Source: a virus. Taken from it: 52,322 bases of DNA. The position numbers were made by a program, and so were the translations under genes. The stretch spans positions 1 to 52,322 of the IMG/VR virus record IMGVR_UViG_3300037277_000027; one strand, given 5' to 3'. This document shows, in pieces, positions 1 to 52,322 of this stretch; within the stretch, counting starts at the first letter, position 1; each line of letters starts with the position of its first letter. The notes under the pieces are model-generated. The model worked only from the letters and a program-made list of their open reading frames with translations, had not been told where the DNA came from and made no database searches.

Positions 1-247
1 GTAACATCTTTGTTTCGATATACTCTTGCGGCACAAATACAAGAGTATAAGCTTTTACTAAAGTAAACACAGTAAAAACTCCATGTAACCCAGTTTCTAA
101 TACTGCTTTGCAGTCTAGATTCTTTATAAAATGTGATTCTTCTTGACCTCTTTTTTTTACATGACCACACAGTGGTTCTGGCCTTCCAACAAAGTCGTTG
201 TCAACTAGGTTGTCCAAAGATAACATCTTGACTCCATTGATTATCAT
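1..247 (-). CDS. Hypothetical protein, 3' end cut by window edge
   Basis: The minus-strand frame is open from the window edge to an ATG at 247, giving at least 82 residues with no stop. A GGGAGA ribosome binding site lies 9 bases upstream. A second in-frame ATG at 256 is too close to that site to be the better start. The translated part (beginning MIINGVKMLSLDNL) has no motif I recognise; it includes a hydrophobic VFTVFTLVKAYTLVFV stretch that may be a buried strand or a short membrane-like segment. It follows the gene at 308-922 on the same strand and may be co-transcribed with it. The function is unknown. Confidence 0.6.
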   Translation of the reverse strand, partial: MIINGVKMLSLDNLVDNDFVGRPEPLCGHVKKRGQEESHFIKNLDCKAVLETGLHGVFTVFTLVKAYTLVFVPQEYIETKML

Positions 248-276
248 TATTATCATTCTCCCAACTAAAATAGAAT

Positions 277-296
277 TTAAAGGCGACTTCCTTTAA
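277..296 (-). terminator. Small hairpin between two minus-strand genes
   Basis: The arms TTAAAGG (277-283) and CCTTTAA (290-296) pair perfectly around a 6-base loop. The hairpin lies just after the stop codon at 308 in the direction of transcription and is followed by an A/T-rich stretch. It is short and A/T-rich, so termination may be partial. Confidence 0.3.
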
Positions 297-307
297 TTTC
301 TTATACC

Positions 308-922
308 TTAGTTTTCCATAGGAATTAAAAAATGCTTCCTAAATTCATTATCAAGGACAAATTGTTCAATGACTCTTGTTCTTGCCAGAGAGAGCCTGAG
401 ATTAGCATCTGGAATATCTAAATAAGCCTCGTCTTCCGTCTTGGCTTTAGCTACCCTTGTTATCTTATCTAAGTCATACAGCTTTGAACACTCTGAGCAC
501 AGACCATAAAAACCTAAGTTACCAACAAACTGCAAAGGCGCAAAGTTATCAGCACAATGTAAGCAAACAACAATATTCGCAGCATCAGTTCTCCATTTAC
601 TAACATCGTCCTCATTTCTCCAGTCGTGAGTATCGATAAATTTCTTTACGCCAATTTTCTCAATGATATCTCTGCCATAAGAAAATCTTTCCTTGAAATC
701 AATCTCTTCTTCATTAAGAAATTTAGCCCATATTTTTTCATATTCTTCTTCTGTTCTTTTGTGGATTATTTTATCGCCAACAATTTCGACTTCTATGCCA
801 GCTTCATTTTTTTTGAGTGAACTTAACATTCTGATTGCGTTGTTTGATTTTTCTAATGCTGATTTATCTACATTGAATCTTGGGTCATGATCATCAATAG
901 GATTAATTTGTAACTTATCCAT
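308..922 (-). CDS. Hypothetical protein with a four-cysteine zinc-ribbon-like motif
   Basis: The protein has 204 residues from an ATG at 922, chosen because GGAGGT lies 4 bases upstream. In-frame upstream ATGs lack a ribosome binding site. The N-terminal half is charged and probably helical. The second half holds two CxxC pairs (CLHC and CSEC) about 20 residues apart, consistent with a structural zinc site. I do not recognise the family. It is transcribed away from the structural block and is separated from it by the long non-coding region that follows. A regulatory or DNA-binding role is possible from the zinc motif alone, but this is inference. Confidence 0.7.
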   Translation of the reverse strand: MDKLQINPIDDHDPRFNVDKSALEKSNNAIRMLSSLKKNEAGIEVEIVGDKIIHKRTEEEYEKIWAKFLNEEEIDFKERFSYGRDIIEKIGVKKFIDTHDWRNEDDVSKWRTDAANIVVCLHCADNFAPLQFVGNLGFYGLCSECSKLYDLDKITRVAKAKTEDEAYLDIPDANLRLSLARTRVIEQFVLDNEFRKHFLIPMEN

Positions 923-952
923 AATTACCTCCATAATCAAGTGATACTATAA

Positions 953-981
953 GTTATACCACACTTTTGAGCCAATGTATA
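953..981 (-). promoter_or_regulatory. Putative promoter for the 308-922 gene
   Basis: On the minus strand there is an extended -10 element TGGTATAAC (hexamer TATAAC at 953-958). A weak -35, TATACA (976-981), lies 17 bases upstream of it. It sits about 30 bases upstream of the start codon at 922. Confidence 0.4.
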
Positions 982-1033
982 TACGAAAACGCTAAAAAAT
1001 ATATATTTTCTAAAACCCTGACTGGTGGCTAAG

Positions 1034-1143
1034 TGTCCAAGATTTTAACTGAGTGTCCAAAAAAGTGCCCGAAATGTCCAAGAAATAGTCCTATTTGTCC
1101 AGCCTTTAGTCCTATTTGTCCAAGGATTTTTTGGAAGTGTCAA
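1034..1143 (+). repeat. TGTCCA direct array with 20-21-bp period (left arm)
   Basis: TGTCCA starts at 1034, 1054, 1075, 1096 and 1117, and a degenerate TGTCAA starts at 1138. The spacings are 20, 21, 21, 21 and 21 bases, i.e. two helical turns, so all copies face the same side of the helix. Weaker AGTCC copies at 1087 and 1108 fall in between. The segment 1051-1070 (GAGTGTCCAAAAAAGTGCCC) recurs inverted at 1489-1509. Confidence 0.8.
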
Positions 1144-1231
1144 CCTAAATTTCCCCAAGCTATAACTAAAGTTCAAAATAAAGGAAGGGAAATAGGGTGT
1201 ACGGGAGCTTGTTCTTCGCCCTGGTACTTAC

Positions 1232-1283
1232 TATATATATAATATATATAAATTATTTATTATTATATTATATATAATAATAA
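1232..1283. other. 52-bp tract with no G or C
   Basis: Every base from 1232 to 1283 is A or T, with many TATATA and TTATTA steps. The tract lies between the two inverted TGTCCA arrays. In iteron origins such a tract would be the DNA unwinding element; this assignment is inference. Confidence 0.5.
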
Positions 1284-1459
1284 CGGTTCTGATAGATAAA
1301 AAGCCTATATAGTAAAAAAAATTGTTTTGGGTACTTTTTGTTCGTAGTTTTTTAGATTTCATATTCTTACCCCCCGCCTTTTATTTAACGGTTCTGACTG
1401 ACTTTTTCTGGGAGTTGTTTGTTCATGCGTGCTTGAGGGCATTTTTGGATAATTCTAGG

Positions 1460-1547
1460 TGGACATTCGAGCTATTTTGCGTCCATAAGGGCACTTTTTT
1501 TGGACACTCAGAAAAACTTTTGGACATTTATTGCCGTTTGGTGGACA
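1460..1547 (-). repeat. TGGACA array (right arm, inverted relative to the left arm)
   Basis: TGGACA, the reverse complement of the left-arm motif, starts at 1460, 1501, 1521 and 1542 (spacings 41, 20, 21). A near copy TGGATA occurs at 1446 and an oppositely oriented GTCCA at 1481. The segment 1489-1509 is the reverse complement of 1051-1070 apart from one extra base in the A run. Confidence 0.75.
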
Positions 1548-1593
1548 TTTCCAGTTTGGGCGAAAAGTGCTTCAAGCCTTAGAGCAGTGTGGC

Positions 1594-1719
1594 TTTGAAG
1601 GTGTTTTTTTGACTTTTTATTGTAAGACACTTCCAATTTTGAGGACGAAGTGTGTGTAAGCCTTTTGACTCTAAGTTTTGAAGGTGTTTTTAGAGCTATT
1701 TTTTGGAAGACACTTCCAA
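1594..1719 (+). repeat. Degenerate 83-bp direct duplication
   Basis: TTTGAAGGTGTTTTT occurs at 1594 and 1677, and AAGACACTTCCAA occurs at 1624 and 1707; both pairs are exactly 83 bases apart. Sequence between the anchors has diverged. The core GACACTTCC is also present inverted as GGAAGTGTC at 1133-1141 in the left array, and GGAAGACACTTCC at 1705-1717 is itself an inverted repeat. Confidence 0.6.
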
Positions 1720-1775
1720 AAAAAGTTATGTTGACCAAATGGTATTTACAGACAATTTCGACTATACCCCTCTCG

Positions 1776-1804
1776 TTTACTTGAATTTTAAAAGATGATA
1801 TACT
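1776..1804 (+). promoter_or_regulatory. Promoter of the structural block
   Basis: TTTACT (1776-1781) and TATACT (1799-1804) are 17 bases apart, 25 bases before the start at 1829. The sequence AAAAGATGATATACTT around the -10 recurs almost exactly at the promoter near 12816, suggesting a shared phage promoter class. Confidence 0.6.
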
Positions 1805-1828
1805 TTTTTTAGAACATATAAGGGGTTG

Positions 1829-4153
1829 ATGCGATTGTTTAGTAAATACACAACTTTCTCTTTGTCAAAAGATGATGTTGAAATTTTAGATGGTGAGCTA
1901 ATAAAAACAGCTTCTATAAAGTTGCCTGACGGCATTGCTTATGACCCAGAATTCTTTTACATGAGAGTTAGGGGTGTAAGTGCTGGAGAATATTATGGGT
2001 GCAACAAAAATGCTGACTACTTTCCAGAAGATGAACTTGTTAAAGGTCATCCTACGTTTATGCAAGCACATGCCTTTAAGAATCATGAGAACAAAGATGT
2101 TGCAAACGCTATAGGCGACGTACTCGCTGCCCATTGGGATAATAAGATGAAGAGCGTAATTCTTCTACTTAGAATAGACAGAAGACTTGCTCCAACAGTA
2201 GTTAGAGGATTTGAAAAAGGTTACATGACTGATGTGTCTATGGGTTGCAGGATTGATTATAGTCTTTGCTCTATCTGTGGAAACAAAGCAAAAATACGTT
2301 CAGAATATTGTGACCACATTAATAATATGAAGCATAAAATATTCGCAGACGGACGTAAGGTTTATGAAATAAATATAGGTCCTAAATTCCATGATATTTC
2401 AGCCGTTCTTAATGGAGCAGAAAAAGTTGCTAAAGTAACTGGTATGCTTATCACTGGCAATAAGATAGCTTTTGATATGCAAAGGTCTTTAGAAAAAGTT
2501 GCTTCTATAGAAGAATCTATAAATAAAGAAAATTTAGAAATGAACGTCAAAGCGGCCAGTGAGATTATAGAAGATAATTTAGAGATATTAGAGAAGACAG
2601 CATCGGCTAAAAAAAGTAACTTGCAAAAAATAGCTGAAATCAAAAAAGAGATTCAGTGCAAGATAGAAGACATAGCTAAAGGCGAAGTTATATCGGATAA
2701 GTTCAATCATGCAGATAAGCTTAGCCAATTGTTAAAACTTGTTGGTACAAGATTTTGGGATAGAGAAACTTGTGATGAGATATCTGCTGGAATACGTTCT
2801 ATTGCTACGGAGAAGCTTATCCCTGTGCCTGTAGCTTTTAGTCAGTTCTTAAGAGTGTTAGATTTTGCTGGAATAGAACTTTCTCCTTTAGAGTTCAAAG
2901 AAATCGCAGACAATCTTATGGGCGACGCACACGACGCTGATGTTAGGGATTATGATATGGGTACTCCAGATGATTTAGATTCGGAAGAAGAGTCTGTATT
3001 TAATAATGACATTGGAGATAGTATTAACTTACCAACAATGTTTAACGCAGTAAGAGGCTTGAGAAGAATTCCTCTTGAAGATAAAATTCTCTCTGGTAAT
3101 CCTATGAGTAAGCTTAAAGCTATTATTATTCGTGTTCAAAAACCAATGGTTGCATCAAGCGAAAGTCTTGGAAGTTTTATGAATATGATTAAAGGTTTTA
3201 TGCCAGAGAGAAGCAATCATAGACGCTTCTTAATAAAGAGGATTGTTAATCTCCCAAAAGAAGCTAATTACTCACACTTTGCAATAACTAAAGTAGCAAG
3301 TGACGAGAATGTCAATGCAGACAATATAAACTCTGCATTGACTATGTTATTGTATGCGAAGTACCAAGGCGATAGAGTCAGAAGATTTAATGATGGTGAC
3401 CTAGATTTTGGTCTGAATAAGTTTGCTTCAGTTATAGAAGGAGAGAAGTTCGACAACATTCTAGAAGATGCCATAGAAAAAGAAGCTTTTACTGGCAAAG
3501 GATACACCACAAGAAAAGCATTGCTATACGGTATGCCTTTAACCTTTGGTTACTCTGCTCTGCAACGCTCCAGGATTAAAAACAACGAAAACGTTAGTGG
3601 TTTCAATAGGTATGTCGCAGAGAACCCAGCCAATGCATACGTTGTGCAAGCTTTAGCTGGCCCTCATGCTGTGAAGGCTCTTAAGCGCCTACCTAAGAAA
3701 GTGGCAAGAAAAGCTGAGGAACTATCCGATAAAACATACATGAAACATGCTGATATGTTCAGAGATAGCCAAATTGATGAAGAGGCTAAAAAGATATATA
3801 ATGAATCTCAATTGGTTGCCTTAAAGAAAGCTTGCTTATTAATAGAAGATGAAAGACAAGATTTATCCGAGCATGTCCTAGGAATGAATAAACTAGCAGA
3901 GTCAGATACGGACAGATACTTGCAAATATGCAAGGATTACTTTAAAATTGAATTTGAGAAGGAATTAGAAAAGACTTCAGGCGTAATAAAAGAGATGGCT
4001 CTCGGTGCTCTAGGGAATACCGTCTTTAACAAAAAAGGAACTTCTCTATTAGCCTCAATGCCTGCGGCAGTAATTGATGGAGCGGCGATTACATTGTTAG
4101 CTAAACACCTATCCGAACCTAAAGTAAAATCACCAAAACCTAAAGAAAAGTAG
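1829..4153 (+). CDS. Prohead (head maturation) protease with long C-terminal extension
   Basis: This is a 774-residue protein. The first 230 or so residues resemble the procapsid serine proteases of the T4 gp21/HK97 (S78) kind. His86 lies in an NHEN context, followed by the strand pattern IGDVLAAH and ILLLRI. Ser137 lies in VSMGCRID, with Asp143 a possible third residue. Right after the serine comes a cysteine cluster (C140, CSIC, then EYCDH), which could bind zinc. The remaining 540 residues are mostly helical and charged and I do not recognise them; a scaffold or core role is possible. The family is usually about 200 residues, so the length is unusual. The start is ATG after AAGGGG; the TTG just before it abuts the ribosome binding site. 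The position directly before scaffold-like and capsid genes supports the role. Confidence 0.75.
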   Translation: MRLFSKYTTFSLSKDDVEILDGELIKTASIKLPDGIAYDPEFFYMRVRGVSAGEYYGCNKNADYFPEDELVKGHPTFMQAHAFKNHENKDVANAIGDVLAAHWDNKMKSVILLLRIDRRLAPTVVRGFEKGYMTDVSMGCRIDYSLCSICGNKAKIRSEYCDHINNMKHKIFADGRKVYEINIGPKFHDISAVLNGAEKVAKVTGMLITGNKIAFDMQRSLEKVASIEESINKENLEMNVKAASEIIEDNLEILEKTASAKKSNLQKIAEIKKEIQCKIEDIAKGEVISDKFNHADKLSQLLKLVGTRFWDRETCDEISAGIRSIATEKLIPVPVAFSQFLRVLDFAGIELSPLEFKEIADNLMGDAHDADVRDYDMGTPDDLDSEEESVFNNDIGDSINLPTMFNAVRGLRRIPLEDKILSGNPMSKLKAIIIRVQKPMVASSESLGSFMNMIKGFMPERSNHRRFLIKRIVNLPKEANYSHFAITKVASDENVNADNINSALTMLLYAKYQGDRVRRFNDGDLDFGLNKFASVIEGEKFDNILEDAIEKEAFTGKGYTTRKALLYGMPLTFGYSALQRSRIKNNENVSGFNRYVAENPANAYVVQALAGPHAVKALKRLPKKVARKAEELSDKTYMKHADMFRDSQIDEEAKKIYNESQLVALKKACLLIEDERQDLSEHVLGMNKLAESDTDRYLQICKDYFKIEFEKELEKTSGVIKEMALGALGNTVFNKKGTSLLASMPAAVIDGAAITLLAKHLSEPKVKSPKPKEK

Positions 4154-4158
4154 TAATG

Positions 4159-4187
4159 TTGATTTTTACATAGTTTAAAGATAAAAT
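4159..4187 (+). promoter_or_regulatory. Putative promoter before the scaffold-capsid genes
   Basis: TTGATT (4159-4164) and TAAAAT (4182-4187) are 17 bases apart in the 85-base gap after the protease gene. This is a good match to a vegetative sigma-A promoter and could raise capsid expression over protease expression. Confidence 0.5.
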
Positions 4188-4238
4188 TAAAGTAAACATT
4201 AGTGTTTCTCGCACAATAAATTATGAGAGGTGACAAAT

Positions 4239-4895
4239 ATGGCAGAAAAAACAGGAAGCAGTTTCTATGAAGAGCTTATAAAAGAAGATTTTTATCAAGC
4301 ATCTACATCGAAACAAGCATCTTCTGGCGAAGAAGGTCTTAGCAAAGAAGCTGCAAAATCAATGCTCGATAGTTTTTCATCTGATCAATTAGAAGCGTTA
4401 GCCCAAGAGTTTGATGATATGATTGGGAAAACTGCTAGTGATTCTACTTTGGAAGATGACATCCTTGAAGTCTTAGCTAAAGAAGATGGCGAAGACGATA
4501 AAGAGAAGGGTGAAAAGAAAGAATTCCCATTCAAGAAAAAAACAGGACAAGAAAAGGAAGACAAGGGCGAAAAAGGTGAAAAACCTGAAGGCTCTAAAGC
4601 TGATGAAAAAGAAGATAAAAAAGAAGGCGAGTCAGAAGACGATAAAGAAAAGAAAGAAGCTGATGAAGACCTCGAAGATCAAATTTTAAAAGAAGCTTGT
4701 GACCAAGCTTTAGCTAAAATGACTGAGATGGGTCTTACTGTTGCGGATTACGCATATAGCAGGTTCGAAGATGCTGAAACAGCAGTCTTTATAGCTGACA
4801 AAGCTGAGAAATTAGCTTTCATCACTGAACAAAATCCTTTGATTGTTGTTGATGACATAATCAATAGCATTGAATCTAAATTCACAGAGGAATAA
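4239..4895 (+). CDS. Acidic scaffold/core-like protein
   Basis: 218 residues from ATG 4239, preceded by GAGAGGTG. The middle third is almost entirely Lys, Glu and Asp and is likely an extended or coiled linker. The flanks are helical and alanine-rich. The N-terminal part contains KQASS and GKTASD, short sequences that recur in the neighbouring head proteins. Position between protease and capsid genes and the extreme charge fit an assembly scaffold or internal core protein that is processed during head maturation. There is no family match I can name, so the role is inferred from context. Confidence 0.6.
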   Translation: MAEKTGSSFYEELIKEDFYQASTSKQASSGEEGLSKEAAKSMLDSFSSDQLEALAQEFDDMIGKTASDSTLEDDILEVLAKEDGEDDKEKGEKKEFPFKKKTGQEKEDKGEKGEKPEGSKADEKEDKKEGESEDDKEKKEADEDLEDQILKEACDQALAKMTEMGLTVADYAYSRFEDAETAVFIADKAEKLAFITEQNPLIVVDDIINSIESKFTEE

Positions 4896-4909
4896 TTGGA
4901 GGTGTTGAC

Positions 4910-5911
4910 ATGCCTTCAGTAGCAAAAAGTCTTGGACACTTTGTAAGAATCCTTGAACGGCATGGAAAACATTTTCCTAAAGGCGAGTCTGCAAGACAAG
5001 TTGCTGAGAAGATACTGCACAACAAAAATAGCCTTGTAACCGATTTGGCACCTCATACTTTTGGGAAACGCTTTGCTAAAACTGTTGATAAGTATCATTC
5101 GAAAGTACAGTCAAGATTAGCCGATGCCGACATAAAGGCAGGATATAAAGTACACAAACTTTTAAAAAATAACAAAGGTAAGTTGCGAGACAAACTAAGT
5201 AATGCTTTTGTATATAATCATAGTGTACCTTTAAAAGAATCAGTTAAGGGCGAACCAGACAAGGCGATTCACGTAGGAGTTCCTATGTTAACCGCACCGC
5301 TAGAAAAGCTTAGAAAAGGCGCACTGCCCCTTATTGGTTCGTTCGCAGTAGGTTCAAAATTATCAGAGATGCAAGCGGATAAGGGTGGTGGTCATGGAAT
5401 GAAAAAGGAACAAGCTCAAAGAAGCGATTTAATTGAAAAGCTATCTTCAATGATGGGAGCAATTGATCCGTCAATAGATATAACTGAGTCTGCAAGTCAA
5501 ACTCAAATGACTGCAAACCTCGCTTCCATTGCAAGTAAAATGCTTAAGTTTGCTGCAAATGAGAATAGGCGACTAACGAGCGAGAATGAGAAGTTAGCTT
5601 CCGAAGTTCAGGTTCTTAGATCTGAAATGCATAAAAAAACGAAGCTCGAAAGTGCTACAAAGCTTGCTTCGACTATGAACGAAAAAGGTATGCTAAAAAA
5701 AGCAGACATTAACGCTCAAGTTGAAAAAATTATGGAACTCGATGAAGCGGGATTTGAGATGCTTAAAACCGCGATTGAAAATATTAATGGTACGGGCTTA
5801 GATAAAGACGGGGTTGACAATTTGACTTTTCTAGGAACGGGTATTAATATTGATATTAAGGATAAAAAAGCTACACTCGAAGACTCTATCAGCGAGGAAG
5901 TTTGTAAATAA
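4910..5911 (+). CDS. Head-associated protein with coiled coil, scaffold-like
   Basis: 333 residues with GGAGGTG before the ATG. The N-terminal 110 residues are very basic. A short hydrophobic segment (LPLIGSFAVGS) follows at about residue 140. A clear coiled coil with leucine and asparagine heptads occupies about residues 210-250 (NRRLTSENEKLASEVQVL). The C-terminus is acidic. The 14-base gap after the acidic protein suggests the two are made together. A basic N-terminus that could contact DNA plus a coiled coil is consistent with a scaffold, core or internal head protein; I cannot assign it to a known family. Confidence 0.6.
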   Translation: MPSVAKSLGHFVRILERHGKHFPKGESARQVAEKILHNKNSLVTDLAPHTFGKRFAKTVDKYHSKVQSRLADADIKAGYKVHKLLKNNKGKLRDKLSNAFVYNHSVPLKESVKGEPDKAIHVGVPMLTAPLEKLRKGALPLIGSFAVGSKLSEMQADKGGGHGMKKEQAQRSDLIEKLSSMMGAIDPSIDITESASQTQMTANLASIASKMLKFAANENRRLTSENEKLASEVQVLRSEMHKKTKLESATKLASTMNEKGMLKKADINAQVEKIMELDEAGFEMLKTAIENINGTGLDKDGVDNLTFLGTGINIDIKDKKATLEDSISEEVCK

Positions 5912-5935
5912 CATTAAACAAGGGAGGTTAAAACT

Positions 5936-6343
5936 ATGATTAACAAGGAAAATAGGTTCGACGAGTACTCATATAGAATAGCATTCAGAGAACTCGACCC
6001 TTCTGTTACAACTTTGGAAGAAGGCCAGTGGATCACTCTTGCTAACAACAAGATTGTTATCAGTGATGGAACAAAGAAATCTTTCCTTTGCATTTCTTCA
6101 AGCAGACCAGGAAGAGATCAAATCTCAGGTAAGCCAGTAAAGAAGTCTTCTTACTTACTCGGAGCTTTTGAGATTAGCGTTACAAATTTCGACCCAACAG
6201 GTACTTATGTTGATATGACTCCGCTAGTTGTTACAACTGGTGGTATCTTAGCTCCGTTCGTTGCTGGTGGAGATGTTTCAAAAATCGAAGCGTATGCTAT
6301 TAATGCACCGGTTGCGGGCGTTCTTAGAATATGCACTAAATAA
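5936..6343 (+). CDS. Putative capsid decoration protein
   Basis: 135 residues, rich in beta-forming residues (SYLLGAFEISVTNF, YVDMTPLVVTTGGIL), with no membrane segment. The ATG follows AGGGAGG. It sits immediately before the major capsid gene, the usual place for a small head-stabilising protein made in amounts equal to the capsid protein. The DPTGTYVDMTPLVVTTGG stretch resembles the loops of small beta-sandwich capsid-decorating proteins, but the assignment rests mainly on position, size and composition. Confidence 0.5.
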   Translation: MINKENRFDEYSYRIAFRELDPSVTTLEEGQWITLANNKIVISDGTKKSFLCISSSRPGRDQISGKPVKKSSYLLGAFEISVTNFDPTGTYVDMTPLVVTTGGILAPFVAGGDVSKIEAYAINAPVAGVLRICTK

Positions 6344-6359
6344 GGGAGGGGGATGACAA

Positions 6360-7409
6360 ATGGCTGGAATTATGAGAATCAAAACTGCAGCTGAAACACA
6401 GAATGCAGACTACAATTTGGCAAAACTCTTGGATACACCAGGTGGGTTTGAAAAAATTGCTCTTGAAAAGCTTCCCCCTTTCATCAGGGAAACAAGAGAC
6501 TACGAAGCGTTTGGTAGACAAGTTTTACTTGCTCACAACGTAACTTCAGAAGAACTCCACTTAATAAATGGAGAACCATACTTCTACTATCCAAAAGATT
6601 TTAACTCACACGCAGCATTCTATGCTGATGATGGTCAAGTGCCTAGATTACAAATCGAAGGCGATGGAGTTAACATCGGTATCATGACTGTTATGAGTGA
6701 TGATACTACTATTAACCTCAAAAGGTTGATGGTTCAAAAGTACAACTACCTTGAGAGAGTTAGAGAACTAAGCGGTCAAGCTGTCGCTAAGATTGAAGAT
6801 AAGAAAATACTCGACCTTGTTGAGAGACTCTTACTTGGAGCTGGTACAGTTACTGCACCTGAACATGCAGGACAGATCGTTACTACTGCTGATACTCTAT
6901 TGATTAAGACTCACCTTGTGAACCTTAAGAAATGTCTATCTCAGTGGAACATTCCTTTGGCAGCGTACGTTTTAAATCAATCAAGGTTAGATGATATCCT
7001 TGTGTGGGCTCAAAATGAAGTTGACCAATTGACAATGAGAGAAATGCTTGAAAGTGGAGTTAAGTATTCAATATGGGGTAGCGTAAAACTTGTTACTTCA
7101 CCGATTGTAAACATTAATTCTATCTACGCTTTCTCAGAACCTGACTTTGTTGGTAGAATGCCTATCCTCAAAGACTTGACAGTAAGATTGACTGAAACAG
7201 CTAACAAACTTGAAAAAGGCTTGTTCATGTTCGAGTTCCTCGGCATTTACATTGCTTCACAAAAAGCAATAGCTAAGTTAATTCTTTCTTACGTAGCTGG
7301 AGCAGCTAAGATTAGCCTCATCGATGATTCTGTTGGCGTAATGGCTAAAGAAATCGGTAGAGATACTCCAGACCCTGTAGTTGGCTACGGTTCACTAGAA
7401 GGTAATTAA
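6360..7409 (+). CDS. Major capsid protein (HK97-fold candidate)
   Basis: 349 residues. The order protease, scaffold, decoration, capsid is the standard head cassette. The protein has an N-terminal arm (to about residue 60, with FEKIALEKL), an extended FYYPKDFNSH stretch, a long helix-rich middle (LNLKRLMVQKYNYLERVREL) resembling the spine helix of capsid proteins, and a C-terminal strand-rich part. RIKTAAE near residue 8 resembles the K-x-A-S sequences of the other head proteins and could be an N-terminal processing site. The upstream GGGAGGGGG ribosome binding site is strong and a long hairpin follows the gene; both fit high expression. The call is from context and composition, not a residue-level family match. 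Confidence 0.7.
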   Translation: MAGIMRIKTAAETQNADYNLAKLLDTPGGFEKIALEKLPPFIRETRDYEAFGRQVLLAHNVTSEELHLINGEPYFYYPKDFNSHAAFYADDGQVPRLQIEGDGVNIGIMTVMSDDTTINLKRLMVQKYNYLERVRELSGQAVAKIEDKKILDLVERLLLGAGTVTAPEHAGQIVTTADTLLIKTHLVNLKKCLSQWNIPLAAYVLNQSRLDDILVWAQNEVDQLTMREMLESGVKYSIWGSVKLVTSPIVNINSIYAFSEPDFVGRMPILKDLTVRLTETANKLEKGLFMFEFLGIYIASQKAIAKLILSYVAGAAKISLIDDSVGVMAKEIGRDTPDPVVGYGSLEGN

Positions 7410-7423
7410 TCTTTACTGTATAA

Positions 7424-7459
7424 TTTAAGGGGTAGGTATCTCGATACCTACCCCTTAAA
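7424..7459 (+). terminator. Long perfect hairpin after the capsid gene
   Basis: Seventeen-base arms (7424-7440 and 7443-7459) pair perfectly around a very tight centre. The 3' flank is ACAATATT rather than a run of T, so this may act as an mRNA 3'-end stabiliser or partial terminator rather than a full stop. Confidence 0.7.
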
Positions 7460-7484
7460 CAATATTAAGAGGAGGGCGAATTAG

Positions 7485-7922
7485 ATGTTAGACAAAATTA
7501 CAATATTAGGTGAATACCTTGCCAATGATCCACAAGGTACTTGGATTGGTGGCAAAGAATTCAAAAAAGGTAGAATTGTCGAGGCTAATGTTAACGAAGA
7601 TACTTTTTTAAATCTTTTGATTGCTCAAGAGAATAAATGGTTCTCTATAAAGTCTCATAATTATGATGAATTTAAACTCAGTAGAGGACGTTGGACTCCA
7701 GAACAAATTAAAGCTATACCAGCAGTTATCCAAGCGGTAGCAGAGCCTATAGTTCAGAATGTGTCAGAGCCCATCGTGCAAATTGTAGCAGAGCCTATTG
7801 TGCAAACAGTTGAAGAAGCTATTGTGCAGACAGTGGTAGAACCTATAGTGGTAGAACCTGCAGTGGTAGAACCTACAGAAGAAGTAGCAGGCGAAGTTGT
7901 TGAAAAAAGAAGAAGACGTTAA
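7485..7922 (+). CDS. Small protein with a tandem EPIVQ-type repeat tail
   Basis: 145 residues. Residues 1-80 form a compact, unrecognised domain (ILGEYLANDPQGTWIGG, FKLSRGRW). Residues 85-130 are an 8-residue repeat of the form VAEPIVQ, five or so copies, then shorter VVEPxV units, and the protein ends in KRRRR. The repeat is acidic, proline-containing and likely extended. Location after the capsid gene suggests a head or connector component with a flexible tether; the basic end could contact DNA or a partner. Function is unknown. Confidence 0.65.
   Translation: MLDKITILGEYLANDPQGTWIGGKEFKKGRIVEANVNEDTFLNLLIAQENKWFSIKSHNYDEFKLSRGRWTPEQIKAIPAVIQAVAEPIVQNVSEPIVQIVAEPIVQTVEEAIVQTVVEPIVVEPAVVEPTEEVAGEVVEKRRRR
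7738..7872 (+). repeat. Tandem 24-bp coding repeat, degrading to 15-bp units
   Basis: Successive units of about 24 bases encode VAEPIVQ-like octapeptides. They are followed by three near-identical 15-base units beginning GTAGAACCT. The last units are the least diverged, as expected from recent slippage. Confidence 0.6.
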
Positions 7923-7942
7923 GTTAAGAGAGGGGTGGAGGC

Positions 7943-8776
7943 ATGTTTCTTAAAATTGGTCAGCCATATACAGCCACTCTGTTAGTAAAAGATATTAATG
8001 GCAACAGAGTGCTAAATGACACTCCTGTTATTGTTTTGCAAGACACACAAAGGAATCTTTATTTCAATGGAATGATGTGGCAAACAATCAGAACAGAACT
8101 TGTTATGCCTCATATCGACAATGGAGTATATTCTAGACAATTTATGTTTTCTGAATCAGGAGTATACAAAGCAACAATATCATCAACAATTTACTCTATC
8201 ATAAAGACTGAAACTATAGAGATTTATGATACCAACCTTATGAGATATAGTTGGATGATTAATAATTCTTTTCTTATTAAATATGTTGGTCAGACAGCTA
8301 ATGAAACAGTTCAAGTTAAGATATCTAGAGATGTTGACGCTATGTATTGGAATGGAACTGATTGGATTGACACAGAAACGTTGTTATCAATGTCTTTGCT
8401 TTCTGATACACTTTATTCATATTCCTTTGTACCTACTATTGAAAGCGAATATTCCATTACTGTTACAAGTGGTGATAATGAAATATTTTATATAGTCACA
8501 GCATCAACATCTTCAGATAATATTGCTCCAGTATATATAGACAGCAAAACCTTTAGAGCTCCTGACGGGACAACGAGTACATTATTGGATGAGAACGGAC
8601 TCGCCCTATATGATGTTCAAATCTCAGTATTTAATATGTCAACAAAAGAAATTGTAGGCAAGGCTATGTCTAATTCAACTGGGGATTGGAACATATTAAT
8701 TAAACCTGGAACCTATTATTTTATGTTCGAAAAAGATGGCTACATGTCAATAAGCATGGAAAGGACGGTGATGTAA
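7943..8776 (+). CDS. Virion structural protein with beta-sandwich domains
   Basis: 277 residues of almost entirely beta character. Two N-terminal Ig-like segments (GVYSRQFMFSESGVYKATI and a similar unit ending SEYSITVTSGDN) precede a C-terminal domain like carboxypeptidase regulatory-like domains, with VQISVFNMSTKEIVG, TGDWNILIKPGTYYFMFEKDGY. Such domains decorate phage heads and tails and can bind carbohydrate. It begins after GGGGTGGAGG and abuts the next gene by one base, so the two are probably translated together. A head-decoration or neck role is likely but not specified by sequence. Confidence 0.6.
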   Translation: MFLKIGQPYTATLLVKDINGNRVLNDTPVIVLQDTQRNLYFNGMMWQTIRTELVMPHIDNGVYSRQFMFSESGVYKATISSTIYSIIKTETIEIYDTNLMRYSWMINNSFLIKYVGQTANETVQVKISRDVDAMYWNGTDWIDTETLLSMSLLSDTLYSYSFVPTIESEYSITVTSGDNEIFYIVTASTSSDNIAPVYIDSKTFRAPDGTTSTLLDENGLALYDVQISVFNMSTKEIVGKAMSNSTGDWNILIKPGTYYFMFEKDGYMSISMERTVM

Positions 8777-8777
8777 G

Positions 8778-9299
8778 ATGCCAATTATAATGAAGAAGTT
8801 ATACAGTATAACCGGAAACTACACACCAGACCAACTAACGACACTCCAAGGCTTTATTGATGTTTTTAGAACAAAAATGAAGGATTATGATCCTAAGAAG
8901 AATATCTTAATAGGTAAAATACTTCATTATTCTGATAACGAAGTTATTATGCTATTAAAAGCAGCTATGAGTGATTTGAATGGAGGATATCCAAGAACTA
9001 ACTATAACTTATTCTCTTTCCAATCATTGTTTGACCAAGATGTTCTTATTCATGGAGCAATGGTATTTGCTCTTATGGGAGAGGGTATCTTACAACTCAG
9101 GAATCAGATTGATTACAGCGATTCTGGATTGACTATCGCCATGTTCAATAAGACAACTTTATATCAAGGTTGGATGGGCTTGTTATTACAAGAGTACCTC
9201 AATGATAAAGCTCAAGTTAAAGCGGCAGTTATTCCTACATCTGAGAACGCAGGTTTTGTTGGTATGGGTTCTGAATACTCATATAGATTGTGGTGGTGA
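8778..9299 (+). CDS. Putative head-tail connector / neck protein
   Basis: 173 residues, mostly helical in the first 100, with ALMGEGILQLRNQIDYSDSG and a tyrosine-rich end. It starts one base after the previous stop and ends four bases before the next start, indicating tight coupling in a cluster that lies between capsid and sheath, where neck and connector genes normally are. I do not recognise a specific family, so the connector call is from synteny. Confidence 0.5.
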   Translation: MPIIMKKLYSITGNYTPDQLTTLQGFIDVFRTKMKDYDPKKNILIGKILHYSDNEVIMLLKAAMSDLNGGYPRTNYNLFSFQSLFDQDVLIHGAMVFALMGEGILQLRNQIDYSDSGLTIAMFNKTTLYQGWMGLLLQEYLNDKAQVKAAVIPTSENAGFVGMGSEYSYRLWW

Positions 9300-9303
9300 T
9301 AAT

Positions 9304-10083
9304 ATGGTTGATATTGCTTCAATATCTGTATCAGACCAATTTGGTTTAGACTCATTAGTAATTGATTTTACAATCAAAGATACTAGAGAAGACCTTTCGA
9401 ACTATAGATTTGACCTATACAAGTCAAATCACCAAACAGAACCATACTTTGTTATAGCAGCAGATATTACAACTTTTAATTATAGAGATTTTGATGTAAA
9501 TCTTTACAATATCTCTATTAACTTTTATTACAAAGTTAAAGTTACTGACAAAACTACAGGAGATTCAGTATTATCAGAGACATATGGAGAATACAAACAA
9601 GCTAGAGCAGATGTAAATGCTTTAGCTATTCTTGAAATACACAATATATACTTGGACAATGTCGTTGGCAATAAAATGATTCTGCTAAAGAAGAAGAGGA
9701 CAGGTCAAGTTTGCTCTTGTTTTGATGATGTAAGAAGAAGGTCAAACCCTGTATTTTGCTCAATATGCTATGGAACAAAGTATACTGGAGGATATTACTC
9801 TCCATTTACTGTCCCTGTCAACTTTCTGAACCCTCCTACAAAGGTTGAGTATTTTGCTCCAAACGATGTAGGTGAATGGGAAGGAACACCATTGCAATTA
9901 TGGACACAAAACTATCCATTGATACAAATTCAAGATATCATGGTTGATTACAATAATAATATCAGATATGTTGTAACGAATAGCCATCCAAGTTACATGA
10001 ACTTTTATTTGATTAGACAAACAGTACAGGTACAGCGACTCCCAGACTCTAATGTCGTATATCAGTATCCTATCAGTTTGTAG
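9304..10083 (+). CDS. Structural protein, fibronectin-like N-terminus and Cys4 motif
   Basis: 259 residues from ATG 9304, which has GGTGGTGAT just upstream. The longer in-frame start at 9202 lies wholly inside the previous gene. Residues 1-95 look like a fibronectin type III or Ig sandwich (YRFDLYKSN, INFYYKVKVTDKTTGD). The middle has CSCFDD and CSICYGT about 16 residues apart, a probable zinc site. The C-terminal part is beta-rich with VVDYNNNIRYVVT-like strands. Located between connector and sheath genes, it may be a neck or tail-completion component; this is inference. Confidence 0.6.
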   Translation: MVDIASISVSDQFGLDSLVIDFTIKDTREDLSNYRFDLYKSNHQTEPYFVIAADITTFNYRDFDVNLYNISINFYYKVKVTDKTTGDSVLSETYGEYKQARADVNALAILEIHNIYLDNVVGNKMILLKKKRTGQVCSCFDDVRRRSNPVFCSICYGTKYTGGYYSPFTVPVNFLNPPTKVEYFAPNDVGEWEGTPLQLWTQNYPLIQIQDIMVDYNNNIRYVVTNSHPSYMNFYLIRQTVQVQRLPDSNVVYQYPISL

Positions 10084-10095
10084 AAGGAGGTCTTT

Positions 10096-10692
10096 ATGGC
10101 TGCCGGAACTTTAAATGTCATAGATATAGAAAAAGACATAGAAAAAAGATTCGTTTATGGGCTTAGAGCTATATTTGAAATTGACGATTTTTTCATATAT
10201 AATGAAGATGACACTAAGACAAAGGTTATGATTACTCCAGAGTATCCAGAGAAGGGCTCATCCTTCTATACTCCTCATATCGTTGTTACGAATATTTCGT
10301 ACCAATATAATATGCAAAGTAGCTTTAGGGATAATTATTATTATGACTTGGCTGATACTAATGGAGTACATATTGGTGAAGCACATGCGAATTTAGTACC
10401 GTATACTTTGAACCTAATTTGTTTAGCTGAATTCTATGTGAGCAAAGATTTAGCCAACAAGGTGCTAAATTATATGGGTTACGTGGCAAGAGAAGTGTTC
10501 GATAAAATGAACCTGAACATACAAACCCTGTCTAAATCGCCAACAGTTGCACAACAGCAATGGGCGGAGCATATCTTTGAAACACAAGTTGCTGTCCAAG
10601 GATATGTCCAATGGTATGGTACAAAAACCACTAATATCAGTGCACTAAACATACTAAATAGAATTGAACAAACTTTGAAACTCAAATTCTAA
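10096..10692 (+). CDS. Putative tail terminator / tail completion protein
   Basis: 198 residues after a GGAGG ribosome binding site. Mixed alpha/beta protein: VYGLRAIFEIDDF, then a TPHIVVTNISYQYNM strand pair and a helical C-terminal half. It directly precedes the sheath gene, the position of tail terminator (gp15/gp3-like) genes in many myoviruses. There is no decisive motif, so this is synteny-based. Confidence 0.5.
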   Translation: MAAGTLNVIDIEKDIEKRFVYGLRAIFEIDDFFIYNEDDTKTKVMITPEYPEKGSSFYTPHIVVTNISYQYNMQSSFRDNYYYDLADTNGVHIGEAHANLVPYTLNLICLAEFYVSKDLANKVLNYMGYVAREVFDKMNLNIQTLSKSPTVAQQQWAEHIFETQVAVQGYVQWYGTKTTNISALNILNRIEQTLKLKF

Positions 10693-10710
10693 AAAAGAGA
10701 GGTGTTAAGT

Positions 10711-12111
10711 ATGGCAGGTTATAGAGAACCAGGCGTATACCTAGAGGTTCAAAACAATCCTCGTGGAGCGATTCTTGCTGGAGTCCAAATGATTCCATTA
10801 GTAATTGGGTCTGGAGCAAAAAAATTAAAGAAAACTGTTGCTATTACTAGGGCTACTAGCGGTCAAGTAGATACATTGCCTGTATCAGTTATTTTGTCTA
10901 TTAGTCATATAGGTAGTTCAAAAGCTGGTGCCAGTCAATGGTTAGCAAGTGATCCTGTTGCTGTTCCAGCTGTAGTTAATGATTACGTTTTTGCAGCAGG
11001 AAGTAATACTATCACTTGGGAAACAGGCAAAGGACCATCTGTAGGTACTACTTACTATGTTACATTCGTTTACACTGTGGAAGCTAGTCAATACAAGCCT
11101 ACACTCTGTTTCGGAGTACAAGATGTTTTAGACAATTACGGCCCAGATATTCAAGAGAATGAAAGCGGAACACCACTTTCTCCTGTATCTCTTGGAGCAC
11201 AAATAATGCTTCTTCAAGGAGCGCAATCTGTGTATGTAATACAGGTAGAATCAGCAGGAGCAGTTCCAACAGCTGCTGAATATGAAACAGCACTTGATTC
11301 TTATGCTAAGTTTTTACCTAACATTTGGAGAATAGTGCCTATGGATGTAACTTTTGATATTCAATCGGTTGTTACAAATCATATCAATTTCATGTCAACA
11401 GTTGATGAGAGAATGGAAAGATGTGCTATCTATTCACGTCCTTACACCAGCACTGATACAGCTCCTACAGATGTTGCAGGAGTTAAAACAAAGATTGGTG
11501 GTTTCGCCGCAGGGATTGCGAATCAGAGAATCACTGTTATATATCCTGATGTAGCTTCTAAGACTTTAAGCGATGGCTCACTTAGAGATTTACCAGGACC
11601 ATATCTTGCGTGCGCTATAACTGGAGCCAAATCAGCATTACCGAGACAGCGTTCAATGACAAAAATGCCATTCACTGGATTCTCAGAACTCAAAGGAGTT
11701 CAAATGGTTCGTAGCGAGAAGAATGCTCTTGCATCTGATGGTGTAATGATTCTCGAACAAACAGCTGTCAATAACCCAATAACAGTTAGGCATCAATTAA
11801 CTACTGATATGTCTACTACTCAAATGAGAGAAAATTCTATCTTGGAAATTCAAGACTATTGTGCTAGACAATACAGAGCCTCATGCGATCCGTATATTGG
11901 CAAGTACAATATTAGCCCTGAATTGATTAATATGATAAGGGGTACTTTAGATAGTACATCTTCTGACTTAATCAAGAATGGTGTAATTCAAAAAGCGAGA
12001 GTTGATAATGTTCAACAGGATGCAAATAATCCAGACACTGTCATCGTTTCACTTTCTGTACTTCCTCCATATCCATGTAACTATATTGAAATCACTCTAG
12101 TTTTAGAATAA
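10711..12111 (+). CDS. Contractile tail sheath protein
   Basis: 466 residues from ATG 10711 with GAGAGGTG upstream. The N-terminus REPGVYLEV matches the PGVY signature of sheath subunits, and the C-terminus ends in the typical strand pattern PPYPCNYIEITLVLE. Between them lie insertion domains (about residues 40-140) that would face outward on the tail, and the core segment around SLGAQIMLLQGAQSVYVIQV. Sheath subunits polymerise around the tube and contract to drive it through the envelope. The tube gene follows immediately, as in other myoviruses. Confidence 0.92.
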   Translation: MAGYREPGVYLEVQNNPRGAILAGVQMIPLVIGSGAKKLKKTVAITRATSGQVDTLPVSVILSISHIGSSKAGASQWLASDPVAVPAVVNDYVFAAGSNTITWETGKGPSVGTTYYVTFVYTVEASQYKPTLCFGVQDVLDNYGPDIQENESGTPLSPVSLGAQIMLLQGAQSVYVIQVESAGAVPTAAEYETALDSYAKFLPNIWRIVPMDVTFDIQSVVTNHINFMSTVDERMERCAIYSRPYTSTDTAPTDVAGVKTKIGGFAAGIANQRITVIYPDVASKTLSDGSLRDLPGPYLACAITGAKSALPRQRSMTKMPFTGFSELKGVQMVRSEKNALASDGVMILEQTAVNNPITVRHQLTTDMSTTQMRENSILEIQDYCARQYRASCDPYIGKYNISPELINMIRGTLDSTSSDLIKNGVIQKARVDNVQQDANNPDTVIVSLSVLPPYPCNYIEITLVLE

Positions 12112-12131
12112 TGAAGGGATGGTGAATAATA

Positions 12132-12749
12132 ATGGCTAACGAATACGTAACTCAATGGGACTACGCAGATAAGCACGTTGATAGTACTATAGACAGATCA
12201 GAATTCCTGTCTTCTTCAAGGTGTATAATTTATGCGGCTCCTTATAAATCGATATATGATGCTACTACTGGTGGGCAAACCAACGTTAATACAGCTGGTA
12301 GCACCTCTGTAGACTTTAAGCGTATTGGTGTTGTTCAGGGCTGGAACTGGGGAGAAAATCGTCAAATAGAAATGATTTTTGAACTTGGCTCAGACATTCC
12401 TTATCTTGTTCCTGGAAGAACTACTGGTCAGATATCTGTATCAAGAATTCTTTTATTTGGAAAAGATTTGGCGAACATGGTTTACAATCAAACTATCACT
12501 GATGGAGCAGCAGCTCCTACAGCGGCAGATAGCTATATTAAATCCATAAAGGAAATCAATAAGCCTTTCGATTTAATGTTTGCCGCTTACAACAATAACG
12601 ATGCTACTAAAGTTTACTCTAGAGTATTTAGTGGTTGTTGGTTACAGTCAAAGAATGAGAGCCTAAGTGCAGGTCAAATTCTTATAGCTGAGAATGTAAA
12701 TATCATGTATGAGAACATCGTATCTGTAAAATTTGCAACTAACGGTTAA
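12132..12749 (+). CDS. Tail tube protein
   Basis: 205 residues, of the size and beta-rich make-up of inner tube subunits. It directly follows the sheath gene and is followed by tail chaperone genes and the tape measure gene, the invariant myovirus order. Segments such as IGVVQGWNWGENRQIEMIFELG and ISVSRILLFGKDL, and the closing NIMYENIVSVKFA strand, fit the tube beta-barrel with its stacking loop. A strong terminator follows. Confidence 0.8.
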   Translation: MANEYVTQWDYADKHVDSTIDRSEFLSSSRCIIYAAPYKSIYDATTGGQTNVNTAGSTSVDFKRIGVVQGWNWGENRQIEMIFELGSDIPYLVPGRTTGQISVSRILLFGKDLANMVYNQTITDGAAAPTAADSYIKSIKEINKPFDLMFAAYNNNDATKVYSRVFSGCWLQSKNESLSAGQILIAENVNIMYENIVSVKFATNG

Positions 12750-12766
12750 TCATAAATAAAAGACCC

Positions 12767-12798
12767 AAAAGGGGAGTTCATTGAACTCCCCTTTTTTT
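12767..12798 (+). terminator. Rho-independent terminator after the tail tube gene
   Basis: AAAAGGGGAGTT pairs with AACTCCCCTTTT around a small loop and is followed by a run of T. It ends the sheath-tube transcript, which must be made in excess over the chaperones and tape measure. Confidence 0.9.
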
Positions 12799-12821
12799 AT
12801 GCCGTAAAAACATGATATACT
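12793..12821 (+). promoter_or_regulatory. Promoter for the chaperone/tape measure genes
   Basis: TATACT (12816-12821) lies 17 bases after a T-rich -35 (12793-12798), 30 bases before the next start. The surrounding AAAACATGATATACTT is nearly identical to the promoter at 1799. It overlaps the end of the terminator, so it can restart transcription at a separate level. Confidence 0.5.
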
Positions 12822-12851
12822 TGAAATACAAATGAAATGGAGGGATTTATA

Positions 12852-13322
12852 ATGTCAAACGAAACTGACAAGAAAGCATCAGATTTAACAGACCCATCGT
12901 TCACTGATGAATTAAATTTGTTCTTCGATAATTTTTTAAAAGAAGGCATAATCATTAAAGAAAAAGAAATCAGTCCTGGATTTAAAGTTAAATTAAAGGT
13001 GCTAAACACCGAAGAGTTATTAGTTGCTGAATCAATTCTGAGCTCTTCGAATCCTCACATACCTTCTGACGTAATAATAAAGGTTAGAGCGGCAAGTATA
13101 CTCTCCCAAGCGATACTGAACCTTAATGATATGGCTATCGAGAGAGAAGACTTGACAGACCAAGAAAACAATAATAGAAGAAACGGTTTATATAAACAAA
13201 TTTTAAAGATGCCTGCATTGTTAATAAAAAAAACTTATGAACTTTACGTAGAAGCTGTGACAGAGCAGAATGCATTATATGAAAATCCTTCAGAGCTTGG
13301 AAAGAAAATAGAAAATTTTTAG
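12852..13322 (+). CDS. Tail assembly chaperone (G-like, unshifted product)
   Basis: 156 residues from ATG 12852 with GGAGGG upstream; the earlier in-frame start lacks one. Acidic N-terminus, a short beta region (GFKVKLKVLNTEELLVAESIL) and a helical C-terminus, the usual form of small tail chaperones lying between tube and tape measure. The gene ends GAA AAT TTT TAG, and the last bases form a slippery heptamer. Ribosomes that do not slip stop here. The product is expected to coat the tape measure during tail assembly. Confidence 0.8.
   Translation: MSNETDKKASDLTDPSFTDELNLFFDNFLKEGIIIKEKEISPGFKVKLKVLNTEELLVAESILSSSNPHIPSDVIIKVRAASILSQAILNLNDMAIEREDLTDQENNNRRNGLYKQILKMPALLIKKTYELYVEAVTEQNALYENPSELGKKIENF
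13313..13319 (+). promoter_or_regulatory. -1 programmed frameshift site AAATTTT
   Basis: In the upstream gene's frame the bases read A AAT TTT directly before the stop codon TAG, an exact X XXY YYZ heptamer. A -1 slip re-reads AAA TTT and avoids the stop, entering a frame that is open to 13786. Confidence 0.85.
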
Positions 13323-13786
13323 ACACGCCATTTGGAGATATAGTAGCCACCGTATTATATGAGAAGAATGGCGTTATTACAGAGGATAGATTTAAAAAAC
13401 TTTCAGAAGTACAATGGTGGTTTCACTACAGAGAGATAATTAGGATGAAGAATAAAGAAACTAGTGTCACGGTAGACCTGCTCAAGATGGCTAAAACATT
13501 ATATGACACTTTGCTCGAAAGAATAGAGATGGTTGGTATGATGGCTAACCCAGACATGGGCAAGAAAATTCTGGATGCTAGAGACGCTGAAAAAGCTAAG
13601 GCTAAGAATGCAGAGGCTGGAGGTTCTGGGGACGATTTGCTTGATTTCGCCATGAGCTTAGAAGGTATACCAGAAGTCCTATCAGTAGAAGTGGAACAAC
13701 CAACCGAAGAACAAAAATTCTTCTTACCTAAATATCATCGCAAAAGGAAGTTAGGAATAGAGATAGATAAAAAGGCTGGTGACTAG
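13313..13786 (+). CDS. Tail assembly chaperone extension (T-like), made by -1 frameshift
   Basis: The full product runs from 12852 to 13786 with a slip at 13313-13319. After the slip the frame reads LDTPFGDIVATVLYEKNG, then EVQWWFHYREIIRMKNKE, which is well-formed protein sequence before the first internal ATG at 13445, so that ATG is probably not the real start. The extension is charged and helical, and ends about three bases before the tape measure gene. By analogy with lambda G/GT the extended form links the tape measure to tail tube subunits. The ratio of the two forms usually matters for assembly. Confidence 0.8.
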   Translation, partial: KFLDTPFGDIVATVLYEKNGVITEDRFKKLSEVQWWFHYREIIRMKNKETSVTVDLLKMAKTLYDTLLERIEMVGMMANPDMGKKILDARDAEKAKAKNAEAGGSGDDLLDFAMSLEGIPEVLSVEVEQPTEEQKFFLPKYHRKRKLGIEIDKKAGD

Positions 13787-13788
13787 GA

Positions 13789-16700
13789 ATGAATATGGAT
13801 CAATCCATAAGGGACACATTAAATCAATTAGTTGCTTTGCAAGCACAACAGCTTAGTGCTATCAATGCTATTGCAAATTCTAATTCTGGGATGGGGGCTA
13901 AGTCACCTCAGCTATCTAGCTATGCTAACTATGCTCCAGACTTTACACCACCAATGGCTCCGTTCTCTCAGAGTACGCAAGCCGCACAACAAAGATTTTC
14001 GAATTATGCAGGGCAAGTAGCAGGTGGCAATAGCTTCTCTGATATTTTCTTTGCAAATAAATCAAAGATGTCAACAGAGAACAGAAATCAAATGGCTACG
14101 GATTATGGAGCAAGATTCACTAATGCAGCTATTGCTGGTGGTGGAGTCGTAGCTTCTGGCGCGGCAGACCTTGGAGCCATGGCTCTTGCTCCAGGATTAA
14201 TAAGTGGAGTCGCAGCAGGTGCAGTGGGCGGAGCTGTTGTTGGAGGACTCTTTGATATAGCCCTGCAACAAAACCAACAGCATTTAGCTTACAATAGCTT
14301 TCTACAAAGGGAATCGTATCGCTTCATAAATCCAATGAATTCTAAGAATGAGAGAGATATATCAGGATTTAGTACAAATGAGCGTTACGCAGCATCTACT
14401 TACCTAAGACATTTCGGTGTAGATAATAAAATATCTTCTGAGGAAACAAGTCAGCTTTTAGAGAAATTCACAGAGGGCAACTTGTTCAAAGGAGTTAAAG
14501 ATTTAGAGGGCTTTAAAGATAAGATGCAGAAGATGACTCAATACGTAAAACAAAGTGCTCTGCTTCTAAATGAGACATTCGGAAGTGTTGCGACTTTAAT
14601 GGCAGATATGCAAAAAGCAGGCATCGACACAACAAACTTCGATTATCTTTCTGCCAAAAGTAAAGTCGTAGGATCTTTCACAGGTCAAGCTGCTGGAGAT
14701 GTATTGAGGAACTCTGTCAATTCTGCGACAGGGATAACACAAGGAACGAACTTCACCAACGCTATACAGGCAGAGCGTATAGGCGATACAACGCTATACA
14801 TGGATGCTTATTATCAGAAAATGAGAGACACGAAAGGTCCTTTAAATCCTAAAGGACAAGAGATGTTTAATCTTATAACTAACATGGGTGGCGTGCAGGG
14901 AGCTACTAATGTTGCGGCACAAAAACAGAATAGCCTTTTGTCTAATTCATCGTTTATGTCGAATGCAGTGTTGTTCTATGACTACAACAAAGATAGCAAC
15001 TCATTCACATTTAATCCTGAAGCTTTTAAGAATTTTTCCAATGGAACTGCTAATGCTAATGAATTATCAAAAGCGGCAGTTGGCAAATTGAATAGTCTTG
15101 GAGCGGCAGGATCTAATGCGTGGATGAGAAATGGTCAATCTTATCTCATGAATTCATTAGACGATGATCAGTCTAAGAAATTTTTGGCCAGAAATCTAAA
15201 AGCCTTACAATCTAGTTCTGGGGTCGATGCAATTAAAAATGGAAACCTATCTTATCAAGATATTATGAGTATGGTTATGGGTGACAATTCGAACGAAGGC
15301 AAACTATTTGGGGGTATGCTTGACTATTATCAACAAGACAATGGTACCCTAAAAAGAAATGCGGCAAATCTTTCTTATCAACAGAATATGATTGCAAAGA
15401 TTAATTCTAACAGAGCAGGTTTTGGATATGAAGTTAAGAATGTTTGGGAAGGCTTTAAGGTAGGTGTTGGTGATGCAACTGTCGGTATAGGAGAAGGTAT
15501 TACAAATCTTACACAAAAAGCTTCTGACTGGTGGTACGGTAAGCAGTATCAAGTGGATAGGTCAGGCTCGTCAATTACTCCAGAGGCAATGAAAGCAGAA
15601 GGGGCCAACATCACTAACAACATTCTAAAGGGCGTTCAAGAAGGGCTTAAGGATGCAAAAGCAAAAGGCTTTAACGTTAAAGACGATGTGCTTAAAATGT
15701 TCTCAGCAAGCGACTCAGATATGAATGACTGGAAAAGCAAAGTAATTGAATATAAAAGAGAAGTCTATAAAAGTATGGATGAGCTTGGCAAGGACGTAGG
15801 AAAATATGCTCAAACAGTAAGGTCTGCATCAGAAGCAGCAAATGTATCAGAAACTACTGTTGCAGGCATGATAAAATATGGTCGCACAACAGGAACAGCT
15901 ATGGGTATGAGTGATACAACTATGGCTGATATCAGTAAAAGCATTAACAAGAATATCTATACTGCTGGCGATGATGAAAAATATCAATCAGGAATAAAGT
16001 ATCTTGGACAACTTGTAACAGCTTACGGAGGCAATCAAGATCTCGCCAATATGGCATTTGCTACCTCTAAGGCACAGGTGGATGCTGCATTACAAAAAGC
16101 AGGAGTCGCAACTGACATAGAAGCTTTGAGACGTTCTGGAAATCAAAATACATTGCAGGGTGTTAAGTTAGGTCAGATAAAGCAGTACTTTAATCAGGGC
16201 GATCAAGAGAAGATGACTACTCTTAACAAGTATATAACTGGTGGAGGAAGAACTACTTTTGATGAAACTCAAAAGCCAGGGCTTGGTGCTCACCCAGATA
16301 CGACCAGAATGATAAGGGAAGCGGCAGCAAAGTTAGGAACTAATGATGAAAACTTGCTTGCTACATTGTTCTCTATAGAGAATGGAGGCTCTGATAAACC
16401 AAATTACAACACTAACGGTAGCGTAGATTATGGTCCAGCACAGTTAAACGATAGAGGTTTTGTTACAGGAATGATTGGTAATAGCTACTCATTACCTAGT
16501 GGCAGGAATGTTACTGTTGGGCAAGATAATTGGAAGACAGACAAAGAATTAAATGTCTATTTAGGTTCAAAGATATTTACTGATAAATTGAATGAGGCTC
16601 AAGGAAACCCTGCGTTAGCTTACGCACTCTACAATGGTGGAGGAACATTTACTGATAGCAAAGAGACTTATATCAATGTAATAAAACAACGCTTAAGAAA

Positions 16701-18576
16701 GAGGGGCGTAAAAGAAGCTGACTTAGATAAAGAAGTTGGAAAGATGTCCAGTGAAGAAGTCTTGGATGTGCTAAGAACTGGTGGCGCTAGCAAAACAGCT
16801 GACAATGTAGGAAGATTCATGGATGTTTATTACAAAGGTCTCCTTCCAGGCAAGGACGCTAGAGCGGCAGAAAACACTGTACTTATGAATGCAAATGGCT
16901 CTAATCTTACTGATGATCAAAAGAAGCAGTATAGAGATTCGCTAATAACTCCAGGATTCAATGACACTACATCATTTAACTTTGAAGGTTTTAAAGAAGC
17001 CTATACTAAATTTACACATGGTCCTGACGAATCTTTATTCAAAAAAGGTTATGTGAGCCCTCTTCTGTCCGCAATGGAAAGTGGTGGAGCTGTAGACCTT
17101 TCAGCTAAAGAGCCAGTATACAAGGGTTTTGCAAAAATGTGGGGTATGGATTATGATGGTTCATCAACATCATTCAGCAAGTTAAGTGAGAGGATGAGAG
17201 ATGAGTTTTCTAACAATAAAAAGATGATGGATGAATTTGATTCAGCAAGCGATAAAGGCTCTACGGCATGGGGCAAACTCACTACTTCTGAAAGAATGGC
17301 GAGAATGTCTACAAATCAGATGATTTCAACGTTACGTGGAGACAAAGCTACTGTAGACCCTGCTAAATATATGACGGCTCAAGATATTGAGGAAAGTAAA
17401 AAGATTGAAACTGCTCCTGGAATGTTCCAAGGCTTTGCTAAATATGGCAAGCTCTTCGGTTACACCACTGGTTTCTTCTCTGGAGATTCTCTTCTTAAAA
17501 ATGAAGGGAAGGCAGGTGGAGAGAACGACCCTGCTAAATTATTGAACTGGATGGTGTCATCAGGAAAATATTCTGTGTCTGGAGACAAAGTTACTGGCAA
17601 TACATCTATAGGGCAATCGATAGGCATCTGGCAGAAACAGATAGACACTCTACAAAGAGAAGAAAAACAAGCAAGAATAGATGCTGACGCTATGGCTTCT
17701 AACGACATTGACTTTGGTAGCAATATATCTTCAGAGAACAAAGCAAAGTACCAAGATATTATCAAAAGAGCACTAACTGGCGATAAAGGTGCTCAAAGTG
17801 AATTGTATAACTTACAAATAAAATTAGGCAAAGATATGAATCAAACAGGAGCCGCATTGTTTTCTCCTGGTTCAGCGGCAGAGAAAGAGTATCAAGACAA
17901 AACAATCTTTGGTCAGGTGAATAAAGCTCTAGGATTATCCTATAAACTTCAAGGAGCGGATATATCTCAGCTTAAAGCAGGTGTTGCTGCTGGAGAAAAA
18001 AGAAAACAAAACCTCACTCAGTTTGGTACTTTTGGAGCAACTCTGATGGGTATGATTACTGGTGATGATAGTGCTGGCGTGGACTTTCAAAAAAGATTCT
18101 TATCTCAGTTTGCAGATAAAGACTTCAACAACGTGAACTGGAATGAAGCTAATAAAATTGTTGTGTCTGGACAACAAGAACTTGTAGACAAATTGGTAAA
18201 TCAGACAGGAGACCAAAGAAAAACCTTTTATGATAGCTTGAAATCTAATATGCCAGAGGCTGATGCGAACAAAATTCAGACCATGATGGAAGATGCCTTA
18301 AAATCTTCCGACAAGAACTCAGGAATGAAAAAAGTTGTTGATGAAATAACAAACATTTGGGGAGCCGCAACAAAGGATCAAACGGCAGATCAGGCATCAG
18401 CAAATAGCGATGCGGCAAAGACTTTAGCTGATTCTACTAAGAGCTTGACAGATGAAATAGTAACCTCAGCTAAAAAATTCAATGATACAGCTATAGCTTT
18501 GCAAAAGAGTCAACAAGATCTAGAGAAACAGCAGAACGTAGTTAAAATGCAAGGTTCTGGAGTTCTTCCTTATTAG
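13789..18576 (+). CDS. Tape measure protein with lytic transglycosylase domain
   Basis: 1595 residues, by far the longest protein before the fibres and directly after the chaperones. At roughly 0.15 nm per residue it would set a tail near 240 nm. An Ala/Gly-rich hydrophobic segment at about residues 110-155 (VVASGAADLGAMALAPGL) could insert in the host membrane. A soluble lytic transglycosylase fold lies at about residues 835-980, with Glu864 in LFSIENGG as candidate catalytic acid, then DYGPAQLND and YALYNGGG. It would open peptidoglycan during DNA entry. The C-terminus is Gln/Lys-rich helix. A second ATG at 13795 has slightly better ribosome binding site spacing and is an alternative start. 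Confidence 0.88.
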   Translation: MNMDQSIRDTLNQLVALQAQQLSAINAIANSNSGMGAKSPQLSSYANYAPDFTPPMAPFSQSTQAAQQRFSNYAGQVAGGNSFSDIFFANKSKMSTENRNQMATDYGARFTNAAIAGGGVVASGAADLGAMALAPGLISGVAAGAVGGAVVGGLFDIALQQNQQHLAYNSFLQRESYRFINPMNSKNERDISGFSTNERYAASTYLRHFGVDNKISSEETSQLLEKFTEGNLFKGVKDLEGFKDKMQKMTQYVKQSALLLNETFGSVATLMADMQKAGIDTTNFDYLSAKSKVVGSFTGQAAGDVLRNSVNSATGITQGTNFTNAIQAERIGDTTLYMDAYYQKMRDTKGPLNPKGQEMFNLITNMGGVQGATNVAAQKQNSLLSNSSFMSNAVLFYDYNKDSNSFTFNPEAFKNFSNGTANANELSKAAVGKLNSLGAAGSNAWMRNGQSYLMNSLDDDQSKKFLARNLKALQSSSGVDAIKNGNLSYQDIMSMVMGDNSNEGKLFGGMLDYYQQDNGTLKRNAANLSYQQNMIAKINSNRAGFGYEVKNVWEGFKVGVGDATVGIGEGITNLTQKASDWWYGKQYQVDRSGSSITPEAMKAEGANITNNILKGVQEGLKDAKAKGFNVKDDVLKMFSASDSDMNDWKSKVIEYKREVYKSMDELGKDVGKYAQTVRSASEAANVSETTVAGMIKYGRTTGTAMGMSDTTMADISKSINKNIYTAGDDEKYQSGIKYLGQLVTAYGGNQDLANMAFATSKAQVDAALQKAGVATDIEALRRSGNQNTLQGVKLGQIKQYFNQGDQEKMTTLNKYITGGGRTTFDETQKPGLGAHPDTTRMIREAAAKLGTNDENLLATLFSIENGGSDKPNYNTNGSVDYGPAQLNDRGFVTGMIGNSYSLPSGRNVTVGQDNWKTDKELNVYLGSKIFTDKLNEAQGNPALAYALYNGGGTFTDSKETYINVIKQRLRKRGVKEADLDKEVGKMSSEEVLDVLRTGGASKTADNVGRFMDVYYKGLLPGKDARAAENTVLMNANGSNLTDDQKKQYRDSLITPGFNDTTSFNFEGFKEAYTKFTHGPDESLFKKGYVSPLLSAMESGGAVDLSAKEPVYKGFAKMWGMDYDGSSTSFSKLSERMRDEFSNNKKMMDEFDSASDKGSTAWGKLTTSERMARMSTNQMISTLRGDKATVDPAKYMTAQDIEESKKIETAPGMFQGFAKYGKLFGYTTGFFSGDSLLKNEGKAGGENDPAKLLNWMVSSGKYSVSGDKVTGNTSIGQSIGIWQKQIDTLQREEKQARIDADAMASNDIDFGSNISSENKAKYQDIIKRALTGDKGAQSELYNLQIKLGKDMNQTGAALFSPGSAAEKEYQDKTIFGQVNKALGLSYKLQGADISQLKAGVAAGEKRKQNLTQFGTFGATLMGMITGDDSAGVDFQKRFLSQFADKDFNNVNWNEANKIVVSGQQELVDKLVNQTGDQRKTFYDSLKSNMPEADANKIQTMMEDALKSSDKNSGMKKVVDEITNIWGAATKDQTADQASANSDAAKTLADSTKSLTDEIVTSAKKFNDTAIALQKSQQDLEKQQNVVKMQGSGVLPY

Positions 18577-18604
18577 TAAATTCGACACCATCATCAAAAT
18601 ATTA

Positions 18605-18640
18605 TAAAATAAAGCTAAGATAAATCTTAGCTTTATTTTA
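18605..18640 (+). terminator. Terminator after the tape measure gene
   Basis: Perfect 16-base arms (18605-18620 and 18625-18640) around TAAA, ending in CTTTATTTTA. The stem is A/T-rich, so read-through into the baseplate genes is likely. Confidence 0.75.
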
Positions 18641-18660
18641 TGTGCAAAGTGAGGGATACG

Positions 18661-19317
18661 ATGAATACTCCTAAACAATCATTGGATTTAATAAATGGTA
18701 TTTTAGTTAGAAATAAAAACAATATAGCTAGATTAGCTGAAATCTATACTCTTGTAGAGACTCACGTTAATACTTATATTCATGATCCGGGTAAGCTCGA
18801 TCTTGCTATGCTAAATACTTTGCAGGTGGAGTCTAAGGATTTAGATAAAAGAATTAAGGATAACGTTGTGACATTAAATGACTTGGCCGCAAGAGCTATT
18901 ATGACTCCTGAGTTTTACAGAGATCAGGCTAATCTATTCTTAAAAAGAGTAGCTCATACCTATAATAATATGCCTTCAAGTTCTCACTCCGGTATTACCA
19001 TTGCGGCAGTTGTTACTTTTAGAAACATGGGATTCTTCTTTAGCTGGACTGTAGACAAAGGAATATTCTTAAATGTTGCTCTTATGGACTCAGACAACAA
19101 TGTTATTCTTAATACTGATTATAATTTTGACACAACTCTGCCCGGTAATGAGCCGCTGGATGAAAATACGAATCAAGATTATTTACAGAGCAAAACTTTT
19201 AAATTCAATTTATATATTCCACCTTGTCCTTCGGGAGACTATGTTCTGACCTTTACAGTTAGAGATGCAACTTATTCATTCTTTGATGCATACAGAACTG
19301 GAATTCAAATTATTTAA
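18661..19317 (+). CDS. Tail/baseplate-associated protein, unknown family
   Basis: 218 residues from ATG 18661 with GTGAGGG upstream; the upstream in-frame start at 18640 falls in the terminator hairpin. Residues 1-110 are helical, residues 115-218 form a beta sandwich (FFFSWTVDKGIFLNVALMD, FKFNLYIPPCPSGDYVLTF). It is the first gene after the tape measure, so a tail-tip or baseplate-initiator role is likely. I do not recognise a family. Confidence 0.6.
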   Translation: MNTPKQSLDLINGILVRNKNNIARLAEIYTLVETHVNTYIHDPGKLDLAMLNTLQVESKDLDKRIKDNVVTLNDLAARAIMTPEFYRDQANLFLKRVAHTYNNMPSSSHSGITIAAVVTFRNMGFFFSWTVDKGIFLNVALMDSDNNVILNTDYNFDTTLPGNEPLDENTNQDYLQSKTFKFNLYIPPCPSGDYVLTFTVRDATYSFFDAYRTGIQII

Positions 19318-19329
19318 GGAGGGAAAGCT

Positions 19330-20883
19330 ATGGATATCACCCAAGTAAAGTTAGATTTTAAATCACCTCCTTTCTTAAGGAAGGCAGACTTAATAGCAAA
19401 ACAAGCAGTTAATATCATTATTCTTTCTGAGAATCAGAGCGAAATAGACATAGGACTACTTCATAAGAAACACCAAGACGAAGGACAGCCAGGATTAAGA
19501 TATCATTATGTCATAAAAAATAATGGACAATATGACGGTGCGATCTATTATTGTCGTCCAAGAATTTATCAAAATGGAATCCCTGGAGACAATCCAACTG
19601 GTGAAAATATGGTTAATAACAGCATTTCAATTTGTCTTGCTGGACTATACGGTGATGCGGCAACTAACAAGCAGGTGGCTTCTTGTGTAGATTTATGCAT
19701 AATGCTACTAACGCAAGAAGCTCTTCCCCTTAGTCATATTATTTTTTATCAAGAGATTCCTACTGGCAGTAATAATAAAATAGCCAATTCCCAAGACATA
19801 AAAGATGCTATAAAAACTAAGTTAGAAGGTGTAAATCTTCTTAAGACATTACTTGTTGATCCTACATCAAGTGGGGTTACCGATGTGACAGCTTTCGAAC
19901 AAGATGTATCAAAGAAAGACTTTAATAGCTTTGCTCTTGTTGCTAAATACTACGATATCCCTGTTGACGTTGTGGCTTCTATGAATAAGCACATAACAAC
20001 ACCAGACAATATTCCATATGATACAGTTATTTATATCCCTGCTAATCCTCAAAGGCAAAAACTCAGAGCACTACAGCAGAACGGTACATTAAATACAATA
20101 AGGGCGCAGATAGATGAGCAGATTAAGGTCGCAACAATAGAGCGAGGGAAATACGGACAACCAAACACAGGAGAAGACCTCTATGGTCAAGACTTAACTT
20201 TCCTGACTACTCAATATGGAGGAAAAAAGCAATCTATATGGCAAGTTTCACCTATGGAATTTCCGGGGTATCACAATGCATTTATACAGTTTACGAATAA
20301 TACAACAAATAATGTCGCAACAACAATACCTTTTATGATATCACCATCATCTTCTTCTGAGTCTCGTTCAACTTCTCAGCAGATGAGTAAAACAAATGCA
20401 GGATGGTTTATTATGAGAACAGGTAAAAATCCCGGAACAATGAATATCTCTGGATATATGTTAGACATTAAAAATGCTTTAGAGAGACATCAATTCCTAG
20501 AGAACTACAAGAAGTATATTGAAGACATAAAGAATGAAAGATTAGAGTTTACGAATGAGTATTCTACAAAGCTAAGAGTAGAAGGCAGGGATTACTATGG
20601 ATACATACAAAGTATATCTTTCACCAAGTCAGCTGTACAACCATTTTTATACCAATACAATATTACTCTCGTAGTTCTTAACGATAAAATGATTTACGAC
20701 CCAAGATATGCGGCACAATCATTGGAATCTGTAAATTCTTTATTAAAGACAGGCACAGCCGTAGCTACGGTTTCACCCATAACTAAAATTATGGCGCCAG
20801 CAATGTATAATGCGTTCAACGAGATTCAGCCAACAGCACCAATTTCACTAGCTCCAACATCAGGAAGTACAGTCAACGGATAA
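19330..20883 (+). CDS. Baseplate protein: degenerate amidase-like domain plus LysM
   Basis: 517 residues. Residues 25-160 keep the outline of the Amidase_2/PGRP fold: a VNIIILSEN strand, RYHYVIKNNGQY, YYCRPR, then NNSISICLAGLYGD and a LSHIIFYQEIP strand. The zinc-binding histidines expected in the first strand and the last motif are absent, so it is probably not an enzyme but may still bind glycan. Residues 197-237 look like a LysM domain (FALVAKYYDIPVDVVASMNKH, then VIYIP). The C-terminal 240 residues are beta-rich and end in a proline/serine tail. LysM-bearing baseplate proteins (XkdP or gp53-like) commonly sit here, next to the hub. Confidence 0.65.
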   Translation: MDITQVKLDFKSPPFLRKADLIAKQAVNIIILSENQSEIDIGLLHKKHQDEGQPGLRYHYVIKNNGQYDGAIYYCRPRIYQNGIPGDNPTGENMVNNSISICLAGLYGDAATNKQVASCVDLCIMLLTQEALPLSHIIFYQEIPTGSNNKIANSQDIKDAIKTKLEGVNLLKTLLVDPTSSGVTDVTAFEQDVSKKDFNSFALVAKYYDIPVDVVASMNKHITTPDNIPYDTVIYIPANPQRQKLRALQQNGTLNTIRAQIDEQIKVATIERGKYGQPNTGEDLYGQDLTFLTTQYGGKKQSIWQVSPMEFPGYHNAFIQFTNNTTNNVATTIPFMISPSSSSESRSTSQQMSKTNAGWFIMRTGKNPGTMNISGYMLDIKNALERHQFLENYKKYIEDIKNERLEFTNEYSTKLRVEGRDYYGYIQSISFTKSAVQPFLYQYNITLVVLNDKMIYDPRYAAQSLESVNSLLKTGTAVATVSPITKIMAPAMYNAFNEIQPTAPISLAPTSGSTVNG

Positions 20884-20893
20884 GGAGGTTATT

Positions 20894-23584
20894 ATGCTTA
20901 GACTTAAGGAAAGGTATTTAGAAGGAACACCGGGATTCGCAGTGTTCTTTGATAACATCAGAGTTGACCAATACGTTAAAAGTTTTCAAGTAAATATTTC
21001 TTCTGATGGCTCTATAGGTAATGCCTCGGTAGAAATGATTTATGTTCCAGACTTTTATAAGATTGAAACAACCGACCCAGAAACAGGAGATATTATTTCT
21101 GTCGAAATGGGAATAGAAAATATGACGAATGTAAAAATATTTGTAAGAAATATGTTTAGCCTTAAATATATCATGGTTTTTGACGGAAACATTAGGGGTA
21201 AATCACGAACAAAAAGTCCGTCAGGATATACCCTCGTATTTACTGCTAGTGACTATCTGACATGGCTCAACAGAACGATTGTACCGATAGCAATTCCTCT
21301 AGAGAGTCAATTGGCATTAGGTGATACGCTCAAATGGAAGGCTCAAGGTATAGATATCTTTAATACACCTAGTATATCAAGAGTCGCCAATGGAGTATTT
21401 AGAGGTCAAACTCTTCAGACATTTATAGGCAAAATGCAAGAAACTACATTAAAGCTAAATAAGTTCTATGCAGACACGGCAAGCGTTGCTTACTGGGATG
21501 GCGCACAGGGAAGAATAGATATTATGGGTGATATTAGTGATGAGCTCATACAAAACAAGGTTATAGACTTCGTAGTGACTTCGTCAGCTACATTCGTTAA
21601 TTCTATGTACGTCGGTATTAACGATATAGTAAAAAATCTAATGTTTGAGTTCTATCAGGACAGAGATGGAGTAATAAGAATTAAACCTCCATTCTGGAAC
21701 GAAAAGGTTCTATATGACCACGTTATTGAACCTTTACTTATAATGAACATGGCTGAAAACACAAATTGGAATAATTATATCACTAGAGTAGTTATAACTG
21801 GAGGGCTTGAAGACCAGCAAGAAGACTTTGATAATGTGCAGAAATCCATAGTTACACCTTGCGGAGCTTACGTTGGTGATGATGACCCAGCAAAAGCTCT
21901 CTGGACAGATTATCAGTCTGGAGATACAGGAACTATGACTCAGACAATTGCGACTGGCGGCAAAGGTACTTGGCTGTCTTCGCACGAAATGTTCTCTCCA
22001 TATATGCAATACAGAGGATTGAAGACTGATGGCTCTCCGAGATATCACTTTGGGCAAGACTACGCAATGCCAATAGGAACTCCAGTATACCACATAGGCG
22101 CAAAAGGCGTTGCTGCAAGAGGTAATGACCCTCAGGGATGGGGAGATTATGTTCAGGTGAGACTTGTTGAAGGGCCATTTAAAGGGTACTTCATAGTATA
22201 CGCTCACTTATCTGAAATCATTTGTTCGTCTGGAGATATAATAACTGATGGTTCATTGTTAGGTAAGTCAGGGAAGTCAGGGAATGCAAATACTCCTGAT
22301 AATAGAGACCATCTCCATCTGTCAGTATGCCTTAGTCAGGTTGGCGAACGTGGAGGAACTATAGACCCAGATGATTATTTTCAACGCTCTTTGGGCGAAG
22401 ATAATGGTTCTGTGGCCTTTAAGTCATCTGGAAGTTCTTCACTATTAATACCTAGTACAGACGAAAGAAAGTATGGCGTATCAGTATATGATACAGTCCA
22501 ACCTCTTATTAAGTTCTCAAATTCTGCTGTCATAGACCAGAATAGTCAGGGAAAAAGAGCTTTAGAGAAGTATGCTAAGTTCCTGTACAACATGACTAAT
22601 TCAATGGTTGAAACAGCCACACTTCAAACTGTAGCGATGCCTTGGATAAGGCCAGGCTTTAATGTTTGGGTAGACCCTGTTGCCGTGGACAAAGTATACT
22701 ACGTACACTCTGTTAGCCACTACGGCAGTGCAGAAGGTGGTTGTTTCTCTACTCTGAACTTATCTTTAGGTAGAGAAAGAATCAAGTTCACAAATTCTAC
22801 AGGCTTCGCATCGATGAAAAACCAAGGGGGAGAGAATTTATTCATAAGCAAGTTCAACGTACATTCCTCAGACTTCGGCAAAGTTTTAGATAGCGATGCA
22901 GACTTTGCCAAGATAAGAAAACAAATGGTTGGTTTTTATCAGAATGAAACGACTGGTATGATATCAGCAGATAAGAATTCATATTTTAAGGAACTTTATT
23001 ATATAACTAATTCAGACCCAGCTTATAAGAGTTCTTCACAAGCAACACAAACGACAACCACATCGGCACCAGCGCAAGTGACTATAAATGTTGGTGCCGA
23101 CGAATTCAATATAGATGCTTGGCCTGTATCAATGGGGCAAGGCTATGAAGGTGCTCATGTTGAAGAACTTCAAAAAGCCCTAAAGAGAATGGGGACTTAT
23201 ACGGAAGGTTATACCGATCAAGTCTTTGGACAAATAACAAAAAAAGCAGTAATAGATTTTCAAACAAAATTTTCATTAGATTCAGACGGTGTTGTTGGCA
23301 AATTTACTAAAGCTAAACTCAAAGAAGAACTTGGAAAGTTAGGAACAACAACTACAGCAACGGCATCAGGTTCGACAACATCAACAGCAACAAGTGTAAC
23401 AAAACTATCACCCTCGCTGTTTATAGCAGAAAATACTATTGAAGATATACAAACGATATTAAATAGTGCATACGAAAATGCACCAACCGTAGTTAAAGAT
23501 AGAATATCAAAAAACAAAAAAATAATAACTAATTCAGCAGAATATATAAAATTGCACTATATATCCGAGCTAACAAATAAGTGA
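20894..23584 (+). CDS. Baseplate hub with inserted M23 peptidase and peptidoglycan-binding domain
   Basis: 896 residues. Residues 1-330 and about 520-640 fit a tail hub of the gp27/gpD type (GFAVFFDNIRVDQYVKSF, then VYYVHSVSHYGSAEGG). Between them is an M23-type metallopeptidase: His385 and Asp389 in RYHFGQDY, YAHLSE near residue 437, and His473/His475 in HLHLS, a complete zinc and catalytic set. A peptidoglycan-binding domain follows at about residues 741-812 (AHVEELQKALKRMGTY, DQVFGQITKKAVIDFQ). The last 80 residues are a threonine-rich linker and helix. The protein would form the tail tip and cut cross-links during penetration. Confidence 0.85.
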   Translation: MLRLKERYLEGTPGFAVFFDNIRVDQYVKSFQVNISSDGSIGNASVEMIYVPDFYKIETTDPETGDIISVEMGIENMTNVKIFVRNMFSLKYIMVFDGNIRGKSRTKSPSGYTLVFTASDYLTWLNRTIVPIAIPLESQLALGDTLKWKAQGIDIFNTPSISRVANGVFRGQTLQTFIGKMQETTLKLNKFYADTASVAYWDGAQGRIDIMGDISDELIQNKVIDFVVTSSATFVNSMYVGINDIVKNLMFEFYQDRDGVIRIKPPFWNEKVLYDHVIEPLLIMNMAENTNWNNYITRVVITGGLEDQQEDFDNVQKSIVTPCGAYVGDDDPAKALWTDYQSGDTGTMTQTIATGGKGTWLSSHEMFSPYMQYRGLKTDGSPRYHFGQDYAMPIGTPVYHIGAKGVAARGNDPQGWGDYVQVRLVEGPFKGYFIVYAHLSEIICSSGDIITDGSLLGKSGKSGNANTPDNRDHLHLSVCLSQVGERGGTIDPDDYFQRSLGEDNGSVAFKSSGSSSLLIPSTDERKYGVSVYDTVQPLIKFSNSAVIDQNSQGKRALEKYAKFLYNMTNSMVETATLQTVAMPWIRPGFNVWVDPVAVDKVYYVHSVSHYGSAEGGCFSTLNLSLGRERIKFTNSTGFASMKNQGGENLFISKFNVHSSDFGKVLDSDADFAKIRKQMVGFYQNETTGMISADKNSYFKELYYITNSDPAYKSSSQATQTTTTSAPAQVTINVGADEFNIDAWPVSMGQGYEGAHVEELQKALKRMGTYTEGYTDQVFGQITKKAVIDFQTKFSLDSDGVVGKFTKAKLKEELGKLGTTTTATASGSTTSTATSVTKLSPSLFIAENTIEDIQTILNSAYENAPTVVKDRISKNKKIITNSAEYIKLHYISELTNK

Positions 23585-23593
23585 GGTGACGAC

Positions 23594-24718
23594 ATGGCTA
23601 TAGACAATGTTCTTTCATCGATACAAAGTGGTATTAGTAAGATTAATTCTGCTGCCTCAGCAACAGTCTTGCCTTGCGTAGTTGTTAAGATATACAGAGA
23701 AAATATGACTGCTGATGTTTATCTTAAAGACAATTCTGGCCTAAAATATAATGTCCCTCTTTGTTTTCCAAGCAAAGGTAAAGGGTACGGCTCATACTTT
23801 ATTCCAAAAGAAGGTGCTACTTATCTTCTCTTGTATACAAGTCAGAGTAGACCTTACCTTTTGGCGTACGCTCCTGTATCTCCTACTTCTGACGCAAGTG
23901 GAGTAGCAACAAATGAGAAACTTATGCCAGGAGAAAATTTAATACAATCTTTTGGTGATGCTAATCTTAGGCAAGACATTATTGGTAATATAATGAGCTT
24001 CTCAGGATTTTCTAATAGCAATATCCAAGACGCACAAGGAGTTAATAGAGCTTATTCTTTAGGTTCTAAAAGGTTAGACATTGCCTCAAAGCATATATCT
24101 GGATTTGGACTAAATTCAAGTAAGGCAACGACGAGTACAATGCTAACATCTATAGAACAGAAAGTCTCAGACTATAGTGAATTTTACAGTGCAATAATTT
24201 CTCCTAAAATCTATAAGCCAGCAGAAATCTTGGTCAGTGGAGAAATTTCACAAACTATAAAAACAACAGTAATTTCTGCCGCAAAAAATATACTTGACAA
24301 AGTTGCAAGTTTCAAAACTACTTTTTTGAATATAAAAACTCAAATGCAAGACATGACAATTTCTGATACCGCATTAGCTTCACTTACAGAGCAGTTGTAT
24401 GCTCAGATGAAAAGTTTCAATATAGAAAAGAAAGGTGTTAAAATAATAATAGAGAAAGGCAATGCAATAAACAAAGCCAAGCGTCCTTCCGATATCTCAG
24501 ACATAAACAATTTATTGCCTACTGATTATGACAAACTTGATGGCATAGATATTTGTTACAGGATGATAGTCGAGAATGACTCTGGAACATTAGGGAAAAT
24601 AGAGATTGATACTTTGGGAAATTGCAATGCTTCGTTTAACAGCTTAACAGTAACTGGGGCTCTAAACTTTACAAATACTGCAACCGATGTTCTTATCGAC
24701 GGAGGAAGTTGGGATTAA
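23594..24718 (+). CDS. Baseplate central spike protein (OB-fold N-terminus)
   Basis: 374 residues. Residues 20-95 form an OB-fold of the gp5/gpV or Gp138 N-terminal kind: LPCVVVKIYRENMTADVYL, VPLCFPSKGKG, PKEGATYLLLYTSQSRPYLL. The centre is helical and the C-terminal 60 residues are short strands ending in NASFNSLTVTGALNF, typical of a trimeric beta-helix cap. It follows the hub directly, where the membrane-piercing spike is normally encoded. Confidence is good for the OB-fold, fair for the tip. Confidence 0.75.
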   Translation: MAIDNVLSSIQSGISKINSAASATVLPCVVVKIYRENMTADVYLKDNSGLKYNVPLCFPSKGKGYGSYFIPKEGATYLLLYTSQSRPYLLAYAPVSPTSDASGVATNEKLMPGENLIQSFGDANLRQDIIGNIMSFSGFSNSNIQDAQGVNRAYSLGSKRLDIASKHISGFGLNSSKATTSTMLTSIEQKVSDYSEFYSAIISPKIYKPAEILVSGEISQTIKTTVISAAKNILDKVASFKTTFLNIKTQMQDMTISDTALASLTEQLYAQMKSFNIEKKGVKIIIEKGNAINKAKRPSDISDINNLLPTDYDKLDGIDICYRMIVENDSGTLGKIEIDTLGNCNASFNSLTVTGALNFTNTATDVLIDGGSWD

Positions 24719-24729
24719 AGGAGTGATTG

Positions 24730-25620
24730 ATGATGGATAGCTTTTTAGAAAAATTAATAAAACTTGCTCAGGATAAAGATTGGGAAGATGAACTTGATGA
24801 GAGAGGGAAAAGAGACCGAGATTTAATAAAAATAATTCAGTCTCATCCAGAAGGAAGCCTTAGACACAATGAAGCTTTCAAAAAACTCCATAGGGATTAT
24901 AAAGCTGTTATCGCCAAACAAGCTGTTAAATCTCAATTAGCGACCGTAATGCCGAGCAAAGAACACGCAGAACTTCAAGGCCTTGCAATGTTAAAAGATG
25001 TTGTTAAGAAATTTGACCTCAACAAAAAGAATAAGCCCATCACTTATATACAAGACAATATATATAGGCTGATGCAAAAAGAGAAAGACAACCATGTTGA
25101 TTTTACGGCAGGTAAATCAGCAGAACTAACCTATAAAACAGGCATCATAAATCAAGCCATCCCTCTTCTTAAGGGCGAACTTAATAGAGAACCTAACGAT
25201 GATGAAATACATGATTTTATAAAGAATACAATGGGTTACACAAGCGTAACGAAGGGCAATATTAAAACGATTAAAAATCAAAGTCGTAAAGACTTTAGTA
25301 GTGACAGAACTATCGGTAGCTCAGACTCAGGAGCCGAACAATTGACTTGGTCTGACATCCATGATGTTGAAGAGGGTACTGCCATATCATATAGACATGA
25401 GCAAGCTATGAAGAAACGTATAGAAAAGTATTTAGACAAATTCAACAGGCAAGAAAGAACTTTGATAAGAAGATATTTTGCATTAGGGCAATTTTCTAAC
25501 AGCGAAGCGAAGAACTTGCATGAAGCAGCATCAAATACTGGAATGACCAATTATGCAGCTCAAAAAGTCATCAAAAGACTTAAAGTTATGGCTAAAGCAG
25601 ACTATCCAGCAGATTTTTAA
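24730..25620 (+). CDS. RNA polymerase sigma-70-family factor
   Basis: 296 residues from ATG 24730 (AAAGGAG six bases upstream). The first 40 residues are charged. About residues 45-110 align with sigma region 2 (HAELQGLAMLKDVVKKFDL, then YIQDNIYRLMQKEK). Residues 125-180 resemble region 3 (NREPNDDEIHDFI, SVTKGNIKTI). The C-terminal part is a region 4 helix-turn-helix (LDKFNRQERTLIRRYFALG, then NYAAQKVIKRLKVMAKAD). It lies between spike and wedge genes with normal spacing, so it is expressed with the baseplate. It probably directs host RNA polymerase to phage promoters late in infection. The alternative is an anti-host or DNA-binding structural role, less likely. Confidence 0.75.
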   Translation: MMDSFLEKLIKLAQDKDWEDELDERGKRDRDLIKIIQSHPEGSLRHNEAFKKLHRDYKAVIAKQAVKSQLATVMPSKEHAELQGLAMLKDVVKKFDLNKKNKPITYIQDNIYRLMQKEKDNHVDFTAGKSAELTYKTGIINQAIPLLKGELNREPNDDEIHDFIKNTMGYTSVTKGNIKTIKNQSRKDFSSDRTIGSSDSGAEQLTWSDIHDVEEGTAISYRHEQAMKKRIEKYLDKFNRQERTLIRRYFALGQFSNSEAKNLHEAASNTGMTNYAAQKVIKRLKVMAKADYPADF

Positions 25621-25629
25621 GGAGGTCCC

Positions 25630-26421
25630 ATGCTAACACAAACAGATATTTTAACTGCAGATAATAACCCTTATCTTGATAAGAGGATGCTAGATTCCGT
25701 AGCGATAATAGATGCCTTAGCTCTTGCCCAAACGCAAGAGCTAAGTTCAATTATAAAAAAATACAGTTCTGAAACATTGTCAGAAGTATCTCAACTTACA
25801 GTGTTTACTACCTTTATTTTAGACAACGTAGCCAACATGCAAAGAGATATTTATATAAAAACTATTTTAGATTCAATCGAAGATATAAGACATACAACCT
25901 TTGATGCTTTATCTGTAAATGAGCTTCAAGTGTTAATAAATACAATGGTAGCTACTTTAGACAAATCTAAAGTAGCATTAGAGTCAGCTTACGATTTACC
26001 GACGAATTCTATATCCATATATAATGATGCAAATATAGAACAAGGTATTGACTATGAGAACAAAAAGAATGATTCTCCAATTATTTTAAAATACTACGAA
26101 GGAAAGCTTTTCTTTAAAAAAGTTGTATCCATTGTTGAGGACTTTACAGTCACAAAATCTTTGTATGATGATATAGATTTTAGTGAACAATATTCATTTG
26201 TAGATAAGTTCAGCAATGTGCTGGATAGGAATACTAATGCTATGCAAAATAAAATACTTTTAAATAACAAACTAGATGAGATAATTGATTCCTGCACTGT
26301 TGCAGAGAGTGTATTCGCTGAGTATGCCCTCACTTCAAGACAGAGCAAGGATTTATTTCTTGGGAGAAAGTATAGTAAAATAAGAGAAGATATACTGATT
26401 GCATTGAAAAATCATTTATAA
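25630..26421 (+). CDS. Baseplate-region protein, unknown family
   Basis: 263 residues, almost wholly helical in the first 135 (LALAQTQELSSIIKKYSS, LQVLINTMVATLDKSK), with a short strand-rich section (PIILKYYEGKLFFKKVV) and another helical end. It starts after AAGGAGG, ten bases beyond the sigma factor stop. I find no family signature. The place between spike and gp25-like genes makes a baseplate or wedge accessory role plausible. Confidence 0.55.
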   Translation: MLTQTDILTADNNPYLDKRMLDSVAIIDALALAQTQELSSIIKKYSSETLSEVSQLTVFTTFILDNVANMQRDIYIKTILDSIEDIRHTTFDALSVNELQVLINTMVATLDKSKVALESAYDLPTNSISIYNDANIEQGIDYENKKNDSPIILKYYEGKLFFKKVVSIVEDFTVTKSLYDDIDFSEQYSFVDKFSNVLDRNTNAMQNKILLNNKLDEIIDSCTVAESVFAEYALTSRQSKDLFLGRKYSKIREDILIALKNHL

Positions 26422-26434
26422 AGGCGGTGATGAT

Positions 26435-27172
26435 ATGCTTAACACTCCAAAGATAGTATACTCTTGTGATCATAATATTATAGATTTGCTTAAGAATGTT
26501 GTGAGTGAGCAACACGCTAAAACCACTGGTGTTTATGATTTGATATGTGATGACGGTTTCGTTATAACTACAATAGTGGCTTTATATCAAACATCTGGAG
26601 ATACAACAAAAAGTTACTATGAAGATGTGAATTTTATTAAAAATCCAGACAATACATCTATAACTTGGATAACTCCAAGCAGTGTCCCATCTCCAGGAGA
26701 GATATACACCATAGAATACCTTAAAACTAAACTGAATTCTACTCAGTTCGAACCAGAAGACTGTCCTAGATGTGCGGCTACAGGATGGTATGTGGGACTG
26801 TTTGAAGAGAATGGTACTGTTGCAAAAAAAATTACTGGAATAACTAAACTTGTTCAAGGATACATTAAGATACTTTTAACTACTAAAGCTGGAAATTATG
26901 GCTCTACTCTTAAGGATATATCGGGAACCGAAGTTTACGATTCACAAGCATTATCATCAATGATTGTTGCCACTGTTTTAGAGTGTGAAACTAACTTTAG
27001 AGCATTGCAACTGACCGACATCAATGCCGGAGTGTTGATGAGCAATGCAGAAAAATTAAAGTCTGCAACCGTTAGTTCTGTAGAGTTTGATTCATCTGTG
27101 GGTGCGGTGTATTTATCAATAATACTTCTTAGTGAAGATAATACACAGTCCGTACTAAATTTAATGATATGA
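26435..27172 (+). CDS. Baseplate wedge protein, gp25-like C-terminal domain
   Basis: 245 residues. The N-terminal 100 form a beta domain. CPRC and TGWYVG near residue 110 resemble half of a zinc ribbon. The last 120 residues fit the gp25/gpW lysozyme-like wedge pattern: YIKILLTTKAGNYGSTL, a helix with AKL-type contacts, then SVEFDSSVGAVYLSIILL. It directly precedes the J-like wedge gene, as in P2-type and T4-type baseplates. Confidence 0.65.
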   Translation: MLNTPKIVYSCDHNIIDLLKNVVSEQHAKTTGVYDLICDDGFVITTIVALYQTSGDTTKSYYEDVNFIKNPDNTSITWITPSSVPSPGEIYTIEYLKTKLNSTQFEPEDCPRCAATGWYVGLFEENGTVAKKITGITKLVQGYIKILLTTKAGNYGSTLKDISGTEVYDSQALSSMIVATVLECETNFRALQLTDINAGVLMSNAEKLKSATVSSVEFDSSVGAVYLSIILLSEDNTQSVLNLMI

Positions 27173-27183
27173 GGTGATAGGCT

Positions 27184-28953
27184 ATGGCATCCGTAAACGT
27201 TCTTGATTTTAATACATTTGTAAGAAGCTATATGATATACAGTATCAAAAAATATATACCTGACCTTGATACTTCGGATAATTCAGCTTTTGACGATTTG
27301 TTTGTGAAGCCAATGCTTCAAATACTTCCTCCAGTTAGTGATACAGTTACAAGCCTTGAATTCAAGATGAACTTAGATAATGCTCCTAACATGACTGTGG
27401 AAGATTTGGATGAGATAGGCAACGGGAATTACTTAATACCTAGGCTTGCTGGTAGCAAAGCTACAGCTGCTGTGACTTTGTCTTACCTAAAGGTTGATCC
27501 GAACAATAACTTAATAATACCTGCTGGCACAACTTTTACAACCGACTCTGGACTCCAGTACCAAGTAAGCCAAAAATATGAGTTCACACCGACTGAGCTT
27601 ATGACAAAATATAATGTGTCTCGCACAACATACGATGTTGTCGTCCCTGCCGAAGCTATTGAAGTAGGCACAGCTTACAATGTAAGTGAAAATCAAATAA
27701 AAAACACAACTACAAAGCTCGGGATAACTCTCGCAAGTATCACAAACAAAGTGCCTGTCACTGACGGTGTAGACTCAGAAACTAACATAGATTATGCTCA
27801 AAGACTCAGAGAATACTATGTATCAAGACAACTAGGGACTAAACCTGGATACAAACAGTTTATATTCTCTAATTTTTCCGAGGTCAACGATATCTACATC
27901 GCAGGCTTTGGGGACGATGAAATGATGAGAGACATAGTCACAGTTGTAAGAAATGGAATTCCACAAACAATGCACATTGGGGGCAAGGTTGATTTTTATA
28001 TAAAAGGCTCTATATTCTCATCAACATCCACAACGTTAACGCTGAACACAGGTAAGCTTAAACTGTCTCAACCCTATAGTCTGATTAGTGCAGGAAGTAT
28101 CACTATAGACAACTTAGGAGATAACTTAAAAACACCTGTTGGAGCATATACAGTAGGTTCTTCAAACGATGCATATATTACTCTTGATAATACAGGGAAT
28201 CAATCCTATGACCCAGCGCTTGTCAATCAGATTAAAGTTACCTATACCTATACTGGAGGATTGGCTCCAATGGAAGAAATCTTCCAAGTAGGTTTGACTC
28301 AAACTAATTTAGATTCTCCATTTAAGAGTATCATACTTGTTTATGAGTCAAACAATGACTCAGTGACTTATGATATTACAAAATATCAGATACTGAGATA
28401 CGATTTGTATGGCAATCCAATAACATTACCAACAGATACTTACTACGGAACATCTCAAGAGTCAGTTAAGTTTCATTGGACAGACATGGATCTTGTTATT
28501 AATGGAACTCCAATAACTATAAGCTATACAACAAATAAGACCTTAAATGACTTGAAAGTGGCTTTTAATGTATCTGAGAATAGAATAATCACTACGGACT
28601 TATTGTTTAAGGAAGCGACACCTTTGTTTATAAATATCGCTTTCGGTGTTAAACTAAGAAGTGGGCAGACTCTCGATGATGTCAAGATAGCGTCTATCAA
28701 CAATTCCATAGCAAATTATTTTAGTATTTTAGCTATGGGGAGTAAAGTGGACGAATCTGATATTATTGGTAATCTGTATAAGGATGCTTCAGTCAATACT
28801 TTTTTAGAATATATAATGTTACCTTTTGATAGCTTTTATGTAGCCACAGACCCAGCAGCACCAATAACACCTCAGAGAGATGGAACATTTATAAAGTCCA
28901 CAAACTTGCAATATCCATCGCTTAATAAGGTATCAATCACAGCAATTCCATAA
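27184..28953 (+). CDS. Baseplate wedge protein, J-like (gp6-like)
   Basis: 589 residues with the baseplate-J order: helical N-terminus, YLIPRLAGSKATAAVTLSYL, PAGTTFTTDSGLQY, then VPAEAIEVGTAYNVSENQI, and DGVDSETNIDYAQRLREYY. The C-terminal strand TPLFINIAFGVKL followed by helix is also typical. J proteins dimerise to form the wedge ring that clasps the hub. The middle (residues 270-430) is a longer beta insertion than in small baseplates. Confidence 0.85.
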   Translation: MASVNVLDFNTFVRSYMIYSIKKYIPDLDTSDNSAFDDLFVKPMLQILPPVSDTVTSLEFKMNLDNAPNMTVEDLDEIGNGNYLIPRLAGSKATAAVTLSYLKVDPNNNLIIPAGTTFTTDSGLQYQVSQKYEFTPTELMTKYNVSRTTYDVVVPAEAIEVGTAYNVSENQIKNTTTKLGITLASITNKVPVTDGVDSETNIDYAQRLREYYVSRQLGTKPGYKQFIFSNFSEVNDIYIAGFGDDEMMRDIVTVVRNGIPQTMHIGGKVDFYIKGSIFSSTSTTLTLNTGKLKLSQPYSLISAGSITIDNLGDNLKTPVGAYTVGSSNDAYITLDNTGNQSYDPALVNQIKVTYTYTGGLAPMEEIFQVGLTQTNLDSPFKSIILVYESNNDSVTYDITKYQILRYDLYGNPITLPTDTYYGTSQESVKFHWTDMDLVINGTPITISYTTNKTLNDLKVAFNVSENRIITTDLLFKEATPLFINIAFGVKLRSGQTLDDVKIASINNSIANYFSILAMGSKVDESDIIGNLYKDASVNTFLEYIMLPFDSFYVATDPAAPITPQRDGTFIKSTNLQYPSLNKVSITAIP

Positions 28954-28964
28954 GGAGTGAGCAT

Positions 28965-30533
28965 ATGGATCTTTCAAATTTTTATAAAGATTTTTCTTTT
29001 AAGTATGAGCATTTTGAAGCTTTATTTCAAATTTACTCAGACCTTATGCTTGCTACTAATGACTACATAGAGCAAGTTAAAAGAAATACAGTTATACCTG
29101 ACATAGAGACATATAGGATATTCCCTTTCCAGAGAATCCTTGCAGATAGTGCTACTTATGTTTTAGAAGAAGTTCTTGATGATACAAGGGTTGTAACGAA
29201 ACTTGGACTTGGAAGTATCACTTTAACACAAAGAGTTATTAACTGGAATACAGGACTTATCACAAAAGACCAGAAGATTGATGCTCTCAGTCTTCTTAAT
29301 CTTTATATTCCTCTTGCTGCAATAAGGGGTTATCCTAATGAGCCTTCTTACAATGTTATTGATTTTTCTTTTTTTGATGGAGAGAAAAAATTAGGCAGAA
29401 ATGCTGACTTTGTTTTGCAGTCAAACAGAATTTATCTCCTTGATGAAATAGCAAAGAAGACACAGGGCAAATATCTAGTAATGACTAACATTGCTATAGA
29501 CCTTAGAGAACCAGAAGACCTTATAGGTAAATTCGTAGACATCCAGTATAACGATGGACTTACTAAGAATGAATACAATGAGATTGTTAAGGCCTTAATT
29601 GTTTCGGCTCTTGGTGGTCCTACAATTGCCAATTTAAAGAAAGCTATCCGTTCCATATCAGGCTTTGACCAAGCCGATTTATATGACAAATACGTTGCAG
29701 ATCCAGTAAAACAAAAAAGATGGACTAAAGTTAACTACACAGAATTTGACTTTGTTGTAGTCTTTCCAGAAGAATATTCTGCTCATACGGATAAGCTACA
29801 AATAGTCATTGATTATTTAAAGATGGTAAAACCTGCGTACACTAAGTTCTTTATTGTTTTGCAGTCTTTGTACAGTGATTTGTATAACATCTTACTTAAA
29901 GCTAATGATGCTGAGCATTTAGATGTTATTCGTGAACTAGGGGAAGATACTTTTACAAATCCAGTCTTTGATGAAGTATTGCCAGACTTGCTCAGAGATG
30001 CTTTCGACGAAATCTACGCCCCTATAGCTCCAATTGCTCAAGCATATTATCTTAATGGCCCAGAGAGATTAAACCAAGGCGTATTCACATTCAATGAAAT
30101 ATTTGTCAGTACACAAGATTGGAACTTTGATTACGTTAAGGAACACACTGATGAAATTTATGCTGGTGCAGATGATGAAAGTCATACAGTTATGACGGAC
30201 AACGCAGACGATGCATATACTGCAGTTATTGCAGACTCAGAGTTAGACATTGTCAAAGAAGATATAGAGGAAACATATTCCACCGTTATTTTGGAGGAAA
30301 GCTCTGAGACTTTAGCCGAAGTCTTCTCCGATAATTACACTGGTGCAGAAGACGAGGAGCAATCCACCTTGGTTGAAACTCCTACAGAAGAAAGTTATAA
30401 TAATAGTGACGACACTTATGTCTTATCAACGGCACTCAATACTACGCCACACTACAGGTTAAACGGACCCCAAAGATTGAATGTTGACCTGATGATTGAT
30501 AGAATTACAGATACAGAAACCTACAATTATTAA
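28965..30533 (+). CDS. Baseplate/tail protein with acidic insert between two LNGPxRLN motifs
   Basis: 522 residues. The first 330 are mixed alpha/beta with YPNEPSYNVIDFSFFDG and GKFVDIQYNDGL, and occupy the position of I-type wedge proteins that connect baseplate and fibres. YYLNGPERLNQG near residue 362 and YRLNGPQRLNVD near residue 500 are matching motifs seen in tail fibre attachment proteins. Between them about 120 residues are very acidic with recurring D/E-x-x-Y units. The motif pair may anchor two fibre elements. Role inferred from position and motifs. Confidence 0.6.
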   Translation: MDLSNFYKDFSFKYEHFEALFQIYSDLMLATNDYIEQVKRNTVIPDIETYRIFPFQRILADSATYVLEEVLDDTRVVTKLGLGSITLTQRVINWNTGLITKDQKIDALSLLNLYIPLAAIRGYPNEPSYNVIDFSFFDGEKKLGRNADFVLQSNRIYLLDEIAKKTQGKYLVMTNIAIDLREPEDLIGKFVDIQYNDGLTKNEYNEIVKALIVSALGGPTIANLKKAIRSISGFDQADLYDKYVADPVKQKRWTKVNYTEFDFVVVFPEEYSAHTDKLQIVIDYLKMVKPAYTKFFIVLQSLYSDLYNILLKANDAEHLDVIRELGEDTFTNPVFDEVLPDLLRDAFDEIYAPIAPIAQAYYLNGPERLNQGVFTFNEIFVSTQDWNFDYVKEHTDEIYAGADDESHTVMTDNADDAYTAVIADSELDIVKEDIEETYSTVILEESSETLAEVFSDNYTGAEDEEQSTLVETPTEESYNNSDDTYVLSTALNTTPHYRLNGPQRLNVDLMIDRITDTETYNY

Positions 30534-30548
30534 AAGGAGGTATGAACT

Positions 30549-31139
30549 ATGGCTTTTTCAGATAAAAGAGTGAAACAAATCGTTGATGACAGCGCACTAA
30601 AAGCTAGAGATATTAATGAAGAAAGAGCTCACTCAGGGATAATAGGTGAAGTTACTGATTATCTTATTTATGCTGACGGAAGAAGAGAGTTAGCTCGTCC
30701 AGTTGACCACAACTTGATAGTAAATAACTGTTCTGTGTTAATTGCGTGTCTAATGAAAGGTGAAGTAGGATATTCAGGAGCCGCATACTGGGCAGTAGGT
30801 TCGGGAAGTGATACTTGGAGTGATACAGTACCTCCGTCCCCACTCATTACAGACTCACAACTCACAGCAGAAACATATCGCAAAGCTATCGTACCAGCTA
30901 CAGACATTGTGTTCTTGGATAGCTCAAACGTTGTTTCTGCAACACCTACAAACAAGATTCAAATAACAGTGACATTCTTCGAAATAGAAGCTAATGGCCC
31001 ACTTAGAGAGTTCGCAATATTTGGTGGTCTTGCTAGTTCAACATTAAATAGTGGATTCATGATAAATCATAAAATACATCCACTTATCTACAAAACAAAT
31101 GCATTACAACTTGAAAGGATTCTGCGCATAACTTTCTAA
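30549..31139 (+). CDS. Tail fibre / baseplate attachment protein
   Basis: 196 residues: helical N-terminus then a beta domain with YWAVGSGSDTW, ITVTFFEIEANGPLREFAIF and a C-terminal ALQLERILRITF. The last two elements match a fold common in short fibre-anchoring proteins (asymmetry FGG followed by R-x-x-R-I-T-F). It begins after AAAGGAGG and lies at the border between baseplate and fibre genes. Confidence 0.6.
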   Translation: MAFSDKRVKQIVDDSALKARDINEERAHSGIIGEVTDYLIYADGRRELARPVDHNLIVNNCSVLIACLMKGEVGYSGAAYWAVGSGSDTWSDTVPPSPLITDSQLTAETYRKAIVPATDIVFLDSSNVVSATPTNKIQITVTFFEIEANGPLREFAIFGGLASSTLNSGFMINHKIHPLIYKTNALQLERILRITF

Positions 31140-31156
31140 GAAGGGAGGATAAATAG

Positions 31157-32533
31157 ATGCCTAATTTTACGTATTACAGTAACTTTGACCCCAATGCAGC
31201 TATTGAGTCAGTAAAATATGCCTCTAATGCATTAGTTCTTGAAGTTGAACTCAATGAAGCTCAGAACATTCTTGATAATAAGATTAAAACTCTTATCAAA
31301 GATAGATTTGGAGATGGCTTCTACAAGACAGGTAGCACTCTTACTTACTCAGGCGGGAATGTTACTCTTTCTAATGACAAGGCCTTCGCTAGTGGAGATA
31401 TAGTTACAATTTCATCATTGACACTTGCTCTTGCAACGGGCGAAAGTGCTTACCTTGATGTCTGGGAACAAGAACTTAATTATACTAACACTATCAAAAA
31501 ATATGGTAACCAACAAGAAGCAAACACTATCACTAACTATATACAAGATGCTAGAACAGGTGAAGAAACAACAAGACGTACTCAGGTTCAATACAATATA
31601 GTGAAGACAACTGGAGTTTCTGGACATACCTACTTGCCTTTGTGCTCTATTGTGTCTGGTTCTCTTGTTGACAACAGAGTCATAGTTGGTAGTTTAGGGA
31701 GCGGAGGTTCTGGTTCTACCAAGAAGCTTTATAGTTCATTCACTGCAACGTTAGCAGGAACTACAAATTGCTTGATAAATCAGCCTGATTACAACCCAAC
31801 CACAGATTATTTAGATGTATTCTACCAAGGTGGAAAACAAACACCAGGAACACATTATACTTTAAATGCTAACAATATCTCCATAGATCTGGCTTTTTCA
31901 ATAGGTGTAGGGGAAGTTATCAATTTTGAAGTAGTTAAAAATATTGCTGTTAGTACTTCGTCAGGAATTGTAATATCTTCGTACCGTAATTCAGTGACGA
32001 CTTCTGGAGCTCAGAGTACAGTAACTATCGGTATTCCTCAGTTCAATCCGACAACAGACTTACTTACTGTTGCTGCAAACACAACACTCCCTCTTCAATC
32101 TGACTTCACTGTCACAGGGACGGGCTCTTCGTCAGCAATAGTTAAAGCATCTGGAACATGGGCTAGTGGTACTCAGTTCGATTTCTTAGTGATAAAGAAT
32201 GTTATTCAGTCTGCAACCGTTGATGGTTCTATACTTGTTGCAGGAACTGTTCCTGTGAGTGCTTTGAATGATGAATTACAAAGCAGACTTGAAGTTTCAA
32301 TAAGCACTTACAGGTCTGCAAAAGATTCTAATGGTAAATTCACTCAAATTGATAAAAAAAGGTCCAATGGAACTTTATTTTCAAGATCAATATTATCCGG
32401 TGGTACAAGTCCTCTGTATACATCAAGGACAGAAACTCTTTATGCTACAAATGGCTCGACAGTCACAGGGACTAAAATATATACACTCAGCTATGACTCA
32501 GACGGAGATATGATAAGCGAGGTGTTAAACTAA
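31157..32533 (+). CDS. Fibre base protein with repeated beta domains
   Basis: 458 residues. The N-terminal ELNEAQNILDNKIKTLIKD is like the helical anchors of baseplate-bound fibre proteins. From about residue 190 there are two copies of a domain of about 75 residues (YNPTTDYLDVFYQGG and FNPTTDLLTVAANTT, each ending FxxxVIKN or FEVVKN). The C-terminal 110 residues resemble a trimeric intertwined stem (LFSRSILSGG). Its stop overlaps the next start by one base (TAATG), so the two are translationally coupled. Confidence 0.6.
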   Translation: MPNFTYYSNFDPNAAIESVKYASNALVLEVELNEAQNILDNKIKTLIKDRFGDGFYKTGSTLTYSGGNVTLSNDKAFASGDIVTISSLTLALATGESAYLDVWEQELNYTNTIKKYGNQQEANTITNYIQDARTGEETTRRTQVQYNIVKTTGVSGHTYLPLCSIVSGSLVDNRVIVGSLGSGGSGSTKKLYSSFTATLAGTTNCLINQPDYNPTTDYLDVFYQGGKQTPGTHYTLNANNISIDLAFSIGVGEVINFEVVKNIAVSTSSGIVISSYRNSVTTSGAQSTVTIGIPQFNPTTDLLTVAANTTLPLQSDFTVTGTGSSSAIVKASGTWASGTQFDFLVIKNVIQSATVDGSILVAGTVPVSALNDELQSRLEVSISTYRSAKDSNGKFTQIDKKRSNGTLFSRSILSGGTSPLYTSRTETLYATNGSTVTGTKIYTLSYDSDGDMISEVLN

Positions 32534-35500
32534 TGGGCGATAAAAATATTCTATATGAACACGGTATCGTTGGTGGTGGAATCAATTCGAGTACCGTTAG
32601 AGGGTATAAAAAGCAAATAGCCAATCTTACATCTATTGCAGATATATACGACAGAGTCCCTTCTGGAGCGCAAGCTGTTATGTATGATTTGTTTGACGGA
32701 ACAAACGACAGATCTGCTGGGCTCATAGAGAATTATAAAGGGATAGCTCAGTCGGCATATAGTTCTGGAACTTCAACGTTCACTGTTGACACTGTTACTG
32801 GCTTGGCTGTTGGCGAAGAAGTCACTGTTCAAGATGACGTAAATAAAGAAGTTAAAATTGTTCAGAGTTTTGCAGCAGGCACTACTGGAATAAATGTCGG
32901 AGGAGCAAAAACTGTTACTGCTACAGGAGCGACAGTTGCTACAAGTGGAACATTTTCTAGGACTGCAAAAACCATGACAGCAGTTGGTAATGCTCAAATA
33001 GCTACAGCTCAATCTGTTATAGGGTCTTCAAGTATATTTCTTGATGGGTCTGGGGATTACGTTACAGCTCCAGACGATAATGACTGGAATTTAGGTACTT
33101 TTGATTTTACATTAAGTGCTTATGTTAAATTCGCAGCATTGCCCTCAACGTTGACAGCTATGACTATATTTTCTCAGTATGCAGATACAAATAATTATTG
33201 GAGAACAGAAATATATAATAATGCAGGAACATATCAGATTAGCTTTGTAGCCAGATCTGGAGGTACTTTGCTAATTAACAATACTCAAAACATAACTTTG
33301 ACTACTAATACTTGGTATCATTACGAGGTTTGTAGGACAGGAACTGTTTTAAAATACTTCTTAAATGGTATTCAGCAAGGAGCAGATGTACCCTTTAACT
33401 TCACACTTCCAGATGTGGCAAGTACACTATCTATAGGCAGATACAACTCTGTTGTAGGCAATGAATATTACGTTAATGGATACTTGGATGAGATGCATAT
33501 TTCCAGAGGTATTGCTCGCCATACGTCAACGTTTACACCGTCAGTTGTGGCTACTATCCCTGATCCGTATACAGTGCTTTTGCTTCATTGCGAAGGAACT
33601 AATGGCTCAACAACTTTCACTGACGACAATACAACGTATACAGTGCCTCCTAAGTTTGGAGCTGGGATGGCTACAATTGGAGCATCGGCGCAATATCTAA
33701 GCACTCCGCACAGCACAGACTTATCTCTGACTACAGGGGACTGGACTATAGAAGGGTGGCTTTTTGGTCAAGCTTCAATAAGTAAGATTCTTGTTCACAA
33801 AGGTAGCAACGGTTCCGCAGGGACATATTCTTTCATATTGTTTATTGATAGTGGAAATCTTTTAGATTTTCAGCTTTATGATGGTGTTGAAAAATCTGTG
33901 AATATAGCAAGAGCCTCTGTATTAACAACTGGATGGAACCATGTCGCTGTTGTGCGTTCTGGCAACACAGTAACAATGTATGTTAATGGTGTTAGCGTAG
34001 GAACACCTCTCACTGGTGTAGGAACATTATCTGATAATGCGGCATGGCCTTTGTCTATAGGTGGAGCATCTTATGCTTCAATATATTCAATAAATAGTTA
34101 TTTAGATGAGTTCCGAATATCAAAAGGAATCGCAAGATACACAGCAAATTTTACACCACCATCCTTGCCAAGCACAACAGACACATATACTAAGCTTCTT
34201 TTGCACATGGATGGAACGAATGGTTCCACATCATTCCCAGACTCTAGCGAGCAAGTTGGTACAGGAACTACAGTAACGTTTACAGCGGCAACAACAAATT
34301 CTTACAAAAATAAAGCTGTGGTGTATCGTTCACTTTATAATATTTCCAATTACAAGCTCAAAATGGGAGACTGGGCAAGTCTTAGAGCTTTTGGTGGGAA
34401 GACAGTTACTGCTGTTGGAGATGCTAAAATTGCAACGACCACACCACTTAGGCTCGCCACAAAAACAGTGACACCAGTAAATGTAACAACTATTACCAGT
34501 GGCGCAGTTAGAGGGGCTAAAACATTAACACCTCATGGTAATGCTCAAGTGTCAACATCACAGTTTAAGTTAGGGACAGGATCAGCACTTCTTGACGGTA
34601 CTGGGGACTATATTTCAACACCAGACCATACAGATTTCGACTTCGGCTCTAGCGACTTTACTATAAGATGCTTTATTTATCCTGTAGCTAAAGGCTCTAT
34701 GATTGTGACTCACGGTGGTGCAGGGTATGCTTCTGCAAATCAAATAGGTTGGTACTTTCAGATAGATGTAAACTCTTTGACATTCGCAAAAATAGATACG
34801 TACAACGGAAGTCCAGTGTCCTCAACATTTTCATACACAGTTCCTCTCAGTCAGTGGACACACTTGGAAGTTGTGAGAACTGGAAACACACTGAAATTAT
34901 TTGTAGATGGAACACAACAGGGTGGAGATAAAGCTTTTACTGGCTCTATAGTGGACTCAACACAGATATTATCTATTGGTAGTGATATGGATGGCAACGG
35001 TGGATTCAATGGTTACATTGATGAATTAGAGATATCTAAAGGGATAGCAAGACATACTACAAATTTCACTCCGCCAACAACAGCATTAACATCAGATCAA
35101 TATACTGTTCTTTTAATGCACTCAGATGGTACTAATGGCTCGACTACATTTGCAGATGACGTGACTGGAGGAACTATAGGACCTAAATTTGGTACTGCAA
35201 TGGCGACATTTGATGGAACAGGTGATTACTTGTCAGTTCCAGACAGTACAGACTTCGCATTCACCAATGGCAACTTTACAATGGAAGGTTGGGTATGGCT
35301 AGGTTCCTTACCTTCAACCAGTGTCGATATGATGGTCTTTACACAAAAGACAGCATATAACTCGAACAATCAGATATCTGTATATATCAGTAATCTTGCA
35401 GGTGTCATGAACATGAGGACAATATTCACATATGATGGAGTTACTGGAATTTCTCACAACACTCCGATACCTAGCATAAATGCTAACACTTGGTATCACA

Positions 35501-36570
35501 TAGCTTCTGTGAGAAATGGCACTAGTGTTTTAAATTTCTTTAATGGTATCCTTCTTGGGACTTATAACATAGGAACTAACTCACTATTTGACAGCACAGC
35601 AACATTTAAGATTGGTGGATTATCAGACGGTGCATTCGTAGCAGACTTTTTTGGCTACATGGACGACGTGCATATATCCAAAGGAATAGCTAGATACACT
35701 GCTGACTTTACGGTGCCGACATCTCCAGCAAGTGCTGATGCTTACACAGTTCTGCTACTTCATATGGATGGAACTAATGGAGGTACGACATTTACAGATG
35801 ATGCAGGTTCTTTAACTCCTAAGTTTGGGACAGGAATGTTAGTTCTCGATGGTAATGGGGACTATTTGACAATCCCAGACTCAGCTGACTTCTCATTCGG
35901 GAGTGCAGACTGGACTATTGAGGGTTGGTTTAATTTTGCCTCGTTCGCATCGTTTGCAGACCCTTCACTATTTGGTCAGTTTGTTGACTTAAACAATAGA
36001 TTTCATATAGGTTATCACTCAGGTTCTAGTCAGATATATGTCATAGCTTATTCTGGAGGAACCGCAATTTTAGATGGGACAGCGAGTGCAACGTTAGCGC
36101 TGAATGTTTGGTATCACATAGCTGTGCAGTCACGGTCTGGAGCTATCGAAGTTTATTTGAACGGAACTAAACTTACGAACTCTGGAGACATGACCAGTGG
36201 TACTTTGCTTGATGTTGCAGCTCCTGTGGAGATAGGTAGACTTAACTATTCGTCAAACTACGGATACGTTTATGGCAGGATGGATGATTTAAGAGTTTCG
36301 AAGGGTATCGCAAGATATACGTCGAATTTTACGGCTCCATTATCACAACTAACACCAGACGACTACACTGTTTTATTGCTTCATATGGACGGAACTAACG
36401 GATCAGTATTGTTCTCGGATGATTTAGGAACAGCAATCCCTCTTCTTTCAACAGATATACGTTACTCTGTAACACCACCACTTGGAACGGCTAAGGAATT
36501 GGCTGTATGGGTAGAACACGAAACAGACACAACAGCAGCAAGTTACACTGTTAACATAGTGGAAAACTAA
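32533..36570 (+). CDS. Adhesin/tail fibre with five LamG (concanavalin-like) domains
   Basis: 1345 residues. Five LamG-type domains start at about residues 166, 374, 685, 886 and 1097. Each has the opening DGxGDYxxxPD or QYLSTPHSTDL, a WTIEGW-like strand, a WYHxxxVR or WNHVAVVR strand and the closing YxDExxISKGIARxT with a following LLLHxDGTNGS linker. LamG domains bind sugars or peptides, so this is a good candidate for reversible host recognition. The N-terminal 165 residues carry an FDGTNDRSAGL unit shared with the gene at 39398, and the C-terminal ELAVWVEHE strand is also shared. The ribosome binding site is GAGGTG. Confidence 0.8.
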   Translation: MGDKNILYEHGIVGGGINSSTVRGYKKQIANLTSIADIYDRVPSGAQAVMYDLFDGTNDRSAGLIENYKGIAQSAYSSGTSTFTVDTVTGLAVGEEVTVQDDVNKEVKIVQSFAAGTTGINVGGAKTVTATGATVATSGTFSRTAKTMTAVGNAQIATAQSVIGSSSIFLDGSGDYVTAPDDNDWNLGTFDFTLSAYVKFAALPSTLTAMTIFSQYADTNNYWRTEIYNNAGTYQISFVARSGGTLLINNTQNITLTTNTWYHYEVCRTGTVLKYFLNGIQQGADVPFNFTLPDVASTLSIGRYNSVVGNEYYVNGYLDEMHISRGIARHTSTFTPSVVATIPDPYTVLLLHCEGTNGSTTFTDDNTTYTVPPKFGAGMATIGASAQYLSTPHSTDLSLTTGDWTIEGWLFGQASISKILVHKGSNGSAGTYSFILFIDSGNLLDFQLYDGVEKSVNIARASVLTTGWNHVAVVRSGNTVTMYVNGVSVGTPLTGVGTLSDNAAWPLSIGGASYASIYSINSYLDEFRISKGIARYTANFTPPSLPSTTDTYTKLLLHMDGTNGSTSFPDSSEQVGTGTTVTFTAATTNSYKNKAVVYRSLYNISNYKLKMGDWASLRAFGGKTVTAVGDAKIATTTPLRLATKTVTPVNVTTITSGAVRGAKTLTPHGNAQVSTSQFKLGTGSALLDGTGDYISTPDHTDFDFGSSDFTIRCFIYPVAKGSMIVTHGGAGYASANQIGWYFQIDVNSLTFAKIDTYNGSPVSSTFSYTVPLSQWTHLEVVRTGNTLKLFVDGTQQGGDKAFTGSIVDSTQILSIGSDMDGNGGFNGYIDELEISKGIARHTTNFTPPTTALTSDQYTVLLMHSDGTNGSTTFADDVTGGTIGPKFGTAMATFDGTGDYLSVPDSTDFAFTNGNFTMEGWVWLGSLPSTSVDMMVFTQKTAYNSNNQISVYISNLAGVMNMRTIFTYDGVTGISHNTPIPSINANTWYHIASVRNGTSVLNFFNGILLGTYNIGTNSLFDSTATFKIGGLSDGAFVADFFGYMDDVHISKGIARYTADFTVPTSPASADAYTVLLLHMDGTNGGTTFTDDAGSLTPKFGTGMLVLDGNGDYLTIPDSADFSFGSADWTIEGWFNFASFASFADPSLFGQFVDLNNRFHIGYHSGSSQIYVIAYSGGTAILDGTASATLALNVWYHIAVQSRSGAIEVYLNGTKLTNSGDMTSGTLLDVAAPVEIGRLNYSSNYGYVYGRMDDLRVSKGIARYTSNFTAPLSQLTPDDYTVLLLHMDGTNGSVLFSDDLGTAIPLLSTDIRYSVTPPLGTAKELAVWVEHETDTTAASYTVNIVEN

Positions 36571-36586
36571 TGGAGGTGAGGAACAA

Positions 36587-39346
36587 ATGGCTTTAAGAAA
36601 TGGCATACAAGTTTTAAGTGGAAATTACACATTGCAAACTACATTAGGAGATGGCGGACGCAAGATTGTCCGCCTAAGCAATGGTTGGTTTGTGACGGCT
36701 ATCTTGGGGACTTCAAGCATACTCTACTATGTTTCCAAGGATGACGGAGCTACATGGACTCAACTTTGCTATTCCACTGCATCTTCTTTGTCAGGATGGG
36801 CATTGGCGAGTTACGGCACAACTGTTTATTGTATAATTAGTGTTGCTGCAGCAACAACTATCACTTTGAGAAAGTTTGATGCATCGACAGTATCCAATAT
36901 CGATCAGACAGCAGCGTCAACAATAGACACTGCCCAAACAGCATTTGGAAATGGATGTTCGATCGTGTCAGATTCAACAGGGATATTACATGCTTGTTGG
37001 ACAAGCAAAAATTCCAATTACCCAAACTCTTTCAACTTAAGATATTCTAAGAGCACAGATGGGGGTATTACCTGGGCAACACCTACGCAATTATATACAC
37101 TGAATACTGCTGGACAAAATGACACTAATCCATCAATAGCAGTAAGATCTAATGGCTATCCTTTTATTGCTTTTGAATATGTCATAGGTTCAACTTACTT
37201 TATAGCTGAAGAACGTTGGAATGGAACAACGTGGAACAGCAGTCCTGATGTAACCCCTTCAGGATTAGCTTATGCTCAAAGCAATGCTTGCACATGTATA
37301 ACGTCTGATGATGTTATACATGTGGTGTGGCAAGGTAAAGATGCTACTGACTCCAGTGTTTATAATATAAGATATTCAAAATCTACCGACCTAGGAGTCT
37401 CTTGGTCAACACCATTAAAACTTACTAGTGGCAATACGTATGACCAAACAGCACCAACTATCACTCGTGATAAAAATAATGTTCTTTATGTTACATGGAG
37501 TGGTAATGATTCATCCACAAAGGGTCAGATAAAGAAAATGGCATATGTCAATGGATCTTGGAGTGGAATAACAACATTTACTAACAATGCGACATATAAG
37601 ACTTATCAAGTTTCAAGTTGCATGAACTATACAGATTTTACAGATCCTATCTGCGTCTACATTGAAGATGGAGTATCAGTTAAATTTAGAGGTGGTTTCG
37701 TTGGTGCTGATGCGAGTGTTACGGCAGATACTTACATTGCAAACACTGCGTACGACACTAGCGATAATGGTCAAAGGAAGCTTGTAAAGCTCTCTAATGG
37801 TTGGCTAATTGCTATGGTTGTTGAATTGAACACAAGAATAAGATTCTACAAATCAACTGACAACGGTGTTACTTGGACATATCTATGTTTTAGAACAATA
37901 ACAACTTCAACATATTTTACATCCATAACATCTTACAATAACACTGTATATTATGCATTGACCACATCGACATCTAGTGGTGCATATATGGGTAAGTTTG
38001 ATGCAACTATAGTGTCCAATGCAGATCAAACATCAACAGAAGTGACAATGGACACCTCTCAAACTGCATTGAATGATATTTGTATAATTTCTGATGCAGT
38101 GGGAACATTATATTCTGCATGGACGAGTACTAATGCAACATATCCTAACTCTTGGAATATTAGATACTCAAAAAGTACTAATGGAGGAGCTTCGTGGGCT
38201 GCCCCAACACAAATTACAACGCTCAACACTAATAACTTTAACTACGCTTCATGTCACATGGTTCTTACTTCAGCGAACAATCCAGTCATAGTATCGTCGA
38301 CCAGAGAAGGCGCTTCAGCTTATTATGTGAGATCGTTCACTTACACAGGGTCTGTTTGGAACGCTGTTGTTACTGTAGAGTCAGCAGGTATTTACCCTCG
38401 CGGAAGAAATTCTGTAGTTACAGATACTAGTGGCATTATACACGCTGTATTCTTTGGTGCTGACTCTACAGATTCTGCAAAGAACAATGTAAGGTATAGT
38501 AAATCTACAGACAATGGAGCTACATGGTCTTCAGCATTAAAACTCACATCTGGTAATGCTTATGACCAAAATGTTCCATCTATATGCTATAACTCAGCAG
38601 GAGATCTTGCTGTAGTGTTCTCTGGAGGAGCTTCTGGATTTGCCGCAAGAAATATAAAGGTAATCAAATATTCTGGGGGGAGTTGGGGTTCTGCAGCTCA
38701 AGTAACAAATGAATGCGGGGCTTCAAACTTAACAGATCCTTCAACGATATCTTACTTTGGAAGTTTAACCGACCCAGCATTTATTTATGCTGACACTAGT
38801 GTAGGGGCCGTGAAGTATTTCAATTCTTATCTAGCAGTAACTGCGACAGTTACTATGAATAGCTTGAATTATGCAGCATTAGCTTGGACTATTTCTAATC
38901 CTGTTGGAGGAGCAATAACAGCTTGTAGACTTAAAATAAATGGAACATTGAAACAAACTTACACAACTGGACTTACAAGTCCTCTATCGTATACAATAAA
39001 TATAAGTGATCTGAATGTAGGCTCGAACACTATAACTATAGAGGCTGATGTTGTCAGTGTATTAGCTACAACAAAGAGTTTAACAGCTTCAAAAGTAGCG
39101 AATTCGTGGAGCGTAGATGAAACAACATTCAGTGTCAATGGATATCTTAGCATTGTCGGAGCTTCATCTAATGAGAGCTATATAGCTGCAACCAAAACAA
39201 ACTCAGGACTTACAGCCAATACAGGAGAAAATCAGCTCATTGCAGTTCCTGGGACTGGTGCTAAAATCACTGAAAAATTAACGCTAACAAGAAGTTCATC
39301 GAGTATAGACAAAGGCTTAACAAAAATAACAGGTGCTCTGGGTTAA
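36587..39346 (+). CDS. Fibre with Asp-box (sialidase-like) beta-propeller repeats
   Basis: 919 residues. Six Asp-box motifs (S-x-D-x-G-x-T-W) occur near residues 47, 151, 262, 418, 525 and 636, for instance SKDDGATW and KSTDNGATW. Residues 1-375 and 376-740 are two copies of the same unit (each begins with a KLSNGW segment and a TWTxLC strand). The C-terminal 180 residues are an Ig-like domain and the LTRSSSSIDKGL end that recurs in the next gene. The architecture indicates six-bladed propellers used for sugar binding; I see no clear sialidase active site, so an enzyme function is not claimed. Confidence 0.75.
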   Translation: MALRNGIQVLSGNYTLQTTLGDGGRKIVRLSNGWFVTAILGTSSILYYVSKDDGATWTQLCYSTASSLSGWALASYGTTVYCIISVAAATTITLRKFDASTVSNIDQTAASTIDTAQTAFGNGCSIVSDSTGILHACWTSKNSNYPNSFNLRYSKSTDGGITWATPTQLYTLNTAGQNDTNPSIAVRSNGYPFIAFEYVIGSTYFIAEERWNGTTWNSSPDVTPSGLAYAQSNACTCITSDDVIHVVWQGKDATDSSVYNIRYSKSTDLGVSWSTPLKLTSGNTYDQTAPTITRDKNNVLYVTWSGNDSSTKGQIKKMAYVNGSWSGITTFTNNATYKTYQVSSCMNYTDFTDPICVYIEDGVSVKFRGGFVGADASVTADTYIANTAYDTSDNGQRKLVKLSNGWLIAMVVELNTRIRFYKSTDNGVTWTYLCFRTITTSTYFTSITSYNNTVYYALTTSTSSGAYMGKFDATIVSNADQTSTEVTMDTSQTALNDICIISDAVGTLYSAWTSTNATYPNSWNIRYSKSTNGGASWAAPTQITTLNTNNFNYASCHMVLTSANNPVIVSSTREGASAYYVRSFTYTGSVWNAVVTVESAGIYPRGRNSVVTDTSGIIHAVFFGADSTDSAKNNVRYSKSTDNGATWSSALKLTSGNAYDQNVPSICYNSAGDLAVVFSGGASGFAARNIKVIKYSGGSWGSAAQVTNECGASNLTDPSTISYFGSLTDPAFIYADTSVGAVKYFNSYLAVTATVTMNSLNYAALAWTISNPVGGAITACRLKINGTLKQTYTTGLTSPLSYTINISDLNVGSNTITIEADVVSVLATTKSLTASKVANSWSVDETTFSVNGYLSIVGASSNESYIAATKTNSGLTANTGENQLIAVPGTGAKITEKLTLTRSSSSIDKGLTKITGALG

Positions 39347-39348
39347 AC

Positions 39349-39370
39349 GGAAGAGGCTAAACCCTCTTCC
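39349..39370 (+). terminator. Hairpin between two fibre genes
   Basis: GGAAGAGG (39349-39356) and CCTCTTCC (39363-39370) pair around a 6-base loop right after the stop. No T run follows (TAAAATTAAAAA), so it may only attenuate. Confidence 0.5.
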
Positions 39371-39397
39371 TAAAATTAAAAAGGAGGCGATCCTTGA

Positions 39398-42022
39398 ATG
39401 CCAAAGATTACTATGCAAGAGTTAGACCCTAGCGTTTCTTCACAAATAGCTGCCATAGGTCAATCGAGTGCTATGATTCTTGAGATGAATAGAGAGCTCG
39501 CAAACGTCCAAGCCATCTTAGATGTAGATAATCGTTGTTTGCCTAATACAGGTAAGTTCTACGATTTGATGGATGGTACGAATAATTATAGTAATGGGTT
39601 GCTTGATACATCAGCGACAACTTTAAGTTCAGCGCCAAGTGTCGGAGCATCTTCATTAAGCGTTGTAACGTCTTCTGTATTCACGGTAGGCGAAAAAGTC
39701 ACTGTATACGACGATGCTGGGCAGGAGGATGTGACAATTCAGACGGTTACTCCTGAAACTATTATAAATCAGGGAGCAACAAAAACCTTGACTCCGATAG
39801 GTAGTGCAGTGATATCTACAGCTCAGTCAAAAATAGGAACAGCGAGTGGACTTTTTAATGGTACTTCGAGTTCAGTGTATACTCCAAAATCCACAGATTT
39901 TGATTTTGGCACGGGAGACTTTACTATAGAAATGTATCTTTACTGCACTAGTTTGACAATACAAGGTGGTTACTCTAGAAGAATCGTCGAATATGTCGCG
40001 AGCCCATCTACTGGTGCTGTCAGTGGCGAATATCATCTTTATATTGATCAAGCGACAGGCAAGTTGGCTTTCGAATCAAACACAACTGTAGTTTTGGATA
40101 CAACTGCCTTCCCAACTAATGCCTGGACACACATCGCTATAGTGAGAAGCGGGACTACTACAAAAATGTATGTTGGAGGAACAGTAAAGGCAACAGCTAC
40201 TGATACTTATAATTATTCTAGCTCCACAGCATATATGTATCTAGGATCAGCAAATAATATAGGAGGCTTCTATAGTGGATATATTGATGAGTTAAGGATT
40301 TCTAAGGGAATTGCAAGATATACCTCAAACTTTACCCCACCCACAGTAGCATTGGTTACAGATGCATTTACGAAGCTACTTCTTCATTTTGAAGGAGCTA
40401 ATAATTCAACAGTGTTTGTAGATTCTGAAGAATTTGTTGTCTCTGGGGTAATGACATTGGTTTCACCAACAGTTAATGCTTACAAAGTTACGGGGAAGGT
40501 AGCTAGAAGTAATGTTATTATCTCTGGAGGAAAGATGAAATGCGGAAACATTACATCTGTAGGCCCTCAAGATAAAAGCGCTGGAGTTATCGTGTCAACA
40601 GGAACCCCAGTAATATCGTCTAATGCACAAAGATATTTGGTTAGGGATATTTATGGGTATCTCTATACTGTTATGGAAAAGACAGTAAGTACTTTTACCC
40701 AGATTTTTTGTTTGAAATCTACTGATAATGGAGCAACGTGGACAGATTTAGGTTTTCCACAAGTAGCATCTTACAATCAACACAATCCATCTATTGCTAC
40801 TGACTCACTAGGTAATGTTTATGTTGTATGGAATGGAATGGATTCTGTAGATACTGCTTTCTATAATATAAAATATGCAAAATATTCATCAGGAGCATGG
40901 AGTGCAATAACGAAGTTAACTAGTGGTAGCACTCTAGGACAACAACAGACTCCAGCTATAATGGCAGATTCTTTAAACAACATACATGTAACATGGACTG
41001 GTGGGGACACTATAGATCCAGGTAAATTTAATGTCAGATACATCAAATATAACGGAACTTCATGGGGAACTCCAGTGAAGATTACTAGTGGTAACTCTTA
41101 TGACCAAATCAATCCGTCTATCGCTATTGACACAACAAATAATATACACATTGTTTGGTCAGGAATGGATGCCACAGAAGCAACTTATTCTAATATAAGA
41201 TACAGTAAAAGTGCAGACAATGGGGCGACATTCTCAGCTCAGGCTAAGATTACAACTGGTATTGCTGGACAGAGTCTTACGCCTTGTATTATCGCAGACT
41301 CAACCAACGCTCTCCATGTTGCATTCTCTGGATGGGATGGTACAGATGTTGCTTACAACATCAAGTACATTAAATACAGTGGTTCTTGGGGCGCAATAAC
41401 AAAGCTCACATCAGGTGCGACGTATGCGCAGAGTGCGCCATCTATCACTGTTGACAGTAGTAACAACGTATACATTGTGTGGTACGGTACTCATGGCGCA
41501 AGTACCAGCATAAACCAAATAAGGAAAATAGTTTATGCAGGATCTTGGGGTTCAGTTATAAATGTAACTAGTGCTGCTTCGGATCAGACATTACCATCAA
41601 CGTGTGCTAACTATCAAGTCTTTACAGACCCTCTTTTAGTCTGGAAAGATAATGTCAATTCTAGCATAGATTTTAGAGGTATTTTTACAGGGAATATACT
41701 GTCTCCCCTTCTTGTCTCTAAAGCACGATATAACATAACCTCTCGCTCAGGCATTGCTACAGAACTTGCAGCGTGGGTGACGCACGAAAAAGACGCGGGA
41801 TTCAATACCTCAGCTAATGTTTCTATCGTAGATACTTTAGCCAACGAGAGTTTTGCATCAGCAACGAAAACAACATATAATATAGATAGTTCTTCTGAAG
41901 AAGATGCTTACTATGCAAGTGTTGGTACTGCACAAGAACGAATCACTTTTGAGCTTGTCTTAACAAGAAGTTCTGGAGCAATCGACAAAGGTGTTCTAAA
42001 AGTTCTTGGAGCTGTAGATTAA
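39398..42022 (+). CDS. Fibre joining a LamG domain to Asp-box repeats
   Basis: 874 residues. An N-terminal helix (LDPSVSSQIAAIGQ) and a FYDLMDGTNNYSNGL unit match the LamG gene at 32533. One LamG domain occupies about residues 143-325 (STDFDFGTGDFTIEMYLY, GYIDELRISKGIARYT). Residues 400-780 are Asp-box propeller repeats (KSTDNGATW near 438, KSADNGATF near 601). The C-terminal end (LTRSSGAIDKGVLKV) matches the gene at 36587. It therefore reads as a recombinant of its two neighbours. Likely a receptor-binding fibre. Confidence 0.75.
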   Translation: MPKITMQELDPSVSSQIAAIGQSSAMILEMNRELANVQAILDVDNRCLPNTGKFYDLMDGTNNYSNGLLDTSATTLSSAPSVGASSLSVVTSSVFTVGEKVTVYDDAGQEDVTIQTVTPETIINQGATKTLTPIGSAVISTAQSKIGTASGLFNGTSSSVYTPKSTDFDFGTGDFTIEMYLYCTSLTIQGGYSRRIVEYVASPSTGAVSGEYHLYIDQATGKLAFESNTTVVLDTTAFPTNAWTHIAIVRSGTTTKMYVGGTVKATATDTYNYSSSTAYMYLGSANNIGGFYSGYIDELRISKGIARYTSNFTPPTVALVTDAFTKLLLHFEGANNSTVFVDSEEFVVSGVMTLVSPTVNAYKVTGKVARSNVIISGGKMKCGNITSVGPQDKSAGVIVSTGTPVISSNAQRYLVRDIYGYLYTVMEKTVSTFTQIFCLKSTDNGATWTDLGFPQVASYNQHNPSIATDSLGNVYVVWNGMDSVDTAFYNIKYAKYSSGAWSAITKLTSGSTLGQQQTPAIMADSLNNIHVTWTGGDTIDPGKFNVRYIKYNGTSWGTPVKITSGNSYDQINPSIAIDTTNNIHIVWSGMDATEATYSNIRYSKSADNGATFSAQAKITTGIAGQSLTPCIIADSTNALHVAFSGWDGTDVAYNIKYIKYSGSWGAITKLTSGATYAQSAPSITVDSSNNVYIVWYGTHGASTSINQIRKIVYAGSWGSVINVTSAASDQTLPSTCANYQVFTDPLLVWKDNVNSSIDFRGIFTGNILSPLLVSKARYNITSRSGIATELAAWVTHEKDAGFNTSANVSIVDTLANESFASATKTTYNIDSSSEEDAYYASVGTAQERITFELVLTRSSGAIDKGVLKVLGAVD

Positions 42023-42030
42023 TAAAATGT

Positions 42031-42050
42031 GGGGTGGCAACACCCCTTTT
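42031..42050 (+). terminator. Terminator after the third large fibre gene
   Basis: GGGGTG and CACCCC pair around GCAA and are followed by TTTTGTT, a compact rho-independent terminator. Confidence 0.75.
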
Positions 42051-42067
42051 GTTAAGGAGGATAAGGT

Positions 42068-42247
42068 ATGAAAATCAGAAATGAAGAAGGCATTATGACT
42101 CCTACAGAAAATCAAATTGCTAAGGATCAGGCTCTCCAACAACTCAAGCAAGATGTTCCTTCTAAAGATACAATCGCATCTTTAAGAGCCGACATGGAAG
42201 CTATGAAAATCTTCTTAGGAATAAAAGGAGGCGGTACAAATGGCTAA
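42068..42247 (+). CDS. Small fibre-region protein (59 residues)
   Basis: ATG 42068 follows AAGGAGG (GGAGGATAAGGT), and the 59-residue product is helical and charged (LQQLKQDVPSKDTIASL, then MKIFLG). The stop overlaps the next start by eight bases, and the end of the gene carries the next ribosome binding site (GGAGGCGG), so expression is coupled. No family recognised. The helix could be a coiled-coil trimeriser for a neighbouring fibre. Confidence 0.65.
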   Translation: MKIRNEEGIMTPTENQIAKDQALQQLKQDVPSKDTIASLRADMEAMKIFLGIKGGGTNG

Positions 42248-42431
42248 GGAAATACTCAATCAGCATTTAGACGATACGAACCGTCATATCCCTACTGGGG
42301 TAGGTTCAACTGGTCAGGTTTTAGCAAAAGCAGTGTCAGGATATACTTTTGTTGATTTGCCGACTACATCGCAGACAGTAGCTACAGGAGCAACAGTTTA
42401 TGCTTATAATAATATAGGAGGTGCGTTCTAA
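42240..42431 (+). CDS. Small fibre-tip-like protein
   Basis: 63 residues. GVGSTGQVLAKAVSGYTF matches the GSTGQVL-K-SGxxx pattern common in phage fibre ends and chaperone-like segments. Its stop overlaps the next start (TAATG). Probably a short fibre subunit or a fragment of one. Confidence 0.6.
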   Translation: MAKEILNQHLDDTNRHIPTGVGSTGQVLAKAVSGYTFVDLPTTSQTVATGATVYAYNNIGGAF

Positions 42432-42868
42432 TGCCAGCTAATACTATTCCAATTTTTCCAGTTACACCTAAAGTTTCATGGGGCACAGTAACTACAGCAA
42501 ACACATCAAAAGATGGTACAGGAACAGTAGTTACAGTTTTCACAGCAGGGGCTAATGGTTCTAGAATTGACCAGATTAAAGTTCGTTCATTAGGAACAAA
42601 CGTTGCAACAGCGCTAAGATTTTTTATTAATAATGGAACAACAAATACAACAGCAACTAACAACTCATTAGCTCACGAAGTAACTGCACCTGCTACAACT
42701 TTGAATGAAGCTGCGGCTCTTGCAGATCTTGATGTAACTATTACTAAGAATAGCACAGAAACAGCATGTCCTATTCCTTATTTGCCAGCAGGATATAAAC
42801 TTAACGTTACTGTAGGTACTACGGTCGCTGCTGGACTTCAGATAACTGTTTCAGGTGGGGACTACTAA
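42431..42868 (+). CDS. Small beta-rich virion protein
   Basis: 145 residues, Thr/Ala-rich with alternating beta pattern (GTVVTVFTAGANGSRIDQI, ALRFFINNG, YKLNVTVGTTVAAGLQITV). This type of protein is often found near fibre genes and resembles a jelly-roll or Ig-like knob. Coupled to the upstream gene by a one-base overlap with AGGAGGTG as ribosome binding site. Confidence 0.55.
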   Translation: MPANTIPIFPVTPKVSWGTVTTANTSKDGTGTVVTVFTAGANGSRIDQIKVRSLGTNVATALRFFINNGTTNTTATNNSLAHEVTAPATTLNEAAALADLDVTITKNSTETACPIPYLPAGYKLNVTVGTTVAAGLQITVSGGDY

Positions 42869-42889
42869 TAACAAGGAGTTGATAAAGGC

Positions 42890-43816
42890 ATGGCTAGTTT
42901 CGATGTAGGATTTAAAAAAATGAATAATTCTGCCTCAGCCTTCAATTCTTTTAATGTAAAAAAGAAGAAATCTGGCTCAAATAATGCTACTTGGATATTT
43001 ACTACTCCTGGATCTGCATCATTTACTGCACCCACAACTGGCTCTTATAGAGTCGTTGTTGTTGCGGGTGGTGGCGGCGGTGGTGGCGGTAATAATTTTT
43101 CTGGTGGTGGCGGTGGTGGCAGAGGTGACATAAAGAGACAAATAGTATCTTTAAACGCCAATACTGTTTACGCTATAACTGTAGGTGCTGGCGGTGCTGG
43201 CGGAACAGGAAATAGTGGTTCTGGTGGTACTTCGGGATCTTCGGGTGGAGTCTCATCTTTTTCAACACTTATTACTTGTAATGGTGGTGGTGGTGGAGGA
43301 AAAGGCAATCCGTCTAATCCAAATGGTGGCTCTGGTGGTGGAGGTGGAGGTGGAGCCTTCTCAGGCTCTACATATGTTGGTGCTAGTGGAGCTGCTAATG
43401 GTTATGGTGCTGGGGGTGTGGGAAGTTTAGTGGGCGGATTAGGCACTACTGGATCTGCTGGAGTTAATACTACATCGTTCATGGGCATTAACACTGTAGG
43501 TTATGGATCGGGAGTCGGTGGCACCACAACAGGTAGTGGAGGCGCTGGAGGCGGAGGCTATGGTGGTGTTGGTCAAAATGCAGATAATGCTACTTATGGA
43601 GGTGGCGGCGGCGGTGTAGGTGGTGGTGGCGGTGGTTACGGAGATATATCTGGACTAAAGCCTGCGTCACCAATAAACTGCGGATCTGGTTATGGAGCTG
43701 GAGGATCAGGCATGGGAGGAACGTCAACACCTGTCGATGGCTCAGTTATTTTGGCTGGTGTGTCTGGGATTGTTATAATATATCTCAATATCACTGATGG
43801 AGGTACTTTTCCATGA
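42890..43816 (+). CDS. Glycine-rich tail fibre/adhesin, copy 1
   Basis: 308 residues. After a basic N-terminus (NVKKKKSGS) comes the signature WIFTTPGSASFTAPTTGSYRVVVVAGG, typical of glycine-rich phage adhesin domains. Then about 200 residues of polyglycine with periodic Gly6-8 runs, and a closing hydrophobic strand SGIVIIYLNITDGGTFP. Such glycine-rich domains can form polyglycine-II sandwiches at fibre tips that bind receptors. The neighbour at 43813 is a paralogue, and the two overlap by four bases (ATGA). Confidence 0.7.
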   Translation: MASFDVGFKKMNNSASAFNSFNVKKKKSGSNNATWIFTTPGSASFTAPTTGSYRVVVVAGGGGGGGGNNFSGGGGGGRGDIKRQIVSLNANTVYAITVGAGGAGGTGNSGSGGTSGSSGGVSSFSTLITCNGGGGGGKGNPSNPNGGSGGGGGGGAFSGSTYVGASGAANGYGAGGVGSLVGGLGTTGSAGVNTTSFMGINTVGYGSGVGGTTTGSGGAGGGGYGGVGQNADNATYGGGGGGVGGGGGGYGDISGLKPASPINCGSGYGAGGSGMGGTSTPVDGSVILAGVSGIVIIYLNITDGGTFP

Positions 43817-44694
43817 GTCTACAAAGTTTTAGTAGTGGTTTTTTAAAACCAAAAAAAGATGATAAAAAAGTTAATAGTTTTGGTGTTTCAAGTGGCGATA
43901 CATTTATATATGACTCTCCAGGAGCTTACACTTTTACACCTAGCATATCTGGCTCATACAATGTAATCGTTGTGGCTGGTGGTGGCGGTGGTGGCGGTGG
44001 TAATAACTACTGTGGCGGTGGCGGCGGTGGGCGAGGTGAAGTCAAACGTCAAATATTAGCTTTAAGTGCTGGGACTGGCTATTCGATAACTGTAGGATCT
44101 GGAGGCGCTGGCGGAACAAGCAATAGTGGTACTGGAGGGTCTAACGGCTCAGCAGGAGGAACATCATCGTTTGCAGCATTAATGTCATGTAATGGTGGCG
44201 GCGGTGGGATGAATTACAACGGCGTACAAACTCCAAACGGAGGCTCTGGCGGTGGCGGTGGCGGTGCTGACAGTGGTGTTAATAGTTCTGGAGGATCTGC
44301 GGGTCAGTATGGTGTTGGAGGCAATGGCGTTAGCGCTGGGCATGGGGTTGCAGGAGGAAATGGTCTTGATACTACGAATATAATAACCCTCGGCATGGCT
44401 GGGTATGGCGTGGGAACAGGTGGAGTTCCTGTCTCAGGATCAGGTTCTGGTGGTGGTGGTGGCGGTGGCTATGGTGGAGTTGGAGGGGCTAATTATAGTG
44501 ATGCTGGTGGTGGAGCTGGAGGCTATGGCAACACACAACTCACAATAGCTGGCGGCGGAGGCTTTGGGTACGGAGCAGGAAATACAGGAATGGGTGCTCA
44601 CGGTTCTTTTGAAGACGGCTCCGTAAACTATAAAGGCGCTAACGGTATCATCATTATTTACTTTAACAAAACAGATGGAGGTACATTCACATGA
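43813..44694 (+). CDS. Glycine-rich tail fibre/adhesin, copy 2
   Basis: 293 residues, the same layout as the preceding gene: short N-terminus with KPKKDDKK, PGAYTFTPSISGSYNVIVV, polyglycine region, and a final NGIIIIYFNKTDGGTF. The two share framework but differ in the loops between glycine runs, which would form the binding face. Translationally coupled on both sides by ATGA overlaps. A host-range pair or a heteromeric tip is possible. Confidence 0.7.
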   Translation: MSLQSFSSGFLKPKKDDKKVNSFGVSSGDTFIYDSPGAYTFTPSISGSYNVIVVAGGGGGGGGNNYCGGGGGGRGEVKRQILALSAGTGYSITVGSGGAGGTSNSGTGGSNGSAGGTSSFAALMSCNGGGGGMNYNGVQTPNGGSGGGGGGADSGVNSSGGSAGQYGVGGNGVSAGHGVAGGNGLDTTNIITLGMAGYGVGTGGVPVSGSGSGGGGGGGYGGVGGANYSDAGGGAGGYGNTQLTIAGGGGFGYGAGNTGMGAHGSFEDGSVNYKGANGIIIIYFNKTDGGTFT

Positions 44695-45056
44695 TAGTAC
44701 AAGTAGTTGAAGGTTATGTACATTGGCTAACTCAATATGTTTCTTTGGATGATGTTCCCGATATGGAGCCTTCATACAAAGAACAATTCAAAGAAGCTCC
44801 TGACAATGTACATGAGAATTGGTTTTACAATTATGATACAGGAGAGTTTTCAGCTCCACCTATCCCTACTGGATGGGCTTATGATGCAAATGGAGTTCCT
44901 TATGCTGTGGACGTTGCAATCATTGCTGCAATACAAGCACAAGAAGCAACGTTTGCAACGAATGCTAAGCAACAAAGAATAGACACCAATAAAGATATCA
45001 TCCAAGAAGCTGTTGATGCTTATACACTCCAACTAATAGAGGAGGGGCTGTTATGA
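44691..45056 (+). CDS. Fibre-associated protein (assembly or tip accessory)
   Basis: 121 residues. The N-terminal VEGYVHWLTQYVS and NWFYNYDTGEFSAPPIPTG resemble short fibre accessory proteins encoded downstream of fibre genes, and the C-terminal half is a continuous helix (IIAAIQAQEATF). ATGA overlaps link it to both neighbours. A fibre chaperone role is inferred. Confidence 0.5.
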   Translation: MIVQVVEGYVHWLTQYVSLDDVPDMEPSYKEQFKEAPDNVHENWFYNYDTGEFSAPPIPTGWAYDANGVPYAVDVAIIAAIQAQEATFATNAKQQRIDTNKDIIQEAVDAYTLQLIEEGLL

Positions 45057-45184
45057 GTACATTGGTTGAAAGCTTAAAAAGGCTTTATCTTGCAGGCAAA
45101 GTAACTATTGATAAACTTAACACTATGCTTTCACAAAACAAGATAACTCAGGAAGAATATGACTACATCATAGCGGGAGTGTGA
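45053..45184 (+). CDS. XkdX-like small protein (43 residues)
   Basis: Starts in an ATGA overlap with the previous gene; GGAGGGG lies nearby. The sequence pattern LKRLYLAGKVTIDKLNTML, then ITQEEYDYI, matches the helix-turn-helix pattern of XkdX-family proteins found after fibre genes in Bacillus phages and prophages. Their function is not known. Confidence 0.65.
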   Translation: MSTLVESLKRLYLAGKVTIDKLNTMLSQNKITQEEYDYIIAGV

Positions 45185-45190
45185 TAACTT

Positions 45191-45346
45191 ATGAAAATAA
45201 GAGAGCGTGATGTTTATGGTGAGCTTTGCAAAGATTGTGTGGACACAGAAGCTAGAATCTTTGCAGAAAAAGTTAGGGCAGGAGAGCTAAAGATTGCAGA
45301 TGTTCCTGACGAATTTAGAGAACAAGTCAGTATATTATTAATATAA
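45191..45346 (+). CDS. Small hypothetical protein (51 residues)
   Basis: ATG 45191, seven bases after the previous stop. The 51 residues are helical and charged, with CKDC near the start and IADVPDEFREQVSILLI at the end. No close Shine-Dalgarno (GCGGGAG, then TGATAACTT), but the short gap would permit coupling. The terminator follows by one base, so this looks like the last gene of the fibre unit. Confidence 0.5.
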   Translation: MKIRERDVYGELCKDCVDTEARIFAEKVRAGELKIADVPDEFREQVSILLI

Positions 45347-45347
45347 A

Positions 45348-45369
45348 AGGAGCCGAAAGGCTCTTTTTA
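45348..45369 (+). terminator. Terminator at the end of the fibre unit
   Basis: GAGCC-GAAA-GGCTC with flanking A's and a TTTTT tail, a compact rho-independent terminator between fibre genes and the deaminase gene. Confidence 0.85.
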
Positions 45370-45383
45370 CTAGGAGGGTAACG

Positions 45384-45830
45384 ATGGAGCAAAGACCGTC
45401 ATGGAGTGAGTACTTTATGAACATAGCAGACTTAACAAAGACTCGCTCAACTTGCATTAGAAGACAAATTGGAGCCGTAGCTGTAGTGGACAAAAGAATT
45501 ATAACTACTGGCTATAATGGAGCGCCAAAAGGCTGCGCACACTGTTTAGATTTAGGATGTTTGAGAAATGAATTAGGCATACCATCAGGAGAACGACAAG
45601 AGATATGTAGGGCTGTTCATGCTGAGCAGAATGTTGTAGCTCAAGCAGCTTCTAATGGTCAAAGTCTTAAAGGTGCTACTTTGTATGTTACAGAAAAGCC
45701 TTGCATGATTTGTGCTAAGATTATTATAAACTCTGGCATAAATACTGTGATTTATAAAGGAAACTACCCAGACACCCTGTCTTTAGACATAATGCAAGAA
45801 GCTGGATTGCAATTGTTTAAAGTGGACTGA
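45384..45830 (+). CDS. Deoxycytidylate (dCMP) deaminase
   Basis: 148 residues. The zinc ligands His79, Cys107 and Cys110 and catalytic Glu81 are present (AVHAEQN and EKPCMIC). The extra cysteines C51, C54 and C59 match the second metal site of phage dCMP deaminases. It would make dUMP for dTTP synthesis. TTGYNGAPKG is the usual substrate loop. It is a nucleotide-metabolism gene between fibre and lysis genes, an unusual place, and has its own ribosome binding site (GGAGGG). Confidence 0.88.
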   Translation: MEQRPSWSEYFMNIADLTKTRSTCIRRQIGAVAVVDKRIITTGYNGAPKGCAHCLDLGCLRNELGIPSGERQEICRAVHAEQNVVAQAASNGQSLKGATLYVTEKPCMICAKIIINSGINTVIYKGNYPDTLSLDIMQEAGLQLFKVD

Positions 45831-45836
45831 TATAAT
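45807..45836 (+). promoter_or_regulatory. Putative promoter for the lysis genes
   Basis: TTGCAA (45807-45812), an 18-base spacer and TATAAT (45831-45836), 21 bases before the start at 45858. It overlaps the end of the deaminase gene. A perfect -10 and a fair -35 suggest host sigma-A use. Confidence 0.5.
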
Positions 45837-45857
45837 AATTGAGGAGGGTGATGTTTT

Positions 45858-46235
45858 ATGAATCCAGAAGCTGTCATAACAAGTAAGGATGTATTAAACT
45901 TCTTTGCTAATACTACTCTTGACAGGATAGTTCTCTTCATATTTTTTACTCTCATCGTCCTCATTCTTCTGAATGGGCGTAAGGACAGAAAAGAGTTCTC
46001 CAACAGCTGTAAGGGTCTTGAGGTTAGTGTAGGTAAGCTCTCCACAAGCATTACAAAAAGTCTAACTACTGACGAGGAGAAAGACAAGAAGTACATGCAA
46101 GAGTTTAAGAACTTGAATGTTACCCTGTCTAAACTGGACTCATCGATAAACCAGCTTAGAACTTCAATCGCAGGATTGCACAATTACTGCATGGGTAGGA
46201 ACGGATTCCCAACACACCGGGAGGGGGACGAGTAA
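45858..46235 (+). CDS. Single-span membrane protein of the lysis cluster
   Basis: 125 residues: a hydrophobic span at about residues 22-38 (RIVLFIFFTLIVLILL) followed by a basic stop and a long helical C-terminus with coiled-coil heptads (FKNLNVTLSKLDSSINQL). BhlA-like small holins and holin-associated proteins have this form. It is the first gene after the lysis promoter. An accessory lysis or antiholin role is plausible. Confidence 0.55.
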   Translation: MNPEAVITSKDVLNFFANTTLDRIVLFIFFTLIVLILLNGRKDRKEFSNSCKGLEVSVGKLSTSITKSLTTDEEKDKKYMQEFKNLNVTLSKLDSSINQLRTSIAGLHNYCMGRNGFPTHREGDE

Positions 46236-46236
46236 G

Positions 46237-46551
46237 ATGTTCAAAGTATCCTCGATTGTTTCAAGCGTGGCAATGTTTTTATACATTTTATTCTGTATCT
46301 TTGCCGTTGAAGGTTCATGTATCTTTCTCGTGCTAGTTACTATGCCGTTAATCGGCATGGTAACTTTTGCTATAATCGCAACATTTCATCATATATTTTG
46401 TAGAGAAGATCACCGGCGAATAGAACATTGTCAAAATTCAATACAACAATGTGTTATTAAGATTCGAATGGTCAAATCTCTTACCACAACGAAGAGTGAG
46501 ACTCACGTAATAGATTCGAATTATCAAATCCAAACAAAACCAGGAGGTTGA
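46237..46551 (+). CDS. Two-span membrane protein, putative holin or antiholin
   Basis: 104 residues with two hydrophobic spans (VAMFLYILFCIFAVEG and IFLVLVTMPLIGMVTFAIIA) and a polar C-terminus. Starts two bases after the previous stop with GAGGGGG upstream and runs up to the endolysin start, so is co-translated with it. Size and topology fit a class II holin, but the LLH-type gene after the endolysin is a competing candidate. Confidence 0.5.
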   Translation: MFKVSSIVSSVAMFLYILFCIFAVEGSCIFLVLVTMPLIGMVTFAIIATFHHIFCREDHRRIEHCQNSIQQCVIKIRMVKSLTTTKSETHVIDSNYQIQTKPGG

Positions 46552-46556
46552 TTAAC

Positions 46557-47351
46557 ATGCTAAAGATTTTATTGGACCCAGGACATGGTGGTAGCGAAAC
46601 GGGCGCTGTGTTCAATGATTACACAGAGAAAGACTTGAATTTGCAATTAGCTTTACTACTAAGACCAGAGCTAGAACGATGCGGAATCACTGTAGCAATG
46701 ACCCGCGACGCAGACATTGCTGTCTCTCTTTATGATAGAGGCATGATGGCTAAGAGTTTGGCGTGCAACGCACTTATATCCATTCACTTCAATGCAGACG
46801 ATGAAGAATCTTCTGGACCAGAAATATGGTATTCGTTCTTGCCCCAAGTATCAGAATCTTCAAGGTGGATAGCTGAATGTATATTCAATGAGACCATCAA
46901 ACTCGGTGGAGTTTCTTCCCGCGGTGTAAAGACTTACGAGAGCACTACTTATTCTGGACACAATTATTACGGAGTGCTAAGAAATGCAGAGCCAATAGCA
47001 GGAGTCATATGTGAAGGTTTGTTCTTAGACAATGCTAGCGATGTGGAGAGACTTAAAGAGCCAGACTTCTTGAAGAACTTAGCTATAGCTTACGCTAAAG
47101 GCATATGTTCTGCTTACGGCATAACTTATGTTCCAGATCACGATGTAAAAGAAGCAAGTATTCTTAAGCCAGTATTTCCTTTTAAAGATTGGGACACTAT
47201 CTCTGAATATGCTCAAGAGTCTGTAAGAAAACTTAAAGATTTAGGCGTGTTCGTTGGAGACAAGGAAGGTAACTTCAACCCTAAGAACCCAATCACAAGG
47301 GAAGACTTAGCTACAGTTTTAGTAAAAATCTTAAACCTAGGAGGTAAATAA
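46557..47351 (+). CDS. Endolysin: N-acetylmuramoyl-L-alanine amidase (Amidase_3) with SLH domain
   Basis: 264 residues from ATG 46557 with GGAGGT eight bases before. The catalytic domain (residues 1-185) has His10 in LDPGHGG, Glu24 in YTEKDLN, His77 in SIHFNAD and Glu153 in VICEG, the complete zinc and catalytic set of Amidase_3. Residues about 205-262 are one S-layer homology domain (FKDWDTISEYAQESV, LGVFVGDKEGNFNPKNPITRED). SLH domains bind pyruvylated wall polymers, so this endolysin targets hosts with that anchoring system. No signal peptide: release depends on the holin. Confidence 0.9.
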   Translation: MLKILLDPGHGGSETGAVFNDYTEKDLNLQLALLLRPELERCGITVAMTRDADIAVSLYDRGMMAKSLACNALISIHFNADDEESSGPEIWYSFLPQVSESSRWIAECIFNETIKLGGVSSRGVKTYESTTYSGHNYYGVLRNAEPIAGVICEGLFLDNASDVERLKEPDFLKNLAIAYAKGICSAYGITYVPDHDVKEASILKPVFPFKDWDTISEYAQESVRKLKDLGVFVGDKEGNFNPKNPITREDLATVLVKILNLGGK

Positions 47352-47353
47352 TC

Positions 47354-47938
47354 ATGAAAGATGTTCTTAATCAAGTTTTACCAGTCTTTATGCAAGCTAT
47401 AGTCTCAATACTTGGAATATTGATTTCTATAATTGCGACGAAAGCCATGAGTTATCTGACAGCAAAGAAAGCAGAAGTTGTTGGAAAAATAGGGGCTGAC
47501 CAGTACAATCTTAGCGTGTCTGTTGCTGAGTCTATCTTTTACGGAATTGAACAGCAAATGAAGACTGCATCAGGGACAGCGAAGAAAGACGAATTCAATA
47601 AACGTATTATGGCTAAGATACCAGGAATAACTAGTGATGATATTGACCATTTAAGAGAAGCTATCGTTGGAAAAGCTAAAGGATTAACTAAAATTATTAC
47701 TGAACAAGTCCCCGTTCAAACTGTACAGCCTTGGCCTATACCTACAAGCCCGGGAACACCTTGGAACAATCCAATTATTTATGGGAATTCAGTGACACAT
47801 CCTATAGCAAGTACTAATTCTACATCGACCACAACTACCACAACGGCCAATGAAGGGGTCGTATCTATAGATGCTAACTCTGGTGTTGTAACTTACGCAG
47901 ACGAAATCCCTCCAGAGAATGCGAACAAAGACGTTTAA
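47354..47938 (+). CDS. Holin, LLH-type (Phage_holin_6_1-like)
   Basis: 194 residues. One membrane span (VFMQAIVSILGILISIIA) is followed by KAMSYLTAKKAEVVGKIGADQYN and helical SVAESIFYGIEQQ, the pattern of LL-H type phage holins. The C-terminal 80 residues are proline and threonine-rich and longer than usual. It begins two bases after the endolysin stop. It probably forms the lethal membrane lesion. Confidence 0.7.
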   Translation: MKDVLNQVLPVFMQAIVSILGILISIIATKAMSYLTAKKAEVVGKIGADQYNLSVSVAESIFYGIEQQMKTASGTAKKDEFNKRIMAKIPGITSDDIDHLREAIVGKAKGLTKIITEQVPVQTVQPWPIPTSPGTPWNNPIIYGNSVTHPIASTNSTSTTTTTTANEGVVSIDANSGVVTYADEIPPENANKDV

Positions 47939-47946
47939 AGACAAAA

Positions 47947-47973
47947 CAAAAAGAGCCCTAGTCGGGCTCTTTT
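47947..47973. terminator. Bidirectional terminator between convergent units
   Basis: AAAAGAGCCC and GGGCTCTTTT pair around TAGTC, with T runs in both directions. It ends the lysis unit from the left and the minus-strand helicase unit from the right. The stop codon of the 47958 gene lies inside the stem. Confidence 0.85.
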
Positions 47974-48164
47974 ATTATTACTCCGTTAGTGTCAACAATG
48001 ATGAACTTAATTACATGGCATTTCACAACAAATTCCAAACAACATTCTTTACAAAAAAATCTTTTGCTCGCACTTCCACCCAAAAAACCAATAGTATCTT
48101 TCCTGTTGCAGTCGGGACATAGCATTCTGAATTTAACTTTAAGTCTATCCTTTGTTGCTGCCAT
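47958..48164 (-). CDS. Small zinc-ribbon protein
   Basis: 68 residues with AAGGAGGATG before the ATG at 48164. Two CxxC pairs (CPDC and CKECC) about 20 residues apart, and beta strands after them (FIIVDTNGVIIKE), form a zinc ribbon like that of transcription or translation factors. It follows the helicase gene by 15 bases and its ribosome binding site overlaps the end of that gene. Function unknown. Confidence 0.7.
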   Translation of the reverse strand: MAATKDRLKVKFRMLCPDCNRKDTIGFLGGSASKRFFCKECCLEFVVKCHVIKFIIVDTNGVIIKEPD

Positions 48165-48179
48165 TAATAATCATCCTCC

Positions 48180-50051
48180 TTAAGAAGAAAATCCGTTCAA
48201 CATATCTAGTTGTGCACTCATCTGGTCAATACTTTTATTTAGCGTTACTGTTGTCTTGCTTTGCCTTTTTAAAGCATTGCTGTCTGTACAATGTACTCTG
48301 CTTTTGCCGAACTCGTCTCTTGCGTTGTAATAACGATTAAGAGCTTGTTTATGAAAGAACTTAGCATTAATGTCCATAATGTCTATAACTTTAGTAACCT
48401 TTTTACCGTGAGACTCTTTCATGAAGTCTGGAATATATCCAAGCAAATCTCCGTAGTCACAGTTTCTAGCACCTCTACCTATTCTTTGAATAAGTGTTAT
48501 ATCACTGTTCCCTGCACCACCAAGAACAACTCCTGAGATTATAGGGATATTTACTCCTGCATCAAAAATAGTTGAGCCTATCATTATTTTAAACTCACCT
48601 TTTCTAAATTCGGTAATTGCACTTTGTCTCATTTTGTCAGGAGTGTCTCCCCAGATAAACCGGATGTCGCCAAGAGGTATTCCGTTGTCTACAAACATTT
48701 CTCGTAGTCTGTGCCCATGATCTATGTGTTGTATGAGTACAAGAACGTGTCTACCTTCATTTAAAAGTTCAATGGTGGGAGTTACTATCATTGTTTGATT
48801 ACGTTCTTCATTCTCGGTTATACAAGCTTTGTACATCTCTTGATAATTAAGATCAGCATCAAAATCATTATAAAGTCGTTGATTATAAGTTTTGTAAAGA
48901 ATTTCTAATTCGCAAAGCCTACCTTTTTCAATTTGTTCCTCAGCAGTTGTCGTAAAAAGTATTGGTCCACTTCCTGCCATTAATTTTATAGTTGCTCCAT
49001 CTGTTCTTCTTGGAGTTGCAGAAAGGAATATCCTATAAGGAGCTTTACATTCGTTGAGTACTTCATCCCAAGTTTCAGTTCCAACTGCTTGTGATTCATC
49101 AACCATTAAAAGTTTACACGTATTTCGGAGCCAATCAAGCAAAAACGGCTTAGTTTTCTCATCTTTTAGCCTTGCTGAGAGCGATTGTATCGTAGCGACC
49201 ACTACAGGGGTGTCTAGAGGCAAGATGTTTTCCGAAGGTAACTTTACATTACCGAACCATCCATCTTTGATTGTAGAGCATCCTGTGAGACCAATTATTC
49301 CAGACTCAAATTCTTTTTTTGCATCATCAAGTAAAGTTTTCTTATTCGCAACAAAAAGAGCAGGAACTCCATGAGCAGCTACTAATCTCTTAGCAAGAAT
49401 TGCTGTTTTGCCAAATCCTGTAGGTGCTTTACAGATTCCTCTTTTTCCTGAGACACATTTTAAAACTGCTTCAACTTGATCTGGATCTGGAATAAGTCCA
49501 TCATCAACGACCCAACTAAATTGAGGTTTTGGATTTGTGTCATACATTTCCATAACTTTGAATTCGATGCCTTTTTGAATAAGAACAGATTTTACTTCAC
49601 TAAGTAAGCCTGTGGGAAATGAACCATCAAATTTATGATATAAATTTATGTACCCATCCCACTTACCTGATTTATATTTTGCTGAATGCAAGGCCCCTTT
49701 GAAAAAATATCGGGTGACTGCTTCAATTTCTTTATAAGGTAATTCTTGTGAACCTTTCTTTAAAAAAGATGTAATAACTCCACACCTTATGTTTGCTGGT
49801 AAGAAACCTGTATCTGTTGGAGCTGTTACTCTGGCTCTCCATTCTTTGAAGGACTTATCTATGTATAACAATTTTTTGACTGGAATTAAAGCGATGTTTA
49901 TCCAGTCAACTTTGTCTTCATGACAATACCAAGAACCTTGCCTATAAAAAACATCCGACCCTGCAAATATTTGCATTAGTTCGGAGTTTTCATCAGAATT
50001 ATCAGGTTTTATTTCGATGTGCTTAAAATCAGTGTAACTTACGCTGATCAC
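48180..50051 (-). CDS. Superfamily 2 DNA helicase, UvsW-like
   Basis: About 623 residues. Motif I APTGFGKT (about residue 209), motif II DESQ (about 317), motif III LSATPRR (about 343) and motif VI QRIGRGAR (about 520) are all present. The N-terminal KYKSGKWDGYINLYHK, then PTGLL, resembles the substrate-binding domain of T4 UvsW. It probably remodels branched DNA in replication and recombination. I prefer a GTG at 50051 because AAGGAT lies just upstream; a GTG at 50066 has no ribosome binding site. The gene overlaps the upstream reading frame by about 20 bases. Confidence 0.82.
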   Translation of the reverse strand: MISVSYTDFKHIEIKPDNSDENSELMQIFAGSDVFYRQGSWYCHEDKVDWINIALIPVKKLLYIDKSFKEWRARVTAPTDTGFLPANIRCGVITSFLKKGSQELPYKEIEAVTRYFFKGALHSAKYKSGKWDGYINLYHKFDGSFPTGLLSEVKSVLIQKGIEFKVMEMYDTNPKPQFSWVVDDGLIPDPDQVEAVLKCVSGKRGICKAPTGFGKTAILAKRLVAAHGVPALFVANKKTLLDDAKKEFESGIIGLTGCSTIKDGWFGNVKLPSENILPLDTPVVVATIQSLSARLKDEKTKPFLLDWLRNTCKLLMVDESQAVGTETWDEVLNECKAPYRIFLSATPRRTDGATIKLMAGSGPILFTTTAEEQIEKGRLCELEILYKTYNQRLYNDFDADLNYQEMYKACITENEERNQTMIVTPTIELLNEGRHVLVLIQHIDHGHRLREMFVDNGIPLGDIRFIWGDTPDKMRQSAITEFRKGEFKIMIGSTIFDAGVNIPIISGVVLGGAGNSDITLIQRIGRGARNCDYGDLLGYIPDFMKESHGKKVTKVIDIMDINAKFFHKQALNRYYNARDEFGKSRVHCTDSNALKRQSKTTVTLNKSIDQMSAQLDMLNGFSS

Positions 50052-50196
50052 TAGTATCCTTACCACCCTTCTCTATTTTCTCGCCATTGATTAAGGATTC
50101 ACCGATCTGCTTTAGAACATGACCTGCGGCATTAATTGTTGCAGTTATAACTATCTCTAAAAGTTCTGCTTTAAATTGTTTGCTCAATCTCGCCAT
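50029..50196 (-). CDS. Small hypothetical protein (55 residues)
   Basis: ATG 50196 has GGAGGT eight bases before it, while the upstream ATG at 50214 has none. The product is helical and mildly hydrophobic (LLEIVITATINAAGHVL), with a charged C-terminus. It precedes and overlaps the helicase gene, so it probably serves the same unit. No family recognised. Confidence 0.55.
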   Translation of the reverse strand: MARLSKQFKAELLEIVITATINAAGHVLKQIGESLINGEKIEKGGKDTSDQRKLH

Positions 50197-50229
50197 TGTA
50201 TATGACCTCCGCATCTTCTATATATATCT

Positions 50230-50257
50230 ATTGTACACTATATATATAAAAAGTCAA
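50230..50257 (-). promoter_or_regulatory. Promoter of the helicase unit
   Basis: On the minus strand TTGACT (50252-50257) and TACAAT (50230-50235) are 16 bases apart, 34 bases before the start at 50196. This is a strong host-type promoter and fits early expression. Confidence 0.7.
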
Positions 50258-50297
50258 GTTTAAATATAGAAGAGGGGAAACCCCTCTATATTTAAAC
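50258..50297 (-). terminator. Hairpin ending the 50292-51904 unit
   Basis: GTTTAAATATAGA with an AGAGGGG end pairs with CCCCTCT and ATATTTAAAC through a 17-base stem with a three-base bulge. It lies at the stop of the upstream gene and right before the helicase promoter, so it separates two units. Confidence 0.7.
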
Positions 50298-50510
50298 GTT
50301 GTCAATGTTTCTAAAATCTATGTCCGATTCCTCTTGCAAATCGTTTTCTTCTGCGACAGTGTGTAATTTCTCATAAACATTTGATGCAGTCCGTTCAAGA
50401 CCTTTCCAAACTACTAAGTAGAACAATGCCTTCATAGCCTTTTCAAGCATTTTGTGACACTCTCTTTTGATTACTTCTTTAAGACTGTCAGGTATCTTCA
50501 ACCTGTTCAC
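50292..50510 (-). CDS. Small hypothetical helical protein
   Basis: 72 residues from a GTG at 50510 that overlaps the previous stop (GTGA); a TTG at 50501 with better spacing to AGGAAG is an alternative. An amphipathic helix (SLKEVIKRECHKMLEKAM) with LFYLVVWKG is followed by an acidic end. No motif recognised. Coupled to the upstream gene. Confidence 0.5.
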   Translation of the reverse strand: MNRLKIPDSLKEVIKRECHKMLEKAMKALFYLVVWKGLERTASNVYEKLHTVAEENDLQEESDIDFRNIDNV

Positions 50511-51109
50511 TTCCTTTCTCTCGTTGACACGAATAAAGATTCCATAGCGCCTTTGATGCAAGCTAAAATCATTTGATACATAAATATTTTTGCTCTTGCT
50601 TGTCCTTTGGTGAGCTTTTTCTTCTTTACTTTTTTACCTTCTCTTTTTGCTAAGTCGCATTCATCGATAGATTGAAGCATAGTCCAATTCGTGACATTCG
50701 CCTTACTTCTATTAGTAACTCTAGCTTTAGCTCTTTCGTCGAGTTTCTTAAATAGAGCTGATGTTGACTCACATGCTTTCTGGTCTAATGTTTCTACTTT
50801 AGTCATGTATGGACTTGTTGGATATGATTGATAAGGTTTGTACGTATTTGATGTATTGTACGTACTTGATGAAGAGCTTGTTGTCGTTGAAGTTGTTGTT
50901 TTTGATGGGATAGATGCTTGTTTCAATCCTTCTCCTGTTACTCCTTGACGTTCCATCGATACGAATACTCTGGCTTCTTCAATCTTCTTTATAGTTTCCG
51001 TGTTATCAATTATCTGCCCTTTAACTTCTTCGAGAGGAATATCTTCGTCCATTTCAGCAAAAGCTCCAGCTCTTATGCTGTCTAGTAAATTATCTGTAAC
51101 TACTGTCAT
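50507..51109 (-). CDS. Hypothetical protein with Ser/Thr-rich linker
   Basis: 200 residues. An acidic N-terminal domain (LLDSIRAGAFAEMDEDIPLEE) is joined by a Ser/Thr/Tyr linker (about residues 68-100) to a basic helical C-terminal domain (KKVKKKKLTKGQARAKIF). Starts just after the 51110 gene, AGGGAAAT upstream. The basic part could bind nucleic acid; there is no family match. Confidence 0.6.
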   Translation of the reverse strand: MTVVTDNLLDSIRAGAFAEMDEDIPLEEVKGQIIDNTETIKKIEEARVFVSMERQGVTGEGLKQASIPSKTTTSTTTSSSSSTYNTSNTYKPYQSYPTSPYMTKVETLDQKACESTSALFKKLDERAKARVTNRSKANVTNWTMLQSIDECDLAKREGKKVKKKKLTKGQARAKIFMYQMILACIKGAMESLFVSTRERK

Positions 51110-51904
51110 TTATTTCCCTCCCTCAGGAAGACGTTTGTACCAAGAACTTTTCTTTAAAATCGCTATTTTATCTTGGAACTTCTGGAATGCTAACCTCTTC
51201 TCATCATCATCTCCAGTTATGTCAGTATGCAATTTCTTAGACAACATTCTAAACGCTGCTTTGAAGCTTTGTTTTGTTGATACTTGCAAGTCTGGAAACT
51301 TTCTAAAAATTGCATCTATTCTTTTTTGCTCTTCCTCCCTCATCTTATCCAAGAAACTAAACCTGTTCTTTTTCCCCGTATCACGATTTACTTTTCTTTC
51401 AATGGCATACCTCATCTTTATGCTCATACCTACAAACACTGGCACCTTTAGCTTTGTGAGTTCATTGCCAAACAACGCATCAAAATCTCTTTCCTTAATA
51501 TTATCGATTATGACTCTTTTCTTGAAGTTTCCTGAAGAATCTTTTGACTGAAGTTCTACGAAAGCGGACAAATTATTTTTAGCAAAGATATTCTTTATAA
51601 AGTCCTGCTCTTCTTCATCAAAGAAAAGATACTCAACTTTTTTAGTTATGAAGTATCTTTCTATTCTGGCCCTTAAAAATTTGTCCCTAAAGCTTGAAAC
51701 CTTTTTGTCAAAATTCTTACATGCAAAGACATCATTTTTCTCCATTAATTCCTTTATAGAGAACTGTCTACCAACATCATCCTTGATGTCCTTTATTACT
51801 ATTGCTGATTTGTGTGACAGGAATAGAAGAAGATCATCCTCGTTGTATGGCATAACTCTGGCTAGAGGTATCTTATTAATTCCTTCTGCTAACATCATTA
51901 ACAC
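51110..51904 (-). CDS. Hypothetical protein with a J-like C-terminal segment
   Basis: 264 residues starting at GTG 51904, which has AAGGAGG nine bases before it; later ATGs at 51898 and 51895 are too far. The N-terminal 185 residues are charged and not recognised. The C-terminal FRMLSKKLHTDITGDDDE, then AFQKFQDKIAIL, looks like a DnaJ domain with HTD in place of HPD. If real it could recruit Hsp70 weakly or not at all. Next gene starts one base after the stop. Confidence 0.55.
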   Translation of the reverse strand: MLMMLAEGINKIPLARVMPYNEDDLLLFLSHKSAIVIKDIKDDVGRQFSIKELMEKNDVFACKNFDKKVSSFRDKFLRARIERYFITKKVEYLFFDEEEQDFIKNIFAKNNLSAFVELQSKDSSGNFKKRVIIDNIKERDFDALFGNELTKLKVPVFVGMSIKMRYAIERKVNRDTGKKNRFSFLDKMREEEQKRIDAIFRKFPDLQVSTKQSFKAAFRMLSKKLHTDITGDDDEKRLAFQKFQDKIAILKKSSWYKRLPEGGK

Positions 51905-51937
51905 GACTCTTTCCCTCCTTAGTAAATCAAAGAAAAT

Positions 51938-51957
51938 GTATCACGATTTCGTGATAC
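51938..51957. repeat. Perfect palindrome GTATCACGA-TT-TCGTGATAC
   Basis: Nine-base perfect arms around TT, in the 69-base gap between two minus-strand genes. On the minus strand it is followed by ATTTTCTTT, so it may be a weak terminator for the gene at 51974. Operator use is also possible. Confidence 0.5.
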
Positions 51958-51973
51958 TCTCCTCGTTAGATTT

Positions 51974-52180
51974 TCAATCTCTGTTCTTCCAGATATAGAT
52001 TATTGCCCTTGTAGATTGTACTAAAACTGCCCAAAAGCTTGACCCCATATTTTTTACTGTCATTGTTGCAATTTGTATGAGAAATCCGAAGAACGCCATT
52101 CCAAAAAACGTTGCTATCAACTTCCTAAAGAAAGACCAATTCAAAACTTCTTTAAAAATTCTTTTAACTATGCTCCACAT
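51974..52180 (-). CDS. Small membrane protein
   Basis: 68 residues with GGGGGTGAG before the ATG. Two hydrophobic segments (LIATFFGMAFFGFLIQIA and SFWAVLVQSTRAIIYIW) with basic ends suggest two membrane passes or one plus an amphipathic helix. No family match. Confidence 0.55.
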   Translation of the reverse strand: MWSIVKRIFKEVLNWSFFRKLIATFFGMAFFGFLIQIATMTVKNMGSSFWAVLVQSTRAIIYIWKNRD

Positions 52181-52221
52181 TTCATTCTCACCCCCATATT
52201 ACTTATACCTAAAAAGTTCAT

Positions 52222-52263
52222 TAAAATAAGCAAGCACAAGGGATTTTGTGCTTGCTTATTTTA
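52222..52263 (-). terminator. Terminator of the gene at the right edge
   Basis: Perfect 18-base arms (52222-52239 and 52246-52263) around a six-base loop, ending in TTATTTTA on the minus strand. The stop codon of the edge gene lies ten bases before it. Confidence 0.8.
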
Positions 52264-52272
52264 TATGAATTC

Positions 52273-52322
52273 TTATTCAGCAGAGTCAGTGTCGTCTGAT
52301 TCGACTGAATCATCTTCTTCTG
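52273..52322 (-). CDS. Acidic C-terminal tail of a gene cut by the window edge
   Basis: The last 15 codons read EEDDSVESDDTDSAE then a TAA stop at 52273-52275, followed by a strong terminator. Only the tail is present. Highly acidic tails occur in single-stranded DNA-binding proteins and other replication proteins, but nothing more can be said. Confidence 0.55.
   Translation of the reverse strand, partial: EEDDSVESDDTDSAE

Follow-up and report, generated by a model that had tools for sequence, protein, structure and literature searches.

RESULTS

Two opposed arrays of TGTCCA sites flank an A/T tract

The window, by which we mean the whole stretch of DNA analysed here, is a linear IMG/VR virus record of 52,322 bases, that is, a 52-kb phage fragment. 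The element of interest (1034-1547) is bordered by an operon that runs leftward and a structural operon that runs rightward. The latter begins with the gene of a head-maturation-protease-like protein of 775 aa (1826..4153, plus strand; phrog_18299, phrog_2774 and alignment), which adjoins the element on the right in every relative. On the left, a conserved CxxC...CxxC protein of 210 aa (308..940, minus strand) is also the left neighbour in the related phages G001, G002 and G003, and lies on the same side of the element in G005; within the window's clade, this protein gave no convincing Pfam or PHROG match. Two sigma-70-like promoters, assigned by consensus match only, are placed outside the arrays, one for the left operon (946..975, minus strand) and one for the protease/structural operon (1776..1804, plus strand; TATACT preceded by TG). 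Sigma-70-like sites in this region number no more than expected by chance, and sequence inspection showed that similar TATAC-containing stretches also precede the protease gene in L006, L007, L054 and L055. No RNA family was detected in the window with Rfam. Elsewhere in the window, the GC-richer stretch 43813-44694, in which CCGCCA repeats are dense (10 in 520 bp), encodes a protein very rich in glycine, which is probably tail-fibre or adhesin-like.

The left array (1034..1143, plus strand) comprises five TGTCCA sites at 1034, 1054, 1075, 1096 and 1117, a degenerate TGTCAA at 1138 and weaker sites, and it has orthologous arrays in L005, L006, L007 and L066. The right array (1460..1547, minus strand) holds inverted TGTCCA at 1460, 1501, 1521 and 1542, as well as an inverted GGGCACTTTTTT at 1489. 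These TGTCCA and TGTCAA sites, first listed in an earlier note made from the letters alone, were recovered at exactly the same coordinates, with same-strand spacings of 20, 21, 21 and 21 in the left array and of 41, 20 and 21 in the right one. The other features described in that note were found again as well: the segment 1051-1070 (GAGTGTCCAAAAAAGTGCCC), of which an inverted copy with an additional T lies at 1489-1509, the run of 52 bases without G or C (1232-1283), and a pair of TAACGGTTCTGA sequences at 1281 and 1386, 105 apart. The first TAACGGTTCTGA copy (1281..1292, plus strand) stands at the edge of the A/T tract and the second (1386..1397, plus strand) follows 10 helical turns past it; between them lies a T-rich segment with a C run (CCCCCC) at its end (1329..1378). 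When weaker phased sites are counted (AAAGTGCCC at 1062, AGTCCT at 1087 and 1108), the pitch of the left array comes to about one helical turn.

The element has a dyad organization centred at ~1291, and its longest inverted pair (1030-1064 and 1496-1530) is 86% complementary over 35 nt. The A/T tract is off-centre, 110 bp from the left array and 177 bp from the right one. When the window was shuffled 100 times with its dinucleotides preserved, no hexamer occurred nine times within 520 bp (shuffle maximum, 7), which argues that the array is not a product of chance, and the strand-sorted layout yields four mirror pairs, more than random placement (null 0.003). Further right, at 1594..1723, an outer piece of the element may be formed by a 43-nt direct repeat (1594-1636 and 1677-1719; 84% identical, 83 bp apart) and a 25-nt palindrome (1699-1723), their membership being uncertain. 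The repeat holds GACACTTCC, which matches the AAGTGTCC core in degenerate form, and the palindrome scores as a terminator too.

The element is duplicated in related phages

A capsid-protein search retrieved five relatives among viral contigs, and more were obtained by profile search; capsid identity to the relatives is 57-80%. The large genomes are those of G001 (152.6 kb), G002 (166.8 kb), G003 (168.2 kb) and G005 (160.5 kb). Three records, G005, G006 and G009, are identical where compared and were counted as one phage. INPHARED nucleotide searches with the window and four elements returned no match, and matches at the protein level extend no further than Bacillus phage G and Bxz1-like mycobacteriophages (capsid 21-27%). 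In G005, at ~38-48 kb, an SNF2-helicase gene lies in separate pieces, as if interrupted by an intron, an intein or an insertion.

An element of the same layout occupies the intergenic region ahead of the same protease gene in G001, G002, G003 and G005. All four of these large relatives (152-168 kb) also carry a second element 71-78 kb from the first, so that two copies (A and B) are found at 4.5 and 82.6 kb in G001, 13.1 and 84.6 kb in G002, 13.2 and 90.8 kb in G003, and 2.7 and 73.8 kb in G005. No such array was seen in the stretches read of the distant relatives L070 and L071 and of the fragments G008 and MT835501. One further relative, G007 (contig C31, JAOAHC010000014.1), is a 77.7-kb contig binned in a Clostridia genome (SKW48), a placement that possibly hints at the host; it represents a phage arc between two elements, starting inside one and ending inside another, 77.5 kb apart.

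Within one genome, the two copies share 74-83% identity across 426-554 bp. Repeats of this kind, 400-550 bp long, could recombine, and the G007 contig breaks at elements, two points in favour of a recombination, fork-stalling or packaging-initiation site, in which dyad and fragility would serve concatemer processing. However, gene order around copies A and B is conserved, meaning that no fixed inversions between copies are seen, the contig ends of G001-G003 do not lie at elements, and packaging sites repeated every 46-78 kb would yield sub-genomic heads. Contig ends within elements, as in G007, are expected where an assembler stops at a repeat. We consider this explanation very unlikely.

Conserved layout, changing sequence and a motif switch

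Copies from different genomes barely align with each other, giving short matches only, mainly in the A/T tract and the motif runs. The earlier note had called for a comparison of related phages, and spacing is indeed kept across them while the sequence between sites differs. When same-strand spacings are pooled across the window's clade, they show a peak at 10.5 bp (n=42, V-test z=6.7), and the phasing is also seen with copies A alone (n=25, z=4.85); in this clade, the phasing fits the earlier proposal that the sites lie on one face of the DNA. The arrays of G002 and G005 are of mixed polarity. To the right of the A/T tract, the window, G001, G002, G003 and G005 each have a segment of A and T runs with runs of G or C at its borders, and sequence inspection showed that its side of the tract does not change among the A copies.

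Both copies of G003 have CTCTTGGCA as their core in place of AAGTGTCCA/TGTCCA, with a pitch of 21, 21, 21 and 11. The presence of CTCTTGGCA in the two copies of G003 at the same 21-bp pitch is what would be predicted for a single trans factor that co-evolves with all copies. A 13-base sequence, CCCTCAAACCCGC, is common to the G001 and G003 elements despite their different cores, and neither genome contains its first ten bases at any other place.

Divergent operons border both copies in the window's clade, and the arrays are flanked by sigma-70-like promoters. The element could therefore be a large cooperative operator, at which a phage repressor or activator bound to the arrays would switch two divergent operons; in line with this proposal, the promoter-like motif GTATAAGATA occurs only twice in G001, each time adjoining an element. 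Yet arrays are found at only 2 of the 6-16 divergent neighbour pairs per genome in this clade, and G005 contains 20 occurrences of GTATAAGATA, mostly far from any array. Further points against an operator are that the weak A/T tract is hundreds of bases from the promoters, that the promoter-like sites fall outside the arrays, and that copy B of G001 is flipped relative to its flanking genes when compared with G002, G003 and G005, as judged from alignment strands and gene order. The flipped orientation suits an element without direction. As an aside, all 20 occurrences of GTATAAGATA in G005 (L156-L164) are on one strand, over ~3-114 kb, and look like a phage-specific promoter class.

The earlier note had also suggested looking for an inflection in GC skew. 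A switch in the sign of the skew accompanies each copy in the clade, but no consistent replichore term remained after per-gene strand regression. The change is explained by gene strand, and we dropped GC skew as evidence for an origin.

The same element occurs in other phage groups

Viral contigs were scanned for exact matches to three phased TGTCCA sites and the matches were filtered for a nearby A/T run, which revealed the element in at least six further contigs that were read whole, from at least three other phage groups. The contigs obtained in this way (G015/G016, G017/G018, G019/G020 and G022) have little or no protein similarity to the window's clade: for G015/G016 and G017/G018, the terminase, portal or primase is 22-26% identical to that of the clade, and G019/G020 is a DNA polymerase A phage. 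The element of G022 lies directly upstream of a primase gene, an adjacency found in G022 only. A parallel scan for TTGGCA gave at least one candidate, L318, a 34 kb contig from an apparently unrelated phage in which a TTGGCA-class array stands beside an A/T tract near the portal gene.

The A/T-run filter picked at least one element per other group but not the additional copies, which emerged from whole-contig cluster counts: 3, 3, 2, 2, 1 and 1 copies in 117, 181, 114, 94, 64 and 46 kb, with three copies each in G015 and G016. Overall, one copy is found in contigs of 46-64 kb, two at 94-168 kb and three at 117 and 181 kb, these numbers being lower bounds since the contigs are metagenomic or IMG/VR records of which completeness is not established. 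When aligned with their own reverse complements, the elements of G015/G016 and some others show 66-73% identity over ~300-600 bp, and 7 mirror pairs were counted in L240, L205 and L283. The 10.5-bp spacing peak was not reproduced in the other groups, where spacings of 9-10 bp are common.

Copies in G015, G016, G017 and G018 lie between co-directional genes. A divergent location is consequently not universal, which argues against a divergent operator, and we judge that reading unlikely.

The A/T tract is the weakest duplex

The A/T run of the window is its least stable duplex stretch, whether 40, 60 or 100 bp are considered. Across 11 of 11 contigs with 21 elements, the A/T tracts of the elements rank 1 (or 1-2, 1-3) among all 40-bp sites, and in the six contigs from other groups they coincide exactly with the 40-bp sites ranked weakest. 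The tract (1232..1283 in the window) is thus a predicted DNA unwinding element.

This property also bears on the proposal that a ParB-like protein of the phage, or a nucleoid protein, binds the element, which would then act as a centromere-like partition site or as a DNA-positioning site. Plasmid centromeres also have clustered, phased repeats, which the arrays match, and several copies per genome would be tolerated. Being always the weakest duplex of the contig is, however, not a feature of partition sites, and no ParA/ParB-like protein was found among the part of the proteins that was scanned. Such a role is very improbable in our opinion.

Replication proteins and candidate initiator

The phages encode their own DnaE-type polymerase, a UvsW-like SF2 helicase and a DnaG-like primase-helicase with a Zn motif, Toprim and Walker A/B. 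By analogy with the alpha protein of P4, the primase-helicase is a weak candidate for the initiator. In its alignment columns 1040-1079, 53% of the residues that are invariant in the TGTCCA class are changed in the CTCTTGGCA-class phage, as against 26% overall, a lead only, because this phage is also the most diverged. Foldseek searches of the PDB gave no match for the modelled C-terminal half of the primase-helicase (mean pLDDT 60), nor for the modelled flanking CxxC protein (mean pLDDT 77). Five of five primase-helicases (L175, L176, L177, L178 and L179) end in Leu-Phe after a variable tail, possibly a clamp- or SSB-binding motif. As for DnaA boxes, exact TTATNCACA is absent from the window and one-mismatch matches are at chance level. 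DnaA is not needed by every iteron/DUE-type origin.

DISCUSSION

A probable dyad, iteron-like origin

Our results make it probable that the element is a dyad, iteron-like origin of theta replication, often present in several copies and served by a predicted initiator. An origin was the first choice of the earlier note, ahead of an operator, and it finds support in the spacing comparison, the copy number and the co-directional copies. Two to three copies per large genome, copies rising with contig size, and co-directional neighbours favour an origin over a divergent operator, and the rise with size, together with the extreme weakness of the tract, is best accounted for by an origin. Points that weigh against an origin are the GC skew, which shows no replichore component after gene strand is accounted for, the mixed array polarity of G002 and G005, the spacing peak seen in the window's clade only, and the fold searches of two candidate proteins, which pointed to no initiator.

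Our working model is that a phage initiator, or an initiator plus a helicase, would bind the AAGTGTCCA-type sites on one helix face in two opposed arrays. The two resulting nucleoprotein arms may wrap or pair across the dyad and melt the intrinsically weak A/T tract between the arrays, where replication would start. Two replisomes would then be loaded and depart in opposite directions, so that we infer a bidirectional course. With 2-3 copies ~46-78 kb apart, a genome of 100-180 kb could be copied from several start points.

It is an evenly balanced possibility that these elements represent an undescribed class of dyad, array-flanked origins, spread across several unrelated tailed-phage lineages with largely the same TGTCCA core and multiplied with genome size, which would make large phages multi-origin replicons. 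To our knowledge, there are few well-described cases of multi-origin replication in tailed phages, and for large uncultured phages an origin is hardly ever known. The combination of an array with the weakest duplex offers a sequence signature with which origins may be predicted in contigs, and the rise in copies with genome size turns the number and spacing of origins into quantities that coverage analysis can test directly. The exchange of the motif in a single phage provides a route to the initiator by co-variation. Finally, the sharing of a core motif by several phage groups leads one to ask whether a single initiator family or a host protein is the reader.

Comparison with known origins

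A literature search on the motif retrieved unrelated papers only, and such an element was not found described in a search that covered few subscription papers. Several known systems nevertheless share parts of its design. Phage SPP1 has two similar origins, oriL and oriR, whose repeats are bound by the initiator gp38 and adjoin an A/T-rich unwinding element (PMC6316719). Likewise, G001, G002, G003 and G005 each have two copies of similar organisation. The SPP1 origins differ in that direct repeats are combined with an A/T region, ~13 kb apart in a 44-kb genome, with oriL within the initiator gene, whereas the present elements have opposed arrays, form a 400-600-bp dyad, are intergenic and lie 46-78 kb apart.

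In herpes simplex OriS and OriL, inverted initiator boxes flank an A/T-rich spacer, and several redundant copies are present per ~150-kb genome (PMC12543377). The window shows the same opposed sites around an A/T-rich spacer (left +++++, right ----). In contrast, the herpes origins have three boxes versus 8-16 sites here, they belong to a eukaryotic virus, and their initiator is an SF2 helicase without an established counterpart in these phages.

Satellite phage P4 relies on two separate cis regions, ori and crr, with iterons recognised by one primase-helicase; the two are kilobases apart and both are required for one start. Separate iteron regions are a likeness to the elements described here, and a single phage primase-helicase as their reader would be an analogy.

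Iteron origins place helically phased initiator sites beside an A/T-rich unwinding element (PMC5043065). Phased sites adjoining an A/T-rich element are the feature that our element shares with iteron plasmid and lambda origins (P1, RK2, F, ori-lambda). Those origins usually have a one-sided array and occur once per replicon, whereas the present element has arrays on both sides and several copies, and in the window's clade Pfam and PHROG matches pointed to no rep gene beside it. Altogether, the element combines features of the SPP1, herpes and iteron origins.
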